Origin: Thermospira aquatica
GTDB taxonomy: Bacteria; Spirochaetota; Brevinematia; Brevinematales; Thermospiraceae
Direction of reading: 5' to 3'
Assembly: GCF_023525255.1 (NCBI RefSeq)
Contig: NZ_CP073355.1
Coordinates: 620,001 to 684,000, forward strand
Length of the DNA: 64,000 nucleotides
Of this stretch, positions 1 to 64,000 are shown in pieces. Under the pieces are notes generated by a model. It worked only from the letters and a program-made list of their open reading frames with translations. It was not told where the DNA came from and did no database searches. The translations under genes and the position numbers were made by a program. Each line of letters opens with the position of its first letter. Within the stretch, counting starts at the first letter, position 1.

Positions 1-84
1 TCCGAAAGAAATTGAAAATAACAATGCTGACATTGCCAATAAGGAAGTCGCCAGAGAATCTTGGCCCGTCATTTTTCTAGAAAA
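1..84. other. Window edge, possible gene fragment
   Basis: Two incompatible partial readings are open here and neither is certain. On the minus strand an ATG at 72 begins a hydrophobic peptide (MTGQDSLATSLLAMSALLF...) that runs off the left edge and could be the start of a membrane protein, but no good ribosome binding site precedes it. On the plus strand a frame is open from base 2 to a stop at 107-109 and could be the end of a gene. I cannot choose between them. Confidence 0.25.
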
Positions 85-107
85 AATTCTTATCGTCGAT
101 AAGAATT
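85..107 (-). terminator. Rho-independent terminator after the SPL-like gene
   Basis: A perfect 10-bp stem (AATTCTTATC / GATAAGAATT) with a 3-nt loop is followed on the minus strand by a run of T. It lies 15 bases past the stop of the radical SAM gene and would end the five-gene minus-strand operon. Confidence 0.7.
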
Positions 108-121
108 AAAAAATTCTTTTC

Positions 122-1207
122 CTACCTGGGAGCAAAATAAAAACACTCGTTGCATTTCTCTTGACTAAGCCCAATCTCTTCCCAGAGAAAGCTTTTTTCC
201 ATACAGAGGTAGAGCGGAGCGCCAGGAAAAACCCTTTCTATCGTTTGTACCATTTCCCTGTAGAAGTGCCGTCTCAGAGGATGAAGATAGCGAAATTTAT
301 GGTCAGCATCCGAGGGAAACATCTCTCCGGCAAGAAGTACCGAAGAAGGAAAACGGCGCTCAATGGTAGGGGCAAGGCTTACGGTGTGACGGTATCCTCC
401 TAAACTGATCCAGCGAATGAGGCGCTGATCCAGGATAGAAAAAAGATCTGTTGCCAGGGTAACATAATGAGGAAGAAAGTCTTCGATCATCACAATGGGA
501 TCAAAATGAATGGCTATTGAAATACCTGCCTGCTGAAGGGTTTTCATAGCTTTTATACGCTGTTCGAGTGAGGCTGTTTTATGCTCATCGGTAGTGATGA
601 ATCGGGGAATGTTTACCGAAAACCCCACGACAACATCAACCTCAGGATAGGTTTCATGAGCTTTGAGAAGCGTGCCTATCTCTTCAGACTTGGTTTTAAA
701 CTCGATGGTGATCCGATCGTGCCACCCTCTTTTCGTGATCATTTCCAGAAAAAAGGTGGTCTCCTCGAGAATACCATCCAGGGCAAGTGAATCAGCGAGT
801 TCTCCTGTACCTACCCTTAGAAACCCGTATCGTGCAAGGTGAGCTTCTATTTCTTCCGCCATGTCTTCTCTATTCACAAAAGCAGTGATGAAAGGGTTAT
901 TTTCAATGTAGTTCTGGAGAATACAATAAGAACAGTCAAAAGGACAGCCACTGATGGTGTTGATGGTGAAATAGTTACAACAAACTACGCCGGTAGAACC
1001 AGGGCATTTTTTGAGAAAGCGTCCCTTTTGTCGGGTAAGAAAAAGCGTAGACTTCCCCCAGCGAAAACGTTCCTCAAGGGAAAGGCTTTTTGCTTGCTCG
1101 ACAAGTTCTTCTTTGGTGGCTTTTTGCCCCTCAAGGCCAAGTCTTGTGGCTATCCTTTCACTTTCTTCTGGGTTTACTTCAGGATCTATAAAAAGCCTCT
1201 GAATCAT
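122..1207 (-). CDS. Radical SAM protein, spore photoproduct lyase (SplB) family
   Basis: The 361-residue protein has the radical SAM cluster motif C-x3-C-x2-C at residues 88, 92 and 95, which binds the 4Fe-4S cluster that cleaves S-adenosylmethionine. Upstream is the family's conserved Cys-Pro-Gly and Cys-Cys region (about 68-77), and a GTGELADSLALD segment lies near 136. True SPL reverses the UV thymine dimer of spores; relatives in non-spore-formers are of uncertain substrate but are often assumed to act in DNA repair. The start ATG overlaps the stop of the upstream gene (ATGA) and has a GGGGAGAGGG ribosome binding site. It is the last gene of a minus-strand operon. Family confidence is high, substrate unknown. 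Confidence 0.85.
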   Translation of the reverse strand: MIQRLFIDPEVNPEESERIATRLGLEGQKATKEELVEQAKSLSLEERFRWGKSTLFLTRQKGRFLKKCPGSTGVVCCNYFTINTISGCPFDCSYCILQNYIENNPFITAFVNREDMAEEIEAHLARYGFLRVGTGELADSLALDGILEETTFFLEMITKRGWHDRITIEFKTKSEEIGTLLKAHETYPEVDVVVGFSVNIPRFITTDEHKTASLEQRIKAMKTLQQAGISIAIHFDPIVMIEDFLPHYVTLATDLFSILDQRLIRWISLGGYRHTVSLAPTIERRFPSSVLLAGEMFPSDADHKFRYLHPLRRHFYREMVQTIERVFPGAPLYLCMEKSFLWEEIGLSQEKCNECFYFAPR

Positions 1208-2100
1208 ACGCCCTCTCCCCGAAGGATCTTTAACGCCTCTTCGAGTTCATGAAAGAGAGTAGTCGCCTTTTCAGGAAGGGAATGGATATCCCGTGTCGTA
1301 GCCATGGGAATGGTAAGAACAATATGCTCCCCTTCAAGAAAAGCTGGCCAGGAGAGTTTCCAGCCGGTTTTCTTGTGGATGGTTTGAGAGAGCGATTGAA
1401 GTCTTGCCTCATACTCTGAAAGGTGAGGATATCTTAGATGTTTGAGTCGAACCTGAAGCACCTCCAATCTCTTGGCTGGTCCATCAGGCATGTGTTTGAT
1501 ATCCTCCCAATCAAGATGATGAAGGATATCCTGGATACTCCAGCCTCTCCCGTTTTGAAGAGCAAGAAACCCCTGCCATATCTGTCGAAGCTGATTCCCA
1601 TGAGGGACAAGAACATCAAGAGCCTCTTCAAGCCAGGTAAGCCAATGTTTTTCATTACTCCAGTCGAGAAGAAGCCTGAGAGAGATACCGTACTGCACTG
1701 CCTTCTGAATCAGAAAAGCTCGAGAAAAAAGTTTTTCCCACTCCTTTTCTCTTTGAACGAGGAATGGAACCTTCCCACTGAGAAAACTCCTTACCTCTTG
1801 ATACGAAACACCGAGAGAAAAAGCCTTTATCCCCAGGAAAAACCATTCTATCTCTTCCCCTCCCCCCTGGGAGAGAAGAATCTGGGTAAGACATTCGAGA
1901 AGTTCACCTGTATTTTCAGGAATAAAAAGGATGATTTCTCGTTCGTCTCCATCGTGAAAATCACCTTCCCAGGGGTACACCTCCCCCTGCCACATGAGAG
2001 CACGGATCCACCAAAAAGAAGACGAATTTTTGTAACTCGGACGGGAAAGAAACAACTTCTTATCCGTTGAGAGAGTGGTGCGTTTCTGAATGATTGTCAT
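1204..2100 (-). CDS. Hypothetical protein, 298 aa
   Basis: I do not recognise a family. The protein is soluble, rich in Trp, Leu and Glu, with no signal peptide or membrane segment. Its C-terminal half (about 185-290) reads as amphipathic helices that finish in a Glu/Leu-rich helix. The start has a GAGGAG site six bases upstream. It lies 20 bp after the second lipid-kinase gene and overlaps the SPL-like gene by four bases, so it is probably translated together with that gene. Confidence 0.7.
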   Translation of the reverse strand: MTIIQKRTTLSTDKKLFLSRPSYKNSSSFWWIRALMWQGEVYPWEGDFHDGDEREIILFIPENTGELLECLTQILLSQGGGEEIEWFFLGIKAFSLGVSYQEVRSFLSGKVPFLVQREKEWEKLFSRAFLIQKAVQYGISLRLLLDWSNEKHWLTWLEEALDVLVPHGNQLRQIWQGFLALQNGRGWSIQDILHHLDWEDIKHMPDGPAKRLEVLQVRLKHLRYPHLSEYEARLQSLSQTIHKKTGWKLSWPAFLEGEHIVLTIPMATTRDIHSLPEKATTLFHELEEALKILRGEGV

Positions 2101-2120
2101 TCGAGACTCCTCTGTCTATG

Positions 2121-3053
2121 TTACCAGCTTTGATACTTTTTGTGGATACCACGAGGGAGAATCATGCGAATAGCCCGTGGATACACAGAAATCTCCAGCG
2201 GAAGGGGCCGAAAAAGCTCCCCATCAAGCTGAGAAAAAACCTCTTCTTTACTTTTCAGGGCAAGAGTAGTACAGCGTATTCCCGACTGCTTGTAGAAGAG
2301 AGTTTCTCCTCCGTAGGGTTTCCAGAGGCTACTGAGCACCTGCCAGACAAGACGTAAAAGATTCCATCGCCCTACCTCAGTATACAGAAAAACATCCAGC
2401 ATACCATCCACAGGAGAAGCTTTGGGGGTTATTTTAAAATAGCGTCCATAACGCTGGATATTTGAGACAAGCACAAAGGACGCTTGGGTCTTTTTCCCAT
2501 CGATTTCCACATCAATAAGTGGAAAGGCATACCGACCAAGAGCCTGGAGCCCTCCAACCACATAGGCAAATTTCCCAAAAATGGTTCGCAGGCCACGCTG
2601 ACGATAGTCCCCCTCCATACGCGAGAGTGTGCGTATCGCATAGGCATCAAAGCCCGCACTGAGCATAAGAAGAAAATACCTGTCGCCCGCTTTTCCTACA
2701 TCAAGGGTCAGGGTATGGGCTTCATGAAGCATCATGGCAATCGAATGCCAGAACACAGGAAGTCTCATCTCTCTCGCAAAAACGTTGCCCGTTCCCATGG
2801 GATAAAGGGCAAGAAGGGCATTTGTCCCCATGATACCATTTAATACCTCATGAAGAGTCCCATCTCCACCAGCCCCAACAAGACACTCCCATCCCGAGAG
2901 GGCTGCTTTTGAGGCAAGTTCTTGCGCATGCCCCGGATACTGTGTGTATGCAATCTCTACCTCGTGTCCGCGCTCTCGTAACCACGCCACACACCGCAGA
3001 AGAGCCTTCTCATGACGTTTGTGAAGGGTATTCGCCACAAAAAAGTATCGCAT
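2121..3053 (-). CDS. Diacylglycerol kinase-fold lipid kinase (DagK/YegS family)
   Basis: The 310-residue protein carries the family nucleotide-binding motif GGDGTLHEVLNG at about 62-73 and the second motif PMGTGNVFAR near 85-94. The fold phosphorylates diacylglycerol or related lipid acceptors with ATP, normally to return diacylglycerol to phosphatidic acid at the inner membrane. The normally acidic residue of GTGNDxAR is Val here, as in a minority of homologues. It is the second such kinase in this operon, separated from the first by the HypF-like gene. Translation is probably coupled to the upstream stop, which lies two bases before the start. The lipid substrate cannot be read from sequence. 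Confidence 0.88.
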   Translation of the reverse strand: MRYFFVANTLHKRHEKALLRCVAWLRERGHEVEIAYTQYPGHAQELASKAALSGWECLVGAGGDGTLHEVLNGIMGTNALLALYPMGTGNVFAREMRLPVFWHSIAMMLHEAHTLTLDVGKAGDRYFLLMLSAGFDAYAIRTLSRMEGDYRQRGLRTIFGKFAYVVGGLQALGRYAFPLIDVEIDGKKTQASFVLVSNIQRYGRYFKITPKASPVDGMLDVFLYTEVGRWNLLRLVWQVLSSLWKPYGGETLFYKQSGIRCTTLALKSKEEVFSQLDGELFRPLPLEISVYPRAIRMILPRGIHKKYQSW

Positions 3054-3055
3054 CC

Positions 3056-4603
3056 TTAAACCTCATGAGAGGATTTCATCTCTTTTTGAGCAAGGATATG
3101 AAGAAGTGCCCCCAGAGCAACGCTACTATCATCGGTTGGAATTCTCTTATGCAAAAGGGGAACAAGCCCAGCTTTTTCCAGATGATACACCATAAGCTGG
3201 AGAAGATGCGGATGGACAAAAAGATGCCCTGAAAGAGCCACCCTCTTTTCGTTATAGGTTTCCGCGTACGCTTTGAGAAGGTTGGTTGTCTCTGCAAAAA
3301 GGGTGTGAATAGCCTGATGGAGAATTTTCTGGGGGGATTTGCCTTTTTTAATGTCGTTAACAATATGAGAGAAGAGTTCGTGTGTATCAAGATAGGTTCT
3401 TCCCTCTATTTGAATGATGTTTATAGGGTAAGTTTCGGCTTCCTCGGCTATAAAAAATTCATCAAATCGCTTGTTTTGCATATCGTATTCTTCTATGAGA
3501 GAACGATAGTCCAGAAGCTCAAAAATAGCCATAAGAATATGGTTCATACTCGAGGATGGGGTAACATTGATGATGCGTTTATTGATAGCATCAATAACAT
3601 AGTGGATTTCACGGTTGTTTCGCAACAGACGAAGAAAAGGGATATCCAGATTCTCAAGATCACCTACAACCTCTCTCAAAATAGCCAGAGTAGCACGCCA
3701 CGGCTCAAGATAGGTTGACGCATGCCCCGGCACAGGGATAGGGCGCCAGCTTGCAAGAATCTGAACTTTTGCCATAGTGCCGTAGACAAGATCGCTTCCC
3801 TCGATGGTTCCGTTGCTGGTGTGATCTGCCTCATCGAAGATAACCCCCAACAAAGGCGTAGAAAAGAAACGATTATCAAAAAGAATATTAGCAAAGTGGG
3901 CTTCTGTATGGGTATACGTACTTTTTTGACCATACTTCGAAAGATAGGTGTGCAAAAGAGATTCATGATAATACTCATGAAAAATAACCCCCGAAGAGAG
4001 AAAATCCTTGCGTTTTCGGTCCATCCATTGGTTTGCCATTTCAAGTTGTGTCCAGTCTACCAGACGCCCGTAGGTTGGAGAAAGATGGATTTCTGTACCC
4101 TGCATCACAGCTACCGCAAGATTACTCTCACTCCCAAAAGCGATAAAGTCGTAAGTGTGTTTCTCATCGATCTCAAGCTCTATCACTGCCGATTGAAATG
4201 GAGTATAACAGACAGGATACCAGTCATCTTTATAAAGGGTATAACAACAGAAAAATTGATCCTTTTGAAACTCACCATCATATCCCTTTTTCCCTGCTGG
4301 TGAGAGAAAATAAAAAGGGGCATCTGCAGGATACTCCGGATAATTGTTAAGCATGGAACGAAAGATGGTTACATTGTTGTCTGAAGGAAGAAGAACAAAA
4401 ACCATTTCTCCCTTCTTTCCCCAGCTTTCATTTCTGGCAAGGGGGAGCCAGAGACAGCCGGGAACATCCTCCTTTGGAGCGAGATTAAAATACGAGAAAA
4501 GTGTCTTCTTATCAAGAAAGAGAAGAATAATCTCCCGATGTGATGGTGTTTTTTCAATCTTGAAAATCCTCCCAGAGGGAAAACGAATCGCGGGAGAAAA
4601 CAT
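3056..4603 (-). CDS. Orphan HypF C-terminal (Kae1-like) domain protein
   Basis: The 515-residue protein matches the last two subdomains of the hydrogenase maturation carbamoyltransferase HypF. It has a conserved sequence around residues 150-180 (IAFGSESNLAV...LSPTYGRLVD), an HxxxH metal pair (HTEAH, about 232 and 236), an Asp in GVIFDE (about 257), the stretch SWRPIPVPG...EPWRATLA (about 285-305), and a final DDSSVALG motif (about 491). The acylphosphatase, zinc-finger and YrdC domains of HypF are absent; the first 140 residues are unrelated to them. No other hyp genes are in the window. The ATG at 4603 is five bases after AGGAGG and is chosen over a GTG at 4609. It sits between two lipid kinases in an operon. 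Function unknown; an ATPase or carbamoyl/acyl-adenylate transferase role is only inferred. Confidence 0.75.
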   Translation of the reverse strand: MFSPAIRFPSGRIFKIEKTPSHREIILLFLDKKTLFSYFNLAPKEDVPGCLWLPLARNESWGKKGEMVFVLLPSDNNVTIFRSMLNNYPEYPADAPFYFLSPAGKKGYDGEFQKDQFFCCYTLYKDDWYPVCYTPFQSAVIELEIDEKHTYDFIAFGSESNLAVAVMQGTEIHLSPTYGRLVDWTQLEMANQWMDRKRKDFLSSGVIFHEYYHESLLHTYLSKYGQKSTYTHTEAHFANILFDNRFFSTPLLGVIFDEADHTSNGTIEGSDLVYGTMAKVQILASWRPIPVPGHASTYLEPWRATLAILREVVGDLENLDIPFLRLLRNNREIHYVIDAINKRIINVTPSSSMNHILMAIFELLDYRSLIEEYDMQNKRFDEFFIAEEAETYPINIIQIEGRTYLDTHELFSHIVNDIKKGKSPQKILHQAIHTLFAETTNLLKAYAETYNEKRVALSGHLFVHPHLLQLMVYHLEKAGLVPLLHKRIPTDDSSVALGALLHILAQKEMKSSHEV

Positions 4604-4612
4604 AAACACCTC

Positions 4613-5506
4613 CTATATAAGCCATGCTTCGTTTTTTCGTACAAAAACAGGGAGAGCTTGAGGAACAAGAGAAATCTCCCATCGAGATAAACAAAAGCTC
4701 TCTCCATCAATGTGTGTGAGCGCTTCTTGAGGAGAAGAAAGAGAAAGTGTCTGGAACCGGCTCATGTGAACAAAGGGAAGACTCGTGTGTTTTCCCTTCA
4801 GGGTGGCGAGGAGATTCTTGATGCGCTGAAAAATTCCTACATTCTCTATCCAGCAAAGATCAAGTTGACCATCATTCAACCGTGCCTCTGGGGCAAGCTG
4901 AACACCTCCCCCGGAACTACGACCGTTTCCGACAGCAAGGAGAAAAATGGTAGTTTTGTTGCCGTTTATACTCATAGGGTGCCCCTGATAAAACAAAAGA
5001 TTTTTAAAAATGGGTGGATAGTAGCGCCACCGACGAGGGATCCATCCCCACTTTCGAAATTCTGAGGCAACAAGAGCATCAAAACCTATCCCCATCATAT
5101 TAAAAAAATAGCGTTCATTGCATTTCCCCACGTCTATCAACGCGGCATCATCATCAAAAAAATTCTCCCATTCCTGCACAGAGAACGAAGAAGAGAATCC
5201 AAAAGCCCTCGCTAGGTCATTCCCTGTTCCCGTAGCAACAAACGAAACTCTCATGTCTGTACGTCCCACCAGGGGTTGACACATTTCATTGAAAGTACCG
5301 TCTCCTCCAATGCAAAGAAACTCTCGATGCCCCATTTTGTAAGCCTTTTCAGCAAGAAGGGTAGCATGATTATTGCCTTCGGTGGCATACACCGCCACCT
5401 CATGAGTTCCTTGCTTCTGATAGAGAAACTCAAGAACACGTGAAAGAATGGCTCTAGCTGCACCTTCTCCTGCCACAGGATTGTAAATGACACAACAACG
5501 AGGCAC
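4613..5506 (-). CDS. Diacylglycerol kinase-fold lipid kinase (DagK/YegS family)
   Basis: The product has the start motif YNPVAGEGAA, the nucleotide-binding motif GGDGTFNEM and the second motif GTGNDLARAFG, all typical of bacterial DagK/YegS lipid kinases, with a usual length of about 297 residues. The GTG at 5506 was chosen because AGGAGG ends six to seven bases before it and the reading begins directly with the family's N-terminal beta strand (VPRCCVIYNP). The longer reading that starts at 5551 would place this ribosome binding site inside the gene. It opens a five-gene operon whose promoter is at 5532-5559. Together with the 2121-3053 gene it gives two divergent paralogues in one transcript. 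Confidence 0.88.
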   Translation of the reverse strand: MPRCCVIYNPVAGEGAARAILSRVLEFLYQKQGTHEVAVYATEGNNHATLLAEKAYKMGHREFLCIGGDGTFNEMCQPLVGRTDMRVSFVATGTGNDLARAFGFSSSFSVQEWENFFDDDAALIDVGKCNERYFFNMMGIGFDALVASEFRKWGWIPRRWRYYPPIFKNLLFYQGHPMSINGNKTTIFLLAVGNGRSSGGGVQLAPEARLNDGQLDLCWIENVGIFQRIKNLLATLKGKHTSLPFVHMSRFQTLSLSSPQEALTHIDGESFCLSRWEISLVPQALPVFVRKNEAWLI

Positions 5507-5531
5507 CTTCCCCTCCTTTTTTACCACTATC

Positions 5532-5559
5532 ATTGTAAAGCATTTTTTCAAAATCGCAA
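5532..5559 (-). promoter_or_regulatory. Promoter of the lipid-kinase operon
   Basis: On the minus strand TTGCGA (5559-5554) and TACAAT (5537-5532) are separated by 16 bp. They lie 26 bases upstream of the GTG start at 5506. Confidence 0.55.
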
Positions 5560-5575
5560 GTATTCATGGCTTTAT

Positions 5576-5690
5576 GCTGTTTCCTTGTTTCAGTGAAGAG
5601 AGTAAAGCCCTTTTTGCTATAACCATATTGCAGTCTGCTTTTTTATTTGAGGATCCTTTTCACTCACTTTCACTGAAACAGGGTAATAGC
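5576..5690. repeat. Three copies of the 18-bp repeat, with flanking intergenic DNA
   Basis: The 5507-5839 intergenic stretch holds three copies of the 18-bp family: reverse copies at 5576-5593 (GCTGTTTCCTTGTTTCAG) and 5616-5633, and a forward copy at 5673-5690 (CTGAAACAGGGTAATAGC). The outer two form an inverted pair. The rest of the stretch is AT-rich, with an operon promoter on one side and a terminator on the other. Confidence 0.75.
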
Positions 5691-5799
5691 ATAAAAATTT
5701 TCCCTCTTTTCTTTGCCTCTTTCTCCTTTTTTTCAAAGTACATCTGCATAGGCCATACTAAACCCTTTTTCCCAGCAAAAGCGCGAAAAATAAAAAAAA

Positions 5800-5814
5800 G
5801 CCGCCAGCGGCGGC
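5800..5814 (-). terminator. Rho-independent terminator
   Basis: GCCGCC / GGCGGC stem with a 3-nt loop, followed on the minus strand by eight T residues. It lies 25 bases past the stop of the small beta-barrel gene. Confidence 0.9.
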
Positions 5815-5839
5815 TTCACAAGATGACGTTTTCCCCTTT

Positions 5840-6343
5840 TTAAAAAAGAAAACCTGTCGTAAGATGAAGTCTTAGTCCAAGAGTCCCATCAAAATACGTA
5901 AAATACGCTCCCAACTCAGGTTCAACAAAAAATCTCCCAAAAGTCCATTTGTAGCTTGCCGTGATCTCGGGATACACACAGAGATAGCGTTCAATCTGAA
6001 GATAGAGAAACCCGACGCCAACAGAAACCTCCTCTGGAGCAGTCCCATTCCCATACCAGCGAAGAAGTGGTTCAAAAAAGAACCCCACCACTTTGTCACT
6101 GGGCCAAAAAGCCCCTCCACGCATCATGAAAACCCAGATCTCATCCAGCGTCACCTCAGCCTGCAGATGCCCCCCGGCAGCCACAAAATGAGGGAAAAGA
6201 ATAGCCTTCCAGTTATCGACAGTGTCCAGCATATACGAACCCGGAATATACTTTACGTTCCCTCCCATACCTACCGAAAAAGATGCCTCTCCCCACATCA
6301 ACAAGGGCAGGAAAAGAAAAATTACCATCGCTTTCTGCATCAT
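5840..6343 (-). CDS. Small exported protein, probable outer-membrane beta-barrel
   Basis: The 167-residue product begins with a typical signal peptide (MMQKAMVIFLFLPLLMWGEA) and continues as alternating hydrophobic and aromatic segments with Gly/Tyr turns, finishing in TTGFLF with a terminal Phe. This is the pattern of a small outer-membrane barrel of about eight strands. The ATG at 6343 is used because AAGGAG lies six bases upstream; a start at 6364 would precede that site. A TATAAT-like box sits near 6372-6377. It is a single-gene unit with its own terminator. I do not recognise a named family. Confidence 0.65.
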   Translation of the reverse strand: MMQKAMVIFLFLPLLMWGEASFSVGMGGNVKYIPGSYMLDTVDNWKAILFPHFVAAGGHLQAEVTLDEIWVFMMRGGAFWPSDKVVGFFFEPLLRWYGNGTAPEEVSVGVGFLYLQIERYLCVYPEITASYKWTFGRFFVEPELGAYFTYFDGTLGLRLHLTTGFLF

Positions 6344-6494
6344 AGACAACTCCTTGTTTAACATGATAGATATTATAAAGAGAAAAGATTCTTTTCTTCC
6401 AGTTCTTTGATTCCCCGGCTAAAGAGAACACCTCACACCAGGTGTCTCTTTCCCTCTTCCTGCCCCAATAGGTGCTACGTCTCCCCAAAGGGGC

Positions 6495-6690
6495 CTATCG
6501 ACACGAGTGCTTTGCTACTCGGTCATCTCGGTACGCTCCGTTGGAGCTACTCGATGACCGCCCTCGATACGCCCCTGCGGAACTACTCGGCGACCGCCCT
6601 CGATACGCCCCTTGGGGCTACTCGGTGACCGCCCTCGATACGCCCCTTGGGGCTACTCGGTGACCACTTCGATACGCGGTGCTCCGTGAC
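6495..6690. repeat. REP-like tandem repeat, period 35-36 bp
   Basis: About five units begin at 6495, 6527, 6563, 6599 and 6634. The unit reads CTCGATACGCCCCTTGGGGC followed by TACTCGGTGACCGCC. Each unit has a central dyad (CCCCTTGGGG) and could fold into a hairpin. The last two units are nearly identical and the outer ones are diverged, as expected for repeated duplication. Related 31-bp units occur at 54607-54705 and a worn copy near 12540-12586. It lies in the 650-bp gap between the small beta-barrel gene and the SGNH hydrolase. Confidence 0.85.
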
Positions 6691-6706
6691 GAGGAAAATT
6701 TTTTCA

Positions 6707-6793
6707 CTGCGATAAAGTCATAGCGGGGAATTTTTCTGTTCTCACTGCAACAAGGGAACAGGTGAGATTTTGGGGCTGCAACAAGGGAATTCC
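6707..6793 (+). repeat. Three forward copies of the 18-bp repeat
   Basis: Copies at 6707-6724 (CTGCGATAAAGTCATAGC), 6745-6762 and 6776-6793 directly follow the REP-like array. The first two with their spacer match a segment at 12604-12659, so a composite unit of about 60-90 bp has been copied. The remaining 6794-6950 holds no gene I can recognise. Confidence 0.75.
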
Positions 6794-6956
6794 TCTCTCC
6801 ACCTTTACCTAACAACAAAGAAAGATCCCTATCGAAATCTTTTTTCCCTTGTGCGAGGATCCTGTTTCCTCTCCCTGTCAGAGGAAACACTCTTTTTTTC
6901 TTTATGATGGTAAACCCAGACGATTGTAGGAGATCACTTTTGAGAAGTGGTTTCCG

Positions 6957-6985
6957 TTGCAGAAAAAACAAAAATATTGTATACT
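6957..6985 (+). promoter_or_regulatory. Promoter of the SGNH hydrolase gene
   Basis: TTGCAG and TATACT are separated by 17 bp, and the gene starts 28 bases downstream. Confidence 0.7.
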
Positions 6986-7013
6986 AATAGGAACAAAAAC
7001 GAGGATGGACTCT

Positions 7014-8795
7014 ATGCCCTTCACAAAAAAAATTCTTTTTACCATGGTCTTTTTTTTCATTCTTGCTGGATGTTTTTTTACACTCGAAGGTATTTTTCGC
7101 CTTGCTGGTATTGGTTACCCCACCCAACCCTTTCAAAGGGCGCGGTTTGTCCCTCAATACTACAAGGACAACCCCAATTTTACCAAAAAGTATTATCCCT
7201 CTTCTCCTCTTTCTGAGCCCTCGGTTCATTTTCATAATCTGTTTCCTACTTTGAAATCTCCTGGGACTCTTCGCCTCTTTGTGGTGGGAGGATCAACCGC
7301 TCAGGGATTCCCCTACTATCCCAACCACTCTTTTTCAAAAATCATCGAAAAGGCTCTTGAGACAACCGGTCTTTATGAAAGAGTTGAGGTGATCAATCTC
7401 GGGTTTAGCGCTCTTTCCAGTTACTATGTTGCCGATGTTGCCCCGAAACTTCTCCGTTATCAGCCGGATGCGCTCATTATTTACGCAGGACAAAATGAAT
7501 ACTATGGTACCCTCACCTCTCTGGAAAAACCCTCCTGGATGCAAAAACTTTACCTCGCGCTGAAAGAATGGCGCATCTTTCAGTGGCTTTTCTCCCTCAT
7601 AGAGACGAGAAAAACCCTCCCTGATGAAAGCCTGATGAGCCAGCAATTTGCCAACAAACGTATCCCTGCTGACCGTTCCCTGGATGACAAAATAGCACGT
7701 GACTTTATCCGAAATCTCCAGAGTGTCGTGAAAAAATATCGCTTTCATCGTATCCCTGTTTTCGTTTACGAGCCAGTGGCTAACCTCATTGATATGCCCC
7801 CCTTCAGTAGCGAAAACGAAAGTGAACTCAAAACTCTTCTCACCCCTTACCGTTCTCTTTTCACCAATCCCACCCTTCTTGCAGAAAAACTCAGTAAAGA
7901 GAATATCCTTGACATGCTGCAAGCCCGGTTTCCCTCAAATGCCCATGTCCTTTATCTTGCCGGTCTAAAAGCAAAATCCGAGGGAAAACCTTTTCTCGAA
8001 CTTTTGGAAAAAGCAAAAGACAATGACACCACGCCTTTCCGCTACCGAAGTCCACTTCAGCATGCTCTACGAAATTTCATAGAAAACGAAACCAACAAAG
8101 GGTATCTCGCTTTTATTCCCTTACAGGATATCATCATCAACAAAAGAGGAAGTAACAGTTTTGACAATTCCATCTTTATTGATCATCTTCACTTTAACAG
8201 GACAGGACAGGCTCTCCTTGCGCAAACATTTTGTGAAAGCTGGTTAACCTTTACCAAGGCCAATTCCAACGCTTTCAGACAGGTCGCAGAGTTTTTTACC
8301 CTCTCTAACGAAAGAGAAGAGGCTATTTTCATGCATCCTTTGTATGATTTTGAGGCTCAGGGAAGGATCATCGGGCTTCTCCAGAAGCCTCCCTATTCGC
8401 TTATGCTCTTTCCCTACCGACCCTCTTTCGATCTCACAAAACATCCCTTTGCCCTTACTACCCCTTCATCGCTTCTTGCTCTCTATAGCCAGACGAACAC
8501 GGACGACTTTACAAAAATCTACTTCTCCTACCTATACACCAATGGATTGACCCTCGAGATAGCCTCCCTCGTCAATACGATCCGGTGGCTTTCGCCGTCT
8601 CATCCCCAATCGTACTATAATGTGGCTATCCTTCTCTCAAGCTCCAATAGTTTCTCGGAAAGTGCTGCCATGGCATGGCTTTATGCTATCCTTTTTTCGG
8701 AGAAAACCAACACCACCATCCTCTCCAACGCGAGAGGATATTTTCGTCTGCATAAGAAAGAAGACATACTCTTTAAGTGGAGGATAAAACCATGA
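7014..8795 (+). CDS. Membrane-anchored SGNH/GDSL-family hydrolase
   Basis: The 593-residue protein has an N-terminal hydrophobic anchor (about 10-28), then an SGNH hydrolase domain: block I VVGGSTAQG with Ser94, block III GQNEYYG with Asn161 and block V DHLH with Asp390 and His393. These enzymes remove or transfer acyl groups from envelope lipids, glycans or peptidoglycan. The large insert between blocks III and V and the C-terminal 190 residues (helical, possibly TPR-like) make it longer than simple esterases. The ATG at 7014 is nine bases after GAGG; an earlier ATG would precede the promoter's -10 region. It is translationally coupled to the lipoprotein gene that follows. Confidence 0.8.
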   Translation: MPFTKKILFTMVFFFILAGCFFTLEGIFRLAGIGYPTQPFQRARFVPQYYKDNPNFTKKYYPSSPLSEPSVHFHNLFPTLKSPGTLRLFVVGGSTAQGFPYYPNHSFSKIIEKALETTGLYERVEVINLGFSALSSYYVADVAPKLLRYQPDALIIYAGQNEYYGTLTSLEKPSWMQKLYLALKEWRIFQWLFSLIETRKTLPDESLMSQQFANKRIPADRSLDDKIARDFIRNLQSVVKKYRFHRIPVFVYEPVANLIDMPPFSSENESELKTLLTPYRSLFTNPTLLAEKLSKENILDMLQARFPSNAHVLYLAGLKAKSEGKPFLELLEKAKDNDTTPFRYRSPLQHALRNFIENETNKGYLAFIPLQDIIINKRGSNSFDNSIFIDHLHFNRTGQALLAQTFCESWLTFTKANSNAFRQVAEFFTLSNEREEAIFMHPLYDFEAQGRIIGLLQKPPYSLMLFPYRPSFDLTKHPFALTTPSSLLALYSQTNTDDFTKIYFSYLYTNGLTLEIASLVNTIRWLSPSHPQSYYNVAILLSSSNSFSESAAMAWLYAILFSEKTNTTILSNARGYFRLHKKEDILFKWRIKP

Positions 8796-9613
8796 AGAAA
8801 AGACTTCTCTTTCTCATTTCTCTTGTACCACTCTTTGTTCTCTCCTGTCAAACGAATCCCCGCTCCTACCGGGCTATCGGGTTTGACGAACGTTATATGA
8901 TTGTGGGGAGAAGTCCCCTCAAAAAAGCTCTCACCAACCGTCCCTTTTATACCATCTGGTACGATAGCAAACAGCGACCCCTCAAGATTGTCTACGGCTA
9001 CGGGAACATCCTTACGAACGATCCCGTGTTTAATGTTGCCCAGATCGTCTTTGAGTACACTCCCCTGCAGGAAAAGCGTACCTTTCTTGATGCTTCAAAC
9101 CAGATAACTTTCTCTTCAGTACAGAAGTACGCTCAGGCTATTCTGGACTACAACGACAGGGGACAGGCGATACGTGTCCGTTACTACGGCACCAATGGTG
9201 AGGTGGCAGGTGACTTCCGGGGTGTTTTCTCCTACCGGTTGGAAAGAGATAGCCAGAACCGCGTGCTCCGTACCACAAGCTACAATACCAACGACGAGAT
9301 GGTGGAGGCAGGCGGGTTTGCCAGTGTCGTCTTCACTTACGACAAACACGGAAACCTCATCGAAGAGCGCTACCTCGATAAAGATGGAAACCCCGCGAAA
9401 AATAGATTCTGGGGATACGCTATACGGAAAAACACCTATGATAAGAAAAACCGTCTCATCGAGAGAGCCTTTTACGATGAAAACGACAACCCTGTCAACT
9501 ACAACCTCTGGCATATCCACAAGTACCGCTACCTCTACGATAAAAAGGGAAAAATCACCAACACGCTGAGGTTTCAGGTCTCAAACGGTATGATTGTCCA
9601 GATTACAGAGTAA
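8792..9613 (+). CDS. Lipoprotein with YD/RHS-like repeats
   Basis: A signal peptide ends in a lipobox (FVLSC), so the 273-residue protein is probably lipid-anchored. The rest holds several copies of a repeat of the form YDxxGxxxxxxYYxxxG (for example YNDRGQAIRVRYYGTNGE, YDKHGNLIEERYLDKDGN and YDKKNRLIERAFYDENDN), resembling the beta-strand repeats of RHS/YD and MORN-like proteins. It overlaps the stop of the SGNH hydrolase by four bases (ATGA). It may help place or assist that hydrolase in the envelope; this is inferred from the pairing only. Confidence 0.75.
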   Translation: MKKRLLFLISLVPLFVLSCQTNPRSYRAIGFDERYMIVGRSPLKKALTNRPFYTIWYDSKQRPLKIVYGYGNILTNDPVFNVAQIVFEYTPLQEKRTFLDASNQITFSSVQKYAQAILDYNDRGQAIRVRYYGTNGEVAGDFRGVFSYRLERDSQNRVLRTTSYNTNDEMVEAGGFASVVFTYDKHGNLIEERYLDKDGNPAKNRFWGYAIRKNTYDKKNRLIERAFYDENDNPVNYNLWHIHKYRYLYDKKGKITNTLRFQVSNGMIVQITE

Positions 9614-9619
9614 GAGTGT

Positions 9620-9649
9620 CCACCTTTTCTCCTCCGGGGGAAAAGGTGG
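9620..9649 (+). terminator. Hairpin after the lipoprotein gene
   Basis: A 10-bp stem (CCACCTTTTC / GAAAAGGTGG) begins seven bases after the stop codon. It lacks a clear T-run, so it may act as an mRNA-stabilising hairpin or a weak terminator. The remaining bases to 9912 contain nothing I recognise. Confidence 0.5.
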
Positions 9650-9912
9650 TCCCTTATGGGGAAAAGGTCTTCAAAATCCCTTCCTAAAATGTCACTTTCT
9701 ATTTTGGGAAAAACTCTTTTTTAAAACAGCATACATCAAGAAACAAAAATTCCTCTCCTCGTCTTGACTTCCCTTGCCCACGAGAGACCTTTAATGGTAT
9801 AGAACAGTTCCTCTAACAACTCTTCTGCCTTTTTTCCTCTATAACAAGTACCCAAAAGAGGATCTTCTCCCCCTCTTTCGAGATGCCATTTCTCTCTCAA
9901 GGAAAAAAATAA

Positions 9913-9940
9913 AAAAGGCAGGGCAAAAGCCCTGCCTTTT
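9913..9940 (-). terminator. Rho-independent terminator of the outer-membrane protein gene
   Basis: A 12-bp stem (AAAAGGCAGGGC / GCCCTGCCTTTT) with a four-base loop and a T-rich tract on the minus strand lies 18 bases past the stop of the gene at 9958-11298. Confidence 0.92.
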
Positions 9941-9957
9941 GGAGTTTCATTTTACGC

Positions 9958-11298
9958 TTAGAACTTGTAGTTAAAGTCAACAGAGTAGAACCAGCGCTTC
10001 GTAGCATCGGTACCAAAGCCGATAGCTGTATCCTCGTAAGAACCTCTCTCCTGATCAGGATTGATCAGATTGAAGGTTACGCTAAACATCCCTTTGGAGT
10101 ACTTGAGATAGAGAGTCTTCACAAGAGGAATGAAGAGAGGTTCACTCCAAGGAGCGATATCATTGAGAACCTGCTCAGTCACCTCTTTGGTTACAGGATT
10201 ATAGACTTTCGTGTAGAGAGCAACCGTGAGGGAGAGACGACCGTTCAAACCAAACTCCCAATCACCGAACTTGGTGGAACCACCAAACTCGAGAAGAGCA
10301 CGGTTGTCATCACGCTTTACACCATAGAGGGTAAACCAGGTCTCCTGAGCATTCGTAACCTCAATATTCGTAGCTACATTGTTCAGCATATTCGTTCCAT
10401 TATAGGACTCGCTCAAGATCTGACTTGCCAGTCCAATACCAGCATTGAGCTTTACCTGACCACCAGCGATCTTGTACTGGAGACGAACCTCAGGCCCAAA
10501 CTTGAGGGTAGAATCACGATAATACGTGTTATTGGTAATACCAGGAGCAGCCCTCGTTTCTACCATATTATTCGAGGTATTGTACTGAATCCAGTGCTTG
10601 ATGTAGAGATCGAGAGAAGAACCAAGTGGCAGGGTATAATCACCCCAGTTGTTGATCTCAAGGCTAAAGTTTTCACTGTAGGAACCAGCTCCTGCCTGCT
10701 CCCACTTCCAGTAAGGATTCACATAGCCACCAAACTCCCCATTCCAGAGACCCTTCATGTTTGCCCCAATCTTGGTCCTGAGTTCTCTCTTATACAGAGC
10801 AGCATCGGCATTCTCGGTCACATTGGTCCCTGCATTCGTGATCTGATAGGTTCTTACAATCGACTCAGCGAAGAGGATCTCAGACTGATCAGAGGTAGTG
10901 ACATTTACCGTTCCGATGTTCACCGCAATACGTGGGAGAAGATCAAGAGAATAAGCAAACTTGGTCTTCCCACCATCACTCAGAGCTGTTACAAGCCCAT
11001 TGGAATTCTTCGTCACAGCATAGGTATCATACCCAAGCTTTGGTGTGATACCAAACCCAATGGTCACGAGACCGGCCTTAATGCCCGTGATATTAAAGTA
11101 CCCTGGCGAGTAGGTATCAACACCGAGCACCTGCGACTTCTCCACAAACTTGTACTCAAGACCAAAGGCATCATAATTTACCTTAAATCCCGTGTTTGCC
11201 TCATCCAGGCCGCCAGCCACAATCTTGGTAAAAACCTCACCCGTCTGGGCAAATACAAGACCCGCGATAGACAACAAAACTACCATGACTCTTTTCAT
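9958..11298 (-). CDS. Putative outer-membrane beta-barrel protein, 446 aa
   Basis: The protein has a signal peptide (MKRVMVVLLSIAGLVFAQ) and then only alternating beta-strand segments with aromatic girdles (for example LEINNWGDYTLPLG, KFGPEVRLQYKI, EFGGSTKFGDWEFGLNGRLSL). It ends in FYSVDFNYKF, the terminal-Phe signature of proteins inserted by the BAM machinery. The length suits a barrel of 16 or more strands, so a porin-like or major surface protein is possible. It lies 37 bp after a small lipoprotein gene under a near-consensus promoter and has a strong ribosome binding site and a strong terminator, so high expression is likely. I do not recognise a named family. Confidence 0.75.
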   Translation of the reverse strand: MKRVMVVLLSIAGLVFAQTGEVFTKIVAGGLDEANTGFKVNYDAFGLEYKFVEKSQVLGVDTYSPGYFNITGIKAGLVTIGFGITPKLGYDTYAVTKNSNGLVTALSDGGKTKFAYSLDLLPRIAVNIGTVNVTTSDQSEILFAESIVRTYQITNAGTNVTENADAALYKRELRTKIGANMKGLWNGEFGGYVNPYWKWEQAGAGSYSENFSLEINNWGDYTLPLGSSLDLYIKHWIQYNTSNNMVETRAAPGITNNTYYRDSTLKFGPEVRLQYKIAGGQVKLNAGIGLASQILSESYNGTNMLNNVATNIEVTNAQETWFTLYGVKRDDNRALLEFGGSTKFGDWEFGLNGRLSLTVALYTKVYNPVTKEVTEQVLNDIAPWSEPLFIPLVKTLYLKYSKGMFSVTFNLINPDQERGSYEDTAIGFGTDATKRWFYSVDFNYKF

Positions 11299-11335
11299 AT
11301 GACTCTTTCCTCCTTCGTCGTTCCTTAACTTTCAC

Positions 11336-11833
11336 TTATTCTACAATATAAGTCACACCATCATTCGCCGTGGATTGCTCCACTCCCTGTACAAGCGAAG
11401 ATACCCCTACCACAAGAATCGAGAAATTGTTACCACCATCATTGATCTCGGCGGTAAAACCGCTATTGGGATCAGCGTTTGTCCCTACGACAAATTTCCC
11501 ATCAAGCTTGGCTGTATCACTCCAATCGTCAAGTGTAGCACTATCAAGCGTCGTACACGTAACACTCCCTGCCGTTCCATACGTCCCAACGACCTTAAAA
11601 GGAGCGCCCCAGAAACTGCCACTCCCACCACTTGCACCACCAAATTCACCCACAGCAATAATGTGGTCACCAGCGTTCACAGGAGCGGAAGTTGGCACAT
11701 CGGCCGTCCACATCACCGTTACCTTGGTAGCATCAAAAAGAGGAGCATCTTTAACCTTAGATAGATCAATCTGGGCACAACCAAACATTGCCAACACGGA
11801 CAACACCAAAACTAAACCTAAAAATCTCTTCAT
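11336..11833 (-). CDS. Small lipoprotein, 165 aa
   Basis: A signal peptide with the lipobox AMFGC places the mature N-terminus on a lipid anchor. The mature part is acidic, Gly/Ser/Thr-rich and probably all beta, ending in VTYIVE. No enzyme motif is visible. It has an AGGAGG ribosome binding site and a near-consensus promoter, and is followed by the large beta-barrel gene in the same transcript, which suggests a partner or surface accessory of that barrel. It may bind carbohydrate; that is a guess from composition. Confidence 0.7.
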   Translation of the reverse strand: MKRFLGLVLVLSVLAMFGCAQIDLSKVKDAPLFDATKVTVMWTADVPTSAPVNAGDHIIAVGEFGGASGGSGSFWGAPFKVVGTYGTAGSVTCTTLDSATLDDWSDTAKLDGKFVVGTNADPNSGFTAEINDGGNNFSILVVGVSSLVQGVEQSTANDGVTYIVE

Positions 11834-11882
11834 AACCTTATCCTCCTCCTTTTTGGATTTTCTTTAAGGTTTTCTATAGAGT

Positions 11883-11910
11883 ATTATACACGAAATTTTG
11901 GTTTTGTCAA
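11883..11910 (-). promoter_or_regulatory. Near-consensus sigma70 promoter
   Basis: TTGACA (11910-11905) and TATAAT (11888-11883), 16 bp apart on the minus strand. It drives the small lipoprotein and outer-membrane protein pair. Both hexamers match consensus, which predicts strong constitutive expression. Confidence 0.85.
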
Positions 11911-12062
11911 GGGGTTTTGGGGATTTTTTTGTTTTTTTTTGCGGTATCACCGATAAGAGAGAAAAATATCAAGAGGAATGAAAACCTCTTTGAAGAATGA
12001 AAAGGGTGGTCCAGGAGGGAATAAGCTGCCGGGCGGTTTTTTGCAGGGTATAAGAGGGTGGT

Positions 12063-13010
12063 GCTGGTACCTTGTTGCAGCAAGAAAGCTATTACCCTGT
12101 CGCAGTGGCTGCTGGCATGGGAGCTCTTCCCTTATCGCAGTGTGAGGGTAAAAACCCTCTCGGGGGGATTTCCTTGCTGGTGCAGGCTTGCTCTTACCCT
12201 GTTGCAGTGAGGGAGCCTCACCGAAGTAGTTTAGAATAGAAAGGGAGGAAAGGGGGTAAACGCTTAACGTGAAATTTTCGATATAGGCTATTACCATTTT
12301 GCAGTTTTTGGGTATCAATTTCGGGGGAGAGGGAAAAAGCTCATTGGTTTCTGCGTCACGGTGACATGGGAAAAGTTAACTCCCTCTCATGAGGAAAAAA
12401 TGCTCTTACCTTATTGCAGCAGGAGGAAGGTGGTATTCCTTTGTTGCAGCGTTGAGCATGTTTGTGAATCTTTAACAGGAGCGGGAGATGCTCTTTCCTT
12501 GTTGCAGTGGACGAGAGACCATCGCCAAGTACCCTCAATGTACTCACCGAGTCGTGAAGCGTCTCGAGAAACTTCGTGAGTCGAGATGCAAAACCCTTTT
12601 TCACTGTAATAAAGTCATAGCATAGGAATTTCTCATTCTCCCTGCAACAGGGTAAGAGCTCATATTTGAGAAAAAACAATATACTATTACCATGCTCAGC
12701 CCCGTTTTCCCTTCACAGCACTTTAAAAAAGAGGAAAAAGTTTTTGGCTTTTGCTGTGAAAAGGAAATAGCTTTCGAGCACAGATCTCCTGCCAGCAATA
12801 AAAAAGTCTCGGTATAAAAAGCATTGCTGCAACAATGAACCTGCAATGTAAGAAAAGCTATTCCCTTTTTGCAGTACAACAATACTCAGAAAAAAATGAC
12901 GATACACCACCTCACTGCGATAAGGGAAGATCTTTTTTATAAAAACACGACATATTTTTCCTCTGCTGGAGTGGCCACATTCACCATTCCCACTGTAATA
13001 AGGTAAGAGC
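12063..13010. repeat. Cluster of about 15 copies of the 18-bp repeat
   Basis: The gene-free stretch between 11911 and 13052 is filled by this family. Reverse copies start at 12063, 12088, 12123, 12190, 12287, 12402, 12432 and 12490. Forward copies start at 12604, 12642, 12754, 12841, 12915 and 12993, with one more reverse copy at 12857 and a partial copy near 12827. All copies before 12510 are reverse and nearly all after 12600 are forward. A worn REP-like segment (about 12540-12586) sits at the switch. A segment with TAAACGCTTAACG near 12256 resembles the core of the MITE-like units at 18450 and 19914. Confidence 0.85.
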
Positions 13011-13052
13011 AGATTGCAGTATCCCCATCCCTCTTTTCTCCTATAAAAAAAC

Positions 13053-13088
13053 AAACCCCGGAGCATCAATAGCCATACTCCGGGGTTT
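13053..13088 (-). terminator. Rho-independent terminator
   Basis: An 11-bp stem (AAACCCCGGAG / CTCCGGGGTTT) with a 14-nt loop and a T-rich tract on the minus strand, immediately after the Pro-rich lipoprotein gene. Confidence 0.9.
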
Positions 13089-13095
13089 CCAATCT

Positions 13096-13794
13096 CTACT
13101 GATTTGTCGTATTGGTAACAACAATCACATTCGTGACATAGATCACCTGAGGAGCGGCAGGAGCTGGTTGAACAGGCGGCTGGGGCTGTTGAGGCATGAG
13201 AGGAATCTGAGGTGAAGGGTAGAGCTGGATAATCTCTTTTCTCCATGACCAGTTAGCTAGCTGAGGAAAACTTTCTACAAATTTTGCCCTATCCTCCGCC
13301 TCCCTGTCTTCCCAGTAAAATTTATACCCCGTGGTAGGAATAAAACCCACTTTGGTATTAGTGATGTGAATGTAAATATGACCGAGATAAACAACCTCAC
13401 CAGCTTTCACATAGACAACCTGTTCGGGGAAATTGTGTCGTAGCATTATTGTATGAACAATAGTATTACTGAGAATAAAATCCTTAGGAGAGATAACCGT
13501 TGGCGCGGTATAATACACCACCATCTCGTTACTCCGAGTGTTCTCCATTTCAAGAAGGTAGTAGGTTTCCCTGGGCTGTTTATAGTTCCAGATAAAACGA
13601 TAGACACCCAGAGCATCTATATATTCACCTTTTGGGTTATAGTAACTGTACGTAAGATAAATAACACCCCTATCAGGATGTTTTTCTATAACCTTAGCCA
13701 CATTGTTTGGCCGGACACGGTCTATATCGTAACAGGCAGCCAAAACAACAAGAACCCCCACCAGCAGAAAAAATTTTGTGCTTTTCATAAGCAT
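13096..13794 (-). CDS. Lipoprotein with Pro-rich C-terminal tail
   Basis: The 232-residue protein has a signal peptide with the lipobox VLAAC. The middle is beta-rich with many Tyr residues. From about residue 185 a Pro/Gln-rich linker (PQQPQPPVQPAPAAP) leads into a short Val/Thr/Asn-rich end (VIYVTNVIVVTNTT). Such a linker could span part of the periplasm or the surface layer. It is a single-gene unit with its own promoter (13821-13849) and terminator. No family recognised. Confidence 0.7.
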   Translation of the reverse strand: MLMKSTKFFLLVGVLVVLAACYDIDRVRPNNVAKVIEKHPDRGVIYLTYSYYNPKGEYIDALGVYRFIWNYKQPRETYYLLEMENTRSNEMVVYYTAPTVISPKDFILSNTIVHTIMLRHNFPEQVVYVKAGEVVYLGHIYIHITNTKVGFIPTTGYKFYWEDREAEDRAKFVESFPQLANWSWRKEIIQLYPSPQIPLMPQQPQPPVQPAPAAPQVIYVTNVIVVTNTTNQ

Positions 13795-13820
13795 TTCTCC
13801 TTGGATAAATTTTGCCCTCT

Positions 13821-13849
13821 ATTATATCATGAGAAAAGAAAAAAAACAA
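13821..13849 (-). promoter_or_regulatory. Promoter of the Pro-rich lipoprotein
   Basis: TTGTTT and TATAAT separated by 17 bp on the minus strand, 26 bases upstream of the start codon. The remaining bases to 14084 show no gene. Confidence 0.6.
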
Positions 13850-14084
13850 CTCTAGAAAACCCTTATCCTTTCTTTCATTTTCGTTTTTCATAAATATCTC
13901 TGGAACGCTTAATGTTTTTCTTACTGTTTTTCCCTAAAAATTTTTCAAGCATTGCCATACGCAACAAAATAATCGAAGTCTTGAATTCTTATTCATCTTT
14001 TTAAAATTTTTCCCTTTTTATTGTGAGAACAACATTCCTGGTCCCCTTTTGGAGAGGGAGAAAATCACTTTAGGCAATCTCTGG

Positions 14085-16400
14085 CTATTTTTTCTTTAAA
14101 ACTATACCACGCGTGGACGGAAGTACTATCTTTTGTCCTTCTCTATACGTTTCTTCTAAATGGGTAGAAAACACAAGCTCCCATGAGGGAGAGAGATGAA
14201 ACACTGTTTTTGCAGAAGAAAAGTTTATAAGGACAACAAGAGACTCTTTTTTGTGGGACATCTCCCAACCAAACCCTTCCCCTGCCTCTGGGAGCTTTTT
14301 TGTGAGATGAGGGGGGCGAATTTTTCCTATCCAGCTATGTGCTTTACGAAAAGCAATAAGAGACCGGTAAAAATCATAGAGTGGACGATTTATCTCCTTA
14401 AGACGCCAATCTACCCAGTTAGTGGGATTATCTTTTTCATAGCCATCACCATCAATCGTCCATGGATGCGCCTTGTGCTTTGGCCAGCGCTGATGGTGGT
14501 TTACCCATTCTCCTGTCATGTTTTTATGCCAGTGAACATGTCCCAAAAGAGAAAAGCTCCCATCAGGAGGATGGACAAGGCGCATTCTCCCAAATTCCTG
14601 TCCTTCATGGATCATAACAACACCGGGAGAGAGAAAAAGTACGAGCGCGGCAAGTTTTGCCTGATCAAGTTGCCGAGGTGTGAGAACCGCTTTGTCAAGA
14701 ATCTCTTCTGGTTTTATTTCCTGATCTGGTCTGATGTCACCACTCCCAATACGGAGAAAATCAGTAAAGGTATGGTTATCATGAGATTCAATGTAGTTCA
14801 CACTGTGGTAAGGCTCTAAAAATATACCTGGGTAACACTGGAGTGCCTGCCAGATCTCATCCGTTGAAATCTTTCCAAAAACAAGCCCATAGGAAGGATA
14901 GGGATGCGCATGCGTCCCCCCTCGTATAAGATTTCGAAAACGGTCGTTCCATGCAGTGATTCCCATACGGCTAAAGTGATTCTGTCCCGGATGAAGACAG
15001 TAGTCTCCTCCGTCTCTTTTTCCACCCCTTCCTCCATGCCAGGGTTCAACAGTTAAAAAGATATCTGGTTTTAGCCGTCGAAGTTTTCGCGCCAATTGAC
15101 GATACGTTTCCCAGTCAATAACCGTAGCAAGATCAAACCGAAAGCCATCGATGTTATACTCTTTGACCCAATGGATGAGACTGTCGATAACAAGACGTCG
15201 GGACATAAAACGGTCACTTCGAAAATCGTTTCCACATCCTGTTCGGGCTTCATCATGCCCCATGGAGGTCGTCCAGAAGTAGTAGTGCCTATCAATAAGT
15301 CGGAGAGCGTTAGCGTCATACAGAGAAACATGATTATACACAACATCCATGATAACTGCTATACCTTCTCCGTGAAGTTTATCTACCATATTTTTCATAG
15401 CATATACCTGATACCCGTCACTCCCATTCCATGCACCTTGATGAAGATCTCCTCTAGCGTAATAGTTCTCCGGAGAGAAAAAGGAAGTTGTCATGTATCC
15501 CCAGTGGTTACGACTATAAGGATTGAAATCATTATAGAAAGGAGCAGTGGAGTGATCGAGATAATACGGTTCTATCTCAGCAAACTCTTGAAGAGGAAGA
15601 AATTCTACCGCATTGACACCAAGTTCTTTGAGATGAGCTATTCCTCCCTCTTGATTCCTTTCCACGAAACCGTCATACGTGCCTTTCTTTTCACAGGAAG
15701 AAAGCATGGTCATATCGCGAAGATGGCATTCGTAAATAAGCCACTCATGATTTTTTGGTAGTTGAATGCGGGGATTTTTCCATTTGTAGTTATCGTCCAC
15801 AATGAAAGCAAGGTGTCGTTGAGGATATACCACAAAACTCGCTACCGCATGAGCATACGGATCGGCAATAATAATATCTGGTCTGAAAAGTTCTCCTGGA
15901 CCTTTTGGTCCAAAGACGCGGTACCCATAATAGTACCCTTTGCAGTCCCGGGGAACAGAAATTTCCCACACGCCGTGTCCAATACGTCGCATCTCGAGTT
16001 GGATCTCTCCTTCATAATAAAGAGCTGGCTCTAAGTTCTGATACGGTTTTTCAAAAAGTGAGAGAATAACCTTTTGAGCTCGGGGAGCAAAAAGGCGAAA
16101 AATGGTTGTATGAGAAGTCCTTCGTACCCCTAACCATCCTCGAAAACGAAAACGATTCCAATAGGCTTCGCTGAATCCCAAAGGGAAAACGCGGTTGTGC
16201 ACAATGAGTTCATAGTTATGGTCATCTCGCAGAAAAGGCGTAAAAAGGCGCCACGTGTCTTTTCTCAGCCTTTTTTTACGAGTAATAAGAAAAGTTTCTC
16301 CATTCTCCACATCTCGCAACGCGACAAGAACTGGCCACTCTTCATGGGCATTCACATCAATCGTATGGGAGTCTATCCGCCAAACACCAAAAATTTCCAT
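14085..16400 (-). CDS. GH13 alpha-glucan hydrolase with CBM48 domain (debranching type)
   Basis: The 771-residue enzyme has a short N-terminal domain, a CBM48-like early set domain (about 90-165, TIFRLFAPRAQKVILSLFE) and a GH13 barrel. The four GH13 regions are visible: DVVYNH (Asp352), GFRFDLATVID with the nucleophile Asp423, LTVEPWHGG with the acid/base Glu452, and ESHDNHTF with Asp541. The order of domains and the NPTNWVDWRL segment fit isoamylase or pullulanase-type debranching enzymes rather than plain amylase. There is no signal peptide, so it probably acts on intracellular glycogen or imported glucans. The ATG at 16400 is five bases after GGAGG and is preferred to one eight codons earlier. 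It is monocistronic. Confidence 0.9.
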   Translation of the reverse strand: MEIFGVWRIDSHTIDVNAHEEWPVLVALRDVENGETFLITRKKRLRKDTWRLFTPFLRDDHNYELIVHNRVFPLGFSEAYWNRFRFRGWLGVRRTSHTTIFRLFAPRAQKVILSLFEKPYQNLEPALYYEGEIQLEMRRIGHGVWEISVPRDCKGYYYGYRVFGPKGPGELFRPDIIIADPYAHAVASFVVYPQRHLAFIVDDNYKWKNPRIQLPKNHEWLIYECHLRDMTMLSSCEKKGTYDGFVERNQEGGIAHLKELGVNAVEFLPLQEFAEIEPYYLDHSTAPFYNDFNPYSRNHWGYMTTSFFSPENYYARGDLHQGAWNGSDGYQVYAMKNMVDKLHGEGIAVIMDVVYNHVSLYDANALRLIDRHYYFWTTSMGHDEARTGCGNDFRSDRFMSRRLVIDSLIHWVKEYNIDGFRFDLATVIDWETYRQLARKLRRLKPDIFLTVEPWHGGRGGKRDGGDYCLHPGQNHFSRMGITAWNDRFRNLIRGGTHAHPYPSYGLVFGKISTDEIWQALQCYPGIFLEPYHSVNYIESHDNHTFTDFLRIGSGDIRPDQEIKPEEILDKAVLTPRQLDQAKLAALVLFLSPGVVMIHEGQEFGRMRLVHPPDGSFSLLGHVHWHKNMTGEWVNHHQRWPKHKAHPWTIDGDGYEKDNPTNWVDWRLKEINRPLYDFYRSLIAFRKAHSWIGKIRPPHLTKKLPEAGEGFGWEMSHKKESLVVLINFSSAKTVFHLSPSWELVFSTHLEETYREGQKIVLPSTRGIVLKKK

Positions 16401-16423
16401 TGGTTCCTCCATGAATAGTGTCA

Positions 16424-16452
16424 ATTATAGGTGTTTTTTTAAAAAAAGTCAA
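16424..16452 (-). promoter_or_regulatory. Promoter of the GH13 gene
   Basis: TTGACT and TATAAT separated by 17 bp on the minus strand, 24 bases upstream of the start. Confidence 0.75.
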
Positions 16453-16494
16453 TTATTCGAATTACAAAGAACTGAGGTGTAGGTGGAGTTAGCG

Positions 16495-17770
16495 ATGTTT
16501 GAAAGGAGACCTATTTACAGGAAACGGCAAAACAATATCAAAAGCCAGCAAAAAGGAGAAAAGGAGATACTGGATTACTTTGTGAGGATAACAGGTTTAA
16601 AAATCGAAAAAAACAATATCAAAAAGCCAGCAAAAAGGAGAAAAGGAGATACTGGATTACTTTGTGAGGATAACAGGTTTAAAAATCGAAACTATGCCGC
16701 CAGGCTCTTGAGAACAGCACGGAAAAACCATCTATGTAGGCAAGAAAAATTACCTTAAAGCCGACATAGCCAAGAACAAAAGACCTGGCAGAAAGAAAAA
16801 TTCGGCGAAGAAGAACTAAAAATGCTAAAACAGGTCTGGGAAATTGAAACATGTGTGGCAAACGTTTAAAGCCAATTTTAAATGAAGTTTTAGATAATCT
16901 CTTAGCAAACGGACATCTCCACGGTTCTCCACAGGCTATAAAAACTTGCGCCATATAAGTGCCTCAAGTATTGACCGACTTTTGAAGCATGAGCGTAAAA
17001 GCTTGAGATAAAAGGACGAAAAGGTACAAAGCCTGGAACGCTATTAAAGCAACAAATAGCTATACGCACGTGGGCAGAGTGGGATGAAATTGCCCTGGGT
17101 TCATGGAGATTGATCTGGTAGCCCATGAGGGAGGAAATGGCCGGGAGACTTTGCTCAAACATTAAATATGGTGGATGTTTGGAGCGGTTGGACAGAGCTT
17201 GTGGCAATCAAAAACAAGGCTTCAAAATGGGTAAGAGAAGCCATAGAAAAAGTCAAAGGAAGACTTCCTTTTGATTTACGGGGAATTGATTCTGATACCG
17301 GTGCTGAATTTATTAATCATCCTCTGCGTGATTGGTGTGAGAAGAACCAGATAAAATTTACAAGGGGAAGAAGCTCCCGTTCCAATGATAACTGCTACGT
17401 CGAGCAGAAAAACTATTCCATAGTCCGCCAGAATGTTGGATACTTCCGCTACGATACCGAGGAAGAAGTCTACTACTTGAACCGACTCTATGCGTATCTC
17501 AGGCTTTATGCCAACTTTTTCAACCCGGTTATGAAAATGACAGAGAAAAAGAGAATCGGAAGCAAGGTGCAAAGAAGCATGATGATATTAAAACTCCCTA
17601 CCAGCGGCTTTTAGAAAGCTCTTATGTAAGTGAGGCACAAAAGGAAACCTAACAAGGCTTTATAAGGCTCTCGATTTGTTTCACCTAAGACAAAAAATTA
17701 CGGCTTGCCAGAGAAAACTTTTCAGCCTTCAAAAGAAAAAGAATGTAAAAAACAAAAATTTGGAGGAAAC
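16495..17770 (+). pseudogene. Decayed DDE integrase-core transposase
   Basis: Reading across frames recovers one transposase. The N-terminal part gives KEKEILDYFVRITG...NYAARLLRTARK and then RPGRKKKFGEEELKMLKQVW. The middle gives MEIDLVAHEGGNG (reached only by shifting frame). The open end at 17168-17614 holds MVDVWSGWTE, GIDSDTGAEFINHPL, RGRSSRSNDNCYVEQKN and VGYFRYDTEEE. These are the D, D and E segments of an rve/IS481-like integrase core. At least five frameshifts and stops break it, and an 81-bp tandem duplication (16531-16692) lies in its N-terminal part. It cannot encode an active enzyme. Family assignment is good, exact IS group uncertain. Confidence 0.85.
16531..16692 (+). repeat. 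81-bp tandem duplication inside the transposase relic
   Basis: The segment starting AACAATATCAAAA at 16531 recurs at 16612 with a single-base length difference and otherwise near identity, up to GGTTTAAAAATCGAAA. It duplicates 27 codons of the decayed transposase. Its high identity shows it arose recently compared with the other damage. Confidence 0.9.
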
Positions 17771-17779
17771 TGTATGGAA

Positions 17780-17843
17780 TTTTTGAGTACTTTTTTTTAT
17801 GAGGCAATGATTCGAATTTCGAGTACTTTTTTATTTGACGCAA
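17780..17843. repeat. Two near-copies of a GAGTACTTTTTT motif at the end of the transposon relic
   Basis: TTTTGAGTACTTTTTTTTAT with GAGGCAA at about 17780-17807 and TTCGAGTACTTTTTTATTTG with ACGCAA at about 17816-17843 are 36 bp apart. They lie just past the end of the decayed transposase and are probably its right terminal sequence, duplicated. A clear matching left end was not found; near 16453 only ATTCGAAT is shared. Confidence 0.45.
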
Positions 17844-17889
17844 CGGGTTATTTTGAAATAGGTTTTTTCTTTTGAAAAAGGGGAAAAAT

Positions 17890-18734
17890 GCTCTTACCTT
17901 GTTGTAGTTTTGTATTGCTCTTCCCTTGTTGCAGTTAGGGACAAAGGGGACAGCTTTGAGGAGAAAACTGCTTTACTTTGGGAAAACTGCTCTTACTTTG
18001 TCGCAGTAAGAGAGGGCTTGCTCTTACCCTGTCGCAGCAGGAATGTGAAAGAGAAAAAAACTGTGATAAGGTAAGAGCTTTTGTTTTTTAGAGTCCTTTT
18101 TTGTAGAAGGTGTCATCCAGAGGGGAATTTTGGGGAGGGGAAAGGGAGGAGGTGTATTGCTCTTCCCATGTTGCAGTGGGTGGGACAAGGGGTTTACTGC
18201 GATAAGGGAAGAGCGGGTTTTTTTCTTCACTCCAGCAAGAGAAAAGGAAGGGTTTATCTGACTGTGATAAGGGAATAGCTTTCGGTTTTTCACTCTCACT
18301 GCAAAAAGGGAAGAGCATGCCTCTTCTGTTTTTGGCTCCAAGAGGGAAATAGTTTAAGGAGAAGAGCACACTTTGAACTGCAACAAAGGAATAACAAAAG
18401 GTTTTTCCAGATTGGAAGAAGAGAAAAGCTATCAAAACTTGAGTTTTCACTGCAATAAGGAAAAAGCAAATTTCAAAGCACGCGAGAGTGCGAGAGGGGA
18501 TATAAGGGGTAAACGTTTAACCTGGAATCTTTCACATAAGCTCTTACCCTTTTGCAGTTTTAGGTACAACGGTACAACGGTACTGTGAGAAGGTAATAAC
18601 TATATACCTGGCTTTTCACTGTAACAAGAGAATAACATCGTTTTTTGCCTGCGACAAGATAAGAGCAAGAATTTTTTCCTGAAACAGAGCAATAGCTATT
18701 AAAACCCACATATTCACTGCAACAAGGGAAGAGC
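17890..18734. repeat. Cluster of about 17 copies of the 18-bp repeat
   Basis: Reverse copies start at 17890, 17917, 17989 and 18020. From 18061 onward copies are mostly forward: 18061, 18197, 18262, 18299, 18378, 18450, 18583, 18619, 18659, 18679 and 18717, with reverse copies at 18159 and 18540. The orientation switch at 18037-18061 spans only 23 bases. The consensus is CTGCRACAAGGKAAKAGC, often preceded by CA. The stretch contains no gene I can support. The last copy is the left boundary of the IS-like element. Confidence 0.85.
18450..18557. mobile_element. MITE-like unit 1, 108 bp
   Basis: The unit begins with a forward 18-bp repeat (CTGCAATAAGGAAAAAGC) and ends with a reverse one (GCTCTTACCCTTTTGCAG), so the repeats act as terminal inverted repeats. 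Its interior (AAAGCACGCGAGAGTG..., GGGGATATAAGG, GTAAACGTTTAACCTGG) is about 85% identical to the unit at 19914-20020. It has no coding capacity. Confidence 0.75.
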
Positions 18735-19861
18735 AAAAGTTTTTTCATCTTTTACCTCACGAAAAAAACGTTTTCACCATGAATTTTCGAGTTTTTCCTG
18801 TCCTTTTCTTTCAAAAGGATGAAAAAAATTCAAAAAAACAAAATGAAACAAAAACTTTTAGTTTTCTATTTGACAGACGCAGGAAATGTGTTGAGAAAGA
18901 AAAAACGAAAACCTACGCCCAGATGGGAAGAATAAGCCCTTCAGCAACAAGCTTTTTCCACGGGAGAAGCTGGCGACGTTTGCCAAGCCTTCTTAAAAGC
19001 TCTTCAAGCCTGGAAGAAACCCCCTCGATGTTAAACCGAAAACAGAATTCATCAAGATAGCGCTGCATGTGCTTTCGACAACCATAGTGATAGACGTCTT
19101 CAAGAAGGTTTTTCAACCCATCGTTAAGGTGGGAAAGCCACGGCGTTCTTTTTTCCACCGAGGTGTGGCGGAAAAGCTTGCCAAAAAAGTCTGAAAGCCA
19201 ATCGCTACTCACATCATCCACAAGATGAATGTGAAGTTTAGAAGGGGTATCATCCGCATCAATTTCGACAACCTGCATGGGAGAAAAGTTTTTTCTTTGG
19301 CGGCGTTTGATGCCGGAGAGAAAGAAAAAGGTTTTGACAAGCTTTCGGAGGGATTTCGTGTGATGGCGAGTGGTAAGCCGCATAAGGCTTCGCAGCTTCT
19401 GAAGAAGAAGCCAGCTTGCCTTGTAGCTTGTGTGAAGAAGTTGTGAAAGCTTCACCGCGTTTATCCCCCCATCCTGGCAGACAAGAAACATGGCAGAAAG
19501 CCAGATTTTTGGCGAAAGGTGACTTTTTCGCATGATGGACTGGCTTTTTAAGGAAAATTGTCTGCCACACTTGGGGCACTGATACACGAGCCGGCACGAG
19601 AGAAGGTGAGCCTTTGCCTTACACCTTGGGCAAATAGGTCCCTCTGGCCAGAGGGCTTTTTCGAGAATCTGGTAAGATTCGTTTTCTGAGAGTGTGAAAA
19701 AATCCTTTTCCATGGTTTTCTCCTTAGAGAAATTTTTTCATACTATATATATCGAAAATTTTTTGTTATAGTTGTTAAAAAAGATGTTTTATATATTTTA
19801 AAAGTAAGATCGATGGGGAGATTTTGGGGGTGTGAGAAAAAATGCTCTTACCTTGTTGCAG
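18717..19861 (-). mobile_element. IS1595/ISXO2-like element bounded by the 18-bp repeat
   Basis: The transposase-like gene at 18913-19713 is enclosed by CTGCAACAAGGGAAGAGC (18717-18734) and GCTCTTACCTTGTTGCAG (19844-19861), an inverted pair matching at 16 of 18 positions and extended by CA/TG outside. The enclosed length is 1145 bp, usual for this IS family. No 8-bp target duplication is visible next to these ends, and further copies of the repeat lie on both sides, so the true ends could be different copies. Confidence 0.6.
18913..19713 (-). CDS. ISXO2-like (IS1595 family) transposase, probably inactive
   Basis: The 266-residue product has the family's N-terminal zinc ribbon (Cys28, Cys31, Cys46, Cys49), a helical region and a C-terminal segment GCRKHMQRYLDEFCFRFN typical of ISXO2-like transposases. 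The catalytic core looks shortened. The usual VDETYIGG is VEIDADD (Asp152), only about 45 residues separate it from the third motif instead of about 90, the strand with the second Asp is not recognisable, and the usual HTNTxE reads HLNDGL, so the Glu appears lost. It is an intact reading frame with a ribosome binding site (AAGGAG), so it is either a recent deletion derivative or a protein kept for DNA binding. The rest of the element has no other gene. Confidence 0.75.
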   Translation of the reverse strand: MEKDFFTLSENESYQILEKALWPEGPICPRCKAKAHLLSCRLVYQCPKCGRQFSLKSQSIMRKSHLSPKIWLSAMFLVCQDGGINAVKLSQLLHTSYKASWLLLQKLRSLMRLTTRHHTKSLRKLVKTFFFLSGIKRRQRKNFSPMQVVEIDADDTPSKLHIHLVDDVSSDWLSDFFGKLFRHTSVEKRTPWLSHLNDGLKNLLEDVYHYGCRKHMQRYLDEFCFRFNIEGVSSRLEELLRRLGKRRQLLPWKKLVAEGLILPIWA

Positions 19862-19913
19862 TGTGTGGGACAAGAGATTTCCTAAGGTCGGGTAAGAGAA
19901 AGTTTTTTCTTTA

Positions 19914-20020
19914 CTGCAACATGGTAAGAGCAAATCTCAAAGCACGTGAGAGTGTGAGAGGGGATATAAAGGTTAAACGTTTAACCTGGGGTTTTGACGT
20001 AAGCTCTTACCCTTTTGCAG
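19914..20020. mobile_element. MITE-like unit 2, 107 bp, with perfect palindromic core
   Basis: The unit is bounded by CTGCAACATGGTAAGAGC (19914-19931) and GCTCTTACCCTTTTGCAG (20003-20020). It shares its interior with the unit at 18450-18557, including AAAGCACGTGAGAGTG and GGGGATATAAA. The core GTTAAACGTTTAAC (19972-19985) is a perfect 14-bp palindrome, as expected for a dimeric protein's binding site. Confidence 0.75.
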
Positions 20021-20040
20021 TGGCATCAGATGGTTTATAA

Positions 20041-20364
20041 CTGTGAAAAAGGAATAGCTAGAAATTTTCCCCACTGTGACAAGGTAACCGCAAGAGTTTT
20101 TTCCTGCAACAAGGGAATAGCTGAAGGGCCTCACTGCGATATGGTAAGAGCTAGCACGGTTTCTAGACTGCAACATGGTAATAGCAAAAACCTTTCCCCT
20201 GCAACAAGGAAACAGCCTTCAGGTTCCACACATTCACTGCAACAAGGGAATAGCTATAGATCCTTCTTCTCACTGCGACAAGGTAATAGTCCGCATGACA
20301 GGCACACTGCGACAAGGGAAGAGCAACACACCCTCCAAACATACCACTGCGACATCGTTATAGC
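20041..20364 (+). repeat. Regular array of ten forward 18-bp repeats
   Basis: Ten forward copies start at 20041, 20074, 20104, 20134, 20168, 20199, 20237, 20273, 20307 and 20347, a period of 30-40 bp with spacers of 12-22 bp that differ from each other. This is the most regular part of the family. The remainder to 20501 is AT-rich, with no gene seen. Confidence 0.85.
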
Positions 20365-20501
20365 AAAGCCTTCTCCGGAAAGCATCTCTTAAAAAAGTTT
20401 TGAGATTTTTCTTTTCTTGACTGAAAAAAGTTTATAGCAAGTTTTTTTAATATTTTAATAAAGTAAAATCCTCTTCTCACAAGCTTTTTAATCAAAGTTT
20501 T

Positions 20502-20530
20502 TGCAAAAAGATTTTTTTTTCCTGTATAAT
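20502..20530 (+). promoter_or_regulatory. Promoter of the DUF1015 gene
   Basis: TTGCAA and TATAAT with a 17-bp spacer; the start codon with an AAGGAGG site follows 32 bases later. Confidence 0.75.
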
Positions 20531-20561
20531 AATATCTCTCATTTTACACAAGGAGGTTTTC

Positions 20562-21782
20562 ATGGTTGTTCGCCCCTTTGTGGCTCTCCGTCCCCCTGCC
20601 AAATATATAACAGAAATACAGGCTCCCCCCTATGATGTAATGTCACGGGAGGAAGCAGCTCAGATGATTCATGGGAATGAAAAAAGTTTTCTTCGTATCA
20701 CACGCCCAGATGCTCTTCATCCTGACTGGGACGAACACGATCCTCGTTTGTATGAAGAAGCTCGTCAAACCATTCAAGATTTTCGAACGAAAGGATGGTT
20801 ATTGAAAGAAAATAAACCCTGTTTTTATTTTCTCTGGCAGAAGTGGAAAGAAAGGGAACAAACAGCTGTTTATGCAGCGGTGCGGTGTGAGGATTATGAA
20901 AAAGGAGATATTCGTCGTCACGAACTCACCCGAAAAGACAAAGAAGAGGATAGAACCACACACATAGCCACGACTAAGGTAGGAACAGGACCAGTATTTC
21001 TTACTTTTCGTGATCTTGGGGCATGGGAAGGTATAAAAAATACCATTATGGCTTATGCCCCAGAATATCATTTCATTGACCAGCAAGAAGTAGAACACAA
21101 GCTTTGGATAATTGAGAGCGACGAGATGATTGCTACTATCCAGGAGTATTTTGAGGATATAGAGAAGTTCTATATTGCAGATGGCCATCACCGTGCAGCT
21201 TCTGCCTATAACGTGTGGAAACGTTACGGAGACAAAGGGGAAGGGTATGCCTATTTTATGGCAGCACTTTTCCCTTCCCATGAGCTTGCTATTTTGCCTT
21301 ACCACAGGCTGGTTTTAGATCTCAATGGCATGAGCTCGGAAAAATTTCTCGAGAGACTTGCCGAGAGGTTTGCTCTTGATGTGAGTTCTGAGCTTGATTC
21401 TCCCCGTAAGGGTGTTATTGGCATGTATCTGGATGGAGAAACTTACCATATTACCATTCCTTCTCGTATTATACCGCATGATCCTATCGAATCCCTGGAC
21501 GTGAGTCTATTGCAACGATTGATTCTTCATCCCATGCTTGGAATTGATGATCCTAGAACTTCCCAGAGGATCCGTTTTGTTGGAGGTATTCGTGGAACCC
21601 AAAGCCTCAAAAAAGCTGTTGATAACAAAGAGGCTGCTGTAGCCTTTGCAATGTATCCAGTCAGTATGGACGAACTTCTTGCGGTAGCAGATGCCAATAA
21701 AATCATGCCACCAAAATCTACCTGGTTTGAACCTAAACTCAAGGACGGTATGCTTGCCTATCCCCTTGAAGAGGCTTTTTGA
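20562..21782 (+). CDS. DUF1015 family protein
   Basis: The 406-residue protein matches the conserved DUF1015 family along its full length. It has the N-terminal RPFVALRPPAKY...APPYDVMS, then RRHELTRKDKEEDRTTH (about 127-143), TGPVFLTFRD, YIADGHHRAASAYN (about 207-220) and LPYHRLVLDLNG. The invariant His, Asp and Arg residues of these motifs suggest a phosphate- or nucleotide-binding enzyme, but I know of no settled function for it. It has its own promoter and a strong ribosome binding site, and is followed after 88 bp by the MBL-fold gene on the same strand. Confidence 0.85.
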   Translation: MVVRPFVALRPPAKYITEIQAPPYDVMSREEAAQMIHGNEKSFLRITRPDALHPDWDEHDPRLYEEARQTIQDFRTKGWLLKENKPCFYFLWQKWKEREQTAVYAAVRCEDYEKGDIRRHELTRKDKEEDRTTHIATTKVGTGPVFLTFRDLGAWEGIKNTIMAYAPEYHFIDQQEVEHKLWIIESDEMIATIQEYFEDIEKFYIADGHHRAASAYNVWKRYGDKGEGYAYFMAALFPSHELAILPYHRLVLDLNGMSSEKFLERLAERFALDVSSELDSPRKGVIGMYLDGETYHITIPSRIIPHDPIESLDVSLLQRLILHPMLGIDDPRTSQRIRFVGGIRGTQSLKKAVDNKEAAVAFAMYPVSMDELLAVADANKIMPPKSTWFEPKLKDGMLAYPLEEAF

Positions 21783-21870
21783 TAAGTTTCTAAGAACTTT
21801 CAGGTAAAAGAGAGGATTTTTACTTTACTTTTTGACATAGGCTCTCCGATAATGAAAAAAAGGAGGCAGC

Positions 21871-22695
21871 ATGGTGGTGCGTTTTTGGGGGGTTCGGGGA
21901 TCCACCCCTATTACTGATAAGGACAAATTAGATGTTGGGGGAAACACTTCTTGTGTTGAAGTTATAATTGATGAAGACCGGAGGATTATTCTTGATGCTG
22001 GAACAGGGATCCGTCCTCTAGGAAAACAACTTGTTCAGGAATTTAAACAAACGGGCAAAGCGCCAAAGCTTTATATCTTTTTTAGTCATACACACTGGGA
22101 TCATATTCAGGGGTTTATTTTTTTTGCTCCCATTTATATTTCTGCGTTTGAGATGCATCTTTTTGGTCCGGGAAGGGCAAACAGGCATTTTGCCGATGTG
22201 TTTTCAGGACAGATGCAGTATGACTATTGGCCGGTGAAAATTTCCCATCTTCCAGCAAAGATCCATTTCTATGATCTTTCTGAAGGAGGATACCAATTTG
22301 ATGGTATCAGGGTTTTGGCCAAACGACACATTCATCCAGGCATTGCCTATACGTATCGTATAGAACATGAGGGAAAAACGGTCGTTTATGCCACGGATAC
22401 TGAACATTTTAAGGGAACGCTTGATGAACGGGTGGTAGAGATATCGAGAAAAGCACATCTTCTTATCCATGATGCGCAGTACAACGACGATGAGATCGAA
22501 TCCAGACTTGGGTGGGGACATAGTACATGGATGCAAGCCATTCAAGTAGCACAACAAGCTGGTGTTGAAAAGTTAGCTCTTTTCCACCATGATCCTGAAA
22601 GAAGCGATCAGGCCTGTTTTTCCATGGAAAAAGAAGCACAGCGAATTTTCCCACCAACCTTTTTGGCACGAGAAGGGATGAGTATTGTGCTCTAA
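21871..22695 (+). CDS. MBL-fold metallo-hydrolase (phosphodiesterase-like)
   Basis: The 274-residue protein starts with RFWGVRGSTPI and contains LDAGTG and the metallo-beta-lactamase signature HTHWDH at 73-78, followed by later metal ligands near DTEH and the C-terminal HHDPERSD. This subgroup (with the WGVRGSTP start) resembles RNase Z-like and cyclic-phosphodiesterase enzymes that bind two zinc ions. It has no signal peptide, so it is cytoplasmic. AGGAGG lies seven bases before the start. The terminator hairpin at 22703-22725 follows eight bases after the stop. Exact substrate unknown. Confidence 0.85.
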   Translation: MVVRFWGVRGSTPITDKDKLDVGGNTSCVEVIIDEDRRIILDAGTGIRPLGKQLVQEFKQTGKAPKLYIFFSHTHWDHIQGFIFFAPIYISAFEMHLFGPGRANRHFADVFSGQMQYDYWPVKISHLPAKIHFYDLSEGGYQFDGIRVLAKRHIHPGIAYTYRIEHEGKTVVYATDTEHFKGTLDERVVEISRKAHLLIHDAQYNDDEIESRLGWGHSTWMQAIQVAQQAGVEKLALFHHDPERSDQACFSMEKEAQRIFPPTFLAREGMSIVL

Positions 22696-22702
22696 AATAA
22701 AA

Positions 22703-22725
22703 AAACCCTCCGTGATGGAGGGTTT
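22703..22725. terminator. Shared terminator between MBL gene and tRNA-Ala
   Basis: A 9-bp stem (AAACCCTCC / GGAGGGTTT) with a five-base loop. On the minus strand it is followed by seven T and ends the tRNA-Ala transcript. On the plus strand it follows the MBL gene with only a short T-run. Confidence 0.85.
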
Positions 22726-22727
22726 CT

Positions 22728-22800
22728 TGGAGCCGATGGGAGTCGAACCCACGACCTTTTGAATGCCATTCAAACGCGCTCCCAACTGCGCTACGGCCCC
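22728..22800 (-). tRNA. tRNA-Ala(GGC)
   Basis: The minus strand folds as a full cloverleaf. The acceptor GGGGCCG pairs with CGGCTCC with one G-U, the D arm is GCGC..GCGC, the anticodon stem is TTTGA/TCAAA with loop ATGGCAT (anticodon GGC), and the T arm is GTGGGTTCGACTCCCAT. The discriminator is A and CCA is not encoded. Confidence 0.93.
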
Positions 22801-22812
22801 AAAGAGCTATAT

Positions 22813-22841
22813 ATTATAGCATATTTTTAGAATGTTTGCAA
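22813..22841 (-). promoter_or_regulatory. Promoter of tRNA-Ala
   Basis: TTGCAA and TATAAT with a 17-bp spacer on the minus strand, 12 bases upstream of the tRNA. Confidence 0.8.
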
Positions 22842-22844
22842 CTT

Positions 22845-24434
22845 TTACAATCGTAATCGATAGGCTACAATGTTAGCTTTATTCTCGTTTACAGTTATGA
22901 TAAGCTCTTTGAAAGCCACAACCATTCGATTCTGGTGGGTAGTATACACTCGAGAGATAATAACATACACAGGGTTTCCGGCAGGAATATTCCACTTGTT
23001 GCCAGCCGGCGCGTCAAATCGACGAGCGTAGAGAATTTCCCGTGTGGTGTCTGTTGGAGTCAACTTGTGATTCTGGGCTACCGTAAAAATCTGATCCCAG
23101 ACAGGTTTTTCAGCTGGTGGTATCCAGAGGTCATTGGCATAATTCCATTGAGGGATCCATCTTGCAGGATCGAGATTCACCTCTCCACTTTCATTACTCA
23201 AAGGGAAACTTCGGTTCCCGTTCCATTCGAGGGGGGTGAGTTTGCCATCGATCCAGACACTTACCTCTACCTCCGTAAAGTTTCGATAAACAAAAGGATG
23301 TTTTATAGAGATATCCGGTGAAGAAGAAGGTGTCGGGAGGTATTTTTCTACCAGCCACTGCACAATTTTATTTTGAGTTTCGTTTGTCCCTTCAAAAAGA
23401 GGAGAAAAATCCCAATTTTGCGATGTCGGGTTTTTGAGAAGCTCTCTCACGGCTGAATGAAAACGAGCCTCATTGATGGTAAAGAAGCCGAACTGCAGAA
23501 GAAGATAGTTTTTTTCCATGCCATTGATATCGACAAAGACTCTTTCAGGTGAAGGAAAACCATCTTTGAGAATCTTGCGGTAATAGCTTTCAGACGGAAC
23601 ATGGAGACGAAATCCTTCGTCATTTTGAGGTTTTCCATCATCTGCAATTGTTCTTTTGTAATAATCTATAAGGGCTTGTCGCCATAGAACATTTGAAATG
23701 GGGGCGAAATACATAGTGGCAAGGGTTGTTTTTACAGCATCAGGGGTTGTATTTCCAAGAATGGCAACAATGCGGTTACTTGTGCGAAACACCTGTCCCT
23801 GCCATGCTGGAAGCGTGATAAGATCAATACTCTGTACCTGCAGAGGAAAGAGAAGTTTTTCGAGGGTATTAAGCATTTCGAAAACTGTCGATGTATCAAT
23901 CTGAAGTTTTAAGTGAGAAGCAATAGTGATAACGCGTTGATTTCTTGAGTCATCGGTTACACTGTACCTTCCAAAAACAATTCTTGGCTTGTCTTCAGGA
24001 TTGAGAATATAACCACTTTCCATGCGTCTTTCGTAAGGAAAAATGAGAAACCTATACCCCTGTGGAGCAACAGTACTCACGGTGATACGACCTGATTCAG
24101 AGGATACAGGAAGCCAATCTTCAAGAAAAAACTCATCCGCAACGACGGGAATAACGTAGGTGATATTTATCTGACGTCCCATTTCCCCAAGTTTTGAAAA
24201 AGTTAGGACATTACCGTTCTGATAGAGGGGAACGATCTGCTGGTTTGATCCCTGGACAAGTTGTATTCGCGCTCGCTGAGGGAGAGTAAGGGTTACCGAG
24301 TCTGATTCAAAACGATAGTTTGCTATAACTTTTAGTTCACGGCCATACGCCGAAACTTCTATTTTGGCCTCATAAGAATGGAGAATAACAGGAAGCCATA
24401 GGAGCGAAAGAGTGAATTTTTTTATTTTTTGCAT
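22845..24434 (-). CDS. Exported protein of unknown function, 529 aa
   Basis: A signal peptide (MQKIKKFTLSLLWLPVILHSYEA) directs it to the periplasm or outer membrane. The first 150 residues are beta-rich (VTLTLPQRARIQLV, ITYVIPVVADEFFLEDWLPV), followed by a mainly helical middle and a beta-rich end. The domain order recalls M1-type aminopeptidases (a beta domain, then a helical catalytic domain), but there is no HExxH zinc motif, so it is not an active M1 enzyme and the likeness may be superficial. It is a single gene with a GAGGAGG ribosome binding site. No named family recognised. Confidence 0.65.
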   Translation of the reverse strand: MQKIKKFTLSLLWLPVILHSYEAKIEVSAYGRELKVIANYRFESDSVTLTLPQRARIQLVQGSNQQIVPLYQNGNVLTFSKLGEMGRQINITYVIPVVADEFFLEDWLPVSSESGRITVSTVAPQGYRFLIFPYERRMESGYILNPEDKPRIVFGRYSVTDDSRNQRVITIASHLKLQIDTSTVFEMLNTLEKLLFPLQVQSIDLITLPAWQGQVFRTSNRIVAILGNTTPDAVKTTLATMYFAPISNVLWRQALIDYYKRTIADDGKPQNDEGFRLHVPSESYYRKILKDGFPSPERVFVDINGMEKNYLLLQFGFFTINEARFHSAVRELLKNPTSQNWDFSPLFEGTNETQNKIVQWLVEKYLPTPSSSPDISIKHPFVYRNFTEVEVSVWIDGKLTPLEWNGNRSFPLSNESGEVNLDPARWIPQWNYANDLWIPPAEKPVWDQIFTVAQNHKLTPTDTTREILYARRFDAPAGNKWNIPAGNPVYVIISRVYTTHQNRMVVAFKELIITVNENKANIVAYRLRL

Positions 24435-24641
24435 AGTCCCTCCTCTGTTTCGAGAAAGTATTTTCTCTATTTATATCATCGGAGAAATAATAAAAAGCTT
24501 GATAGAGAAGGATTTTTTGCCTGGGAATACCCCATTTTTATTATTATGAGAAGCTCAAAGATCCCACCTTTAAATAAACAAAAAACAAAATAAACATGAA
24601 AAGTGTATATGAAAAGATATGAAAAACGTTACTCCTTCCTA

Positions 24642-24816
24642 CTGCAAAAAAGAAATAGCTTTTCCAAAAACATTTGTGCTAAGTTTAGGATATTCTTTAA
24701 AAATAAAAATTTATTTTTAAAGAAGGTTTAATTATATCATTTTTCAAAGTGCTATTACCTTGTTACAGTGTTGCTACCCTAAGATTGATAGACAAAAACT
24801 GCGACAAGGTAATAGC
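24642..24816. repeat. Three copies of the 18-bp repeat
   Basis: Within the 574-bp gap between the exported protein and the TPR gene are a forward copy (24642-24659), a reverse copy (24751-24768, GCTATTACCTTGTTACAG) and a forward copy (24799-24816, CTGCGACAAGGTAATAGC), with a worn copy near 24861. The last two form an inverted pair with 30 bp between them. The rest of the gap is AT-rich, with no gene seen. Confidence 0.75.
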
Positions 24817-25008
24817 ATATTTTCGGGACACAAGTTCGTTGTTCACCATTTTTCCATATTGCGACAAAAGAACAAACGGGAAAATATTGGTGAGTTTCGA
24901 TTTATTGACGATCCATATAAAACTTTTAAATTTTCTAGAGTACTCAATTTTTCTGCTTTCCTATGCCGATAATAAAAAGAAAACATGGTCTCACAAGGAG
25001 GCTTCTTC

Positions 25009-26349
25009 GTGGAATGGCTTAATGTGACTCTTATTATCTGGGTTGGTGTTGCTCTCTTTATCGTAGGGCTCGGTGTATTTTTTCTTATTCGTTTTTTGAC
25101 ACGAGATACGGCACTTACCGGTATAGAAAAAGCCCTTCAAAACAAACATTACAAAAAAGCACTTACCCTTGCTCAAAAGTACGCTATCCAACACCCTGAC
25201 AACTATATTCTCAAGTACTATATGGCTCAAGCCTATGAAGGTTTAGGGGAGTATGCGAAAGCAGTAGAATACTATGAAAAGGCATCGGTGGCAGCTTCTA
25301 TGAATGGTGTTTCACAGGATACAGTAGCCATTCAGATGTTTCTTAAAATTGCCGAGCTTTACAACAAGATCAAGCGTAAAAAAGAGGCGCTTGGATACTA
25401 TGTTATGGTTCTCGATAAAAATCCCAACAATAGCAAAGCGCTTTATGCAGCATCCGAAATACTTTACGAGACAAAAAATTACCGCAAAGCTAAAGAATAC
25501 CTCGAGATTCTGGTAAAGATGAAAGGGGATCATTTTCGTGGGCGTTTTCTGCTGGCGAGAACCTATATTCAATTCAGTCAATTTTCGGAGGCTCTGGGTC
25601 AGTTGGAAATAATAGCCAAGAATTATAAAGTTTCCAATGATACTTTTCTCCAAAGTGTGCGTTTTCTCCAGGCAGAGTGTTATAGCCGACTGAAAAACTA
25701 TGCAAAAGCCATCGATACCTACAGGCTCCTTCTTGATGTTCCGGAATACTTTGAGGATGCTCTGGTCAAGATGGTGGATAATTATATTAAATTTAATCGT
25801 ATGAAAGAGGCAGAAGATCTTGTTTCGCGGTATAGCGGGAGACTTTCAAAGATTCGTCTCGCCGAAGCATGGTATCTCATTGCTGCTCAATACTTTAAGA
25901 ATGAGGAAATTTATGCCGCCTATAGTCTCTGGGAAAAAATTCAAAAAACAATACCTGGCTACAAGGATGTGAAAAATCTTCTCGATACGTATCAGGTTCT
26001 TGCGAAGTATCCCAAACTGGAGAGTTATTTTCACAAACGTCCTGTGGGGCTTGAAGACTTTCTCCAGAGGGTTATAAAAGCGCGTTTTGTTAAACAAACG
26101 GTGAAAACAGGCGACTACTGGGTTTTGGACACCGGTGACACGATCCATGTTTTTTTCCGTAAGCCTCTTCCTGTTACCGAAAAGGATATTATGGATATAG
26201 AGGGTACGGTGGAAAGACAATTTCCATCCAGTTCTTCTTATACGTTTTATTCGGTTTTTGGGTTGCACTCAGCGGTGAGTCCTTCGAAATATCAAAAAAT
26301 GCTTTACATTGAACCATCAAAATTTCTTCGGATGATAGAAGAGGCGTAG
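25009..26349 (+). CDS. Membrane-anchored TPR protein
   Basis: The 446-residue protein has one N-terminal membrane segment (about 4-25, LTLIIWVGVALFIVGLGVFFL-like) and then a cytoplasmic TPR array (about 40-330) of repeats with the pattern A..Y..LG.Y..A..YYEKA. The last 110 residues form a separate domain with GDYWVLDTGDTIHVFFRK. The GTG at 25009 is used because AAGGAGG lies seven bases upstream; the longer reading from 24985 would place this site inside the gene. The stop is one base before the HD-GYP start, so the two are co-translated. A role as a scaffold with the c-di-GMP phosphodiesterase is inferred. Confidence 0.85.
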   Translation: MEWLNVTLIIWVGVALFIVGLGVFFLIRFLTRDTALTGIEKALQNKHYKKALTLAQKYAIQHPDNYILKYYMAQAYEGLGEYAKAVEYYEKASVAASMNGVSQDTVAIQMFLKIAELYNKIKRKKEALGYYVMVLDKNPNNSKALYAASEILYETKNYRKAKEYLEILVKMKGDHFRGRFLLARTYIQFSQFSEALGQLEIIAKNYKVSNDTFLQSVRFLQAECYSRLKNYAKAIDTYRLLLDVPEYFEDALVKMVDNYIKFNRMKEAEDLVSRYSGRLSKIRLAEAWYLIAAQYFKNEEIYAAYSLWEKIQKTIPGYKDVKNLLDTYQVLAKYPKLESYFHKRPVGLEDFLQRVIKARFVKQTVKTGDYWVLDTGDTIHVFFRKPLPVTEKDIMDIEGTVERQFPSSSSYTFYSVFGLHSAVSPSKYQKMLYIEPSKFLRMIEEA

Positions 26350-26350
26350 T

Positions 26351-27703
26351 ATGGCAAAGGAACGGGTAGAACTCTTTACCAAGTTTCTTCATCCTGGGAT
26401 GATCCTCAAAGGGGATCTTTACAGTTTCAAAGGGCAGAAACTTTTGGATGCGAGGACTCCTCTCACTCAAGAATTCATTCGATCTCTTCTTGCCAAAGGA
26501 ATTGAAAAAGTTTACTATGATCGTGTGCTCCCAGAGATTGGAGACAAAGAAAGTGATGCAGAGGTTTTTGTTCAAAAAGAGAAAATGATAGATGATGCGC
26601 TTATCAAAGAGGCTATCAATGTATCAAAAGAGATTGAGGAAGCTATCAAAAAAAAGTCTATTCTTCCCAAGGAATCAGTCAATAAAGTAGTGAATGGGTT
26701 TGTGGAAAGTATACAGACTTCCCAGACAGCCCTTCTGAACCTTATTGAGACCAAGAACTTTGATGAACAAACCTATAGTCATATGATTAATGTTTCTCTC
26801 CTTGCCATTCTCTTTGGGAAGAAGTTAAACTACAATGAGGTAGGGCTTAATGTACTTGGGCTTGCTGGGCTTCTTCACGATGTGGGCAAGACACTCATAT
26901 CCCCAGAGATTTTTCATAAAACTGAGCCTCTCACCCCTGAAGAAATAGACATACTTCGGAAACATCCTATTTATGGCTATGAGCTTTTGAGACGCTATTC
27001 TGATTATGGAGGAATTATCCAGAAGATTGTATTGCTCCATCATGAAAAGGTTTCTGGTAAGGGATATCCTTTTGGTCTTCGAGGAGAACAGATGGGAGAG
27101 GCTTCTCAGATTGTGAGTATCTGTGATCTTTTTGATTCTATTACTTCGGATCACCCCTATAGACCAGCTAAACCATTTTGGGCGGCTCTGGTGGAGGTGT
27201 ATCAACAAAGTGGAATAAGTTTTGCTCCAAGACTGGCGAAATCTTTTATTACAGATATTCCTTCGTATCTGGTTACAGAACCTATTTTCCCGGTTGGATC
27301 CTTTGTGGTACTGAGTACGGGAGAGGTTGGCGAGGTGATTGATTTTGATAATCCGCACTCGCTTTTCCCCACAGTGATGATCTACATTAGTGGATCACGA
27401 GAAATCATGCGTTATCCTATCCAGGTAAATCTCGCTATCGACGATACGCGGAGCATTAAAAGTCTCATCACTCATGAAGCGGCTATTCAAAAACTTCAGG
27501 AGATCAAGCAAAAATTTTTCGAGAATCGTCGAAGTGAGGCCCCAACATTTTCTCTTTACGCTATGAAAGAAGGAACAAAGGACACCTCAGAGGAGAAAAT
27601 ACTCAAAACCCCACCACTTCCAGAAAAGGAAGATGTTTCTTTACAATCCTCTTCTTCCGTAGATCTTTCTGTGATTAAAGAGGATGAAAGCGGACTTAAA
27701 TAA
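26351..27703 (+). CDS. HD-GYP domain c-di-GMP phosphodiesterase
   Basis: The 450-residue cytoplasmic protein has an N-terminal domain of the DUF3391 type (about 1-100) and an HD-GYP domain. The HD pair lies in HDVGKT (His176-Asp177), followed by the second metal-site His in KHPIYG and by HHEKVSGKGYP (His230 to Pro240), the full GYP signature. All ligands needed for c-di-GMP hydrolysis look intact. A C-terminal tail after about 350 is charged and probably unstructured. It is coupled to the TPR gene upstream. With the GGDEF protein at 45868-46722 the window encodes both making and breaking of c-di-GMP. Confidence 0.92.
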   Translation: MAKERVELFTKFLHPGMILKGDLYSFKGQKLLDARTPLTQEFIRSLLAKGIEKVYYDRVLPEIGDKESDAEVFVQKEKMIDDALIKEAINVSKEIEEAIKKKSILPKESVNKVVNGFVESIQTSQTALLNLIETKNFDEQTYSHMINVSLLAILFGKKLNYNEVGLNVLGLAGLLHDVGKTLISPEIFHKTEPLTPEEIDILRKHPIYGYELLRRYSDYGGIIQKIVLLHHEKVSGKGYPFGLRGEQMGEASQIVSICDLFDSITSDHPYRPAKPFWAALVEVYQQSGISFAPRLAKSFITDIPSYLVTEPIFPVGSFVVLSTGEVGEVIDFDNPHSLFPTVMIYISGSREIMRYPIQVNLAIDDTRSIKSLITHEAAIQKLQEIKQKFFENRRSEAPTFSLYAMKEGTKDTSEEKILKTPPLPEKEDVSLQSSSSVDLSVIKEDESGLK

Positions 27704-27728
27704 GAAGACATCTGTGTAGCTACGGGGG

Positions 27729-28214
27729 TTATTTTCCTGCGATCATTAACTTAAAGTCATTATGAGCCTTGTCATAGACTATTTGAGTGGAAAATTTGAG
27801 CATCTTCATGTCTCTGAGATGGCGTTCAATATTAAATTGTTTGGCCCAAATGGCAACTGTTGATATGATCTCTTTATTTTCTTTTGGAAGGGGTTGCTGG
27901 GAGAGTTTCTCACACTCTGCCAGGATCTTTTTTATTCTGTCTTCTATGAGGTTTTTATCTTCTGAGACAGAAACCTCTATCAGGTAGTTAACAATTTTCT
28001 GTCCTAATTTATCTGTCATTGAAGATCCTTTGCGGCTTTTAGTGGGTTCAGGTGGTCTCTGGGATAAAAGGGAGGTGGGGGCTTCATGTGTTTCTGTTGA
28101 CCGATGTCGAAAAATACCTACATAGACTGAGGTGAAAACCACTCCTACAGACAGAATAACAACAAGCGCTCCCATAAACTCGGTAAAAAAGATTTCATGT
28201 GGGTAAGGTGTCAC
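27729..28214 (-). CDS. Small membrane protein in the flagellar operon, 161 aa
   Basis: One membrane segment at about 10-33 (MGALVVILSVGVVFTSVYVGIF) is followed by a Pro/Ser-rich linker (about 38-62) and a soluble helical domain. No family recognised. The GTG start follows AGGGGG by five bases and lies nine bases after the flbB stop, so it is the last gene of the motility operon. By position it may be a spirochaete-specific part of the flagellar base or collar; that is inference. Confidence 0.7.
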   Translation of the reverse strand: MTPYPHEIFFTEFMGALVVILSVGVVFTSVYVGIFRHRSTETHEAPTSLLSQRPPEPTKSRKGSSMTDKLGQKIVNYLIEVSVSEDKNLIEDRIKKILAECEKLSQQPLPKENKEIISTVAIWAKQFNIERHLRDMKMLKFSTQIVYDKAHNDFKLMIAGK

Positions 28215-28223
28215 TACTTCCCC

Positions 28224-28805
28224 CTATTCCAACATTTTGCGCTGGATTCTGGCCGATTGTTCTGGATCCATGAGAGATAAAAGGAAGGAGACGATAGAAC
28301 GTTTTCCCTGGGCTTGTGCCCTTTTTTCCATCATGCGAAGGACATCTATTACCATTTCGTCTTCCTGTTTTTCAAGAATTTTTACCGCACTTTGAGGGGG
28401 CATACTTTCTATTTGATTTGCGATCTCTTCCACACGTTTTTCATAAGTGGCCTGATTTTGCTTGGCAAGTTCAAACTGAGCGATCATGTTCTGAATATTT
28501 TCTTTTTCCTGGGCGAGAGCTTCTTGTTGCTGGGTAATGGCGAGGAATGATTTTTCAATCTCCTGGCGTGCATATTCTAAATTACGTTGCTTTTCTTCTA
28601 GAAGAAGCCATTTTTTGTCCAGTTCTAACTTATCGAGAAGATAAGGATTCTCAATCTTGACAACAAAACTTTCTCTCAAAAATGGAATCTGAGAAAAAAT
28701 CTGGCGATAGTCGAGAATCTCAAGCATGTCAAGAAAATAGATCGAGAGGATTACGAGACCGAGATTGATTAAAAGAAGAAAAAGAATTCTTTTGCCACGA
28801 CTCAT
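28224..28805 (-). CDS. flbB: FlbB, MotE-like flagellar protein
   Basis: The 193-residue protein has an N-terminal membrane segment (about 8-27), a long coiled coil (about 60-130, rich in Gln, Glu and Lys) and a C-terminal MgtE-N/MotE-like domain (PPQSAVKILEKQEDEMVIDVLRMM, SFLLSLMDPEQSARI). This is the architecture of spirochaete FlbB, known in Borrelia as a base of the periplasmic flagellar collar that helps place stators. The ATG at 28805 has AAGGTGA five bases upstream. It follows the transglycosylase gene by twelve bases. Strong evidence of a spirochaete. Confidence 0.85.
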   Translation of the reverse strand: MSRGKRILFLLLINLGLVILSIYFLDMLEILDYRQIFSQIPFLRESFVVKIENPYLLDKLELDKKWLLLEEKQRNLEYARQEIEKSFLAITQQQEALAQEKENIQNMIAQFELAKQNQATYEKRVEEIANQIESMPPQSAVKILEKQEDEMVIDVLRMMEKRAQAQGKRSIVSFLLSLMDPEQSARIQRKMLE

Positions 28806-28817
28806 ACTTGTCACCTT

Positions 28818-29525
28818 TTAGATATTTTTGTAGGCATTGTAGTAAGACAACACCTTTTTGACATAGTCCTGGGTTTCTTCGTATGGGGGGATGCCGCCGA
28901 ACCTTTCTACCGCCGATGGACCTGCATTATAGGCTGCGAGAGACAGGGCAAGATTCCCCTGGAAACGATCCAGCATGAGTCTGAGATACCGTGTCCCACC
29001 CATGATGTTTTCTCGGGGGTCAAAAGGGTTTTCTACGGAGAGAGCACTTGCGGTCTCGGGCATAAGCTGCATGAGTCCCATGGCTCCTTTGGGGGATACT
29101 GCCTGAGGGTTAAACTGTGACTCCTGCTGGATAACGGCTTTGATGAGGGCTGGATCAACGCGGTACTTTTCAGCTGCCTCCTGAATGAGATCTTCTATCC
29201 GGGATGAAGAGGTTTTGTTCTGGTTGATCTTGTAGAGGGCATTGAAAAGCATGTTTTTTTCCGTTGTGCTTCCTATAAACTGGTTGATCTTCTCTCCTAT
29301 GCCATCTTCCAGGTATCCTTCGGAAGAGCTTGTATCGCTTAAAACTTGTTTCAAAATCTCAGAAAAACTTTGAGTTGTTGGTGAAGAAGTTTTTTGAGAG
29401 AGTGAAGATGCTTCGGATTCTGAAATAGAGGAAACAGGTTCAACCTTTCCCAATGCTTGAAGTTCTTGAATACGACTCTGTATCTCTGTGATACGACGGT
29501 ATACTTCGTGAATACCTTCAATCAT
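28818..29525 (-). CDS. Lytic transglycosylase (SLT family) of the flagellar operon
   Basis: The 235-residue protein has a charged, Ser-rich N-terminal half and a C-terminal SLT domain with the catalytic Glu in [24 protein letters not shown] (about 130-152), followed by [17 protein letters not shown] and [23 protein letters not shown]. The fold cuts peptidoglycan between MurNAc and GlcNAc. Its place between fliJ and flbB suggests it opens the wall for the flagellar rod. No signal peptide is evident, so it may leave through the flagellar export apparatus, as rod-linked muramidases do. It overlaps fliJ by four bases. Confidence 0.88.
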
Positions 29526-30004
29526 ACTTCTTCCCCTCCTTTCTCCTCCCTTTGATTATCGGCATATTCTTTCTTTTTATGAAAAATCATCTGAGAAAGT
29601 TCGTCCAGGGTTTGCTGTTCCTCTCGCATTTCTGCCTCTACGTGGGCTTTCCAGGCTTTTTCTTTCAGGATCTCTACCGCTCGTTTTTCTTGTCGATATT
29701 TGGTGTAAAGAGCAAGCTCTTTTTCCATGGCGTTTTTTTTCTTTTCGATCTCTTTTTGGAGATCGGATTCTATTCGTTTGGAATGCCATCCGTAGTAGTC
29801 TAATCTTCTGAGCGTTTGTATATCCATTTGTGATGATTTTTTTATTTGTTCTCGTAGATGGGCTTCATGTTCTTTGACGGCCTCAAGTTTTCGTACTTCT
29901 CTTTGATAGGCTCCACTTGCTCTGGCTAAGGCTATTTTTTGCTGATCTTCTTTTTTTTGTCGTATTTCGAGAAGCTTTTGCAGAGGGAAAACAAAGCGTT
30001 TCAT
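29522..30004 (-). CDS. fliJ: Flagellar export chaperone FliJ
   Basis: The 160-residue protein is almost entirely helical coiled coil, with the FliJ start pattern [23 protein letters not shown] and a length usual for the family. FliJ links the export ATPase FliI to the gate FlhA and handles chaperone cycling. The start overlaps the cyclase stop and the end overlaps the transglycosylase start (ATGA in both cases). No fliI or fliH is in the window, so the usual fliH-fliI-fliJ order is not kept here. Confidence 0.8.
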
Positions 30005-31902
30005 GGTTGTTTCCTCCAGAGCACTCTTGAGACATTGAAAGGTTCTTTTTTGCCTTTGAGTACAAGGGGAGGAAGTTTCTCAGTAGGGTAGAAATCTTTG
30101 GCTTCAGAGAGGATGTCCTGGGATGCAAGGATTTCCCGGCTCTGTGCTTGAGCACAGAGCCGGGAAGCGGTATTTACCGCATCACCAATACAGGCAAAAT
30201 CCATACGAAAGTGGCTTCCAATGTTTCCGGTTACCACATCTCCAATGTGAATGCCGATACCAATTTCAAATACAGGTTGGCCTTTTCTCTTTCTTTCTTC
30301 ATTAAAACGCTCAATATCTTGCATGATCTCTATAGCAACCTGAATTGCGGTATCTGCCCGTTTTTCTCCACCAAAGTGAGCCATAATCTGATCACCGACA
30401 AAATCATCGATGTCTCCTCGGTAGCGTTTGATGATTTTTGCCTGTCGTTCGAAGTAACTATTGAGAACATTGAGAACGGTTTCAGGATCGTTTTGTTCAG
30501 AAAAGGCGGTAAAACCACGGACATCACTGAACAGAAAGGCAAGGTGTTTTCGGGCATGGGTGCCAAGATCAAGTGCATCAGACTGCTGTTCGATCATCGA
30601 GCGTGTGGAACGGGAAACAAACTTCTCGAGATGGTATTTGGAGATAATCTCTTCGAGCATGAGTTGAAAGATGTCAGAGAGTCTTCCTATCTCATCATTG
30701 CCAGAAATTGTAAGTGAGACATTGAGATTTCCTTCGCTTACCTCCAGCCCCCATTTTTCGAGAAGCTTAATCTTTCGCACCATGACTCCTGAGAGACAGT
30801 AGACAGCTATCATGCTCAGGATGTAGATAATTCCAGCGAGAATAAAGGCTATAGAGAGGTTTTGTTGAATACCTGATTCGATCTGGTCTCGATCATACAC
30901 CACGACAACATTTCCTAACCATCGGAAACGTTCTCCATACTGACGAAGTTTCTGAAGCCTTTGAAAGATTTTTTCATCGGCTGTTTTTATTCCACCAATA
31001 TCTTTTCTTTCGAGGGCTTGCTTCAGATCTCGCAGTGCCCCTGAAATCCAGGGATCTTTCACAAGCCAGCTATCGGCGCGGTCAAGGGTATACCCTTTTC
31101 TGGCAAAGATGCTCTTGTAGGCTTCGAGAAAGAGGTTGTCAAGACTCCACGCCGTAACGTCATCGGTTTCGTTGAAATTGGTGGGATGGAGGCTTTTCGA
31201 GAGAAATTCCTCATAGCGCTTATAGAGTTGTTCGTAGGTTTTCTTCCGCTGGGTTTCTGAAAGACCGTTTTTGTGGTAAGAGACCAGGATGGTATCAAAA
31301 TCTCGATTGAGGGTCATTAAATCCCCGAACTGCATCAAAACGGGTGAGGAGATGAGACGATAACGTTTTTTGGTGATAATTTTGTCGGTTTTGTTGGTGA
31401 GAACGACTACGTAATCGCGGATGAGGGTTTCATTGGTTTCAGCCATTTTAGAGAGGAATGGCTGAAAAGCCGGGCGTTTCTCCTTAAACCTTTGAAGGGA
31501 AAAAACCATATTTTTCCCGCGATTGTATACGCCGACAAACAGTACATCCGGATTCATTTCGAGAAAACGGTTGATCTCGTTAGAAATAGAATCTTGTCGT
31601 ACGGCTTTCTCAGCGGAAGAGATTTGTTTTTCACTATCAAAATACCACTGAAGGGATGTGCTTAGGGCTTCAGTGAGGGCTTGTGCTTTTTGTTCTTTTT
31701 CCTGGGCGATGATCTTGCTCTGGGATACATAAATGAGGAGAGTAAATATCCCGATGGTAACAAAAAGCAGAAGCCCTAAGAGAAACAACCACCGTGCTCT
31801 TATCCCAAAAAATACTTTTCGTATGGGATTTTTCTTTTTTCTTTTTTTGACAAAAAGATTTTGCCAGAGAGTTGAAAACCAGCTATTTTTCTTTTTTGCC
31901 AT
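30001..31902 (-). CDS. Membrane class III nucleotidyl cyclase with HAMP domain
   Basis: The 633-residue protein has a membrane segment (about 36-58), a periplasmic sensor region (about 60-345), a second membrane segment (about 347-372), a HAMP domain and a C-terminal class III cyclase domain. The metal Asp residues are in FSDVRGFT and DFVGDQIMAHFG, and the Asn/Arg pair in VNTASRL is present. The purine-selecting positions are unusual: the usual Lys of DKFIGD is Asp, and the Thr/Asp of the YTxIGD motif is Ala (DFACIGD). The product (cAMP, cGMP or none) is therefore unclear. It lies directly upstream of fliJ with a four-base overlap. Confidence 0.88.
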   Translation of the reverse strand: MAKKKNSWFSTLWQNLFVKKRKKKNPIRKVFFGIRARWLFLLGLLLFVTIGIFTLLIYVSQSKIIAQEKEQKAQALTEALSTSLQWYFDSEKQISSAEKAVRQDSISNEINRFLEMNPDVLFVGVYNRGKNMVFSLQRFKEKRPAFQPFLSKMAETNETLIRDYVVVLTNKTDKIITKKRYRLISSPVLMQFGDLMTLNRDFDTILVSYHKNGLSETQRKKTYEQLYKRYEEFLSKSLHPTNFNETDDVTAWSLDNLFLEAYKSIFARKGYTLDRADSWLVKDPWISGALRDLKQALERKDIGGIKTADEKIFQRLQKLRQYGERFRWLGNVVVVYDRDQIESGIQQNLSIAFILAGIIYILSMIAVYCLSGVMVRKIKLLEKWGLEVSEGNLNVSLTISGNDEIGRLSDIFQLMLEEIISKYHLEKFVSRSTRSMIEQQSDALDLGTHARKHLAFLFSDVRGFTAFSEQNDPETVLNVLNSYFERQAKIIKRYRGDIDDFVGDQIMAHFGGEKRADTAIQVAIEIMQDIERFNEERKRKGQPVFEIGIGIHIGDVVTGNIGSHFRMDFACIGDAVNTASRLCAQAQSREILASQDILSEAKDFYPTEKLPPLVLKGKKEPFNVSRVLWRKQP

Positions 31903-31927
31903 GGGCTTTGTTTCTCCTCTTGTTCAT

Positions 31928-32719
31928 TTATATTTTGGGGAGATGTTTAAGATGAACGGAAAGCGGCGGAAGCACCACACGGTCATCTATCATTCGCTGA
32001 TCATAGACGAAATTTTCGTCAGGGATGATCGTCCATTTTTTCCTTAGAAGCTTTTTTAAAGCGGTAGCGATCTGGTAGAAATTCCACCCACGATTGGAAT
32101 CGAGAAGATATATTCCAGGGGGATGTTTTTCAACGATTTCCCAGAGGGCTTTTACCGTATCCTCAAGAAAAGATGCGGCAGGGAGCCATCGGGTACTGGC
32201 AAAAATTTTCCCCTCCTTTTGGTTTTTTTGTTCGAGGTAGGCTGCCATATGGTTACCCTCGGTGGTGTAGCCAATCTGCCAACCCAAACGAGCAATAAAA
32301 GCTTGTGGATTCTGGTAGAGGATACGTTGTTCAGCCATTCGTTTTTCGTATCCGTAGCCATAATTATTGTCGGGTTCAGATTGGATGGTAAAGGGTCCTT
32401 TGGCGGTATCAGAAAATACCTGAACGGTACTGGTGTATAAAAAACGTATGCCAAATCGGTGAGTAATCCAGGCAAGTTCACTACTCCATTCGTAATGAAC
32501 TAACCAGTTCTCATTTGGTTTTCCTGTGGGTTTGGATGGTGCTGCTAGATGAAACAGTACATCGGGAGCAATTTCCTGGATATAACTTTCCATCGCGAGG
32601 TAATTGTCTATAGGGATCTCTTCTCTTGGCCAACCATAAACTTCGTGTTTGAGAGAATGAAGGTAATTCTGAAGGGCTTGACCCACGGTACCCCTCAAAC
32701 CGGTCACCAGAATTCTCAT
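31928..32719 (-). CDS. NAD-dependent epimerase/dehydratase, RmlD-like
   Basis: The 263-residue protein is an extended short-chain dehydrogenase. It has a Rossmann start (MRILVTGLRGTVGQ), the LFHLAAP motif, a Ser/Thr-containing YTSTVQVF segment and the catalytic YGYEK (Tyr-x3-Lys) near residue 124. It resembles dTDP-4-dehydrorhamnose reductase more than the larger epimerases and is slightly short. It lies inside the motility operon (8 bp after the TPR-like gene, 25 bp before the cyclase), so a role in flagellin glycan or envelope sugar synthesis is possible. AGGAGG precedes the start. Confidence 0.8.
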   Translation of the reverse strand: MRILVTGLRGTVGQALQNYLHSLKHEVYGWPREEIPIDNYLAMESYIQEIAPDVLFHLAAPSKPTGKPNENWLVHYEWSSELAWITHRFGIRFLYTSTVQVFSDTAKGPFTIQSEPDNNYGYGYEKRMAEQRILYQNPQAFIARLGWQIGYTTEGNHMAAYLEQKNQKEGKIFASTRWLPAASFLEDTVKALWEIVEKHPPGIYLLDSNRGWNFYQIATALKKLLRKKWTIIPDENFVYDQRMIDDRVVLPPLSVHLKHLPKI

Positions 32720-32727
32720 GTTACCTC

Positions 32728-33606
32728 CTATAGACCAAACCTTGTCTGCTGTTCAAGGATGCCCAATTCTTTTTTCCAGGGATAAAGGCTTTTTCCTTTT
32801 TGAGCCATTTCTAATGCTTTTTTGTTTTGTTTGTTCTCTCGATAGAGTTTTATTAATTCAACAAAGGCATCGGCATGCCAGGAAGAGTTTATTTGGAACC
32901 CTCGTTCATAAAATGCTATGGCTTCTTGAAGTTTTTTTCTTTCCAGGGCAGCCTGGGCGCAGATGCGAAGGATTTCAGGGTGTCGGGGAAAGAGTTTGAG
33001 TGCTGAAGAGGCATAGCTATCAAAAGAAGTCCAATCCTTTTGTTTGAGAGTAAAAAAGAGACGATAATAATGCAAAATGGGATAATTTGGGTATCGTGTA
33101 AGAAGGTCTGAGAGTTTATCCATAGCTGCATTATAATCTTTGTTTCTGTTGACATGTTCTTTGATAATCTCAAGACGCACGAGCCAGTTTACATATTTGA
33201 GCTGGGATTCTATCTCTATCAAGGTAGCTAGTCTTTCTCGGGGATTATCGACATAACGTAACAGATCATTGGCGAGGCCATCTTTTCCTTGAGCGACCGA
33301 TTTACTATAAAGGAGAAGATTGTTGTAAAGACCATACTCTAAGGCTTCTATACCGAATCCTTCATACTGGGAGATAAAAAGATAACTGAAAATTACTACA
33401 ATATTTGAGGATTGCTTGGCAAAGATTCGAGCTATCGTTTTCTCCGCGAGAACAAAATCCATATTTTGATATGCCTGGAGAAAACGTGTATATTCCGATT
33501 TACCCGCAAGATTCAAAAGATTTTCCCACTCTTTTTCCTCTACCATTTGAGAAAAAACGAGAGAAATACTTATAAACCACCACAGAATGATCCCAATTCT
33601 CTGCAT
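32728..33606 (-). CDS. Exported TPR-like protein
   Basis: A signal peptide (MQRIGIILWWFISISLVFSQ) precedes a helical array whose last third has clear TPR motifs (HPEILRICAQAALERKKLQEAIAFYERGF, and a further repeat to the end). The 292-residue protein is probably periplasmic and serves protein-protein contacts. It is the first gene of the minus-strand motility operon, with a promoter at 33639-33667. In spirochaetes TPR proteins form parts of the flagellar collar, but no specific match can be claimed. Confidence 0.75.
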   Translation of the reverse strand: MQRIGIILWWFISISLVFSQMVEEKEWENLLNLAGKSEYTRFLQAYQNMDFVLAEKTIARIFAKQSSNIVVIFSYLFISQYEGFGIEALEYGLYNNLLLYSKSVAQGKDGLANDLLRYVDNPRERLATLIEIESQLKYVNWLVRLEIIKEHVNRNKDYNAAMDKLSDLLTRYPNYPILHYYRLFFTLKQKDWTSFDSYASSALKLFPRHPEILRICAQAALERKKLQEAIAFYERGFQINSSWHADAFVELIKLYRENKQNKKALEMAQKGKSLYPWKKELGILEQQTRFGL

Positions 33607-33638
33607 TGGGCACCTCTTTTTGAGTTTTTTCTCTACAA

Positions 33639-33667
33639 ATTATAGCAAGAAAACATAAAATCCGCAA
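33639..33667 (-). promoter_or_regulatory. Promoter of the motility operon
   Basis: TTGCGG and TATAAT with a 17-bp spacer on the minus strand, 33 bases upstream of the TPR-like gene. It is a housekeeping-type promoter, not a sigma28-type one. Confidence 0.75.
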
Positions 33668-33715
33668 CCTTTTTGTTTTTTTATCTGATAAAAAAAGAGA
33701 TAAAAAATGACAGGG

Positions 33716-33750
33716 TAGTCTCCAGACAATCTTGTTTTGTCTGGAGACTA
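33716..33750. terminator. Perfect 14-bp hairpin between divergent and convergent units
   Basis: TAGTCTCCAGACAA at 33716-33729 pairs perfectly with 33737-33750 across a 7-nt loop. It lies directly past the stop of the acidic zinc-ribbon gene on the minus strand, with T-rich DNA somewhat further on. It is probably that gene's terminator. Confidence 0.65.
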
Positions 33751-33756
33751 TCAATT

Positions 33757-34074
33757 TTACTCCTGACTTACATTGGAGGAACCACACATCGGACAGGAGA
33801 CGTCAATGAAATCATTTTCGTCGTCGAGCTCACTGATATACTCTGTCCATTTGTGGCCACAATCGTCACAGATAAAGGTTGCTTCGATTTCACTCACCTC
33901 ATCAGAGAATTCATCTTCATCGGCATACAGATCTTCGAGATCGTCGTACTCATCTGTCATTTCATCAAGTTCTTCATCTTCGTCTTCGTTCAAAAAATCC
34001 TCCATATAATCAAGATCATCAAAATCCTCGAACTCAGCGTCATCAGAGTAAGAACGATCCATGTAGTCTTTCAT
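33757..34074 (-). CDS. Highly acidic zinc-ribbon protein, 105 aa
   Basis: The first 65 residues are very rich in Asp and Glu with Tyr and Leu spaced between them (for example DSEFEDFDDLDYMEDFLNE-like). A C-terminal zinc ribbon follows with two CxxC pairs (CDDCGHKW and CPMCGSSN). Small ribbon proteins of this kind often touch RNA polymerase or nucleic acids, and an acidic domain could mimic DNA, but no family is recognised. It has GGGGAGGA upstream of the start, a promoter with a perfect TTGACA, and a strong hairpin after the stop, so it is a single-gene unit. Confidence 0.75.
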   Translation of the reverse strand: MKDYMDRSYSDDAEFEDFDDLDYMEDFLNEDEDEELDEMTDEYDDLEDLYADEDEFSDEVSEIEATFICDDCGHKWTEYISELDDENDFIDVSCPMCGSSNVSQE

Positions 34075-34105
34075 AGCAGAAAATCCTCCCCTAAATTGCT
34101 TATGT

Positions 34106-34135
34106 ATATTATTACTAAAGAATCGATTCTGTCAA
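34106..34135 (-). promoter_or_regulatory. Promoter of the acidic zinc-ribbon gene
   Basis: TTGACA (34135-34130) and TAATAT (34111-34106) with an 18-bp spacer on the minus strand. Confidence 0.6.
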
Positions 34136-34202
34136 GTAAAAAAGCCCTTTTTTTGAAAAAATTTTTTTCAAGGCAATTTTGTTTACGAAAATCCCAAAAA
34201 TA

Positions 34203-34231
34203 TTGCGAAATATTGCTTTATTTCATACAAT
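34203..34231 (+). promoter_or_regulatory. Promoter of the LuxR-type regulator
   Basis: TTGCGA and TACAAT with a 17-bp spacer, 20 bases before the start codon. An ORF reading from 34179 would start upstream of this promoter and is rejected. Confidence 0.6.
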
Positions 34232-34250
34232 AATACTGTTGGAGGGAAAA

Positions 34251-35450
34251 ATGTCTCTTCCTGGTATTTCTGTACCTATGTGTAGGATTGATAAAGCGAC
34301 GTATCGTGTTAAAGAAATCAATGAGGCTTTTTCTTCTCTTTTGGGGTATGATTCGGCTCTTTTGGGGGAGAATTATTTGACGATTGTTCCTTCTGAGGAT
34401 TTTTCTCTGGCAATTAAGGTGTTTGAACATGGAGGAGAAGAATATATAACCTGTTTTGGACTTTTGGATAAAAAGGGAAAAACGGTGAGAATGCATCATA
34501 TGTTTTCTCTTTATGAAGGGGATATTCTCGATGTTATGATTCCAGAAGCAAGACAAGAAACAAATTTTTTTGAGACTGCTCTTCTTGAACAGATGGAACA
34601 TCCTGTTTTTTGTTTTTCTTATGAGGGGCATATACTCTATGCCAACAACGTGGCCGCTCCATTGTTTTCTGACGGCAATACGCTAGCCAACTCTCCCGAC
34701 TGGCCTGTTATTTCTCAAAAACTTTCGGGGTATGAGGATTTTTCTCTCTGGTGTCATATAGGTTCACGTGAGGGGTTTTTTCGTTTCCGACCCCTCAAAG
34801 AGAATCTCTGGTTATCGGAATATCTGTGGGGAAGAGAAGAGATTGTTTCGCGTTTTTGTGAAACAATCATGGGCTGGGATATGCCAGCAGTTCTTTTGGA
34901 TCTCCGTGTGCAAGGAAGTGAGGGGGTGCACGAAAACAGATCCTTTGCCGAGTTTGGTTTGTCCCGATCCCAAGTTTTTGAAGAACTGGAGAAACTGAGA
35001 ACAACAGAATCGTATCTTACTCTTATTCAGGCCAAGAAGGGTTTTGCCTACTATAGGCCGTTGTTTCTCCCTTTTCATCCAAGATTGCAAATTTTACTTG
35101 TTGTTTTTATTGATGAAACAGCCCACATTAAAAAAGAGCTTGTTTTTGAGCGTTTTTCTCAAATAATTGAAGAAATGATCCATTTTTCTGATGATCTTCT
35201 CTCGCGGCTCTCAGGAGATATAGAAGAAATTTTTGAAAACCATAATCTCTCCGAGAGAGAAAGAAAAATTGTGGAATTGATCCAGCAAGGCATGTCTAAC
35301 GAGGAAATTGCAGCACATCTTTATATTTCTGTGGACACGGTGAAAAAAAGTGTTTCACAACTCTATAGGAAGTTTGATGTCAACAATCGACTTGAGCTTC
35401 TTCAGCGAATTTATCTCCCTCAGCGACATAGAATACCCCCAAAGGGGTAA
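34251..35450 (+). CDS. PAS-like sensor with C-terminal LuxR-type HTH
   Basis: The 399-residue protein has an N-terminal PAS-like domain (about 10-90, IDKATYRVKEINEAFSSLLGYDSALLGENY) and a second PAS-like region (about 110-150, ENPVFCFSYEGHILYANNVAAPLF-like). A LuxR/GerE helix-turn-helix lies at the end (about 335-390, LSERERKIVELIQQGMSNEE and IAAHLYISVDTVKKSVSQLY). It is cytoplasmic and probably senses a small molecule or redox state. GGAGG lies six bases before the ATG at 34251. Its 3' end is repeated downstream (35500-35890) in a damaged copy. Confidence 0.8.
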   Translation: MSLPGISVPMCRIDKATYRVKEINEAFSSLLGYDSALLGENYLTIVPSEDFSLAIKVFEHGGEEYITCFGLLDKKGKTVRMHHMFSLYEGDILDVMIPEARQETNFFETALLEQMEHPVFCFSYEGHILYANNVAAPLFSDGNTLANSPDWPVISQKLSGYEDFSLWCHIGSREGFFRFRPLKENLWLSEYLWGREEIVSRFCETIMGWDMPAVLLDLRVQGSEGVHENRSFAEFGLSRSQVFEELEKLRTTESYLTLIQAKKGFAYYRPLFLPFHPRLQILLVVFIDETAHIKKELVFERFSQIIEEMIHFSDDLLSRLSGDIEEIFENHNLSERERKIVELIQQGMSNEEIAAHLYISVDTVKKSVSQLYRKFDVNNRLELLQRIYLPQRHRIPPKG

Positions 35451-35497
35451 AAATCCCCTCAAGTGCTCTATTTTTACCCATTAGTGGTATTAACTCT

Positions 35498-35893
35498 CTC
35501 CAGATTGCAAATTTTACTTGTTGTTTTATTGATGAAACAGCCACATTAAAAAGAGCTTGTTTTGAGCGTTTTCTCAAATAATTGAAGAAATGATCCATTT
35601 TTCTGATGATCTTCTCTCGGGCTCTCAGGATATGAAGAAATTTTGAAAACCATAATCTCCCGAGGAGAAAGAAAAATTGTGGAATTGATCCAGGCATGTC
35701 TAACGAGGAAATTGCAGCACATCTTTATATTTCTGTGGACACGGTGAAAAAAAGTGTTTCACAACTCTATAGGAAGTTTGATGTCAACAATCGACTTGAG
35801 CTTCTTCAGCGAATTTATCTCCCTCAGCGACATAGAATACCCCCAAAGGGGTAAAAAATCCCCTCAAGTGCTCTATTTTTTACCCATTAGTGG
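35498..35893 (+). repeat. Tandem duplicate of the 3' end of the LuxR-type gene
   Basis: The segment repeats 35080-35475 (from CAGATTGCAAATTTTACTTG to the short stretch after the stop codon). The first half of the copy differs by many small deletions only, mostly in homopolymers (TTTTT to TTTT, AAAAAA to AAAAA) plus losses such as GCAAG. From about 35695 to 35850 it is identical. The deletions shift the frame repeatedly, so it encodes no usable protein. The rest of the gap to 36001 is AT-rich, with no gene seen. Confidence 0.92.
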
Positions 35894-36001
35894 TATTGCC
35901 TCTTTCTTTTTTACCCTTAAAATGTATATGTTAATAAAGCTCTATAAAAGTAAAAAGAGCTTTTTGATAAAAGAGCAAAAAAATCAATAGAACAAAAAAA
36001 T

Positions 36002-36030
36002 CAAAAGTTTTTCTCCACCAAAAACTTTTG
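36002..36030 (-). terminator. Terminator of the GPH transporter gene
   Basis: An 11-bp stem (CAAAAGTTTTT / AAAAACTTTTG) with a seven-base loop, followed on the minus strand by ATTTTTTTG. Confidence 0.65.
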
Positions 36031-36061
36031 GGTTATTTAACAGATCTCCTTTATACGAGCT

Positions 36062-36099
36062 GCGGGGAGAGGGCCCACCACCTCTCCCCGCTTTTTTTT
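36062..36099 (+). terminator. Strong plus-strand terminator
   Basis: GCGGGGAGAGG pairs with CCTCTCCCCGC across an eight-base loop, followed by eight T residues. It would stop transcripts reading out of the LuxR-type gene and its duplicate before they enter the oppositely oriented transporter gene. Confidence 0.9.
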
Positions 36100-36114
36100 A
36101 GAGAAAAGAGAAAA

Positions 36115-37119
36115 TCAAGGTTTTTCCTTTGTGAGAGGGGATTTCTGAGGTGTTATAATCGAGAGAATGTCCTTTTCTCGATAACGAAGGAAAAGGAGAA
36201 GTCCCGCTATACAGAACACAAAAGCAAATACCCCTGTAAGCCTGACGCCAAAGTCATTTTCAGTGCTTCTTCCCAGATTGAGAAGAGAAGGGAAGATAAG
36301 GTTGGTGAAGGCTATTCCCATCTTCATCATGAAGGTACGGGCACCAAAGAATACAGCAGCCTTGTAGTTGTCTGTGAGTTTTCCATCGGCATCGGCAATA
36401 TCTGCGACAATAGCATTGGGGAGAATGCCAAAGATGGCTATTGGGAGGGAAGCAAGTGAGACCAAGAGAATACCCTGCCAGAAGGGAGCAAGAGGAAATT
36501 TACCGAGCCAGAACACCATGACAAAAACAAGCGAGAAGAGGACGAAAGCAATAGAGAGGAGAAGCTTTTTCCCGATAGCCTTGGCAATGAAATTGATGGG
36601 TACATAGAACACAAAACTCAACAAGAACAGTACTGTCATAAAGGTGGTAGCGTTTGTCTTGTCAAGTCCCGCCTTGGTCGTGGTGGTGCTATAAAGATGA
36701 AAGCAAGTAAAATAAATCAATGAAATAATAAAACAGTCAATGGGTTCGTTCAGTTCTATCGTCAATGGGCAAAGACGAGAATGGAGGTCACCAAATGGAA
36801 CAGATAGATTCATGGAGAAATGAAAGGTGCGTCTTCTTCCCAGGCGAAATCTGGCACGATCACTCATACCTGCCACAAGGGGGTCGGTAACGGCATCAAA
36901 GACACGGCTCAAGGCGTTAATAAGTCCGATGATAGTAAAAGAGCCAAAAATAAATCCCTGATAAATAAATGCAGGAAAAAGACTCACTCCTTGTCCTTCA
37001 GGGGGGAGGTAAAAATACGCAATCAGATTGGCAACGCTGTACGATGCTAAAGACCATCCCATCTGACCCAGGGCAAACATCCATTGCTTCCAGAGGGGGA
37101 GTTTTTCTACTTTTGGCAT
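36115..37119 (-). CDS. GPH-family sugar:cation symporter with internal deletion
   Basis: The 334-residue product is a glycoside-pentoside-hexuronide (GPH) MFS transporter at both ends. The N-terminal third has LPLWKQWMFALGQMGWSL and the GMSDRARFRLGRRR loop, and the C-terminal half includes DKTNATTFMTVLFLLSF and ADIADADGK. Normal members have about 450-500 residues and 12 membrane segments. Here residues about 97-150 (FHFSMNLSVPFGDLHSRL...) do not fit, and roughly the third to sixth segments are missing. The reading frame is still open, but the transporter is unlikely to work; it may be a pseudogene. The start has AAAGGAG and a promoter with TTGACA. Confidence 0.8.
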   Translation of the reverse strand: MPKVEKLPLWKQWMFALGQMGWSLASYSVANLIAYFYLPPEGQGVSLFPAFIYQGFIFGSFTIIGLINALSRVFDAVTDPLVAGMSDRARFRLGRRRTFHFSMNLSVPFGDLHSRLCPLTIELNEPIDCFIISLIYFTCFHLYSTTTTKAGLDKTNATTFMTVLFLLSFVFYVPINFIAKAIGKKLLLSIAFVLFSLVFVMVFWLGKFPLAPFWQGILLVSLASLPIAIFGILPNAIVADIADADGKLTDNYKAAVFFGARTFMMKMGIAFTNLIFPSLLNLGRSTENDFGVRLTGVFAFVFCIAGLLLFLRYREKDILSIITPQKSPLTKEKP

Positions 37120-37140
37120 GGTATTCTCCTTTTTTTCTTC

Positions 37141-37168
37141 ATTATACCAGATTTCAATATTTTGTCAA
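37141..37168 (-). promoter_or_regulatory. Promoter of the GPH transporter gene
   Basis: TTGACA (37168-37163) and TATAAT (37146-37141), 16 bp apart on the minus strand; both match consensus. Confidence 0.8.
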
Positions 37169-37577
37169 TATGTGATGGTTATTTTTTGAAAAGTAATCCC
37201 ATACAACGATAGGATTTTCCACAATTTTTTATGTGAAAGCTTAGTTATTTTTCTGGCCGGAGAAGTGCGAAATGGTTAAAACAAACAACTGAGTTTCTCA
37301 AGAGCATAGCGTAAAAGGACAAGGGTTTCTATACAACTTATTTGAATAATTTGTAAGATTTACTTATTTTAGGTGCGGTTCTACGATCTCTGGTAGATGT
37401 ATCCCTAATTTGGTGGTGTTATCTCCAGGAGAGGGGCAAAATGAGGCCCTAAGTTAGGATACAAGAGGAATGTCTGCGTGTCTTTTATTCCCTCGTGTTG
37501 ATCAAAGACTTTTTTGAAAGCGTTTTTTTAAGGTGTGTTTTGTGAATGCGCGAGCATGGTTAGGTTTAATGTATTTT
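37169..37577. other. Intergenic stretch without a recognised gene
   Basis: I see no convincing gene, RNA fold or 18-bp repeat here. A short plus-strand frame near 37350-37447 reads as a hydrophobic peptide (DLLILGAVLRSLVDVSLIWW) ending at TAA and could be the remnant of a membrane protein, but this is weak. Confidence 0.4.
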
Positions 37578-37606
37578 TTGATTTTTCTCTTATTATGCCT
37601 TATATT
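37578..37606 (+). promoter_or_regulatory. Promoter of the M50-metH operon
   Basis: TTGATT and TATATT with a 17-bp spacer, 41 bases before the GTG start of the M50 gene. Confidence 0.6.
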
Positions 37607-37646
37607 TATGTAAGAAAAAACCAGAGACAATATAAAGAGGTAATGG

Positions 37647-38114
37647 GTGAAGGATTTTTCGTTTTTTTCTGTTATAAACATGGTGATTTTTTGGGTGGGT
37701 GTGATGTACTCGATTATCCTCCATGAGATCGGGCATGGTCTTGTGGCTCGATGGTGGGGGGATGATACCGCTTACAAAAATGGAAGGCTCTCTCTTTCAC
37801 CATTCCATCATATTGATCCAGTGGGGACAGTGCTTGTTCCTGTTTTTATGTATCTCACTACGGGAAGTATTTTTAGTATGTTGAATTTGTTTCTTGCTTT
37901 TTTTAATCTCTTGCCCCTGCCACCGCTGGATGGATTTCGGTTGGTTATGGCTTTTCTTCCAGAGGCGTGGCAAGAAAAGATAGAACCCTATCTCTTCCCT
38001 CTGGGGATTTTGCTTATTCTGATCTTTATTAATTCTCCTCTTTTTTCTTTTCTCGTGAACACGGTGTTGGGAGGAGTATTTCAGTTACTTGGGCATCTTT
38101 ATGGGATATTGTAA
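37647..38114 (+). CDS. Short M50 (site-2 protease family) membrane protein
   Basis: The 155-residue protein has the zinc-protease motif HEIGH (about 27-31), the conserved ARWWGDDTAYKNGRLSLSPFHHIDPVGT segment, and the second ligand motif NLLPLPPLDG (Asp about 96). Usual M50B members of this kind have about 200-220 residues. The GWAKPVPVNP loop and the LAGP helix between VLVPVFMYL and FFNLLPLPPLDG are missing here, so about 50 residues have been lost in frame. The zinc ligands remain. The GTG start lies six bases after AAAGAGG. It is the first gene of an operon that runs to metH. Confidence 0.8.
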   Translation: MKDFSFFSVINMVIFWVGVMYSIILHEIGHGLVARWWGDDTAYKNGRLSLSPFHHIDPVGTVLVPVFMYLTTGSIFSMLNLFLAFFNLLPLPPLDGFRLVMAFLPEAWQEKIEPYLFPLGILLILIFINSPLFSFLVNTVLGGVFQLLGHLYGIL

Positions 38115-38123
38115 GGAGTTTTT

Positions 38124-40016
38124 ATGAAAAAACAAAGCATCCTCTTGCTTTTTTTATGGACTTCCCTGTATGCACAGAATATTCCCTTGCTTACTCCGGA
38201 GCAGGCAGAGGCTCAGTATGCGTATGGTCTTTCGCTTGCCTATCAGGATGAAAAGGAGTCCGCTCTTTTGGTTTTAGGACAGCTTGCGGAGAATGGTTAT
38301 CATAATCCTTATGCTTTTCAGATGATTTTGTCTATTGGATCATCTCTTTTGCAACAGCGACAATCGTCGATTCTCTCCCAGGAGAAACTTTTTTCCCTGA
38401 TCAATTATCTTGCTGATCTGGCGTATACTAATTATTTTACTAATCGGGAGGTGCTTTACGGCTATCTCGATGTTAAAAAATCCCTTGGAGAGTGGGCTGA
38501 CTTTGATAGGGCACTCAAACAACTTCTTGTCATAGATCCAGAAAATATGCTCGGGAATTTTTATCGGGGGCTTCTTCTCTACAATCAACAGCGTTTTGAA
38601 GAGGCTAAGGGCTATCTCTGGCGGGTGATCTCCAATACGAATGATGAGCCTTCTTCCCAGCAGGCTGTGTATCAAAGCTATTACCTTCTTGGTTTGATAG
38701 AACTCCGTTATGATAACTATCGAGCAGGCATTGAGCTTTTAGAAAAGGCAAAAAAGATTTTTGACCAGGATTATAATCTTGATAAGTATCTTGCTTTTGG
38801 GTATCAGCAGATCCTCGAGGCTCGCAAGGCGTACACCCTGGTCACGAATATCCCGGAACTTTTGTATTCCGGGGATGTGGCGCTTATTCGTATTCAGACA
38901 GGATTTTTTCTGAGGGAGAAGGGATGGGAAAGGCTTGCTTCTGCCTATGAAAAAGAGGTTCCTCTAGCAAAAGCTTATCAGCTCTACGCACAAAAGAAAT
39001 ACAAAGATGTAATTTCCACGATTGATAGACTCAGTCGAGAGTATCAGGTGGAACCGGTACGCATTTTCTATGCAAACTACCTTAAGCTTAAGGCAGCAGA
39101 GGCTCTCAAGGATAACAAAACGAAACGGGAGATGCTGTTTCTTATGGGGTATTATGCCCAGCAGGTGGGGCAAACCTCTTTAGCCATAGAGTTTCTTCTC
39201 CCTCTTGAAAAAGAGCCAGATCTGCGCCTTGATGCCCTTATCACCCTTGGTTCTCTCTACGAGGAGGTGGGGAATTATGGCGAGGCGATTAAAAGGTATG
39301 AGCTTTTTCTCAAGGAAAAGACAGCTGATATCCCGAGGGAGAAAGTCTTTGATATTACCCTTGCGCTTGCCTTTCTCCACATGCAGCAAACCAATAGCTA
39401 TCGAAGTGATATCTATTCTCGACAGGCAGAAGCACTTGCCCAATCTCCTTTAGAGAAGTATCGGTTTTGGTATTATACGGGACTGATTGCTCAACAAAAG
39501 AATCTTCACGAGCAGGCACTGCAGTCTTTTCAAAAGGCAAAAAGCTTTTCTAATACGGCAGCAGTAAACTATTCTCTGGGAAATTCTTTTTTCCTCCTTC
39601 AGCGTCTTTTGGAGGCGCAACGTGCTCTTGAGGAATCGATTCATCTTGGACCAACCGCAGAAACATACAACCTTCTTGCCTATATTTATGCCCTACGAAA
39701 GGTTTCCTTGGATAAAGCACTGGAATATATTCAGAAGGCACTTGCCATTCAGCCCGCAAATATAGCTTATCAGGATACGCTTGGCTGGATTTATTTCCAG
39801 ATGGGAGAGTATGAAAAGGCATTGGAGGTTTTTGCTTCTATCCTTTTGACGCTGGATGGAATGGAGCCTTTTGAGGGAATTGATGAGATCTACTACCACA
39901 TTGGGATGGTTTATGAGGCTCTGAAATGTTTTGATGATGCAAAGCTGATGTGGGAAAAGGGACTTTCCATCAATCCTAAAAATGGATATATTAAGGATAG
40001 GCTTTTAACCAGATGA
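38124..40016 (+). CDS. Exported TPR-repeat protein, 630 aa
   Basis: A signal peptide (MKKQSILLLFLWTSLYAQ) is followed by TPR repeats through most of the length, clearest at about 180-225, 375-410 and 480-620 (for example ITLGSLYEEVGNYGEAIKRYELFL and DTLGWIYFQMGEYEKALEVF). The protein is probably periplasmic or outer-membrane associated and acts as an assembly platform. It follows the M50 gene by nine bases and overlaps the Fic-like gene by four, within one operon. Confidence 0.88.
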   Translation: MKKQSILLLFLWTSLYAQNIPLLTPEQAEAQYAYGLSLAYQDEKESALLVLGQLAENGYHNPYAFQMILSIGSSLLQQRQSSILSQEKLFSLINYLADLAYTNYFTNREVLYGYLDVKKSLGEWADFDRALKQLLVIDPENMLGNFYRGLLLYNQQRFEEAKGYLWRVISNTNDEPSSQQAVYQSYYLLGLIELRYDNYRAGIELLEKAKKIFDQDYNLDKYLAFGYQQILEARKAYTLVTNIPELLYSGDVALIRIQTGFFLREKGWERLASAYEKEVPLAKAYQLYAQKKYKDVISTIDRLSREYQVEPVRIFYANYLKLKAAEALKDNKTKREMLFLMGYYAQQVGQTSLAIEFLLPLEKEPDLRLDALITLGSLYEEVGNYGEAIKRYELFLKEKTADIPREKVFDITLALAFLHMQQTNSYRSDIYSRQAEALAQSPLEKYRFWYYTGLIAQQKNLHEQALQSFQKAKSFSNTAAVNYSLGNSFFLLQRLLEAQRALEESIHLGPTAETYNLLAYIYALRKVSLDKALEYIQKALAIQPANIAYQDTLGWIYFQMGEYEKALEVFASILLTLDGMEPFEGIDEIYYHIGMVYEALKCFDDAKLMWEKGLSINPKNGYIKDRLLTR

Positions 40017-40687
40017 GTTCCACGTGTATTTTTGATATCAAGGCTATCCAGCAAAGTCTCCTGGAAGTATATCGTCATTTTGATAGGATCAATCTTCAGC
40101 TTGAGAATAAACGTGAACCCATGACTCTCGAGATTATTGAGCATATTCTCCTCGCCTATGAATACCTTAACGATCTTCTTGCTCAGGGTATCGATCTTTT
40201 TAACCCTGCAGGTATGTACGCTATCCTTGAGCTTAATCATATCGTTCTCTGTGGGAGAGATCCTGCCAAAAGGCTAGAATTTCATAGTCATATTTTAAGT
40301 ACCCGTGAACGTTTTCAGAAGAGAATCGGGCGTATCATGAAATGGTACAAGGATAAGGGGAGAAAGCTTCCTACGTTGCGGAAAGCGTCCCAGTTCTACA
40401 CACTGGCGCTTAGTCAACCCCAGCTTTTTATTGAAGGAAACCATCGTACAGGCAATATTATACTCAATTATCTTCTCGTGGGGGATGGGTTTCCGCCCTT
40501 TATTCTGACAGTTGAGAATGCAGTAGCCTACTTTAATCCCTCGGGTCGTATCAAATATAGTGATAAAGATAAATGGATAGATCACCTCACTCAGATTGGC
40601 TCCTCCGAAGAAAGCATTTATAACCTTCTCAAAAAGTATGGTGATACCCGTTACCTTGTCTCAAAACACTGTCAGGAGAAACAATGA
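40013..40687 (+). CDS. Fic-fold protein lacking the catalytic histidine
   Basis: The 224-residue helical protein contains a Fic core whose signature HPFx[D/E]GNGRxxR reads QLFIEGNHRTGN at 137-148. The catalytic His is Gln137, Pro is Leu, the third Gly is His144 and the last Arg is Asn148, while Phe139, Glu141, Gly142, Asn143 and Arg145 are kept. Fic enzymes transfer AMP or other phosphate groups to hydroxyls; without the His, normal AMPylation is not expected. The phosphate-binding anion hole may still bind a nucleotide. No inhibitory helix motif is obvious. It overlaps both neighbours by four bases, so it is co-translated with the TPR protein and the hydrolase. Confidence 0.75.
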   Translation: MSSTCIFDIKAIQQSLLEVYRHFDRINLQLENKREPMTLEIIEHILLAYEYLNDLLAQGIDLFNPAGMYAILELNHIVLCGRDPAKRLEFHSHILSTRERFQKRIGRIMKWYKDKGRKLPTLRKASQFYTLALSQPQLFIEGNHRTGNIILNYLLVGDGFPPFILTVENAVAYFNPSGRIKYSDKDKWIDHLTQIGSSEESIYNLLKKYGDTRYLVSKHCQEKQ

Positions 40688-41649
40688 AATACCTTTTTAT
40701 ATTTTTTGTATGCATTTTGCTTTCCCATGGGTATGCTGATTACCATACCTGGACGAACCTCGCCCACCAGGCGAATGGTACCTCAAACACCCGGGAAGTT
40801 ATGAGAGACTACCTCATGTTTTACCGTATCTTGTGGGATGATATTTCTTATAAAAACTACATTGTTCCTTGGGGAGAGACCAATAAGGTGTTGGTTCTCG
40901 TGATGCAACCCCCTCACCCTCACGCTACGATAGTCTTTATTCATGGATATCTTGACCATGTGGGAAACTTTGGGGAGTTTTATCGATTTTTTCTCAAGAG
41001 AGGGTATAGTATTGTGGCTTTTGATCTCCCAGGGCATGGACTTTCGAGTGGACTTCGCACGGGAATAGAGGATTTTTCAGACTACGCTCAGGCTTTAGAG
41101 AGCGTTCTGAGAAAAGTGCCAGAGATTCCAAAGAGTTTTTTTGCTATGGGGTTTAGTACGGGGTGTTCTGTGTGGATAGAGTATCTTCACACCCATCGGA
41201 GAACCCATAGAATACAAAAGCTTGCCCTTGCTGCTCCGTTGGTGCGAGTGGTAAACTGGAATATGGCAGTGATGGGATACAATCTCCTCAGCGGTTTTAT
41301 AACCGAACTCCCTCGAACACAGACCAGAACCACTTCTGACAAAACTTTTCTTGATTTTATCTACAATCAAGATCCCCTTCAGGAGAAAAAAGCTCATCTC
41401 TCCTGGTTTCAAGCCGCGAGAAACTGGCATGAAAGGGTAATTCGTTATCCTTCTGTTGGTGAGCTGCCGGTATTAATTGTCCAGGGGCGAGATGACAGTG
41501 TGGTGGATTGGAGATACAATCTTCCTGTGCTTGAAAAGCTTTTTCCCCGTTTGCAGATCCGCATGTATCCTGGCAATCATCATATTCTTATGGAAACCAA
41601 TCGAGATCAGGTTTATCAGGATATCTTTTCCTTTTTGGAGGATGTATGA
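40684..41649 (+). CDS. Exported alpha/beta hydrolase (monoacylglycerol lipase-like)
   Basis: The 321-residue protein has a signal peptide (MKYLFIFFVCILLSHGYA) and an alpha/beta hydrolase domain. The oxyanion segment is VFIHGYLDH, the nucleophile elbow is GFSTG (Ser about 159), the acid is in GRDDSVVDW and the base is in YPGNHHILMET. The FDLPGHGLSSG segment is typical of the monoacylglycerol lipase/lysophospholipase group. It probably cleaves lipid esters in the periplasm. It overlaps the Fic-like gene and metH by four bases each. Confidence 0.88.
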   Translation: MKYLFIFFVCILLSHGYADYHTWTNLAHQANGTSNTREVMRDYLMFYRILWDDISYKNYIVPWGETNKVLVLVMQPPHPHATIVFIHGYLDHVGNFGEFYRFFLKRGYSIVAFDLPGHGLSSGLRTGIEDFSDYAQALESVLRKVPEIPKSFFAMGFSTGCSVWIEYLHTHRRTHRIQKLALAAPLVRVVNWNMAVMGYNLLSGFITELPRTQTRTTSDKTFLDFIYNQDPLQEKKAHLSWFQAARNWHERVIRYPSVGELPVLIVQGRDDSVVDWRYNLPVLEKLFPRLQIRMYPGNHHILMETNRDQVYQDIFSFLEDV

Positions 41650-44051
41650 CGTGGCAGGACTTTCTTGAAAAAGCACAAAAAGGTGTCGCGTATAGTGATG
41701 GTTCTATGGGTGTTTTTCTCCAGCAGTATGGACTGGGAGGAGAGGATTGTCCCGAACTCTGGAATGTGACAAAACCGGACATCATCCAGAGTGTGCATCG
41801 AGCCTATATCGAGGCTGGCAGTGATCTGGTAATTACGAATACGCTGGGAGGAAACAGTATCAAGCTGGAAAGTTATCATCTTGCCGATAGGCTTGAGGAG
41901 CTCAATGCGGCTGGTGTAAGAAATGCCAGAGAGGCTTCGAGAGGGAGGGCGATTGTTGCTGCAGATATTGGTCCCACCGGACATTTTGTCAAGCCCCTCG
42001 GGGATCTCTCGTTTGATGAGATGGTGAATATCTACAAAGAACAGATTGTTGCTCTTGCCAATGCAGGGGCTGATGCCCTTTTCTTTGAGACGCATATCGA
42101 TATTCTCGAGCTCAAGGCAGGCATTCTGGCCGCACGGGAGGTATGTGATCTTCCTATCATTGCAAGTGTTACCTTTGAGTCGGATGGACGTATGGTTACC
42201 GGGACGAGCCCTGAGGCGGCTTTTACAACCCTGGAGGCTCTCGGGGTGGATATTATGGGGATGAACTGTGGTACTGGCCCAAAGGAAATGCTTGCTATCA
42301 TGGAACGTGTGGGGCATCTTTTTGAGACGCCTATTATTGTCCAGGCAAATGCTGGACTTCCCCATCTGGTGAATGGAAAAACCCATTACAGTGAAACGCC
42401 GGAAAGCTATGTGGATACCGCCATTCACATGCTGGAGTATGGTGCATGTGTGATCGGGGGATGTTGTGGCACAACACCGGAGTACATCAAGCTTCTCATC
42501 GAACGGAGTCAAAAAGAAAAACCTTACCTTCACTATAAGAAACGGGTTGTGGATTTTCTTAAACTTTCCAGCCGTTTTGAGTATCACCGAATAGGGCATC
42601 ATCTCCCTTTTACGATTATCGGGGAAAGGATCAATCCAACGGCACGCAAGCTTCTTGTTGAGGATATTCTCTCGGGGAGTTTTCAACGTGTGAGAGAAGA
42701 GGCTCTCAAACAGCAACAGGCGGGGGCACATGTTCTTGATGTGAATATGGGTATTCCTCAGGCAGATGAGGCAAAGCTTATGGAAAATGCCATTGATCTT
42801 CTCTCAACTGTGGTTCATATACCCCTTGCCATTGATACATCTTCGCCGCTTGCGGCTATTCGAGGTATGAGGCATTATCCAGGGAAACCGTTGTTAAACT
42901 CTATTACTGCGGAACCTGAGAGGCTTGCCCTTCTCCCTGAGATTAAAAAATACGGAGCGGCTTTTGTGGCTCTTCCTATCGATGAACATGGAATTCCCGA
43001 AAGTGCGGAAAAAAGGGTGGCTGTGATGAAGCGAATTCTTTCTGAGGCAGAGAAGCTCGGCATAGACAAGAAAAATATCCTTGCCGATCCTCTGGTGATG
43101 ACTGTTTCTTCTGATCAGAAGGCGCCACGACAAACCCTTGCTACCCTCAGAGCTTTTCGGGAGGAGCTTGGGCTTTTTACGACCATGGGACTTTCGAATA
43201 TTTCGTTTGGTCTGCCGGCACGGAGTTTTATCAACCAGGCTTTTCTCACCATGGCTATCGAAAATGGTTTGAATACAGCTATAGTGAATCCGCTTGATGA
43301 ACAGCAAATGGGACTTGTGAGAGCGACGGATGTGCTTCTCGAACGGGATCCCTCTGCTATGGAGTATATTCGGCTGTACAGTGGACAAAAAACCATCACA
43401 CCTCCTTCTGGTACGGTTGCCCAGACCATAGAGCAGAGAATATCTGAGGCCGTGATCAAAGGGCATAAAGACGATATCGAAAAACTCCTTGATGAAGCCC
43501 TTGAAAAAGGGCTCAAGCCAAAGGCTATCCTTGATGAACTTCTCATTCCGGCTATTACAGAGGTTGGACAACTCTACGAAAAGAGGCAGTACTTTCTTCC
43601 CCAACTTCTTCTCTCTGCTGAAACGATGCAAAAAGCCTTTGCAAAGCTGGAGCCACTGCTTCGATCTACAGGCACAACTTCCCAGGGAACGCTGGTTTTT
43701 GCCACCGTTCAGGGGGATGTGCATGATATAGGCAAAAACATTGTCATCCTTATGCTACGAAACCAGGGGTTTGAGGTGATCGATCTGGGCAAAGACGTGC
43801 CTGCGGAAACCATTTATAGAATTGCCAGAGAAAGAAAGGCTGATATTGTTGGGCTTTCTGCACTTATGACGACTACCATGCCACGGATGGCAGAGTTTAT
43901 GGAACTTCTCAAGAAGGAAAACGCATCTTTTCCTGTGATGGTAGGTGGGGCGGCGGTCAATCGCCAGTTTGCCGAGAGTATTGGGGCGTACTACGCCGTG
44001 GATGCTGTTGATGCTATTCGTGTCGCGCAAAAAATTCTTGAAAAAACGTAA
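41646..44051 (+). CDS. metH: Cobalamin-dependent methionine synthase without reactivation domain
   Basis: The 801-residue enzyme has the first three modules of MetH. The homocysteine-binding barrel (1-290) has the zinc ligands Cys208, Cys273 and Cys274 (GMNCGTGP, GGCCGTTPEY). The pterin-binding barrel (about 310-570) begins FTIIGERINPT. The cobalamin cap and Rossmann domain (about 590-801) has the B12 ligand motif GDVHDIGKN with His693 as lower ligand. The C-terminal S-adenosylmethionine-binding reactivation domain of the E. coli enzyme is missing, as in the shorter Thermotoga-type enzymes, so a separate reactivating protein would be needed. It is the last gene of the 37.6-44.1 kb operon. Confidence 0.93.
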   Translation: MTWQDFLEKAQKGVAYSDGSMGVFLQQYGLGGEDCPELWNVTKPDIIQSVHRAYIEAGSDLVITNTLGGNSIKLESYHLADRLEELNAAGVRNAREASRGRAIVAADIGPTGHFVKPLGDLSFDEMVNIYKEQIVALANAGADALFFETHIDILELKAGILAAREVCDLPIIASVTFESDGRMVTGTSPEAAFTTLEALGVDIMGMNCGTGPKEMLAIMERVGHLFETPIIVQANAGLPHLVNGKTHYSETPESYVDTAIHMLEYGACVIGGCCGTTPEYIKLLIERSQKEKPYLHYKKRVVDFLKLSSRFEYHRIGHHLPFTIIGERINPTARKLLVEDILSGSFQRVREEALKQQQAGAHVLDVNMGIPQADEAKLMENAIDLLSTVVHIPLAIDTSSPLAAIRGMRHYPGKPLLNSITAEPERLALLPEIKKYGAAFVALPIDEHGIPESAEKRVAVMKRILSEAEKLGIDKKNILADPLVMTVSSDQKAPRQTLATLRAFREELGLFTTMGLSNISFGLPARSFINQAFLTMAIENGLNTAIVNPLDEQQMGLVRATDVLLERDPSAMEYIRLYSGQKTITPPSGTVAQTIEQRISEAVIKGHKDDIEKLLDEALEKGLKPKAILDELLIPAITEVGQLYEKRQYFLPQLLLSAETMQKAFAKLEPLLRSTGTTSQGTLVFATVQGDVHDIGKNIVILMLRNQGFEVIDLGKDVPAETIYRIARERKADIVGLSALMTTTMPRMAEFMELLKKENASFPVMVGGAAVNRQFAESIGAYYAVDAVDAIRVAQKILEKT

Positions 44052-44066
44052 AAAGAGAGAAAAATA

Positions 44067-44095
44067 TTGCACCTTTTGGGAAAAAGTGGTATAAT
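44067..44095 (+). promoter_or_regulatory. Promoter of ptsI
   Basis: TTGCAC and TATAAT with a 17-bp spacer, 27 bases before the start codon, in the short gap after metH. Confidence 0.8.
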
Positions 44096-44122
44096 TGAGA
44101 TGGAAGAAAAGAGAGGTGAACT

Positions 44123-45886
44123 ATGGGATATTTTTTGAGGGGAATTCCGATCTCTCGAGGGATAGCTATAGGGCGAGTGGTCTTACGACATGATCTCATG
44201 AAAAACATTCGTTATACGCGGATTGAGGCTGAAAAAGTTATGGATGAGATTGAAGCGTATCAAAAAGCGCTCGAAACCATTCGCCAGGAAACGCTAGTGA
44301 TGCGGGAACAGGCTCAACAACGTCTCTCTGATAAAAACACAAGTATACTTGATTTTCATTACAATCTGATCCAGGAAGACTTTTTTCAAAAGGATGTGAT
44401 TAAGCGTATAGAAAGTGATTACTATAATGCCCTGTCTGCTCTCCATTATGAGCTTTCTCTTTTGAAAAAGAGGTTTGAGGAACTCGAGAGTGATTATTTT
44501 CAGGCAAGGTTTCTGGATATCAAGGAACTTGCCAATCGTATAGCCCATGTGCTTCAAGGGGGGGTTGTTGAACGCCCTACCAGAGAAAATCCTGCTATTA
44601 TTGTAGCCGAGGAAATATCCTCAGCAGAGGTGCTTCATCTTGAAAAAGGGGCAGTACAGGGGCTCGCTACCGAGAGCGGAAGCACAACCTCTCATGCGGC
44701 TATTATTGCTGAGTCTCTTGAGATCCCGGCGGTTTTTGGTATCAAGGATCTCTTTAATTTCATCAAAAAAGGTGATACTATCATTGTAGACGGATACAAG
44801 GGTATTGTGATCATCAATCCTGATGAGGCAACCGTTCACTCCTATGAACAGCTTCAAAGAAACTATATCGCTCAAGAAGAGGCGAATTTTCATCTTATTA
44901 ATCTTCCTTCTCGCACCACTGATGATGTAGGTATTACCCTTATGGCGAATGTTTCCAATTCTATGGAACTCAATATCGCATTGCGTCATGGGGCAGAGGG
45001 GATTGGACTCTTACGAAGTGAGATGATCTTTATGCAAAATCAGCGTATGATGAATGAGAATGAGCAATTTGATCTCTATCGCGAGTTTCTTATTCTCTTT
45101 TCGGGAAAACCTGTCACCATACGAACGCTTGATCTGGGAGGAGATAAGTTTCTCAATAATCCTGTTCATGAAGCCAATCCCTTTTTGGGGTGGCGTTCTA
45201 TCCGTATTTTCTTAAAAGAAAAGGATTTTTTTAAACAGCAACTCAGAGCCATCATGCGTTCAAGTGTTTTTAATGACAACGTAAAAATTCTTATTCCCAT
45301 GATTTCGAGTCTCAGTGAGGTTCAGCAGATCAAGGCTATCCTGCAGGAATGTATTGCTGAGCTTAAAAAAGAAGGGCGGCCTTTTAACTACAAGATCCCT
45401 CTTGGAATTATGGTGGAGATTCCTTCAGCAGCGGTTATGGCTTCTACCTTGATTAAGGAGGTTGATTTCTTTAGCATAGGGACAAACGATCTGGTGCAGT
45501 ATACCTTGGCTACCGATCGAGGAAATCCTAACGTAAGTGAATACTATCAGCCACTGAATCCTGCTGTTTTGGCTTTGATACGACTTACTATTCGAGCGGC
45601 AACAGCTCAGCGCAAGCCTGTTTCTGTGTGTGGAGAAATGGCACGCGATCCTCTCTATGTTCGTCTCCTTCTGGGGATGGGGCTGAGAATCTTTAGTGTG
45701 AATCCGGCCTATCTACCACTGGTGAAGTCCATTCTTCTCAAGTCTTCAGCGCAACAAACGAAGGAGTTGTGGAACACCGTGAAAAAGCTTAAAACCCATG
45801 AAGAGATTGGTGAGGTGCTGAGGGAGGACTTGAAAAAGCATTGTCCGGAGATTTACGATTCTTATTTTTACGAGGAAGAAAGATAA
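44123..45886 (+). CDS. ptsI: Phosphoenolpyruvate-protein phosphotransferase (PTS enzyme I)
   Basis: The 587-residue protein has the full enzyme I layout: an HPr-binding helical domain (about 20-140), the phospho-histidine domain with the active-site His191 in GSTTSHAAI, and the PEP-binding barrel with LLRSEMIFM, RTLDLGGDK, IMVEIPSA, FSIGTNDLVQYTLA and the VCGEMA cysteine loop. It passes phosphate from PEP to HPr. No HPr or sugar-specific EII genes lie nearby, so it may serve sugar uptake encoded elsewhere or a regulatory nitrogen-type PTS. The length is normal. Its 3' end overlaps the opposing GGDEF gene by 19 bp. Confidence 0.95.
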   Translation: MGYFLRGIPISRGIAIGRVVLRHDLMKNIRYTRIEAEKVMDEIEAYQKALETIRQETLVMREQAQQRLSDKNTSILDFHYNLIQEDFFQKDVIKRIESDYYNALSALHYELSLLKKRFEELESDYFQARFLDIKELANRIAHVLQGGVVERPTRENPAIIVAEEISSAEVLHLEKGAVQGLATESGSTTSHAAIIAESLEIPAVFGIKDLFNFIKKGDTIIVDGYKGIVIINPDEATVHSYEQLQRNYIAQEEANFHLINLPSRTTDDVGITLMANVSNSMELNIALRHGAEGIGLLRSEMIFMQNQRMMNENEQFDLYREFLILFSGKPVTIRTLDLGGDKFLNNPVHEANPFLGWRSIRIFLKEKDFFKQQLRAIMRSSVFNDNVKILIPMISSLSEVQQIKAILQECIAELKKEGRPFNYKIPLGIMVEIPSAAVMASTLIKEVDFFSIGTNDLVQYTLATDRGNPNVSEYYQPLNPAVLALIRLTIRAATAQRKPVSVCGEMARDPLYVRLLLGMGLRIFSVNPAYLPLVKSILLKSSAQQTKELWNTVKKLKTHEEIGEVLREDLKKHCPEIYDSYFYEEER

Positions 45887-46722
45887 TTTACTTCAGTGGT
45901 GCGCCAGCATCCCTTCCCCGCTTTTTTGGCAGCGTAGAGGGCGCGGTCGGCGAGTTCGAGCAAGAGAAGTGCCTCTTTGCTGTGATAGCCAAAGGTAGCA
46001 AGCCCCATACTATAGCTTATGTGGAGAGGGGTATCGTGAAAAGAAATCGAGGTTTCCTTCATCAGGGCAAGGAGGCGGTCGGCACATCGTTTTGCCCCCT
46101 CCAGGTTTGTTTCGGGCAAAATGATCATAAACTCATCTCCCCCATAGCGGATAGCAATATCCTCCTGGCGTAATACATCGAGCATCATTTTGGCGGTGTG
46201 CTGGAGGACAATATCTCCTGCTATATGACCAAACCTGTCATTGATGTTTTTGAAATCATCGATGTCGATGAGGATCACACTAAACATCTCGTTGTGCCGG
46301 CTGGCTCTTTTGCTTTCCTTATGCAGAAAATCTCTGAGAAAGCGGTAGTTATACAAGCCTGTAAGGCTGTCGACAAAGGTCTGAGCTTTGGTATAATTGT
46401 AGACACTTCTCTCAAGAACGATAGGGTCGTGGTAGTAGTTTTTCCTCTCATAGAAAAAGTCCAGAAAAGCCACCTGAATAGAGACAGGTCGTCCCAAGAG
46501 ACGCATGAGCTCCTGATGGTAGTCGAGAAAGGCCTGCCATTCGGCAGAGACTTCTGCGGGAAGGAGCTGAACCCTTCCGAGCAAGAAAAATATCCTCTGG
46601 TAGACATCCTGTCGTGATAGTGAGGGAAATGTTTGTTCGATGGCTAGGTCGAGAAGCTCGGGGGCGTAGTTGTACTGGGAGAGGAGATCAAGAAGTTCTC
46701 TATCCATCTCTTCTGTCCACAT
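45868..46722 (-). CDS. Diguanylate cyclase (GGDEF) with product-inhibition site
   Basis: The 284-residue soluble protein has a helical N-terminal region (1-110) of no recognised family and a GGDEF domain beginning DSLTGLYNYRF at about 118. The catalytic motif GGDEF is at 194-198 and the I-site RQED (Arg185, Asp188) lies five residues before it, so c-di-GMP feedback inhibition is expected. It makes c-di-GMP from two GTP. AAGGAGGG lies upstream of the start. It converges on ptsI. Together with the HD-GYP protein at 26351-27703 it sets c-di-GMP levels. Confidence 0.92.
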   Translation of the reverse strand: MWTEEMDRELLDLLSQYNYAPELLDLAIEQTFPSLSRQDVYQRIFFLLGRVQLLPAEVSAEWQAFLDYHQELMRLLGRPVSIQVAFLDFFYERKNYYHDPIVLERSVYNYTKAQTFVDSLTGLYNYRFLRDFLHKESKRASRHNEMFSVILIDIDDFKNINDRFGHIAGDIVLQHTAKMMLDVLRQEDIAIRYGGDEFMIILPETNLEGAKRCADRLLALMKETSISFHDTPLHISYSMGLATFGYHSKEALLLLELADRALYAAKKAGKGCWRTTEVNYLSSS

Positions 46723-46772
46723 GATACCCTCCTTTTTGAAAAAGCTTTCACGTTCATTTTTTATTTTTTTAC

Positions 46773-46800
46773 ATTATAAAGGAAAAAAGAAAAAAATCAA
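46773..46800 (-). promoter_or_regulatory. Promoter of the diguanylate cyclase gene
   Basis: TTGATT and TATAAT with a 16-bp spacer on the minus strand, about 50 bases before the start codon. Confidence 0.6.
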
Positions 46801-46936
46801 GTTTTTTGTGTTCTTTTCCTGGAAAAACCAGCAATGTTGGGATTTTACGTCAAAAAAGAGGTTTTTAGTTTTGAGTGTGGATTTTTTGTCCTTTTTTTCG
46901 AGAGATATTCTTTTGCAGGAGAGGGGTGATCTGTTT

Positions 46937-48121
46937 TTAGAGAATTTTACTTAACTGAAAGATGGGCAAGAAAAGGGCAACGATAATGAAGCCCACAATA
47001 ATTCCAATGAAAATAATCAGAATGGGGGTGAGGAGGGTGGTGATTTTTTCTACAGCACTATCTACATCCCGTTCATAGAAGTCGGCAAGGTATCCACTGA
47101 GTTGATCAATGCGGCTGGTTTCTTCTCCCATGCCGATCATCTGGATAAACGTTGGTGGAAGAAAGCGATTCTGACGAAAACTGTCCGTGAGTTTTCTTCC
47201 CTGATTGATATCCTGAATCGCCCGTGTGATCATATCCTCGTAGATCATGTTTTCCACTACTCCACGGCACAATTCCAGAGCTTCGGAGAGGACCACATCA
47301 CTTGAGAGGAGAACCGAGAGCGTGCGAGAAAACCTGGTAAGAATATCCTTGTTGAGAAGATCCCCCACAAGAGGAAGAGAAAGGAGTGTACTATCTTTCC
47401 AATGGCGGAACCATCTTTTCTCTCTCATGAGAAGATATCCCCCAATGCCAAGTCCAACCACAAGAACAGCCAACCACGCCCACTCTCGAAGGATACGTGT
47501 TCCGCTCATCAAAACTCTCGTAAAGAGTGGCAACTCCGCTCCAAACTGAGCGTAGTTCTGTTCAAACTGGGGGATAAGGACAAAAGCAAAAAAGAAAAGA
47601 ACAGCGAGAGCAAATACAAAGATAAATCCCGGATAAAGCAGGGCTGAACTGATCTTTTGTGAAATGGTGAGTCGTTTCTGAAGGTAATGAAGCAAAGAAT
47701 TGACCGTCGAGGCAAGCTCACCTGATTCTTCTCCGGCTTTTACCATGCTGACGGCAAAGGGAGAAAACGCCTCAGGATGCATTTCCATGGCCTGGGAAAG
47801 GGATTCCCCTCCCTGGATTTGGCGGATGAGATCAAGTGTGATCAGCTTGAGGGGGTGACGCTGGGGAAACTCCTGGGCGATAATCTCAAGTGCACGGGTG
47901 AGAGGGAGATGGGCACTGAGGGCATTGGTAAGCAAACGGGTGAAAAGAATCTGGTCTTTGAGAGATATGGTGGGTTTTCGGTTTTTTGCCTCTGTGAGGC
48001 TGACGATCACGATTTCTCGCTGGTACAGCTTGAGGGCTGCGTCCTGTTTGTCTTTTGCCTCTATGATCCCGCGCTGGGAGCTTCCATCTGTGGTGTAGCC
48101 TTCGTATTGAAAGAGCATCAT
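46937..48121 (-). CDS. gspF: Type II secretion/type IV pilus inner-membrane protein GspF/PilC
   Basis: The 394-residue protein has the two repeated T2SF domains of GspF/PilC (about 57-180, with SQAMEMHPEAFSPFAVSMVKAGEESGEL, and 260-385, with LPPTFIQMIGMGEETSRIDQL) and three membrane segments at about 165-190, 210-230 and 365-388. It forms the inner-membrane platform that works with the ATPase. The gene overlaps gspE by four bases. No gspD, G or other pilus genes are in the window, so this pair is an isolated operon of the system. Confidence 0.92.
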   Translation of the reverse strand: MMLFQYEGYTTDGSSQRGIIEAKDKQDAALKLYQREIVIVSLTEAKNRKPTISLKDQILFTRLLTNALSAHLPLTRALEIIAQEFPQRHPLKLITLDLIRQIQGGESLSQAMEMHPEAFSPFAVSMVKAGEESGELASTVNSLLHYLQKRLTISQKISSALLYPGFIFVFALAVLFFFAFVLIPQFEQNYAQFGAELPLFTRVLMSGTRILREWAWLAVLVVGLGIGGYLLMREKRWFRHWKDSTLLSLPLVGDLLNKDILTRFSRTLSVLLSSDVVLSEALELCRGVVENMIYEDMITRAIQDINQGRKLTDSFRQNRFLPPTFIQMIGMGEETSRIDQLSGYLADFYERDVDSAVEKITTLLTPILIIFIGIIVGFIIVALFLPIFQLSKIL

Positions 48122-49764
48122 TCACTCCACATGGTTACTTTTTCCACCTCTTCTATGGAGGTGGTGCCGTTTTCGACGAGGGTTTTGCCCTGATCAAGGA
48201 GAGTGAGCATGCCGAGATTTCTGGCAGTTTCCTTGAGTTCAAACGATGAAACGCCGGCGAGGATGGCTTTTTTAATCTTTTCGTTCAAGACAATGTACTC
48301 AAAGATAGGGAGTCGTCCCAGAAAGCCTGTATGATGACAGACAGGACAGCCTTTTGGTTTCCAGTGATACTTGAGTCCTTCTGTCCAGGGGTGGGTCTGA
48401 TGGTCCAGGGGAGTGAGCGGCACCTTTTCAGCGCATTCAGTGCAGAGTTTTCTCACGAGTCTCTGGGCGAGAACGAGGTTGATCGTGGCCGTAAGAAGAT
48501 ACGGCGGGATATCCATATCCACCAGACGCGTGAGGGTACTTGCTGCATCGTTGGTGTGAATGGTGGAGAGGACGAGGTGACCTGTGAGGGCCGCACGGAT
48601 CGCTATATCTGCAGTTTCTTTGTCCCGGATTTCACCTACCATGATGACATCGGGGTCATGGCGGAGAAACGCCCGCAGCCCTGCTGCAAAGGTGAGGCCA
48701 ATTTCGCTATGTGCCTGGACCTGGGAAATTCCATCCATCTGGTATTCTACAGGGTCTTCAATGGTGAGGATTTTTTTGTTAAACTGGGCGATATGTTTGA
48801 GCACGCCGTAGAGGGTCGTGGTTTTTCCGCTGCCTGTTGGACCGGTGACAAGAATCATACCGTGGGGTCTTTCGGCTGCCTGCTTCACAATGGAAACGAG
48901 AAACTCTGGCATCCCCAATTGTTCCAGGGAGAGGACCTCTTTGCCCTTGTCCAGGATACGGAGGACGGCATTTTCCCCATTGACGGTAGGGATGATAGAG
49001 ACACGTATGTCGACACTTCTTTGTTGGTATTCGATAGTGATACGTCCATCCTGGGGGAGGCGTTTCTCAGAGATGTCAAGTTCTGAGAGGATTTTTAAAC
49101 GGGAGATGAGGGCGGGATAGATATCTTCTGAAGGTCTGTCAATGTCGTACAACACCCCATCGATACGGAATCGGACCCGTACCCCATGGATGAGATGCTC
49201 GAAGTGGATATCAGAGGCTTTTCTCTGGATGGCTTCTTCGATGTAGTGCTGAAGGAGTTGAACAGCGGGGGATGTGGTTTCAGAATCTTCCCCCTCAGAT
49301 GGTATCTCGTTTTCTTCTGGACTCTGGAGAAGAGAGGGGGTTTTGCCTTCATAGTGGGCAAGGTAAACCTGGATGGCTTCATCGGTAGCATAGGCTATCT
49401 CCACCTTTTGCCCGGTACGGAAAGAGATCTGATTCATGAGAGATGGTAGAAGGGGTTCTGAGATGTATATTTTTATGGTACCTTTTGGGGTGAGGACGGG
49501 AGCAATCCCATGTTTTCGACAGAAGGCTATATCCAGGATTTGAAAAACCTGTTCCTGCAAAGGCTCGTCAATAACGCGTACAAAAGGAACACCAAGCTGT
49601 TTTTCAAGCACGTGGTAAAGCTGTTCGGAGGAAAGCACTCCCATTTCAATAAGAATGGTGCCCAGTCGTTTGTGACTTTTCTTTTGAAGTTCTATGGCTT
49701 TTTTGATGAGGAGAGGCTCAACAATTCCCTCCTGGATAAGAATGTCACCAAGATTTTTTGCCAT
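48118..49764 (-). CDS. gspE: Type II secretion/type IV pilus ATPase GspE/PilB
   Basis: The 548-residue protein has the N-terminal GspE domain (LGDILIQEGIVEPLLIKKAIELQ), Walker A GPTGSGKTTT, the Asp box in LTIEDPVEYQMDG, Walker B IMVGEIRDKETADIA and a zinc finger CTEC...CPVC near 450-500. It is the hexameric ATPase that drives pseudopilus or pilus assembly. The ATG at 49764 has AAGGAG six bases upstream; the longer reading from 50022 would add 86 residues of no family and is rejected. It heads a two-gene operon with gspF. Confidence 0.93.
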   Translation of the reverse strand: MAKNLGDILIQEGIVEPLLIKKAIELQKKSHKRLGTILIEMGVLSSEQLYHVLEKQLGVPFVRVIDEPLQEQVFQILDIAFCRKHGIAPVLTPKGTIKIYISEPLLPSLMNQISFRTGQKVEIAYATDEAIQVYLAHYEGKTPSLLQSPEENEIPSEGEDSETTSPAVQLLQHYIEEAIQRKASDIHFEHLIHGVRVRFRIDGVLYDIDRPSEDIYPALISRLKILSELDISEKRLPQDGRITIEYQQRSVDIRVSIIPTVNGENAVLRILDKGKEVLSLEQLGMPEFLVSIVKQAAERPHGMILVTGPTGSGKTTTLYGVLKHIAQFNKKILTIEDPVEYQMDGISQVQAHSEIGLTFAAGLRAFLRHDPDVIMVGEIRDKETADIAIRAALTGHLVLSTIHTNDAASTLTRLVDMDIPPYLLTATINLVLAQRLVRKLCTECAEKVPLTPLDHQTHPWTEGLKYHWKPKGCPVCHHTGFLGRLPIFEYIVLNEKIKKAILAGVSSFELKETARNLGMLTLLDQGKTLVENGTTSIEEVEKVTMWSE

Positions 49765-49786
49765 TGCTTGCTCCTTGCGTGTATTG

Positions 49787-49815
49787 AATATAATGAAAGA
49801 GAGAAATTTTTGCAA
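49787..49815 (-). promoter_or_regulatory. Promoter of gspE-gspF
   Basis: TTGCAA and TATATT with a 17-bp spacer on the minus strand, 23 bases before the gspE start. Confidence 0.65.
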
Positions 49816-50044
49816 GAAATGTGCATCACGGTAGACCTCCCACAAAGGAAGGGTTTTTTCATGAAACCAAAAACGTACCTTGTTGAAAGGTTTACAGGAA
49901 GAAAGGGTGCTTGTTTTTCCTGTTTTCACGAATATAGTGATTATTTTTTGGTTGTGGGGAGTGGAAAACGGGTCGCGAGGTGAGAGAAAAAGCTTTTTGA
50001 TATAAGGGATTCTTAAATCCATCTTTGGGATCGTATAATTTTTT

Positions 50045-50074
50045 TTGACTTTTTGTGCTGTTTTTTTTTATAAT
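50045..50074 (+). promoter_or_regulatory. Promoter of the MFS transporter
   Basis: TTGACT and TATAAT with an 18-bp spacer, 34 bases before the start codon. Confidence 0.7.
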
Positions 50075-50107
50075 ATCGAAAGTTTTTGAGTTTACAGGAG
50101 AGGATAT

Positions 50108-51319
50108 ATGGAAAAAACAAAAGCAAAGCTTCATCGAAATGTCTGGCTGACGGGATTTACTTCGTTTTTTACTGATGTATCTACAGAGATAGTGTATCCC
50201 CTTATTCAAGCATTTGTAAGTTCGATTCTCAAGTCTCAGGCAGCTCTTGTTGGGCCTGTTCTTGGTATTATTGAGGGTGTGGCAGAGTCCACGGCAAGTA
50301 TTTTGAAGCTTTTCTCCGGGTATATCTCGGACAAACTCGGGAAACGGAAAAGCCTCACGATTCTTGGCTACAGTTTTTCTGCGCTGGCCAAGGTGCTCTT
50401 CTTTATCCCGTATTGGGTGAGTGTGTTTTCTGCGAGGATCCTTGATCGTATCGGGAAAGGTATCAGGACAGCTCCCCGTGATGCTTTGATTGCGTATTCG
50501 GTAGATCCCTCGATAAAGGGAAAGGCTTTTGGGCTGCAGCGAAGCATGGATTTTGCCGGTGCTTTTGTGGGAACACTTCTGAGTTTTGTCTTGATTACGT
50601 TTGTATTTCGCGGGGTTGATCGCTATGCTGAACCGGCAAGGTTTTACCCTATCTTTGCTATTGCGTTGATTCCGGCGATTATCGGTGTGATTTTTCTCTT
50701 TTTTACAAAAGAGCCCAACGTAGAAAAAAAAGAAGCTCAGATGCCCAAACTCTCTCTCAAACATTATACGCCAGCTCTTCGGGTATTTTTCCTGGCGCAG
50801 TTTTTCTTTACCCTGGGCAATTCATCCAACCAGTTTCTCTTGCTCCGTTCCCAGGATCTCGGCAATAGTCTTGCCATGGTTACCCTGATGTATCTCGTGT
50901 TTAATTTTACTACGACGCTTCTTTCTATGCCTTTTGGTTCTTTGTCTGACAAGATAGGCAGAAAGGGAGTTCTTGTTACGGGGTATGCTCTCTATGGGTT
51001 GGTGTATCTTCTCTTTGGACTAGCTCCCGCCAATACTCCCTGGATGGTGTGGGGTCTCTGGATCCTCTATGGTGTTTACTATGCGCTTACGGAAGGAGCT
51101 GAAAAGGCGTTTGTCTCTGATCTTGCTCCCGAAAACTCGGTAGCAACAGCCATAGGATTTTACAACATGATTGTTGGTGTGACCCTTCTTCCTGCGAGTG
51201 TTATAGCGGGATTTTTGTACCGGGTGGCAGCTCCCCTTCCTTTCTGGTTTGGTGGGGTGATGGCCCTTGTTAACTGTCTTTTGATTGGGTTTGGCGTACG
51301 GGTGGAAAAGAAGGCTTGA
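50108..51319 (+). CDS. MFS transporter
   Basis: The 403-residue protein has about 12 membrane segments and the MFS loop motifs GYISDKLGKRKS (about 74-85) and GSLSDKIGRKG (about 278-288). The segments FFTDVSTEIVYPL and RIGKGIRTAPRDALIA are typical of a bacterial subgroup often annotated as MFS with unknown substrate. It is a single gene with its own promoter and an AGGAG site. The transported compound cannot be predicted. Confidence 0.9.
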   Translation: MEKTKAKLHRNVWLTGFTSFFTDVSTEIVYPLIQAFVSSILKSQAALVGPVLGIIEGVAESTASILKLFSGYISDKLGKRKSLTILGYSFSALAKVLFFIPYWVSVFSARILDRIGKGIRTAPRDALIAYSVDPSIKGKAFGLQRSMDFAGAFVGTLLSFVLITFVFRGVDRYAEPARFYPIFAIALIPAIIGVIFLFFTKEPNVEKKEAQMPKLSLKHYTPALRVFFLAQFFFTLGNSSNQFLLLRSQDLGNSLAMVTLMYLVFNFTTTLLSMPFGSLSDKIGRKGVLVTGYALYGLVYLLFGLAPANTPWMVWGLWILYGVYYALTEGAEKAFVSDLAPENSVATAIGFYNMIVGVTLLPASVIAGFLYRVAAPLPFWFGGVMALVNCLLIGFGVRVEKKA

Positions 51320-51344
51320 TTTTTTTAAAAAAATAGTGTATAAT
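51316..51344 (+). promoter_or_regulatory. Promoter of tRNA-Ser
   Basis: TTGATT and TATAAT with a 17-bp spacer, 13 bases before the tRNA; the -35 overlaps the end of the MFS gene. Confidence 0.75.
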
Positions 51345-51357
51345 ATCTGGCCTATCT

Positions 51358-51443
51358 GGAGGGATGTCCGAGTGGTTGAAGGAGGCGGTCTTGAAAACCG
51401 TTGAGCTGACGAGGCTCCGGGGGTTCGAATCCCTCTCCCTCCG
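51358..51443 (+). tRNA. tRNA-Ser(TGA)
   Basis: A class II tRNA of 86 nt with acceptor GGAGGGA/TCCCTCC, a long variable arm (TGAGCTGACGAGGCTCCG), anticodon loop CTTGAAA (anticodon TGA) and T loop TTCGAAT. The discriminator is G, as needed for seryl-tRNA, and CCA is not encoded. Confidence 0.95.
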
Positions 51444-51445
51444 AG

Positions 51446-51480
51446 GACCAGTTCGCGCGACGCGGGCTGGTCTTTTATTT
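51446..51480 (+). terminator. Terminator after tRNA-Ser
   Basis: GACCAG (51446-51451) pairs with CTGGTC (51467-51472) around a GC-rich loop, followed by TTTTATTTTTTT. Confidence 0.85.
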
Positions 51481-51870
51481 TTTTCGGAAAACCAACCATC
51501 GGTAACCGAAAAAGTTTATGGCAAGGGAAAGGATCGTGACACATCCCTTGGCAAGCCAGAGGGGCATCCCCATCAGGGGAAGAAGAAAAATCCCCCACGA
51601 TGAGGCACCAAGAGAGACAAGATTCACCCCTACAAAAAGCATAACTTTGAGAATGTCTGTGTGGTCTTTGTCCCGAAAGGTGAAATGCTTATTCCAGAAG
51701 AAACTGTTGATCGTTCCTGCAAGGTACCCGGCCACTTGAGAAAAAACGCGCGGGATACCCAAAAAAATTGCAAGAGAGAATACTCCAATATCCACGAGGG
51801 TGTTTACCACTCCCACAAAGCCAAACCGTAGCATCTCTGCGAAATGATTAGTGTGAAGAAGTTTTTTCAT
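51475..51870 (-). CDS. gtrA: GtrA family membrane protein
   Basis: The 131-residue protein has four membrane segments and the GtrA pattern RFGFVGVVNTLVDIGVFSL, NSFFWNKHFTFRD and a final INFFGYRWLVF. GtrA-like proteins are thought to move or bind undecaprenyl-phosphate-linked glucose for surface glycan modification. The gene overlaps the upstream glycosyltransferase by 23 bp, the usual GtrB-GtrA pairing. Confidence 0.9.
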   Translation of the reverse strand: MKKLLHTNHFAEMLRFGFVGVVNTLVDIGVFSLAIFLGIPRVFSQVAGYLAGTINSFFWNKHFTFRDKDHTDILKVMLFVGVNLVSLGASSWGIFLLPLMGMPLWLAKGCVTILSLAINFFGYRWLVFRKK

Positions 51871-52825
51871 GAAAATTCTTTCCCTTTTTCTGTTCTATGA
51901 AAAAGCGGGGGCGGGATTTGACCTCAAGATAGATACGGCCTATATACTCCCCTATCACTCCCAGGGAGAGCAGAACAAGTCCTCCGAGAAACCACAGGGA
52001 GAATATCACAGATGTCCAGCCACTCACCGTTTTTCCGGCCATCTTCTGGAAAAGGGCATAGAAGAGGATCCCTATGCTCATCAGAGAAACCACAAATCCT
52101 CCAAAAGTGATGAGTCGAATGGGCTGAATGGAGAATGACGTAATGCCGTTGAGGGCAAACGCAATCATTTTTTTGAGAGGGTATTTGGTATGGCCTGCAA
52201 TTCGTTCCTGTCGCTTGTAAAATACCTCCGTGGAGGGAAACCCAAGGAGAGGAATGATCCCACGGAGGAAAAGATTTCTCTCGGGGAAGGCAAGGAGTGC
52301 TTCTACGGCAGGGCGCCCCAGGAGGCGATAATCCGCATGGTTGTATACCAGGGGCACCTGGAAGAATCGCATCATATTGTAGAAGGCGAGGGCTGTTTCT
52401 CGTTTGAAAAAGGAGTCTGTACTTCGATCGGAACGCACCCCGTATACCACTTGGTAACCTTCAAGGTATTTTTTGATAAACTCGTCGAGAGCATCCATGT
52501 CATCCTGGAGATCAGCATCCATCGTGATCGTAGCATCAAAGTCAAGATGATACGCTTCTGTAATACCTGCTAAAAGGGCGTTCTGGTGGCCGTAGTTTCT
52601 GGAGAGTTTGAGCGCAAGGATGATGGGGTCTTTTTCACTTGCTGCGGAAAGGATTTTCCATGTATTGTCCTGACTTCCATCATCAACAAAGAGAATACGA
52701 CTCTCAGGGGAGATGAGCTTTTTTTCGACAAGGGAGGTGTATTTTTCTTTTATCCTGGGGAGGGTGTGGGAAAGGGCTTTTTCTTCTTCGTAACAGGGAA
52801 GAATAAAACAAATCCTTGGGGGCAT
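51848..52825 (-). CDS. GT2 glycosyltransferase, GtrB/DPM1-like
   Basis: The 325-residue protein has a cytoplasmic GT2 domain (LPCYEEEKALSHTL, the DxD-type VDDGSQDNT and DADLQDD) and two C-terminal membrane segments (about 235-260 and 270-295). Such enzymes load glucose or mannose on polyprenyl phosphate at the inner membrane. It is paired with gtrA downstream. The products would be donors for the polytopic GT-C-like enzymes at 53073 and 55036. AGGAG precedes the start. Confidence 0.9.
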   Translation of the reverse strand: MPPRICFILPCYEEEKALSHTLPRIKEKYTSLVEKKLISPESRILFVDDGSQDNTWKILSAASEKDPIILALKLSRNYGHQNALLAGITEAYHLDFDATITMDADLQDDMDALDEFIKKYLEGYQVVYGVRSDRSTDSFFKRETALAFYNMMRFFQVPLVYNHADYRLLGRPAVEALLAFPERNLFLRGIIPLLGFPSTEVFYKRQERIAGHTKYPLKKMIAFALNGITSFSIQPIRLITFGGFVVSLMSIGILFYALFQKMAGKTVSGWTSVIFSLWFLGGLVLLSLGVIGEYIGRIYLEVKSRPRFFIEQKKGKNFHEKTSSH

Positions 52826-53002
52826 AAAGACTCCTCATAAAGGGTGTTTTTCTAGAATATTATAAAGAAGAACAAGAAAATTCTCTATAATCCTGGAAAG
52901 TATGGAGAAAACAAGATAAAAGTATGAGAAGAGTATTTTTTTGAACGGGTTTTGTGTGGCTTTGGATTAGGTTGAGGGGAAAATTGAAAGCAATTTTCAA
53001 AA

Positions 53003-53031
53003 TTGTTTTTTCGAAGGATTCTTTTTACAAT
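53003..53031 (+). promoter_or_regulatory. Promoter of the polytopic glycosyltransferase
   Basis: TTGTTT and TACAAT with a 17-bp spacer, 42 bases before the start; AGGAGAGGG precedes the ATG. Confidence 0.5.
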
Positions 53032-53072
53032 ATTTTACGGTAATATTTTATTTTTTTATTGAGGAGAGGGAA

Positions 53073-54572
53073 ATGTTTGTGAAAAAGCCTCGTTTTTCTT
53101 TTGTTCTCTGGGTGGGGGTGATAGGGCTTGCTCTTGTGAATAGTTTTGTGAACCTGGGAAATTTTGAAGTGGAGATATGGGATGAGGCTCGTCATGCTCT
53201 CAACGCGTACGAGATGCTCAAAAGTGGTCAGTACATTGGCATGACCTACGACGGGGGACTTGACTACTGGAATCTGAAACCACCACTTGGAACGTGGTTT
53301 ATTGTTTTGGGGTACAAGCTTTTTGGTGTCAATCTCTGGGGACTGCGTTTCTTTTCGGCATTTTTTACTGTCCTTACCGTGGTGTTTACGATGTTGATCG
53401 GGAAACGTCTGGGGGAAAAGACGGCTTTGACGGCTGGTCTTGTGCTTTCGACGATGTATGCGTTTCTTGCCTTTCATACGGGGAGAACGGCTGATTATGA
53501 TGCGCATATGGCTTTTTTTATGACGCTTTGTGTCTGGGGGATGGTAAACTGGGCCGAAGGAAAAAGGTGGGGGCTCTGGCTTGCTTCGCTTATGGTTTCT
53601 TTCTCGTTTCTGTTGAAATCGTTTTCGGCGGCTATGCCGGCGTTTTTTATCTTTCTCGTGGTGGTCACAGAGAAACGTTATAAAAAACTCGGGGTGGGGG
53701 ATGTGGTTTTCTCCCTGGTACTTATGGGGGCACCGGTTATTGCTTGGGCTATCGCTCGATACCAGGTTGATGGGCTGACTTTTTTTCAAAAGATGGTGGG
53801 ATATGATCTGGTGGCAAGAAGTTCTCAGGCCATAGAGGGTCATCCAGGGTCGAATCTCCACTATCTTGAGCCGATTTTTACGAAAACGCTTCTGTGGTCA
53901 CTTTTTCTTTTTTTTGTTGTGCCGTTTATGGGGTTTGCTTTCCGATGGAAGAGGGAAGAAAATGGGTATAGTTTTTATCTGCAAGGTTCGGGGTTTGGTC
54001 CTTCTCTTTTCTGGTTCTGGATGCTGGCGACGCTTCTTTTTCCTTTTCTTGTCAAGACCAAAAGTGACTGGTATCTGAATCCTTTTTATCCTGCTCTGAG
54101 TGTTTTTCTGGCATGGCATTTCTGGGAGGGGAAGAGTTCTTACCCGTGGGTTCAAAAACTCATGGCAAGGAGAAAACAGATTCTTTTTGTGATGGGTGTG
54201 GTCACGGAGATTCTGATTGTGCTTCTGGTTGTTTCTCCTGCGGAGTGGGTGTTTGCTACGAAGATACGGTACTATCCCTCCTATCAGCGGGTACTTCTTT
54301 CATTCTGGAAGAAAAACGATCGTCCCCGGGAAGCGGTGCTTTTTACTCCTACGTTTGTGGAACAGGATATGCGGTTTATTGTGCAGGGGCTTTTGGAGTA
54401 CCGCTTTGGATCTCTTGACGATTTAGCAAAACCTCTGCCTGAAACAACGGTGAAACTCTTTGGGGGGACGATGAGGGATATCGAGGAATTTCGTCGTCGG
54501 TATCCTGAGATTTTCGAAACTTCAGTGGTTGTTTCCCGTCATGATGATTGGGTGCTCGTGAAGCTGAAATAG
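53073..54572 (+). CDS. ArnT/PMT-like polytopic glycosyltransferase (GT-C fold)
   Basis: The 499-residue protein has about 10-12 membrane segments and the first periplasmic loop signature EVEIWDEARHALNAYEML with an acidic pair, then YWNLKPPLGTW and FSAFFTVLT. This is typical of ArnT/PMT-type enzymes, which use a polyprenyl-phosphate sugar to glycosylate lipid A, proteins or glycans on the outer face of the inner membrane. It ends with a soluble periplasmic domain (about 390-499). The polyprenyl-sugar donor could come from the GtrB-like enzyme at 51848-52825. Confidence 0.88.
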   Translation: MFVKKPRFSFVLWVGVIGLALVNSFVNLGNFEVEIWDEARHALNAYEMLKSGQYIGMTYDGGLDYWNLKPPLGTWFIVLGYKLFGVNLWGLRFFSAFFTVLTVVFTMLIGKRLGEKTALTAGLVLSTMYAFLAFHTGRTADYDAHMAFFMTLCVWGMVNWAEGKRWGLWLASLMVSFSFLLKSFSAAMPAFFIFLVVVTEKRYKKLGVGDVVFSLVLMGAPVIAWAIARYQVDGLTFFQKMVGYDLVARSSQAIEGHPGSNLHYLEPIFTKTLLWSLFLFFVVPFMGFAFRWKREENGYSFYLQGSGFGPSLFWFWMLATLLFPFLVKTKSDWYLNPFYPALSVFLAWHFWEGKSSYPWVQKLMARRKQILFVMGVVTEILIVLLVVSPAEWVFATKIRYYPSYQRVLLSFWKKNDRPREAVLFTPTFVEQDMRFIVQGLLEYRFGSLDDLAKPLPETTVKLFGGTMRDIEEFRRRYPEIFETSVVVSRHDDWVLVKLK

Positions 54573-54606
54573 AAAAAAAGAGTTTGTTTCTATCTACTAT
54601 GGTTGG

Positions 54607-54705
54607 TCGCTTCGATACGTTCCTTCGGAACTACTCGGTGACCGCACCTCGATACGCTTCGCTACTCGGTGACCGCACCTCGATACGCTTCGCTACTCGG
54701 TGAGC
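54607..54705. repeat. REP-like tandem repeat, 31-bp period
   Basis: Three units with CTCGATACGCTTCGCTACTC and GGTGACCGCAC; the last two start at 54648 and 54679 and are nearly identical. It is the same family as the array at 6495-6690 but with a shorter central dyad (CGCTTCGC). Confidence 0.85.
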
Positions 54706-54723
54706 GGGTGGGAGGTGTTTTTG

Positions 54724-54775
54724 CTGCGATAGGGTAATAGCCATATCGTTTTTCTGACTGCGAAAAGGTAATAGC
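54724..54775 (+). repeat. Two forward copies of the 18-bp repeat
   Basis: Copies at 54724-54741 (CTGCGATAGGGTAATAGC) and 54758-54775 (CTGCGAAAAGGTAATAGC) directly follow the REP-like array, as at 6690-6793. Confidence 0.8.
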
Positions 54776-54866
54776 AACCGTCTATCTCACGCTAGCATTG
54801 AACTTTTTTGGTACTTATGAGGAAACAATGTGATTGTACGGAGATTGTTTCTGTACAATGCCGATA

Positions 54867-54895
54867 TTGACATTTTTGTGATGTGGGGGTATAAT
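54867..54895 (+). promoter_or_regulatory. Consensus promoter of the polysaccharide cluster
   Basis: TTGACA and TATAAT with a 17-bp spacer: a full consensus promoter. The first large gene starts about 135 bases later, so the transcript has a leader with a short reading frame. Confidence 0.85.
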
Positions 54896-54945
54896 AAAAC
54901 AGGAGATTTGAGGCTTCGGAAAAACGGTTTGATGATGTGAATACC

Positions 54946-55008
54946 ATGATGATGTGGTTTGTCGGGGTGTTTTTCACCATCTTTGCGGTGATCATGATAT
55001 TTTTGTAA
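54946..55008 (+). CDS. 20-residue membrane peptide or gene remnant in the leader
   Basis: Three ATG codons open a frame MMMWFVGVFFTIFAVIMIFL, a single hydrophobic helix. The frame is open upstream to 54910 (EASEKRFDDVNT), which resembles the end of coiled-coil membrane proteins with KRFxxV repeats. It could be the remnant of such a gene or a leader peptide. No clear ribosome binding site precedes the ATG codons. Confidence 0.35.
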   Translation: MMMWFVGVFFTIFAVIMIFL

Positions 55009-55035
55009 GGGAATAACCTCGCTGAAGGGAAGTAT

Positions 55036-56895
55036 TTGTTTGATAACGACATGCTGGAGGGCAGGGTGTTTTTTTTACGGAGTTTTGTGGGGTTGTGGTG
55101 GCTTTTGTTTTTGCCGGGATTTGTGGGTATGCTCTGGATCAAGTATCGGGCATCGGTTGTGCATGAGGTTATTGTTGCAGCGGGGTTGAGTCTGGCCATA
55201 AACTACATGGTGACGTATGCTTTGTTTGCTTTTTCGATGTTTGCTCCTGGATGGTATGTGGGACTCTTTGGGATGGGTCTAGTGGCTTTGGTGTTTTTTC
55301 TTGTGCGAGACATGAGGGAATCTCGAGAGGCAGTGACTCACGATCTCTGGGTGGTATCATCGGGACTGGGTGTGCTTGTTTTTCTCTGGGTTCTCAATCA
55401 GTTTGTGGCAAAATCGGGCAGTATTCCATGGGCGGGGGACGATCTCTTTGGATGGAATGGATGGGCTCTGCGGTGGTTTCGGGGCGATCCTGTCTGGAGT
55501 CAGCCAAATTTTTATCCCCAGATGCTTCCGATAACCTGGGCGGTGTCGTATCTCTGGAGTGCCACGGAGCGTATCTACTTCTTTGCCCGGAGTATCATGC
55601 CGTTTTTCTTTTTTGGTATCCTGGGGATGGGTTGGGATCTCTGGTGGAAAAAACGGGATATCCCTTCACTTGCCGGGATGATGTTTCTTCTTTTGTTGTT
55701 TGTGGTGTGGAAGGATTTTCCACGGATGACGATGGGGATTGCAGATATTCCGGCGGCTTTTTTTGCGTTTTCTGCGTTTGTGGTTCTCATCGAGGCACTG
55801 GATGATAAAAGCCCTCAGGGGGTGGTTCTTGCCGGGATCCTGGCGACGATGGCATCACTGACGAAACAGTATGGTCTTCTCTATCTCGGGGCTTTTGTGG
55901 GGATTGTGGGTGTTTTGGTGTTTGTGAAGGGTTGGTGGAAAGAGACACTGTGGCGGGGGGTGGTACTTTTTGTAGTGGTGTTTGCCGCATTGTGGGCGGG
56001 TCTCTGGTATGGTGTGGGTTTTTTCCGGGAGGGATATATTCAACGGAAGGTTGGGGACCTGGTGACACAGGGAGCCTTTGAGGCGTATCAACAATCTCCG
56101 GACACGAGGGGGGGATTTTCTCTTACACGAGGGTGGAAAGCCGCTGAAGGAATCCTTACCGCTCATTTTCGTGGCAGGGGAGGAGTTCTTGTTGTGGGTG
56201 CGGGATGGGCTTTTTCTCTCGGGCTTTGGCCCTGGCTTCTCTGGGGATGGTTGGTGGTGGTACCGGCTTTTCTTGCCTGGATGCTTTTGATAGCATATGA
56301 TATTCGCAATGTCTCTATTGGGCTTGTTTTTTTTCTTTTTCTCGCGGGTATAGGTTGGGGAACGATACTTCATTTCGTTTTTCAAAAGGCAAAGGTTGTT
56401 TCCCGTTTTTTTGGGCGAGTGAATGAGAGGATAGAGCAGTTTTTGAGAGTGTTTTCTCGCAAGGTGTGGCTTTTACTTTTTGTTCTGGGGATGCTTGTTG
56501 TGCTCGTGGGGGTGTGGAGTGGGTGGTATTCGTATGAGAGGCTGGAGACCATCCAGAAAGAGCGGATGAAAAGGTATCTCGGGAACTACCGGGATCTCAA
56601 TGCCATGGTGTATGATGTCTTGGCGGGCGAAACAAATGTGCCTCTCTATGGGGAGTATGCTTTTTTTGCTTTTTTTCCTGATGTGCTTTATCATAAAATA
56701 GATTTCAAGAGACTGGAGAGTGTCCAAGAGGTAGTCCAGAGTGGAGAAAGAGGCTACCTGGTGTGGGTGGCAAACACTCCTCTCTCTCCCGAGGTTTTGG
56801 CTTACCTGGAGGCTTCGGAGCGTCGTGGGCGAATAAAGCGGGTAGGTCAGTGTGAGAGCGGGATCATGTGGCAACTCTCCGGCAAAAAGGAGTAA
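55036..56895 (+). CDS. Polytopic membrane glycosyltransferase-like protein, 619 aa
   Basis: The protein has 12 or more membrane segments and a large periplasmic loop after the third to fifth segment (SIPWAGDDLFGWNGWALRWF), with an acidic pair as in GT-C enzymes, followed by YPQMLPITWAVSYLW. It ends in a soluble periplasmic domain (about 510-619). It resembles polytopic glycosyltransferases of surface-glycan clusters but I cannot name the family. The TTG at 55036 follows GAAGGG; an ATG five codons later is an alternative. The gene is strongly G/T-rich on the plus strand, like 53073-54572. It is first in the cluster and 12 bp before wzx. Confidence 0.7.
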   Translation: MFDNDMLEGRVFFLRSFVGLWWLLFLPGFVGMLWIKYRASVVHEVIVAAGLSLAINYMVTYALFAFSMFAPGWYVGLFGMGLVALVFFLVRDMRESREAVTHDLWVVSSGLGVLVFLWVLNQFVAKSGSIPWAGDDLFGWNGWALRWFRGDPVWSQPNFYPQMLPITWAVSYLWSATERIYFFARSIMPFFFFGILGMGWDLWWKKRDIPSLAGMMFLLLLFVVWKDFPRMTMGIADIPAAFFAFSAFVVLIEALDDKSPQGVVLAGILATMASLTKQYGLLYLGAFVGIVGVLVFVKGWWKETLWRGVVLFVVVFAALWAGLWYGVGFFREGYIQRKVGDLVTQGAFEAYQQSPDTRGGFSLTRGWKAAEGILTAHFRGRGGVLVVGAGWAFSLGLWPWLLWGWLVVVPAFLAWMLLIAYDIRNVSIGLVFFLFLAGIGWGTILHFVFQKAKVVSRFFGRVNERIEQFLRVFSRKVWLLLFVLGMLVVLVGVWSGWYSYERLETIQKERMKRYLGNYRDLNAMVYDVLAGETNVPLYGEYAFFAFFPDVLYHKIDFKRLESVQEVVQSGERGYLVWVANTPLSPEVLAYLEASERRGRIKRVGQCESGIMWQLSGKKE

Positions 56896-56907
56896 GAAAA
56901 GTTTCGT

Positions 56908-58266
56908 ATGCAGCGGATACTGGTATCTCTTCCGGTGATTGGGAGATTTCTTGCGAGTCGTCCCATGCTTCTCAGGATAGTGGAGAACATCGGTTGGTTG
57001 TCTATAGATAAATTTGTAAGACTTGTGCTCGCATTTTTTGTGAATGTGTGGATGGTCCGGTATCTTGGACCTACAGGGTATGGGAGTATCAACTACGCTG
57101 TAGCGTTTGTGTCTTTTTTTAGCATTTTTGTGAACCTGGGGATGGAGGGGATACTTGTCCGGGAACTGGTAAAGGAGCCGGAGAAGAGGGAAAGCATCCT
57201 CGGGACAGCCTTTGTGATGCGACTGATGGGTTCGGGTGTGGGGATACTTCTTGCTCTTCTGGTTTCGTTTGTGGTGAATAGGGATGATACGCAGAGTACG
57301 TGGTTTATCTTTCTTCTCTCTATTGGGTTTATCTTTCAGTCTTTTCTGGTGATTGATTTTTACTTTCAGAGTCAGATAAATTCAAAGTATGTTGTCTTTG
57401 CCCAGAATATAGCGGTTTTTGTTGCGTCGGGGTTGAGAATCCTTCTTCTCCTGATGAAGGCTCCCGTCGTTTGGTTTGTGGGAGTAATCGTGCTTGAAGG
57501 GATAGTTGGGGCGATTTTTTTGGTTTTCTTTTACCTGAAAAATGGGCTTCATGTGAAACACTGGCGTTTTGAAGGAGAAAGGGCGGTACTTCTGCTTAAA
57601 AGCTGTTTCCCTCTCATGTTGTCGAGTATAGCCGTCATGATCTATCTGCGGATTGACCAGGTGATGATTCGCAAGATGCTGGGTGTGGCTGAGGTAGGGT
57701 TGTATTCTGCGGCGGTAAATCTGAGTGAGGTTTTCTATCTTTTGATACCAGTTATTATGAATTCAGTTTTTCCTGTTTTTATTCAGGCAAAAAAAGAAAG
57801 TGAAGAGTCTTATTATAATAAACTTCAACTTAGTTATGCCTTTATGCTTGGGTTAGGACTTGGCATTGCTTTTCTGGTTATCGTATTTTCCCGATATTTT
57901 GTTCCTCTGTTATATGGGAAAGAGTATATGGAAAGTATATCTATTTTAAATATTCAAATACTTGCAGTTTCTATTGTTTTTTGGGGAGCGACGTCAAGTA
58001 AATGGACAATCATAGAAAATATGCAAAATTTGGTTTTTTCACGAACTCTTATCAGTGCTCTAGCCAATGTTGTTCTCAACTTTTTTCTTATTCCTGTATG
58101 GGGAGGCAAGGGGGCAGCATTTGCTACTGTGTGTGCTCAGTTTATCAGCGCGATAGGGGTGAACCTTTTTGATAAGAGAACAAGAAGGATTACTCTTATA
58201 ATGTTAAAGTCTTTCTTTCTCCTTTTCAACTGGAAAAAATTATGGCTTTTGTGGAGACAGGGATGA
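56908..58266 (+). CDS. wzx: Polysaccharide flippase Wzx (MATE-like)
   Basis: The 452-residue protein has about 12-14 membrane segments and the Wzx pattern WLSIDKFVRLVLAFFVNVWMVRYLGPTGYGSINYA near the start, with RIDQVMIRKMLGVAEVGLYSAAVNLSE in the middle. It flips undecaprenyl-linked glycan units to the outer face of the inner membrane. Base composition changes inside the gene: G/T-rich up to about 57780, AT-rich after it. It overlaps the GT56 gene by four bases (ATGA). Confidence 0.9.
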   Translation: MQRILVSLPVIGRFLASRPMLLRIVENIGWLSIDKFVRLVLAFFVNVWMVRYLGPTGYGSINYAVAFVSFFSIFVNLGMEGILVRELVKEPEKRESILGTAFVMRLMGSGVGILLALLVSFVVNRDDTQSTWFIFLLSIGFIFQSFLVIDFYFQSQINSKYVVFAQNIAVFVASGLRILLLLMKAPVVWFVGVIVLEGIVGAIFLVFFYLKNGLHVKHWRFEGERAVLLLKSCFPLMLSSIAVMIYLRIDQVMIRKMLGVAEVGLYSAAVNLSEVFYLLIPVIMNSVFPVFIQAKKESEESYYNKLQLSYAFMLGLGLGIAFLVIVFSRYFVPLLYGKEYMESISILNIQILAVSIVFWGATSSKWTIIENMQNLVFSRTLISALANVVLNFFLIPVWGGKGAAFATVCAQFISAIGVNLFDKRTRRITLIMLKSFFLLFNWKKLWLLWRQG

Positions 58267-59264
58267 TAGTGCATGTTATAGTTTTAGATAAGTTTTTGCC
58301 ATCATTTATAGATTTTGTAAGTAAGCACTTTGACATAACAAAGCATCGATTTATTTTTATAGGTAAACCAGAGTATAAATATGGTCTTACCATAAATCAT
58401 CCTGTAGAGTGGATAGACAAAAAAACTAAGGTTTTTCGACTCCTTCGCTATATGTATGAAGCAAAAAAAATCATACTTCATGGTTTGTGGGTTGAAAGAA
58501 TAAACCAACTCTTATTTATACAACCATGGCTTTTAAAAAAGTGCTACTGGGTTATGTGGGGTGGAGATTTTTACTTTCCCGAACAGCAAAGCTGGATAAA
58601 GAAGAAAGTGATAAAAAAAATGGGACATTTCATCACATATGTCAAAGGCGATTATGAGCTAACTCAAAAATGGTATAGAGCAAAGGGTGAATATCATGAG
58701 TGTTTCATGTATCCCAGTAATCTTTATAAAGAGTATGATGTTAAATCGAAGAAACACACTACTCTAAATATCTTAGTAGGAAATTCGGCAACAGATACAA
58801 ACAATCATAGAGAGATATTCAATAAACTTGAAAAGTACAAAAATGAAAATATTCAAATTTTTGCACCGCTATCTTATGGAGATGAAAATTATGCCAAGGA
58901 AGTAATAGCATATGGTAAGCGTTTATTTGGAGATAAATTTGTACCACTTACCGACTTTATGGCTTTTGAAAAATACATTGAGTTCTTGAGTTCGATAGAT
59001 ATAGCTATTTTTGCCCATAATCGACAGCAGGCAATGGGAACTATTATTACTCTTCTCGGTATGGGGAAAAAGGTTTATATGAGAAAGGATACTACACCAT
59101 GGGAACTATTCGAAAAGATTGGGGTTAAGGTTTTTGATGTGGAAAATATTAGACTTGAGACGATTGACAAAAATTTGGGTTCCAAAAACAGAAAAAGGAT
59201 AGAGGAGTATTTTTCAGAGGCAAATTATTTGAAACAATTAAAAAAGTTGTTTGAGGAGGAGTAG
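58263..59264 (+). CDS. wecF: WecF-like glycosyltransferase (GT56, 4-acetamido-4,6-dideoxyhexosyl transferase)
   Basis: The 333-residue soluble protein matches GT56, the family of Fuc4NAc transferases of enterobacterial common antigen. Matching segments include YWVMWGGDFYFPEQQ (about 94-108), ILVGNSATDTNNHREIF (about 175-190) and IFAPLSYGDENYAKEV. WecF adds a 4-amino-4,6-dideoxy-galactose to a lipid-linked glycan. The ATG at 58263 overlaps the wzx stop and follows GGAGACAGG; a start at 58242 is less likely. It is followed by genes for making an N-modified 4-amino sugar. Confidence 0.82.
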   Translation: MIVHVIVLDKFLPSFIDFVSKHFDITKHRFIFIGKPEYKYGLTINHPVEWIDKKTKVFRLLRYMYEAKKIILHGLWVERINQLLFIQPWLLKKCYWVMWGGDFYFPEQQSWIKKKVIKKMGHFITYVKGDYELTQKWYRAKGEYHECFMYPSNLYKEYDVKSKKHTTLNILVGNSATDTNNHREIFNKLEKYKNENIQIFAPLSYGDENYAKEVIAYGKRLFGDKFVPLTDFMAFEKYIEFLSSIDIAIFAHNRQQAMGTIITLLGMGKKVYMRKDTTPWELFEKIGVKVFDVENIRLETIDKNLGSKNRKRIEEYFSEANYLKQLKKLFEEE

Positions 59265-59267
59265 TTT

Positions 59268-60161
59268 ATGCATAAGGTAGCTTTTTATTTAATGGGGTCA
59301 AAAGGTTTTTATGTATTAAATCATTTTATAAAAAAATTTGGTAGTGGAAATATAGAATATATAATAAGTAGTGAAGACCATAAACTCCAAAAAGATTTCT
59401 ATAAAGAAATTGAAGCATTAGCGGTTAGTGAAGGAATACCTTTTTTCCATAGAACTGAAAAAGAAAAAATCGAATTGCTTGAGATGAATTTTAAAGGATA
59501 TAAGTTTGCAATAGGGTGGAAGTGGCTTATTAAAAATGAAAAAAATCTTATTGTGTTGCATGATTCATTATTACCCAGATATAGAGGTTTTGCTCCGTTA
59601 GTCAACTGTTTAATAAATGGAGAAACTAGAATAGGTGTATCAGCGATTTATGCAGCCAAAGATTATGATAAAGGGGATATAATCATGCAGGTAGATACAA
59701 TAATAAATTATCCAATAAAAATAATTGAGGCTATAAGGTTAATTGAACCCCTTTATTTTGATTTAGTAGAGAAAATTTATCAAAAAATATGTAATGAAGA
59801 AGAAATAAAGACTGTAAAGCAATACGATGCAGACGCTACGTATAGCATGTGGTTGGATGAAGAAGACTATTTTATAGACTGGTCGTGGGTTTCAAATAAA
59901 ATTAAAAGATTCGTTGATGCGACTGGTTTTCCCTATGACAATGCAAAGGCTTATCTTAATAATCAAGTAGTGAAAATTATCGAAGCGGAAGTCGTAGAGG
60001 ATGTAGTTGTAGAACACAGGGAAAGACATATTGGGAAAGTTATATTTATTGCTGATGATAAACCAGTAGTAATTTGTGGGAAGGGTTTAATAAAATTAAT
60101 TGAAATTAGAGATTTGGTCGGAAATCTTATAAGAGTAAACATGAGGAGCAGATTTAAATGA
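59268..60161 (+). CDS. Sugar N-formyltransferase
   Basis: The 297-residue protein belongs to the formyltransferase fold. It has the catalytic block LHDSLLPRYRGFAPLVNCLING (His about 101), GVSAIYAAKDYDKGDIIMQ with the Asp, and a C-terminal OB-like region. It differs from methionyl-tRNA formyltransferase in length and context and resembles the enzymes that formylate dTDP- or GDP-4-amino sugars with N10-formyl-tetrahydrofolate. Here it stands where WecD (an acetyltransferase) stands in the enterobacterial pathway. It is very AT-rich. It overlaps the aminotransferase gene by four bases. Confidence 0.85.
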   Translation: MHKVAFYLMGSKGFYVLNHFIKKFGSGNIEYIISSEDHKLQKDFYKEIEALAVSEGIPFFHRTEKEKIELLEMNFKGYKFAIGWKWLIKNEKNLIVLHDSLLPRYRGFAPLVNCLINGETRIGVSAIYAAKDYDKGDIIMQVDTIINYPIKIIEAIRLIEPLYFDLVEKIYQKICNEEEIKTVKQYDADATYSMWLDEEDYFIDWSWVSNKIKRFVDATGFPYDNAKAYLNNQVVKIIEAEVVEDVVVEHRERHIGKVIFIADDKPVVICGKGLIKLIEIRDLVGNLIRVNMRSRFK

Positions 60162-61318
60162 TAAAATATAAAATTCCCTTTAACAAACCTCCCTACACCG
60201 GTAACGAAGATAAATATGTCATTCAAGCAATGAAAAGCGATAAAATATCAGGCGATGGAGAATTTGGCAGAAAATGTGAAAGATGGTTTGAAGAAAAACT
60301 GAATTGTAAGAGAGCATTACTTACCCCATCCTGTACCCATGCGCTGGAAATGTGCGCTATGCTTATTGATATACAACCCGGTGATGAGGTTATTATGCCC
60401 TCTTATACTTTTGTCTCTACTGCGAATGCTTTTGCTTTGCGGGGTGCCAGCATCGTTTTTGTTGATATCCGTCCCGATACGATGAATATTGATGAGACTT
60501 TAATAGAGCAGGCTATTACAAAAAAAACAAAGGCCATTGTTGTCGTGCATTATGCAGGTGTATCATGCGAGATGGATACTATTGTAGATATTGCAAATCG
60601 TTATAATCTGTATGTTATTGAAGACGCGGCTCAAGGTATGATGAGTAGCTATAAAGGCAAGCCACTGGGGACAATTGGTCATCTGGGGGCATATAGCTTT
60701 CATGAAACAAAAAACTATACAAGTGGAGGAGAAGGTGGACTTTTAATTATCAATGATGAGCGATTTGTTGAGAGAGCCGAAATCATACGTGAAAAAGGAA
60801 CTAATAGGAGTCAATTTTTCCGTGGCATGGTAGATAAGTATACATGGGTTGATATAGGGAGCAGTTATCTTATGAATGAGATCAGTGCAGCTTATTTGTG
60901 GGGAAATCTCGAAATGGCAGAAGATATACTCAAAGATAGACTGAATACCTGGGAAAGTTATTACGATGGACTAAAAGAAATAGAAACGAGTGGATACGTG
61001 GAGCTTCCTAAAATACCAAAAGGATGCAAACACAATGCTCACATGTTTTACATGAAAGTAAAAAACCTTGAGGAAAGGACTGCTCTGTTAGAACATTTAA
61101 AAAAATATGGTATCTGGGCAGTATTTCATTATGTCCCACTACACTCTGCACCTGGAGGGAAAAGATATGGGAGGTTTTTTGGAGAAGATAGATACACCAC
61201 AAAAGAAAGCGAACGATTGATAAGATTGCCCATGTATTATGGGATGACTAAGCAAGAAACCGCAAAAGTAATACAAACAATAAAGGGATATTATAATGAA
61301 ACCAAGTCAATATCATAG
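60158..61318 (+). CDS. wecE: PLP sugar aminotransferase, WecE/RffA-like
   Basis: The 386-residue protein is a DegT/DnrJ/EryC1 aminotransferase with ALLTPSCTHALEMCAM, MPSYTFVSTANAFALRGA, VIEDAAQGM (the PLP Asp) and the Schiff-base Lys in SFHETKNYTSGGEGG (about 187). The sequence follows WecE/RffA (dTDP-4-keto-6-deoxyglucose to dTDP-Fuc4N) closely, with the NYTSGGEGG and SRSQFFRG-type segments. It lies between the formyltransferase (four-base overlap) and the methyltransferase (23-bp overlap). Confidence 0.92.
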   Translation: MIKYKIPFNKPPYTGNEDKYVIQAMKSDKISGDGEFGRKCERWFEEKLNCKRALLTPSCTHALEMCAMLIDIQPGDEVIMPSYTFVSTANAFALRGASIVFVDIRPDTMNIDETLIEQAITKKTKAIVVVHYAGVSCEMDTIVDIANRYNLYVIEDAAQGMMSSYKGKPLGTIGHLGAYSFHETKNYTSGGEGGLLIINDERFVERAEIIREKGTNRSQFFRGMVDKYTWVDIGSSYLMNEISAAYLWGNLEMAEDILKDRLNTWESYYDGLKEIETSGYVELPKIPKGCKHNAHMFYMKVKNLEERTALLEHLKKYGIWAVFHYVPLHSAPGGKRYGRFFGEDRYTTKESERLIRLPMYYGMTKQETAKVIQTIKGYYNETKSIS

Positions 61319-61985
61319 CAATAGACAACCCTATAACTGGTTGGTTTACAATATCGGGGACAAATTCTTAGAAAAGTATTCCAAGCTTTATAAAGGTATC
61401 CTTGTTGATCTGGGATGTGGGGAAGCCCCATATAAAGCCTACTTCTTGCAGTATGCAGATAAATACATAGGTGTTGACTGGTCAAAAACACTGCATAACT
61501 CAGCGGCAGATATTGAATCAGATCTCAATAAAAAAATAAATCTACCGGACGAATATGCAGATACTATTATCTCTCTCTCCGTGATGGAACATTTATGTGA
61601 GCCTCAAGTTTTTCTTAACGAAAGCTACAGAATACTCAAAAAAGGGGAGTATATGGTATTGCAGGTCCCTTGGCAATGGTGGATCCATGAAGCCCCTTAT
61701 GATTATTTTCGATATACGCCTTATGGGCTCAGATATCTCTTTGAAAAAGCTGGATTTAAAATACTTTCTATAGAACCTACAGGAGTTTTTTTTACTACTT
61801 TATTTTTGAAGTTTAACTACTTTACGCTGCGATTTACCAGAATAAGATTTATAGGTGTTTTTTTAAAGCTTTTACTTATACCCATATGGACACTTCTTCA
61901 AGTGGTAGCTCCTTTGATGGATAAGCTGGATAGACAACCTATTCTGGAAGCACCGGGGTATTTTGTGGTTGCTAGAAAAGAATAG
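61296..61985 (+). CDS. SAM-dependent methyltransferase (type 11)
   Basis: The 229-residue protein has motif I VDLGCGEAP (about 36-44), the acidic YIGVDWS and the post-motif SVMEHLCEPQVFLNESYRILKKGG-like segment, then VLQVPWQWWIHEAPYDYFRYT, which is found in the methyltransferases of polysaccharide clusters. It probably methylates a sugar or glycan intermediate; the C-terminal part is hydrophobic. It overlaps the aminotransferase gene by 23 bp. Confidence 0.85.
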   Translation: MKPSQYHSNRQPYNWLVYNIGDKFLEKYSKLYKGILVDLGCGEAPYKAYFLQYADKYIGVDWSKTLHNSAADIESDLNKKINLPDEYADTIISLSVMEHLCEPQVFLNESYRILKKGEYMVLQVPWQWWIHEAPYDYFRYTPYGLRYLFEKAGFKILSIEPTGVFFTTLFLKFNYFTLRFTRIRFIGVFLKLLLIPIWTLLQVVAPLMDKLDRQPILEAPGYFVVARKE

Positions 61986-62102
61986 GCAGTTATATTTTCC
62001 CCCTAAAACTTTTTCCCAACTTCACAAAGGCTATCTTTTTTGATATGGAAATAAACAATAAGAATTATGAAGATTGTTGGGTAATGAGAGGTGGTTTATT
62101 GT

Positions 62103-62131
62103 TTGATTTTTTAATCTTTTTTCTTTATACT
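62103..62131 (+). promoter_or_regulatory. Promoter before the truncated GT gene
   Basis: TTGATT and TATACT with a 17-bp spacer; GGAGG and a GTG start follow at 62154-62168. Confidence 0.55.
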
Positions 62132-62165
62132 ATGATAGATTTATAAGGAAAATTGGAGGTTTTTT

Positions 62166-62330
62166 GTGGCTTATGCCCCTATAGTTCTTTTTGTGTATAA
62201 GCGACTCTGGCATACGCAGCAGGTGGTGGAGGCGCTTCTTCGAAATCCTGAGGCTAAAGAGAGTGATTTACTGATTTACAGTAAAGGGCCAAAAGTTGCA
62301 GCAAAAAAATACCAAAAAAAGAGAATCTAG
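62166..62330 (+). pseudogene. N-terminal fragment of a GT2-like glycosyltransferase
   Basis: A GTG with GGAGG six bases upstream opens 54 codons, MAYAPIVLFVYKRLWHTQQV...LLRNPEAKESDLLIYSKGPK..., matching the first 45 residues of a GT2-type glycosyltransferase family (usually VLFVYNRPxHTxQTLxAL and SDLxIFSDGPK). It ends at TAG after an A-rich stretch, so the rest has been lost. Its promoter and first codons have the local composition; the break at about 62290 is probably a recombination junction. Confidence 0.7.
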
Positions 62331-62353
62331 TCTTATTTGGAAAAGTTTTGTAT

Positions 62354-63586
62354 ATGAAAATCTTACATATAGTAGCAGGGAACTTAAACGGTGGGGCAGC
62401 TCGTGGTGCTTATTGGCTTCATTGTGGTTTAAGAAAAATAGGTGTGGAGAGTAAGATTTTAACAAATGGTATTAACACCTTTGAAGATAATTCAGTAACC
62501 ACCATCCTAAAGTCCAAAATAGATAAAGCTTTTAACTTAATGCGCGGGGAGTTTGATAATCTGATTGTGCTTTTGTATCCGAAACGAAAGAAAGTCATTT
62601 TTAGTACGGGGCTCTTCGGGATTGATTTTACTAAGACAAGAGAATATAGAGAAGCTGATATTATCCATTTGCATTGGATAAATGCTGGTTTTGTGAATAT
62701 AAAGCATCTTTCAAAAATCAATAAACCAATAGTATGGACCATGAGAGATATGTGGCCGTTTACAGGAGGGTGCCACTACTCTATGGAATGTGAAAACTAC
62801 AAGAGAGGTTGTGGTTTTTGTGTGCAATTACAAAGTAATAAAAAGTATGATTTATCAAGATTGGTACTCTATCGTAAGAAAAAGTATCTTCCTAAAGATA
62901 TGAAGGTGGTTGGTATCAGCAGTTGGCTCAGTGAAAAAGCAAAAGAGAGTGATGTATTTCGTAACTTTGAGATACACACCATACCTAATGCTATTGATAC
63001 AAAAGAATTTTTCCCCATAGAAAAAAAGGTTGCAAGAGAGATTTTAGGAATCAAAACAAGAAAAAAAATTATACTCGTTGGTGCGACGAATGTGAATGAT
63101 TTTTATAAGGGATTTGGAAGATATTTTGATGCCCTCAAGATGTTAGAAAAAAACAAATATTTTTTGTGTTTTTTTGGTATTTTAGAGGAAAAGTTAATCA
63201 CCGACTTAGGATTTGAGTACAAGAGTTTCGGGTATCTTCATGATAACATCTCTTTAAGGCTTGTTTATAGTAGCGCTGATGTTTTCGTGGCACCAAGTAT
63301 GATGGAGGCTTTTGGAAAAACATTGACGGAAGCGATGTCCTGCGGAACGCCTGTGGTTTGTTTTGATGCTACGGGTCCAAAAGATATTGTAACCCACCAG
63401 CTAGATGGGTATAGAGCAATTCCTTTTGATCCTTCTGACCTGGCAAAAGGCATAGCATGGGTGATACACCACCCTGAGTATGAGAAACTCTGCCAGAACG
63501 CACGAGAAAAGGTGGTACGGGAGTTTGACAGTGAGGTAGTAGCACAGAAATATGTAGAATTGTATAAAAGGATTTTACATGGGTAG
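62354..63586 (+). CDS. GT4 family glycosyltransferase
   Basis: The 410-residue protein has the GT4 N-terminal domain (KILHIVAGNLNGGAARGAYWLHCGL) and the C-terminal donor-binding domain with SADVFVAPSMMEAFGKTLTEAMSCGTPVVCFDATGP, which holds the EX7E-type motif. MRDMWPFTGGCHYSMECENYKRGC, with four cysteines, marks a subgroup of polysaccharide glycosyltransferases. It is a retaining enzyme acting on nucleotide sugars in the cytoplasm. The ATG at 62354 lacks a strong ribosome binding site. The first two thirds are AT-rich; the part after about 63280 returns to the G+C-richer local style. Confidence 0.9.
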   Translation: MKILHIVAGNLNGGAARGAYWLHCGLRKIGVESKILTNGINTFEDNSVTTILKSKIDKAFNLMRGEFDNLIVLLYPKRKKVIFSTGLFGIDFTKTREYREADIIHLHWINAGFVNIKHLSKINKPIVWTMRDMWPFTGGCHYSMECENYKRGCGFCVQLQSNKKYDLSRLVLYRKKKYLPKDMKVVGISSWLSEKAKESDVFRNFEIHTIPNAIDTKEFFPIEKKVAREILGIKTRKKIILVGATNVNDFYKGFGRYFDALKMLEKNKYFLCFFGILEEKLITDLGFEYKSFGYLHDNISLRLVYSSADVFVAPSMMEAFGKTLTEAMSCGTPVVCFDATGPKDIVTHQLDGYRAIPFDPSDLAKGIAWVIHHPEYEKLCQNAREKVVREFDSEVVAQKYVELYKRILHG

Positions 63587-63624
63587 TATGTTGCTGATGT
63601 TCTTGTTCCTGGTAGGTGGCAGAA

Positions 63625-64000
63625 ATGACAGTACTTTTTGATCATCAGGTATTTTCGCTTCAGAGGTTTGGTGGAATATCGAGGTATTTTTATGAGCTCA
63701 TGAGGCATTTTTCTCACATGTCTGATATGGATTTTGAGCTACCTCTTGCCGTGACCTCGAATGTGTATATGCGTTCTCTTTTTCCAGAAAAATACAGGGA
63801 ATATCCGGCAAGGGGGAAAAAATTTGTCGGGATATTTCAGTTTGCTATCAATAGCTTGTATACTCTTCGAGAGAGAAAAAAACATACGTATGATGTATTT
63901 CATCCCACCTACTATTTTCCTTATTTTCATGATTGGGGGAAGCCTCTTGTTGTAACCATTCACGACATGATCCCGGAGAGATTTCCAGGGGATTTTAGGG
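63625..64000 (+). CDS. GT4-like glycosyltransferase, N-terminal part (runs off the window)
   Basis: An ATG at 63625 opens a frame to the right edge: MTVLFDHQVFSLQRFGGISR...YFYELMRHF, then FHPTYYFPYFHDWGKPLVVTIHDMIPERFP. The QRFGGISRY start and the TIHDMIPERFP segment are typical of GT4 glycosyltransferases of surface-polysaccharide clusters. The C-terminal domain lies outside the window. It follows the preceding GT4 gene by 38 bp. Confidence 0.85.
   Translation, partial: MTVLFDHQVFSLQRFGGISRYFYELMRHFSHMSDMDFELPLAVTSNVYMRSLFPEKYREYPARGKKFVGIFQFAINSLYTLRERKKHTYDVFHPTYYFPYFHDWGKPLVVTIHDMIPERFPGDFR

Follow-up and report, generated by a model that had tools for sequence, protein, structure and literature searches.

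What does a HypF-type Kae1-like domain do when it stands apart from the other domains of HypF, in a gene run that also encodes two lipid kinases? To our knowledge, the Kae1/HypF fold is known only from adenylate-dependent transfer of carbamoyl-type groups (t6A, HypF and TobZ/NodU) and from degenerate partners such as TsaB. The locus considered here lies in a window of 64,000 nucleotides, positions 620001-684000 of the complete 2.5-Mb genome of Thermospira aquatica (G000), and it encodes a protein, here called HypF-C, whose C-terminal domain is clearly of the HypF type and which has probably been put to another use.

A tight gene run and its HypF-type protein

Five genes on the minus strand make up the run, beginning with K1, a YegS/DgkB-type lipid kinase (window 4613-5551; DAGK_cat 77 bits, YegS_C 72 bits), and continuing with HypF-C (3056-4603; 515 aa), a second YegS/DgkB-type kinase, K2 (2121-3053; DAGK_cat 81 bits, YegS_C 70 bits), a 298-aa protein with no family match (1204-2100) and, last, a divergent radical SAM protein resembling spore photoproduct lyase (SPL-like; 122-1207). 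A strong terminator-like hairpin on the same strand (5817-5797) lies between the end of the upstream gene and the run headed by K1. The open reading frame list starts HypF-C at GTG 4609, giving 517 aa, and residue numbers below follow that frame; the likely start is ATG 4603, which has an AGGAGG overlapping the K1 stop codon. This overlap, together with a K2 start only 2 nt past the HypF-C stop, makes translational coupling likely. The run extends beyond the stretch that the original prediction covered, and all five of its genes also occur in the sister genome G001, where the 298-aa protein has a 45% identical copy in the equivalent place and the SPL-like protein, which scores 86 bits against a 400-bit cut-off, is likewise found downstream.

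The last ~365 residues of HypF-C (3059-4150) are a HypF-type Kae1-like domain, the match being far above chance. The Pfam family HypF_C_2 aligns with residues 153-500 (94 bits, E=1e-26; the HypF_C match is weak), the TIGR00143 hypF profile matches over positions 387-738 of 741 with 84 bits, well below its 466-bit cut-off, and the solved HypF structure 3vth is matched by sequence at E=4e-13. In a fold search with the AlphaFold model (pLDDT 80, pTM 0.83), HypF structures ranked well ahead of everything else (E 1e-25, TM 0.78 to 3vth); TsaD/Kae1 came next at E 1e-6 to 1e-7. HypF-C thus shares with HypF the C-terminal Kae1-like domain and the overall fold, and differs in being ~25% identical, in carrying a new N-terminal domain and in lacking the partner domains: no acylphosphatase, Zn-finger or YrdC domain was found in it with Pfam. 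With TsaD/Kae1 it has the ASKHA fold in common, but that fold match is far weaker than the one to HypF.

The N-terminal domain (4160-4603, ~150 aa) was found in Brevinematales only. It has no match in Pfam or among PDB sequences and none to HypF by local profile comparison, a global-mode profile result having been discarded because that mode forces an alignment. Modelled alone, it gave a structure of moderate confidence (pLDDT 74.5) with no PDB fold match. A degenerate YrdC domain had been hinted at by the high fold score of the whole protein; with neither a profile match nor a PDB fold match to the solo model, it is not supported, although a very degenerate form could escape a model of that confidence. 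The original prediction of an orphan HypF Kae1-like domain joined to an unrelated N-terminal domain is therefore borne out; of HypF and TsaD, the two proteins with which the prediction proposed to compare a modelled structure, the model sides with HypF.

A single-sequence scan of genome contigs with HypF-C gave no matches, nor did a scan of viral contigs. Among 57 plasmid matches, the eight listed cover residues 145 onward only, and six of them are annotated as HypF. Annotation pipelines may give the same name to orphans such as this one, a false hint of NiFe hydrogenase in these spirochaetes.

Residues kept and lost

Seven full-length orphans were compared with 28-29 HypF sequences. What the orphans retain is G159, S177, H234, H238, G255, D259, G271, G295, G461, F464, P491 and G500. 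The two histidines, which form an H-x3-H motif (HTEAH), and D259 are invariant, and every member has an aspartate at 493 or 494: position 494 is occupied by Asp in four members and by Asn in the other three (family f2), and those three have Asp at 493. The original prediction had noted these ligand-like residues, numbering the aspartates D257 and D491 (D259 and D493 in the 517-aa frame), and a set of this kind was seen in all members, the last aspartate being at 493 or 494. HypF has the same H-x3-H and Asp ligands and TsaD/Kae1 the same H-x3-H metal site. In the O-carbamoyltransferase GdmN, iron is bound by H133, H137, D156 and D333 (PMC9633730), a pattern equivalent to H234, H238, D259 and D493/494 of the orphans. 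Judging from these residues, HypF-C probably binds a metal through His-x3-His and two aspartates.

Against this retention stands an equally consistent loss. Each of the seven full-length members has other residues in place of K163, D182, H214, Q233, the G-T-G after D259, W270, G356-R357, D360, E383, H434 and the second G of SGG (462), where the letter is the residue of HypF and the number the position in the orphan frame; none of these members keeps the motifs DGTG (phosphate loop), GRLFD, SGGV (adenosine) or NDGG. This lost set includes residues that make the phosphate and adenosine contacts in the ASKHA fold. In their place the orphans have invariants of their own, among them SSSMxH and W288, in the former active-site region; shared replacements of this kind point away from decay and towards a new function.

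Since the nucleotide and carbamoyl-adenylate motifs of HypF are lost in every full-length member, carbamoyl transfer of the HypF type is unlikely. The original prediction had suggested, as a possibility, a carbamoyl- or acyl-transfer step, and carbamoyl transfer of the HypF/TobZ kind is not supported: DGTG, GRLFD, SGGV and the invariant K, D and H are gone, and a YrdC domain, which would make the carbamoyl adenylate, is missing. HypF-C could nevertheless be envisioned as a true O- or N-carbamoyltransferase drawing carbamoyl-AMP or threonylcarbamoyl-AMP from Sua5 elsewhere in the cell, given that Sua5 is encoded in the genome and that the Kae1-like fold and the metal site are kept. TobZ, GdmN, CmcH and NodU likewise have a Kae1-like domain, which coordinates Fe through His, His, Asp and Asp as in the putative site of the orphan. 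Yet HypF-C differs from those enzymes in lacking YrdC, any Pfam match to the carbamoyltransferase N- or C-terminal families and the adenylate-binding motifs (the HypF-invariant E and H being replaced along with those named above), and Sua5 and TsaD already make up the t6A system, so that we consider this reading improbable. The host genome has separate genes for TsaD, a TsaB-like protein and Sua5, and HypF-C has no TsaD family match; its being a replacement for TsaD was rejected on these grounds.

Distribution, selection and the hydrogenase context

A family-profile search of 393 Spirochaetota genomes, including 13 of Brevinematales, found the full-length orphan in eight of the 13 (G000, G001, G003, G004, G006, G007, G009 and G011, the G011 copy being split over contig ends) and nowhere else. 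It is missing from G002, which belongs to the host's genus, from family f4 and from the class family f5. Other profile matches cover columns ~141-520 only, nearly all in frames of HypF size (648-926 aa), and the few shorter frames resemble fragments. The seven full-length orphans form a single clade (100/100) on a long branch apart from all sampled HypF, and their dN/dS of 0.05-0.12 indicates purifying selection. The loss of domains and motifs could be taken as a sign that HypF-C is a decaying, functionless remnant of HypF; with the reading frame intact in eight genomes, strong purifying selection, a good ribosome-binding site and conserved gene order, we find this scarcely credible. HypF-C is probably a remodelled HypF copy that was given a new job.

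Is that job nevertheless in hydrogenase maturation? In the host, the complete genome was searched and no HypD, HypE, HypF or NiFe hydrogenase was found, so the original prediction that no hydrogenase gene lies nearby holds, as regards NiFe enzymes, for the genome at large, where there is no NiFe hydrogenase, HypD or HypE that could depend on the orphan. G000 does have HydG with an adjoining HydE-like gene, as for FeFe hydrogenase, an enzyme whose cyanide is not supplied by HypF. Taken together, these points make it very unlikely that HypF-C does the work of HypF in this organism. None of the 13 genomes of the order has HypD, and none of those tested has HypE above the cut-off, while in class family f5 complete HypF and HypD are present in G013-G017 and HypE in the two genomes tested, G013 and G014.

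The picture is less uniform among the relatives. NiFe large subunits were found in none of G000, G001, G002 and G007, so that carriers without a NiFe hydrogenase do exist, but large subunits of the NiFe-hydrogenase type are encoded in the f2 genomes and G004, which lack HypD, HypE and HypF, leaving the orphan as the sole HypF relative there. One might suppose that it still serves such enzymes. This idea must contend with three carriers (G000, G001 and G007) that have the orphan and no NiFe hydrogenase, on which ground a hydrogenase role was rejected, with the absence of HypE, the partner of HypF, and with the presence of a different protein, a HypC-HydE fusion, in the hydrogenase-bearing genomes; we regard it as very improbable.

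The fusion is an observation in its own right. An N-terminal HypC domain (MCYxIPG, GDY) is joined to a HydE-type radical SAM enzyme (C-x3-C-x2-C) that scores 233-254 bits, just below the HydE cut-off of 254.6. It is encoded at L040:11520-12836 (+) in G003, L041:6714-8030 (-) in G006, L086:10171-11469 (+) in G009, L085:2192-3499 (-) in G004, L098:9706-10998 (-) in G042 and L099:8879-10192 (-) in G019. In the f2 genomes G003, G006 and G009 it adjoins a group-3-like NiFe hydrogenase (RICGIC and DPCISC read in G003 and G006) and a HycI-type protease. G004 has a second hydrogenase-like type, a 383-aa large subunit of the complex-I-49-kDa/NiFe kind (G004:C20, L100:4762-5913, -) that keeps RICGIC and DPCISCTER; by names it is nearest NuoD/FpoD models, and it is only a candidate hydrogenase. 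HydG is present in the f2 genomes and G004, in which searches for HypD, HypE and HypF were negative, and the combination of HydG with the fusion suggests a possible new route of NiFe-hydrogenase maturation that borrows FeFe (HydG/HydE) chemistry. Titles and abstracts in the open literature yielded no description of a NiFe maturation route via HypC-HydE.

The link to a lipid kinase

K1 and K2 are ordinary members of the YegS/DgkB/BmrU lipid kinases, with DAGK_cat and YegS_C domains and intact GGDGT, GTGND/GTGN and DGE motifs, which makes it likely that the run is concerned with a phosphorylated lipid. K1 lies directly upstream of the orphan in G000, G001, G003, G006, G009 and G011 (families f1 and f2), and a K1-type match was absent from all ten genomes without the orphan that were searched (five of the order and five of the class). 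K2 adjoins the orphan only within the genus (G000 and G001), and f2 relatives of K2 are found elsewhere; what is conserved is thus a pair, K1 and the orphan, and not an orphan flanked by kinases. The original prediction of an operon with two kinases therefore stands as to the presence of both kinases in the run and as to K1, whose place beside the orphan is repeated in six genomes from two families, but "between two kinases" describes G000 and G001 only. Nor is the three-gene order general: K1-orphan is kept in f1 and f2, but in f2 the next gene downstream encodes a secreted, outer-membrane-like protein (as read from its sequence; no Pfam match), and in f3 there is no adjacent kinase, K1 being missing from G004 and the K1-type kinase of G007 lying on a different contig from the orphan. 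The kinase tree did not settle the orthology of the f1 and f2 versions of K1. Overall, the link across eight related genomes is suggestive and is not independent proof, and neighbouring genes could have common regulation without a common pathway.

With these data in hand, the reading that we prefer, and to which we would give an even chance, is that HypF-C is a repurposed HypF Kae1-like domain protein with a predicted metal site, working with a lipid kinase in Brevinematales and not with a carbamoyl adenylate of the HypF type. A copy of the C-terminal domain of HypF would have shed its partner domains, acquired a lineage-specific N-terminal domain and, in Brevinematales, been recruited alongside a YegS/DgkB-type kinase into a pathway of lipids or of the envelope. 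Its nucleotide pocket would have been rebuilt, such that carbamoyl adenylate would be neither made nor used in the manner of HypF, and the protein may be an altered metal-dependent enzyme of group transfer or hydrolysis acting on the lipid substrate or product of the kinase. The bolder form of this proposal, in which the fold with its metal site kept and its ATP/adenylate site dismantled would be a new metal-dependent enzyme on a kinase-phosphorylated lipid, outside tRNA, hydrogenase and antibiotic carbamoylation, we hold tentatively.

Alternatively, though we think it less likely, HypF-C may be a pseudo-enzyme that regulates the lipid kinase by binding to it, its metal site being structural or a sensor of metal or metabolite. 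TsaB, a degenerate relative that partners TsaD, is the model for such an arrangement, and YeaZ likewise gives precedent for degenerate ASKHA partners; the loss of the ATP and carbamoyl motifs in all members and the translation-coupled position beside the kinase would fit it too. The conserved metal ligands, and the new invariants where the active site used to be, point instead to a site that works, and two f3 genomes keep the orphan without an adjacent kinase. Between an enzyme and a ligand-sensing partner of the kinase we slightly favour the enzyme. If a repurposed protein with its metal site kept, its adenylate site dropped and a link to a lipid kinase is indeed what HypF-C represents, the fold would be reusable for other chemistry or regulation; at the level of titles and abstracts, the literature gave no description of a HypF-type protein paired with a YegS/DgkB-type kinase.

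Two further arrangements were seen around the kinases of f2. A kinase paralogous to K1 overlaps a gene for a PlsC-type acyltransferase (L043:8733-10432, +; L101:1819-3512, +), hinting at a role in lipid synthesis for that branch of kinases. The K1-orphan pair is also immediately preceded by three to four CotH-kinase-like genes in tandem (L037:556-8185, +; L036:12544-18342, -), one copy having a Pfam match and the remaining copies being assigned by sequence cluster.
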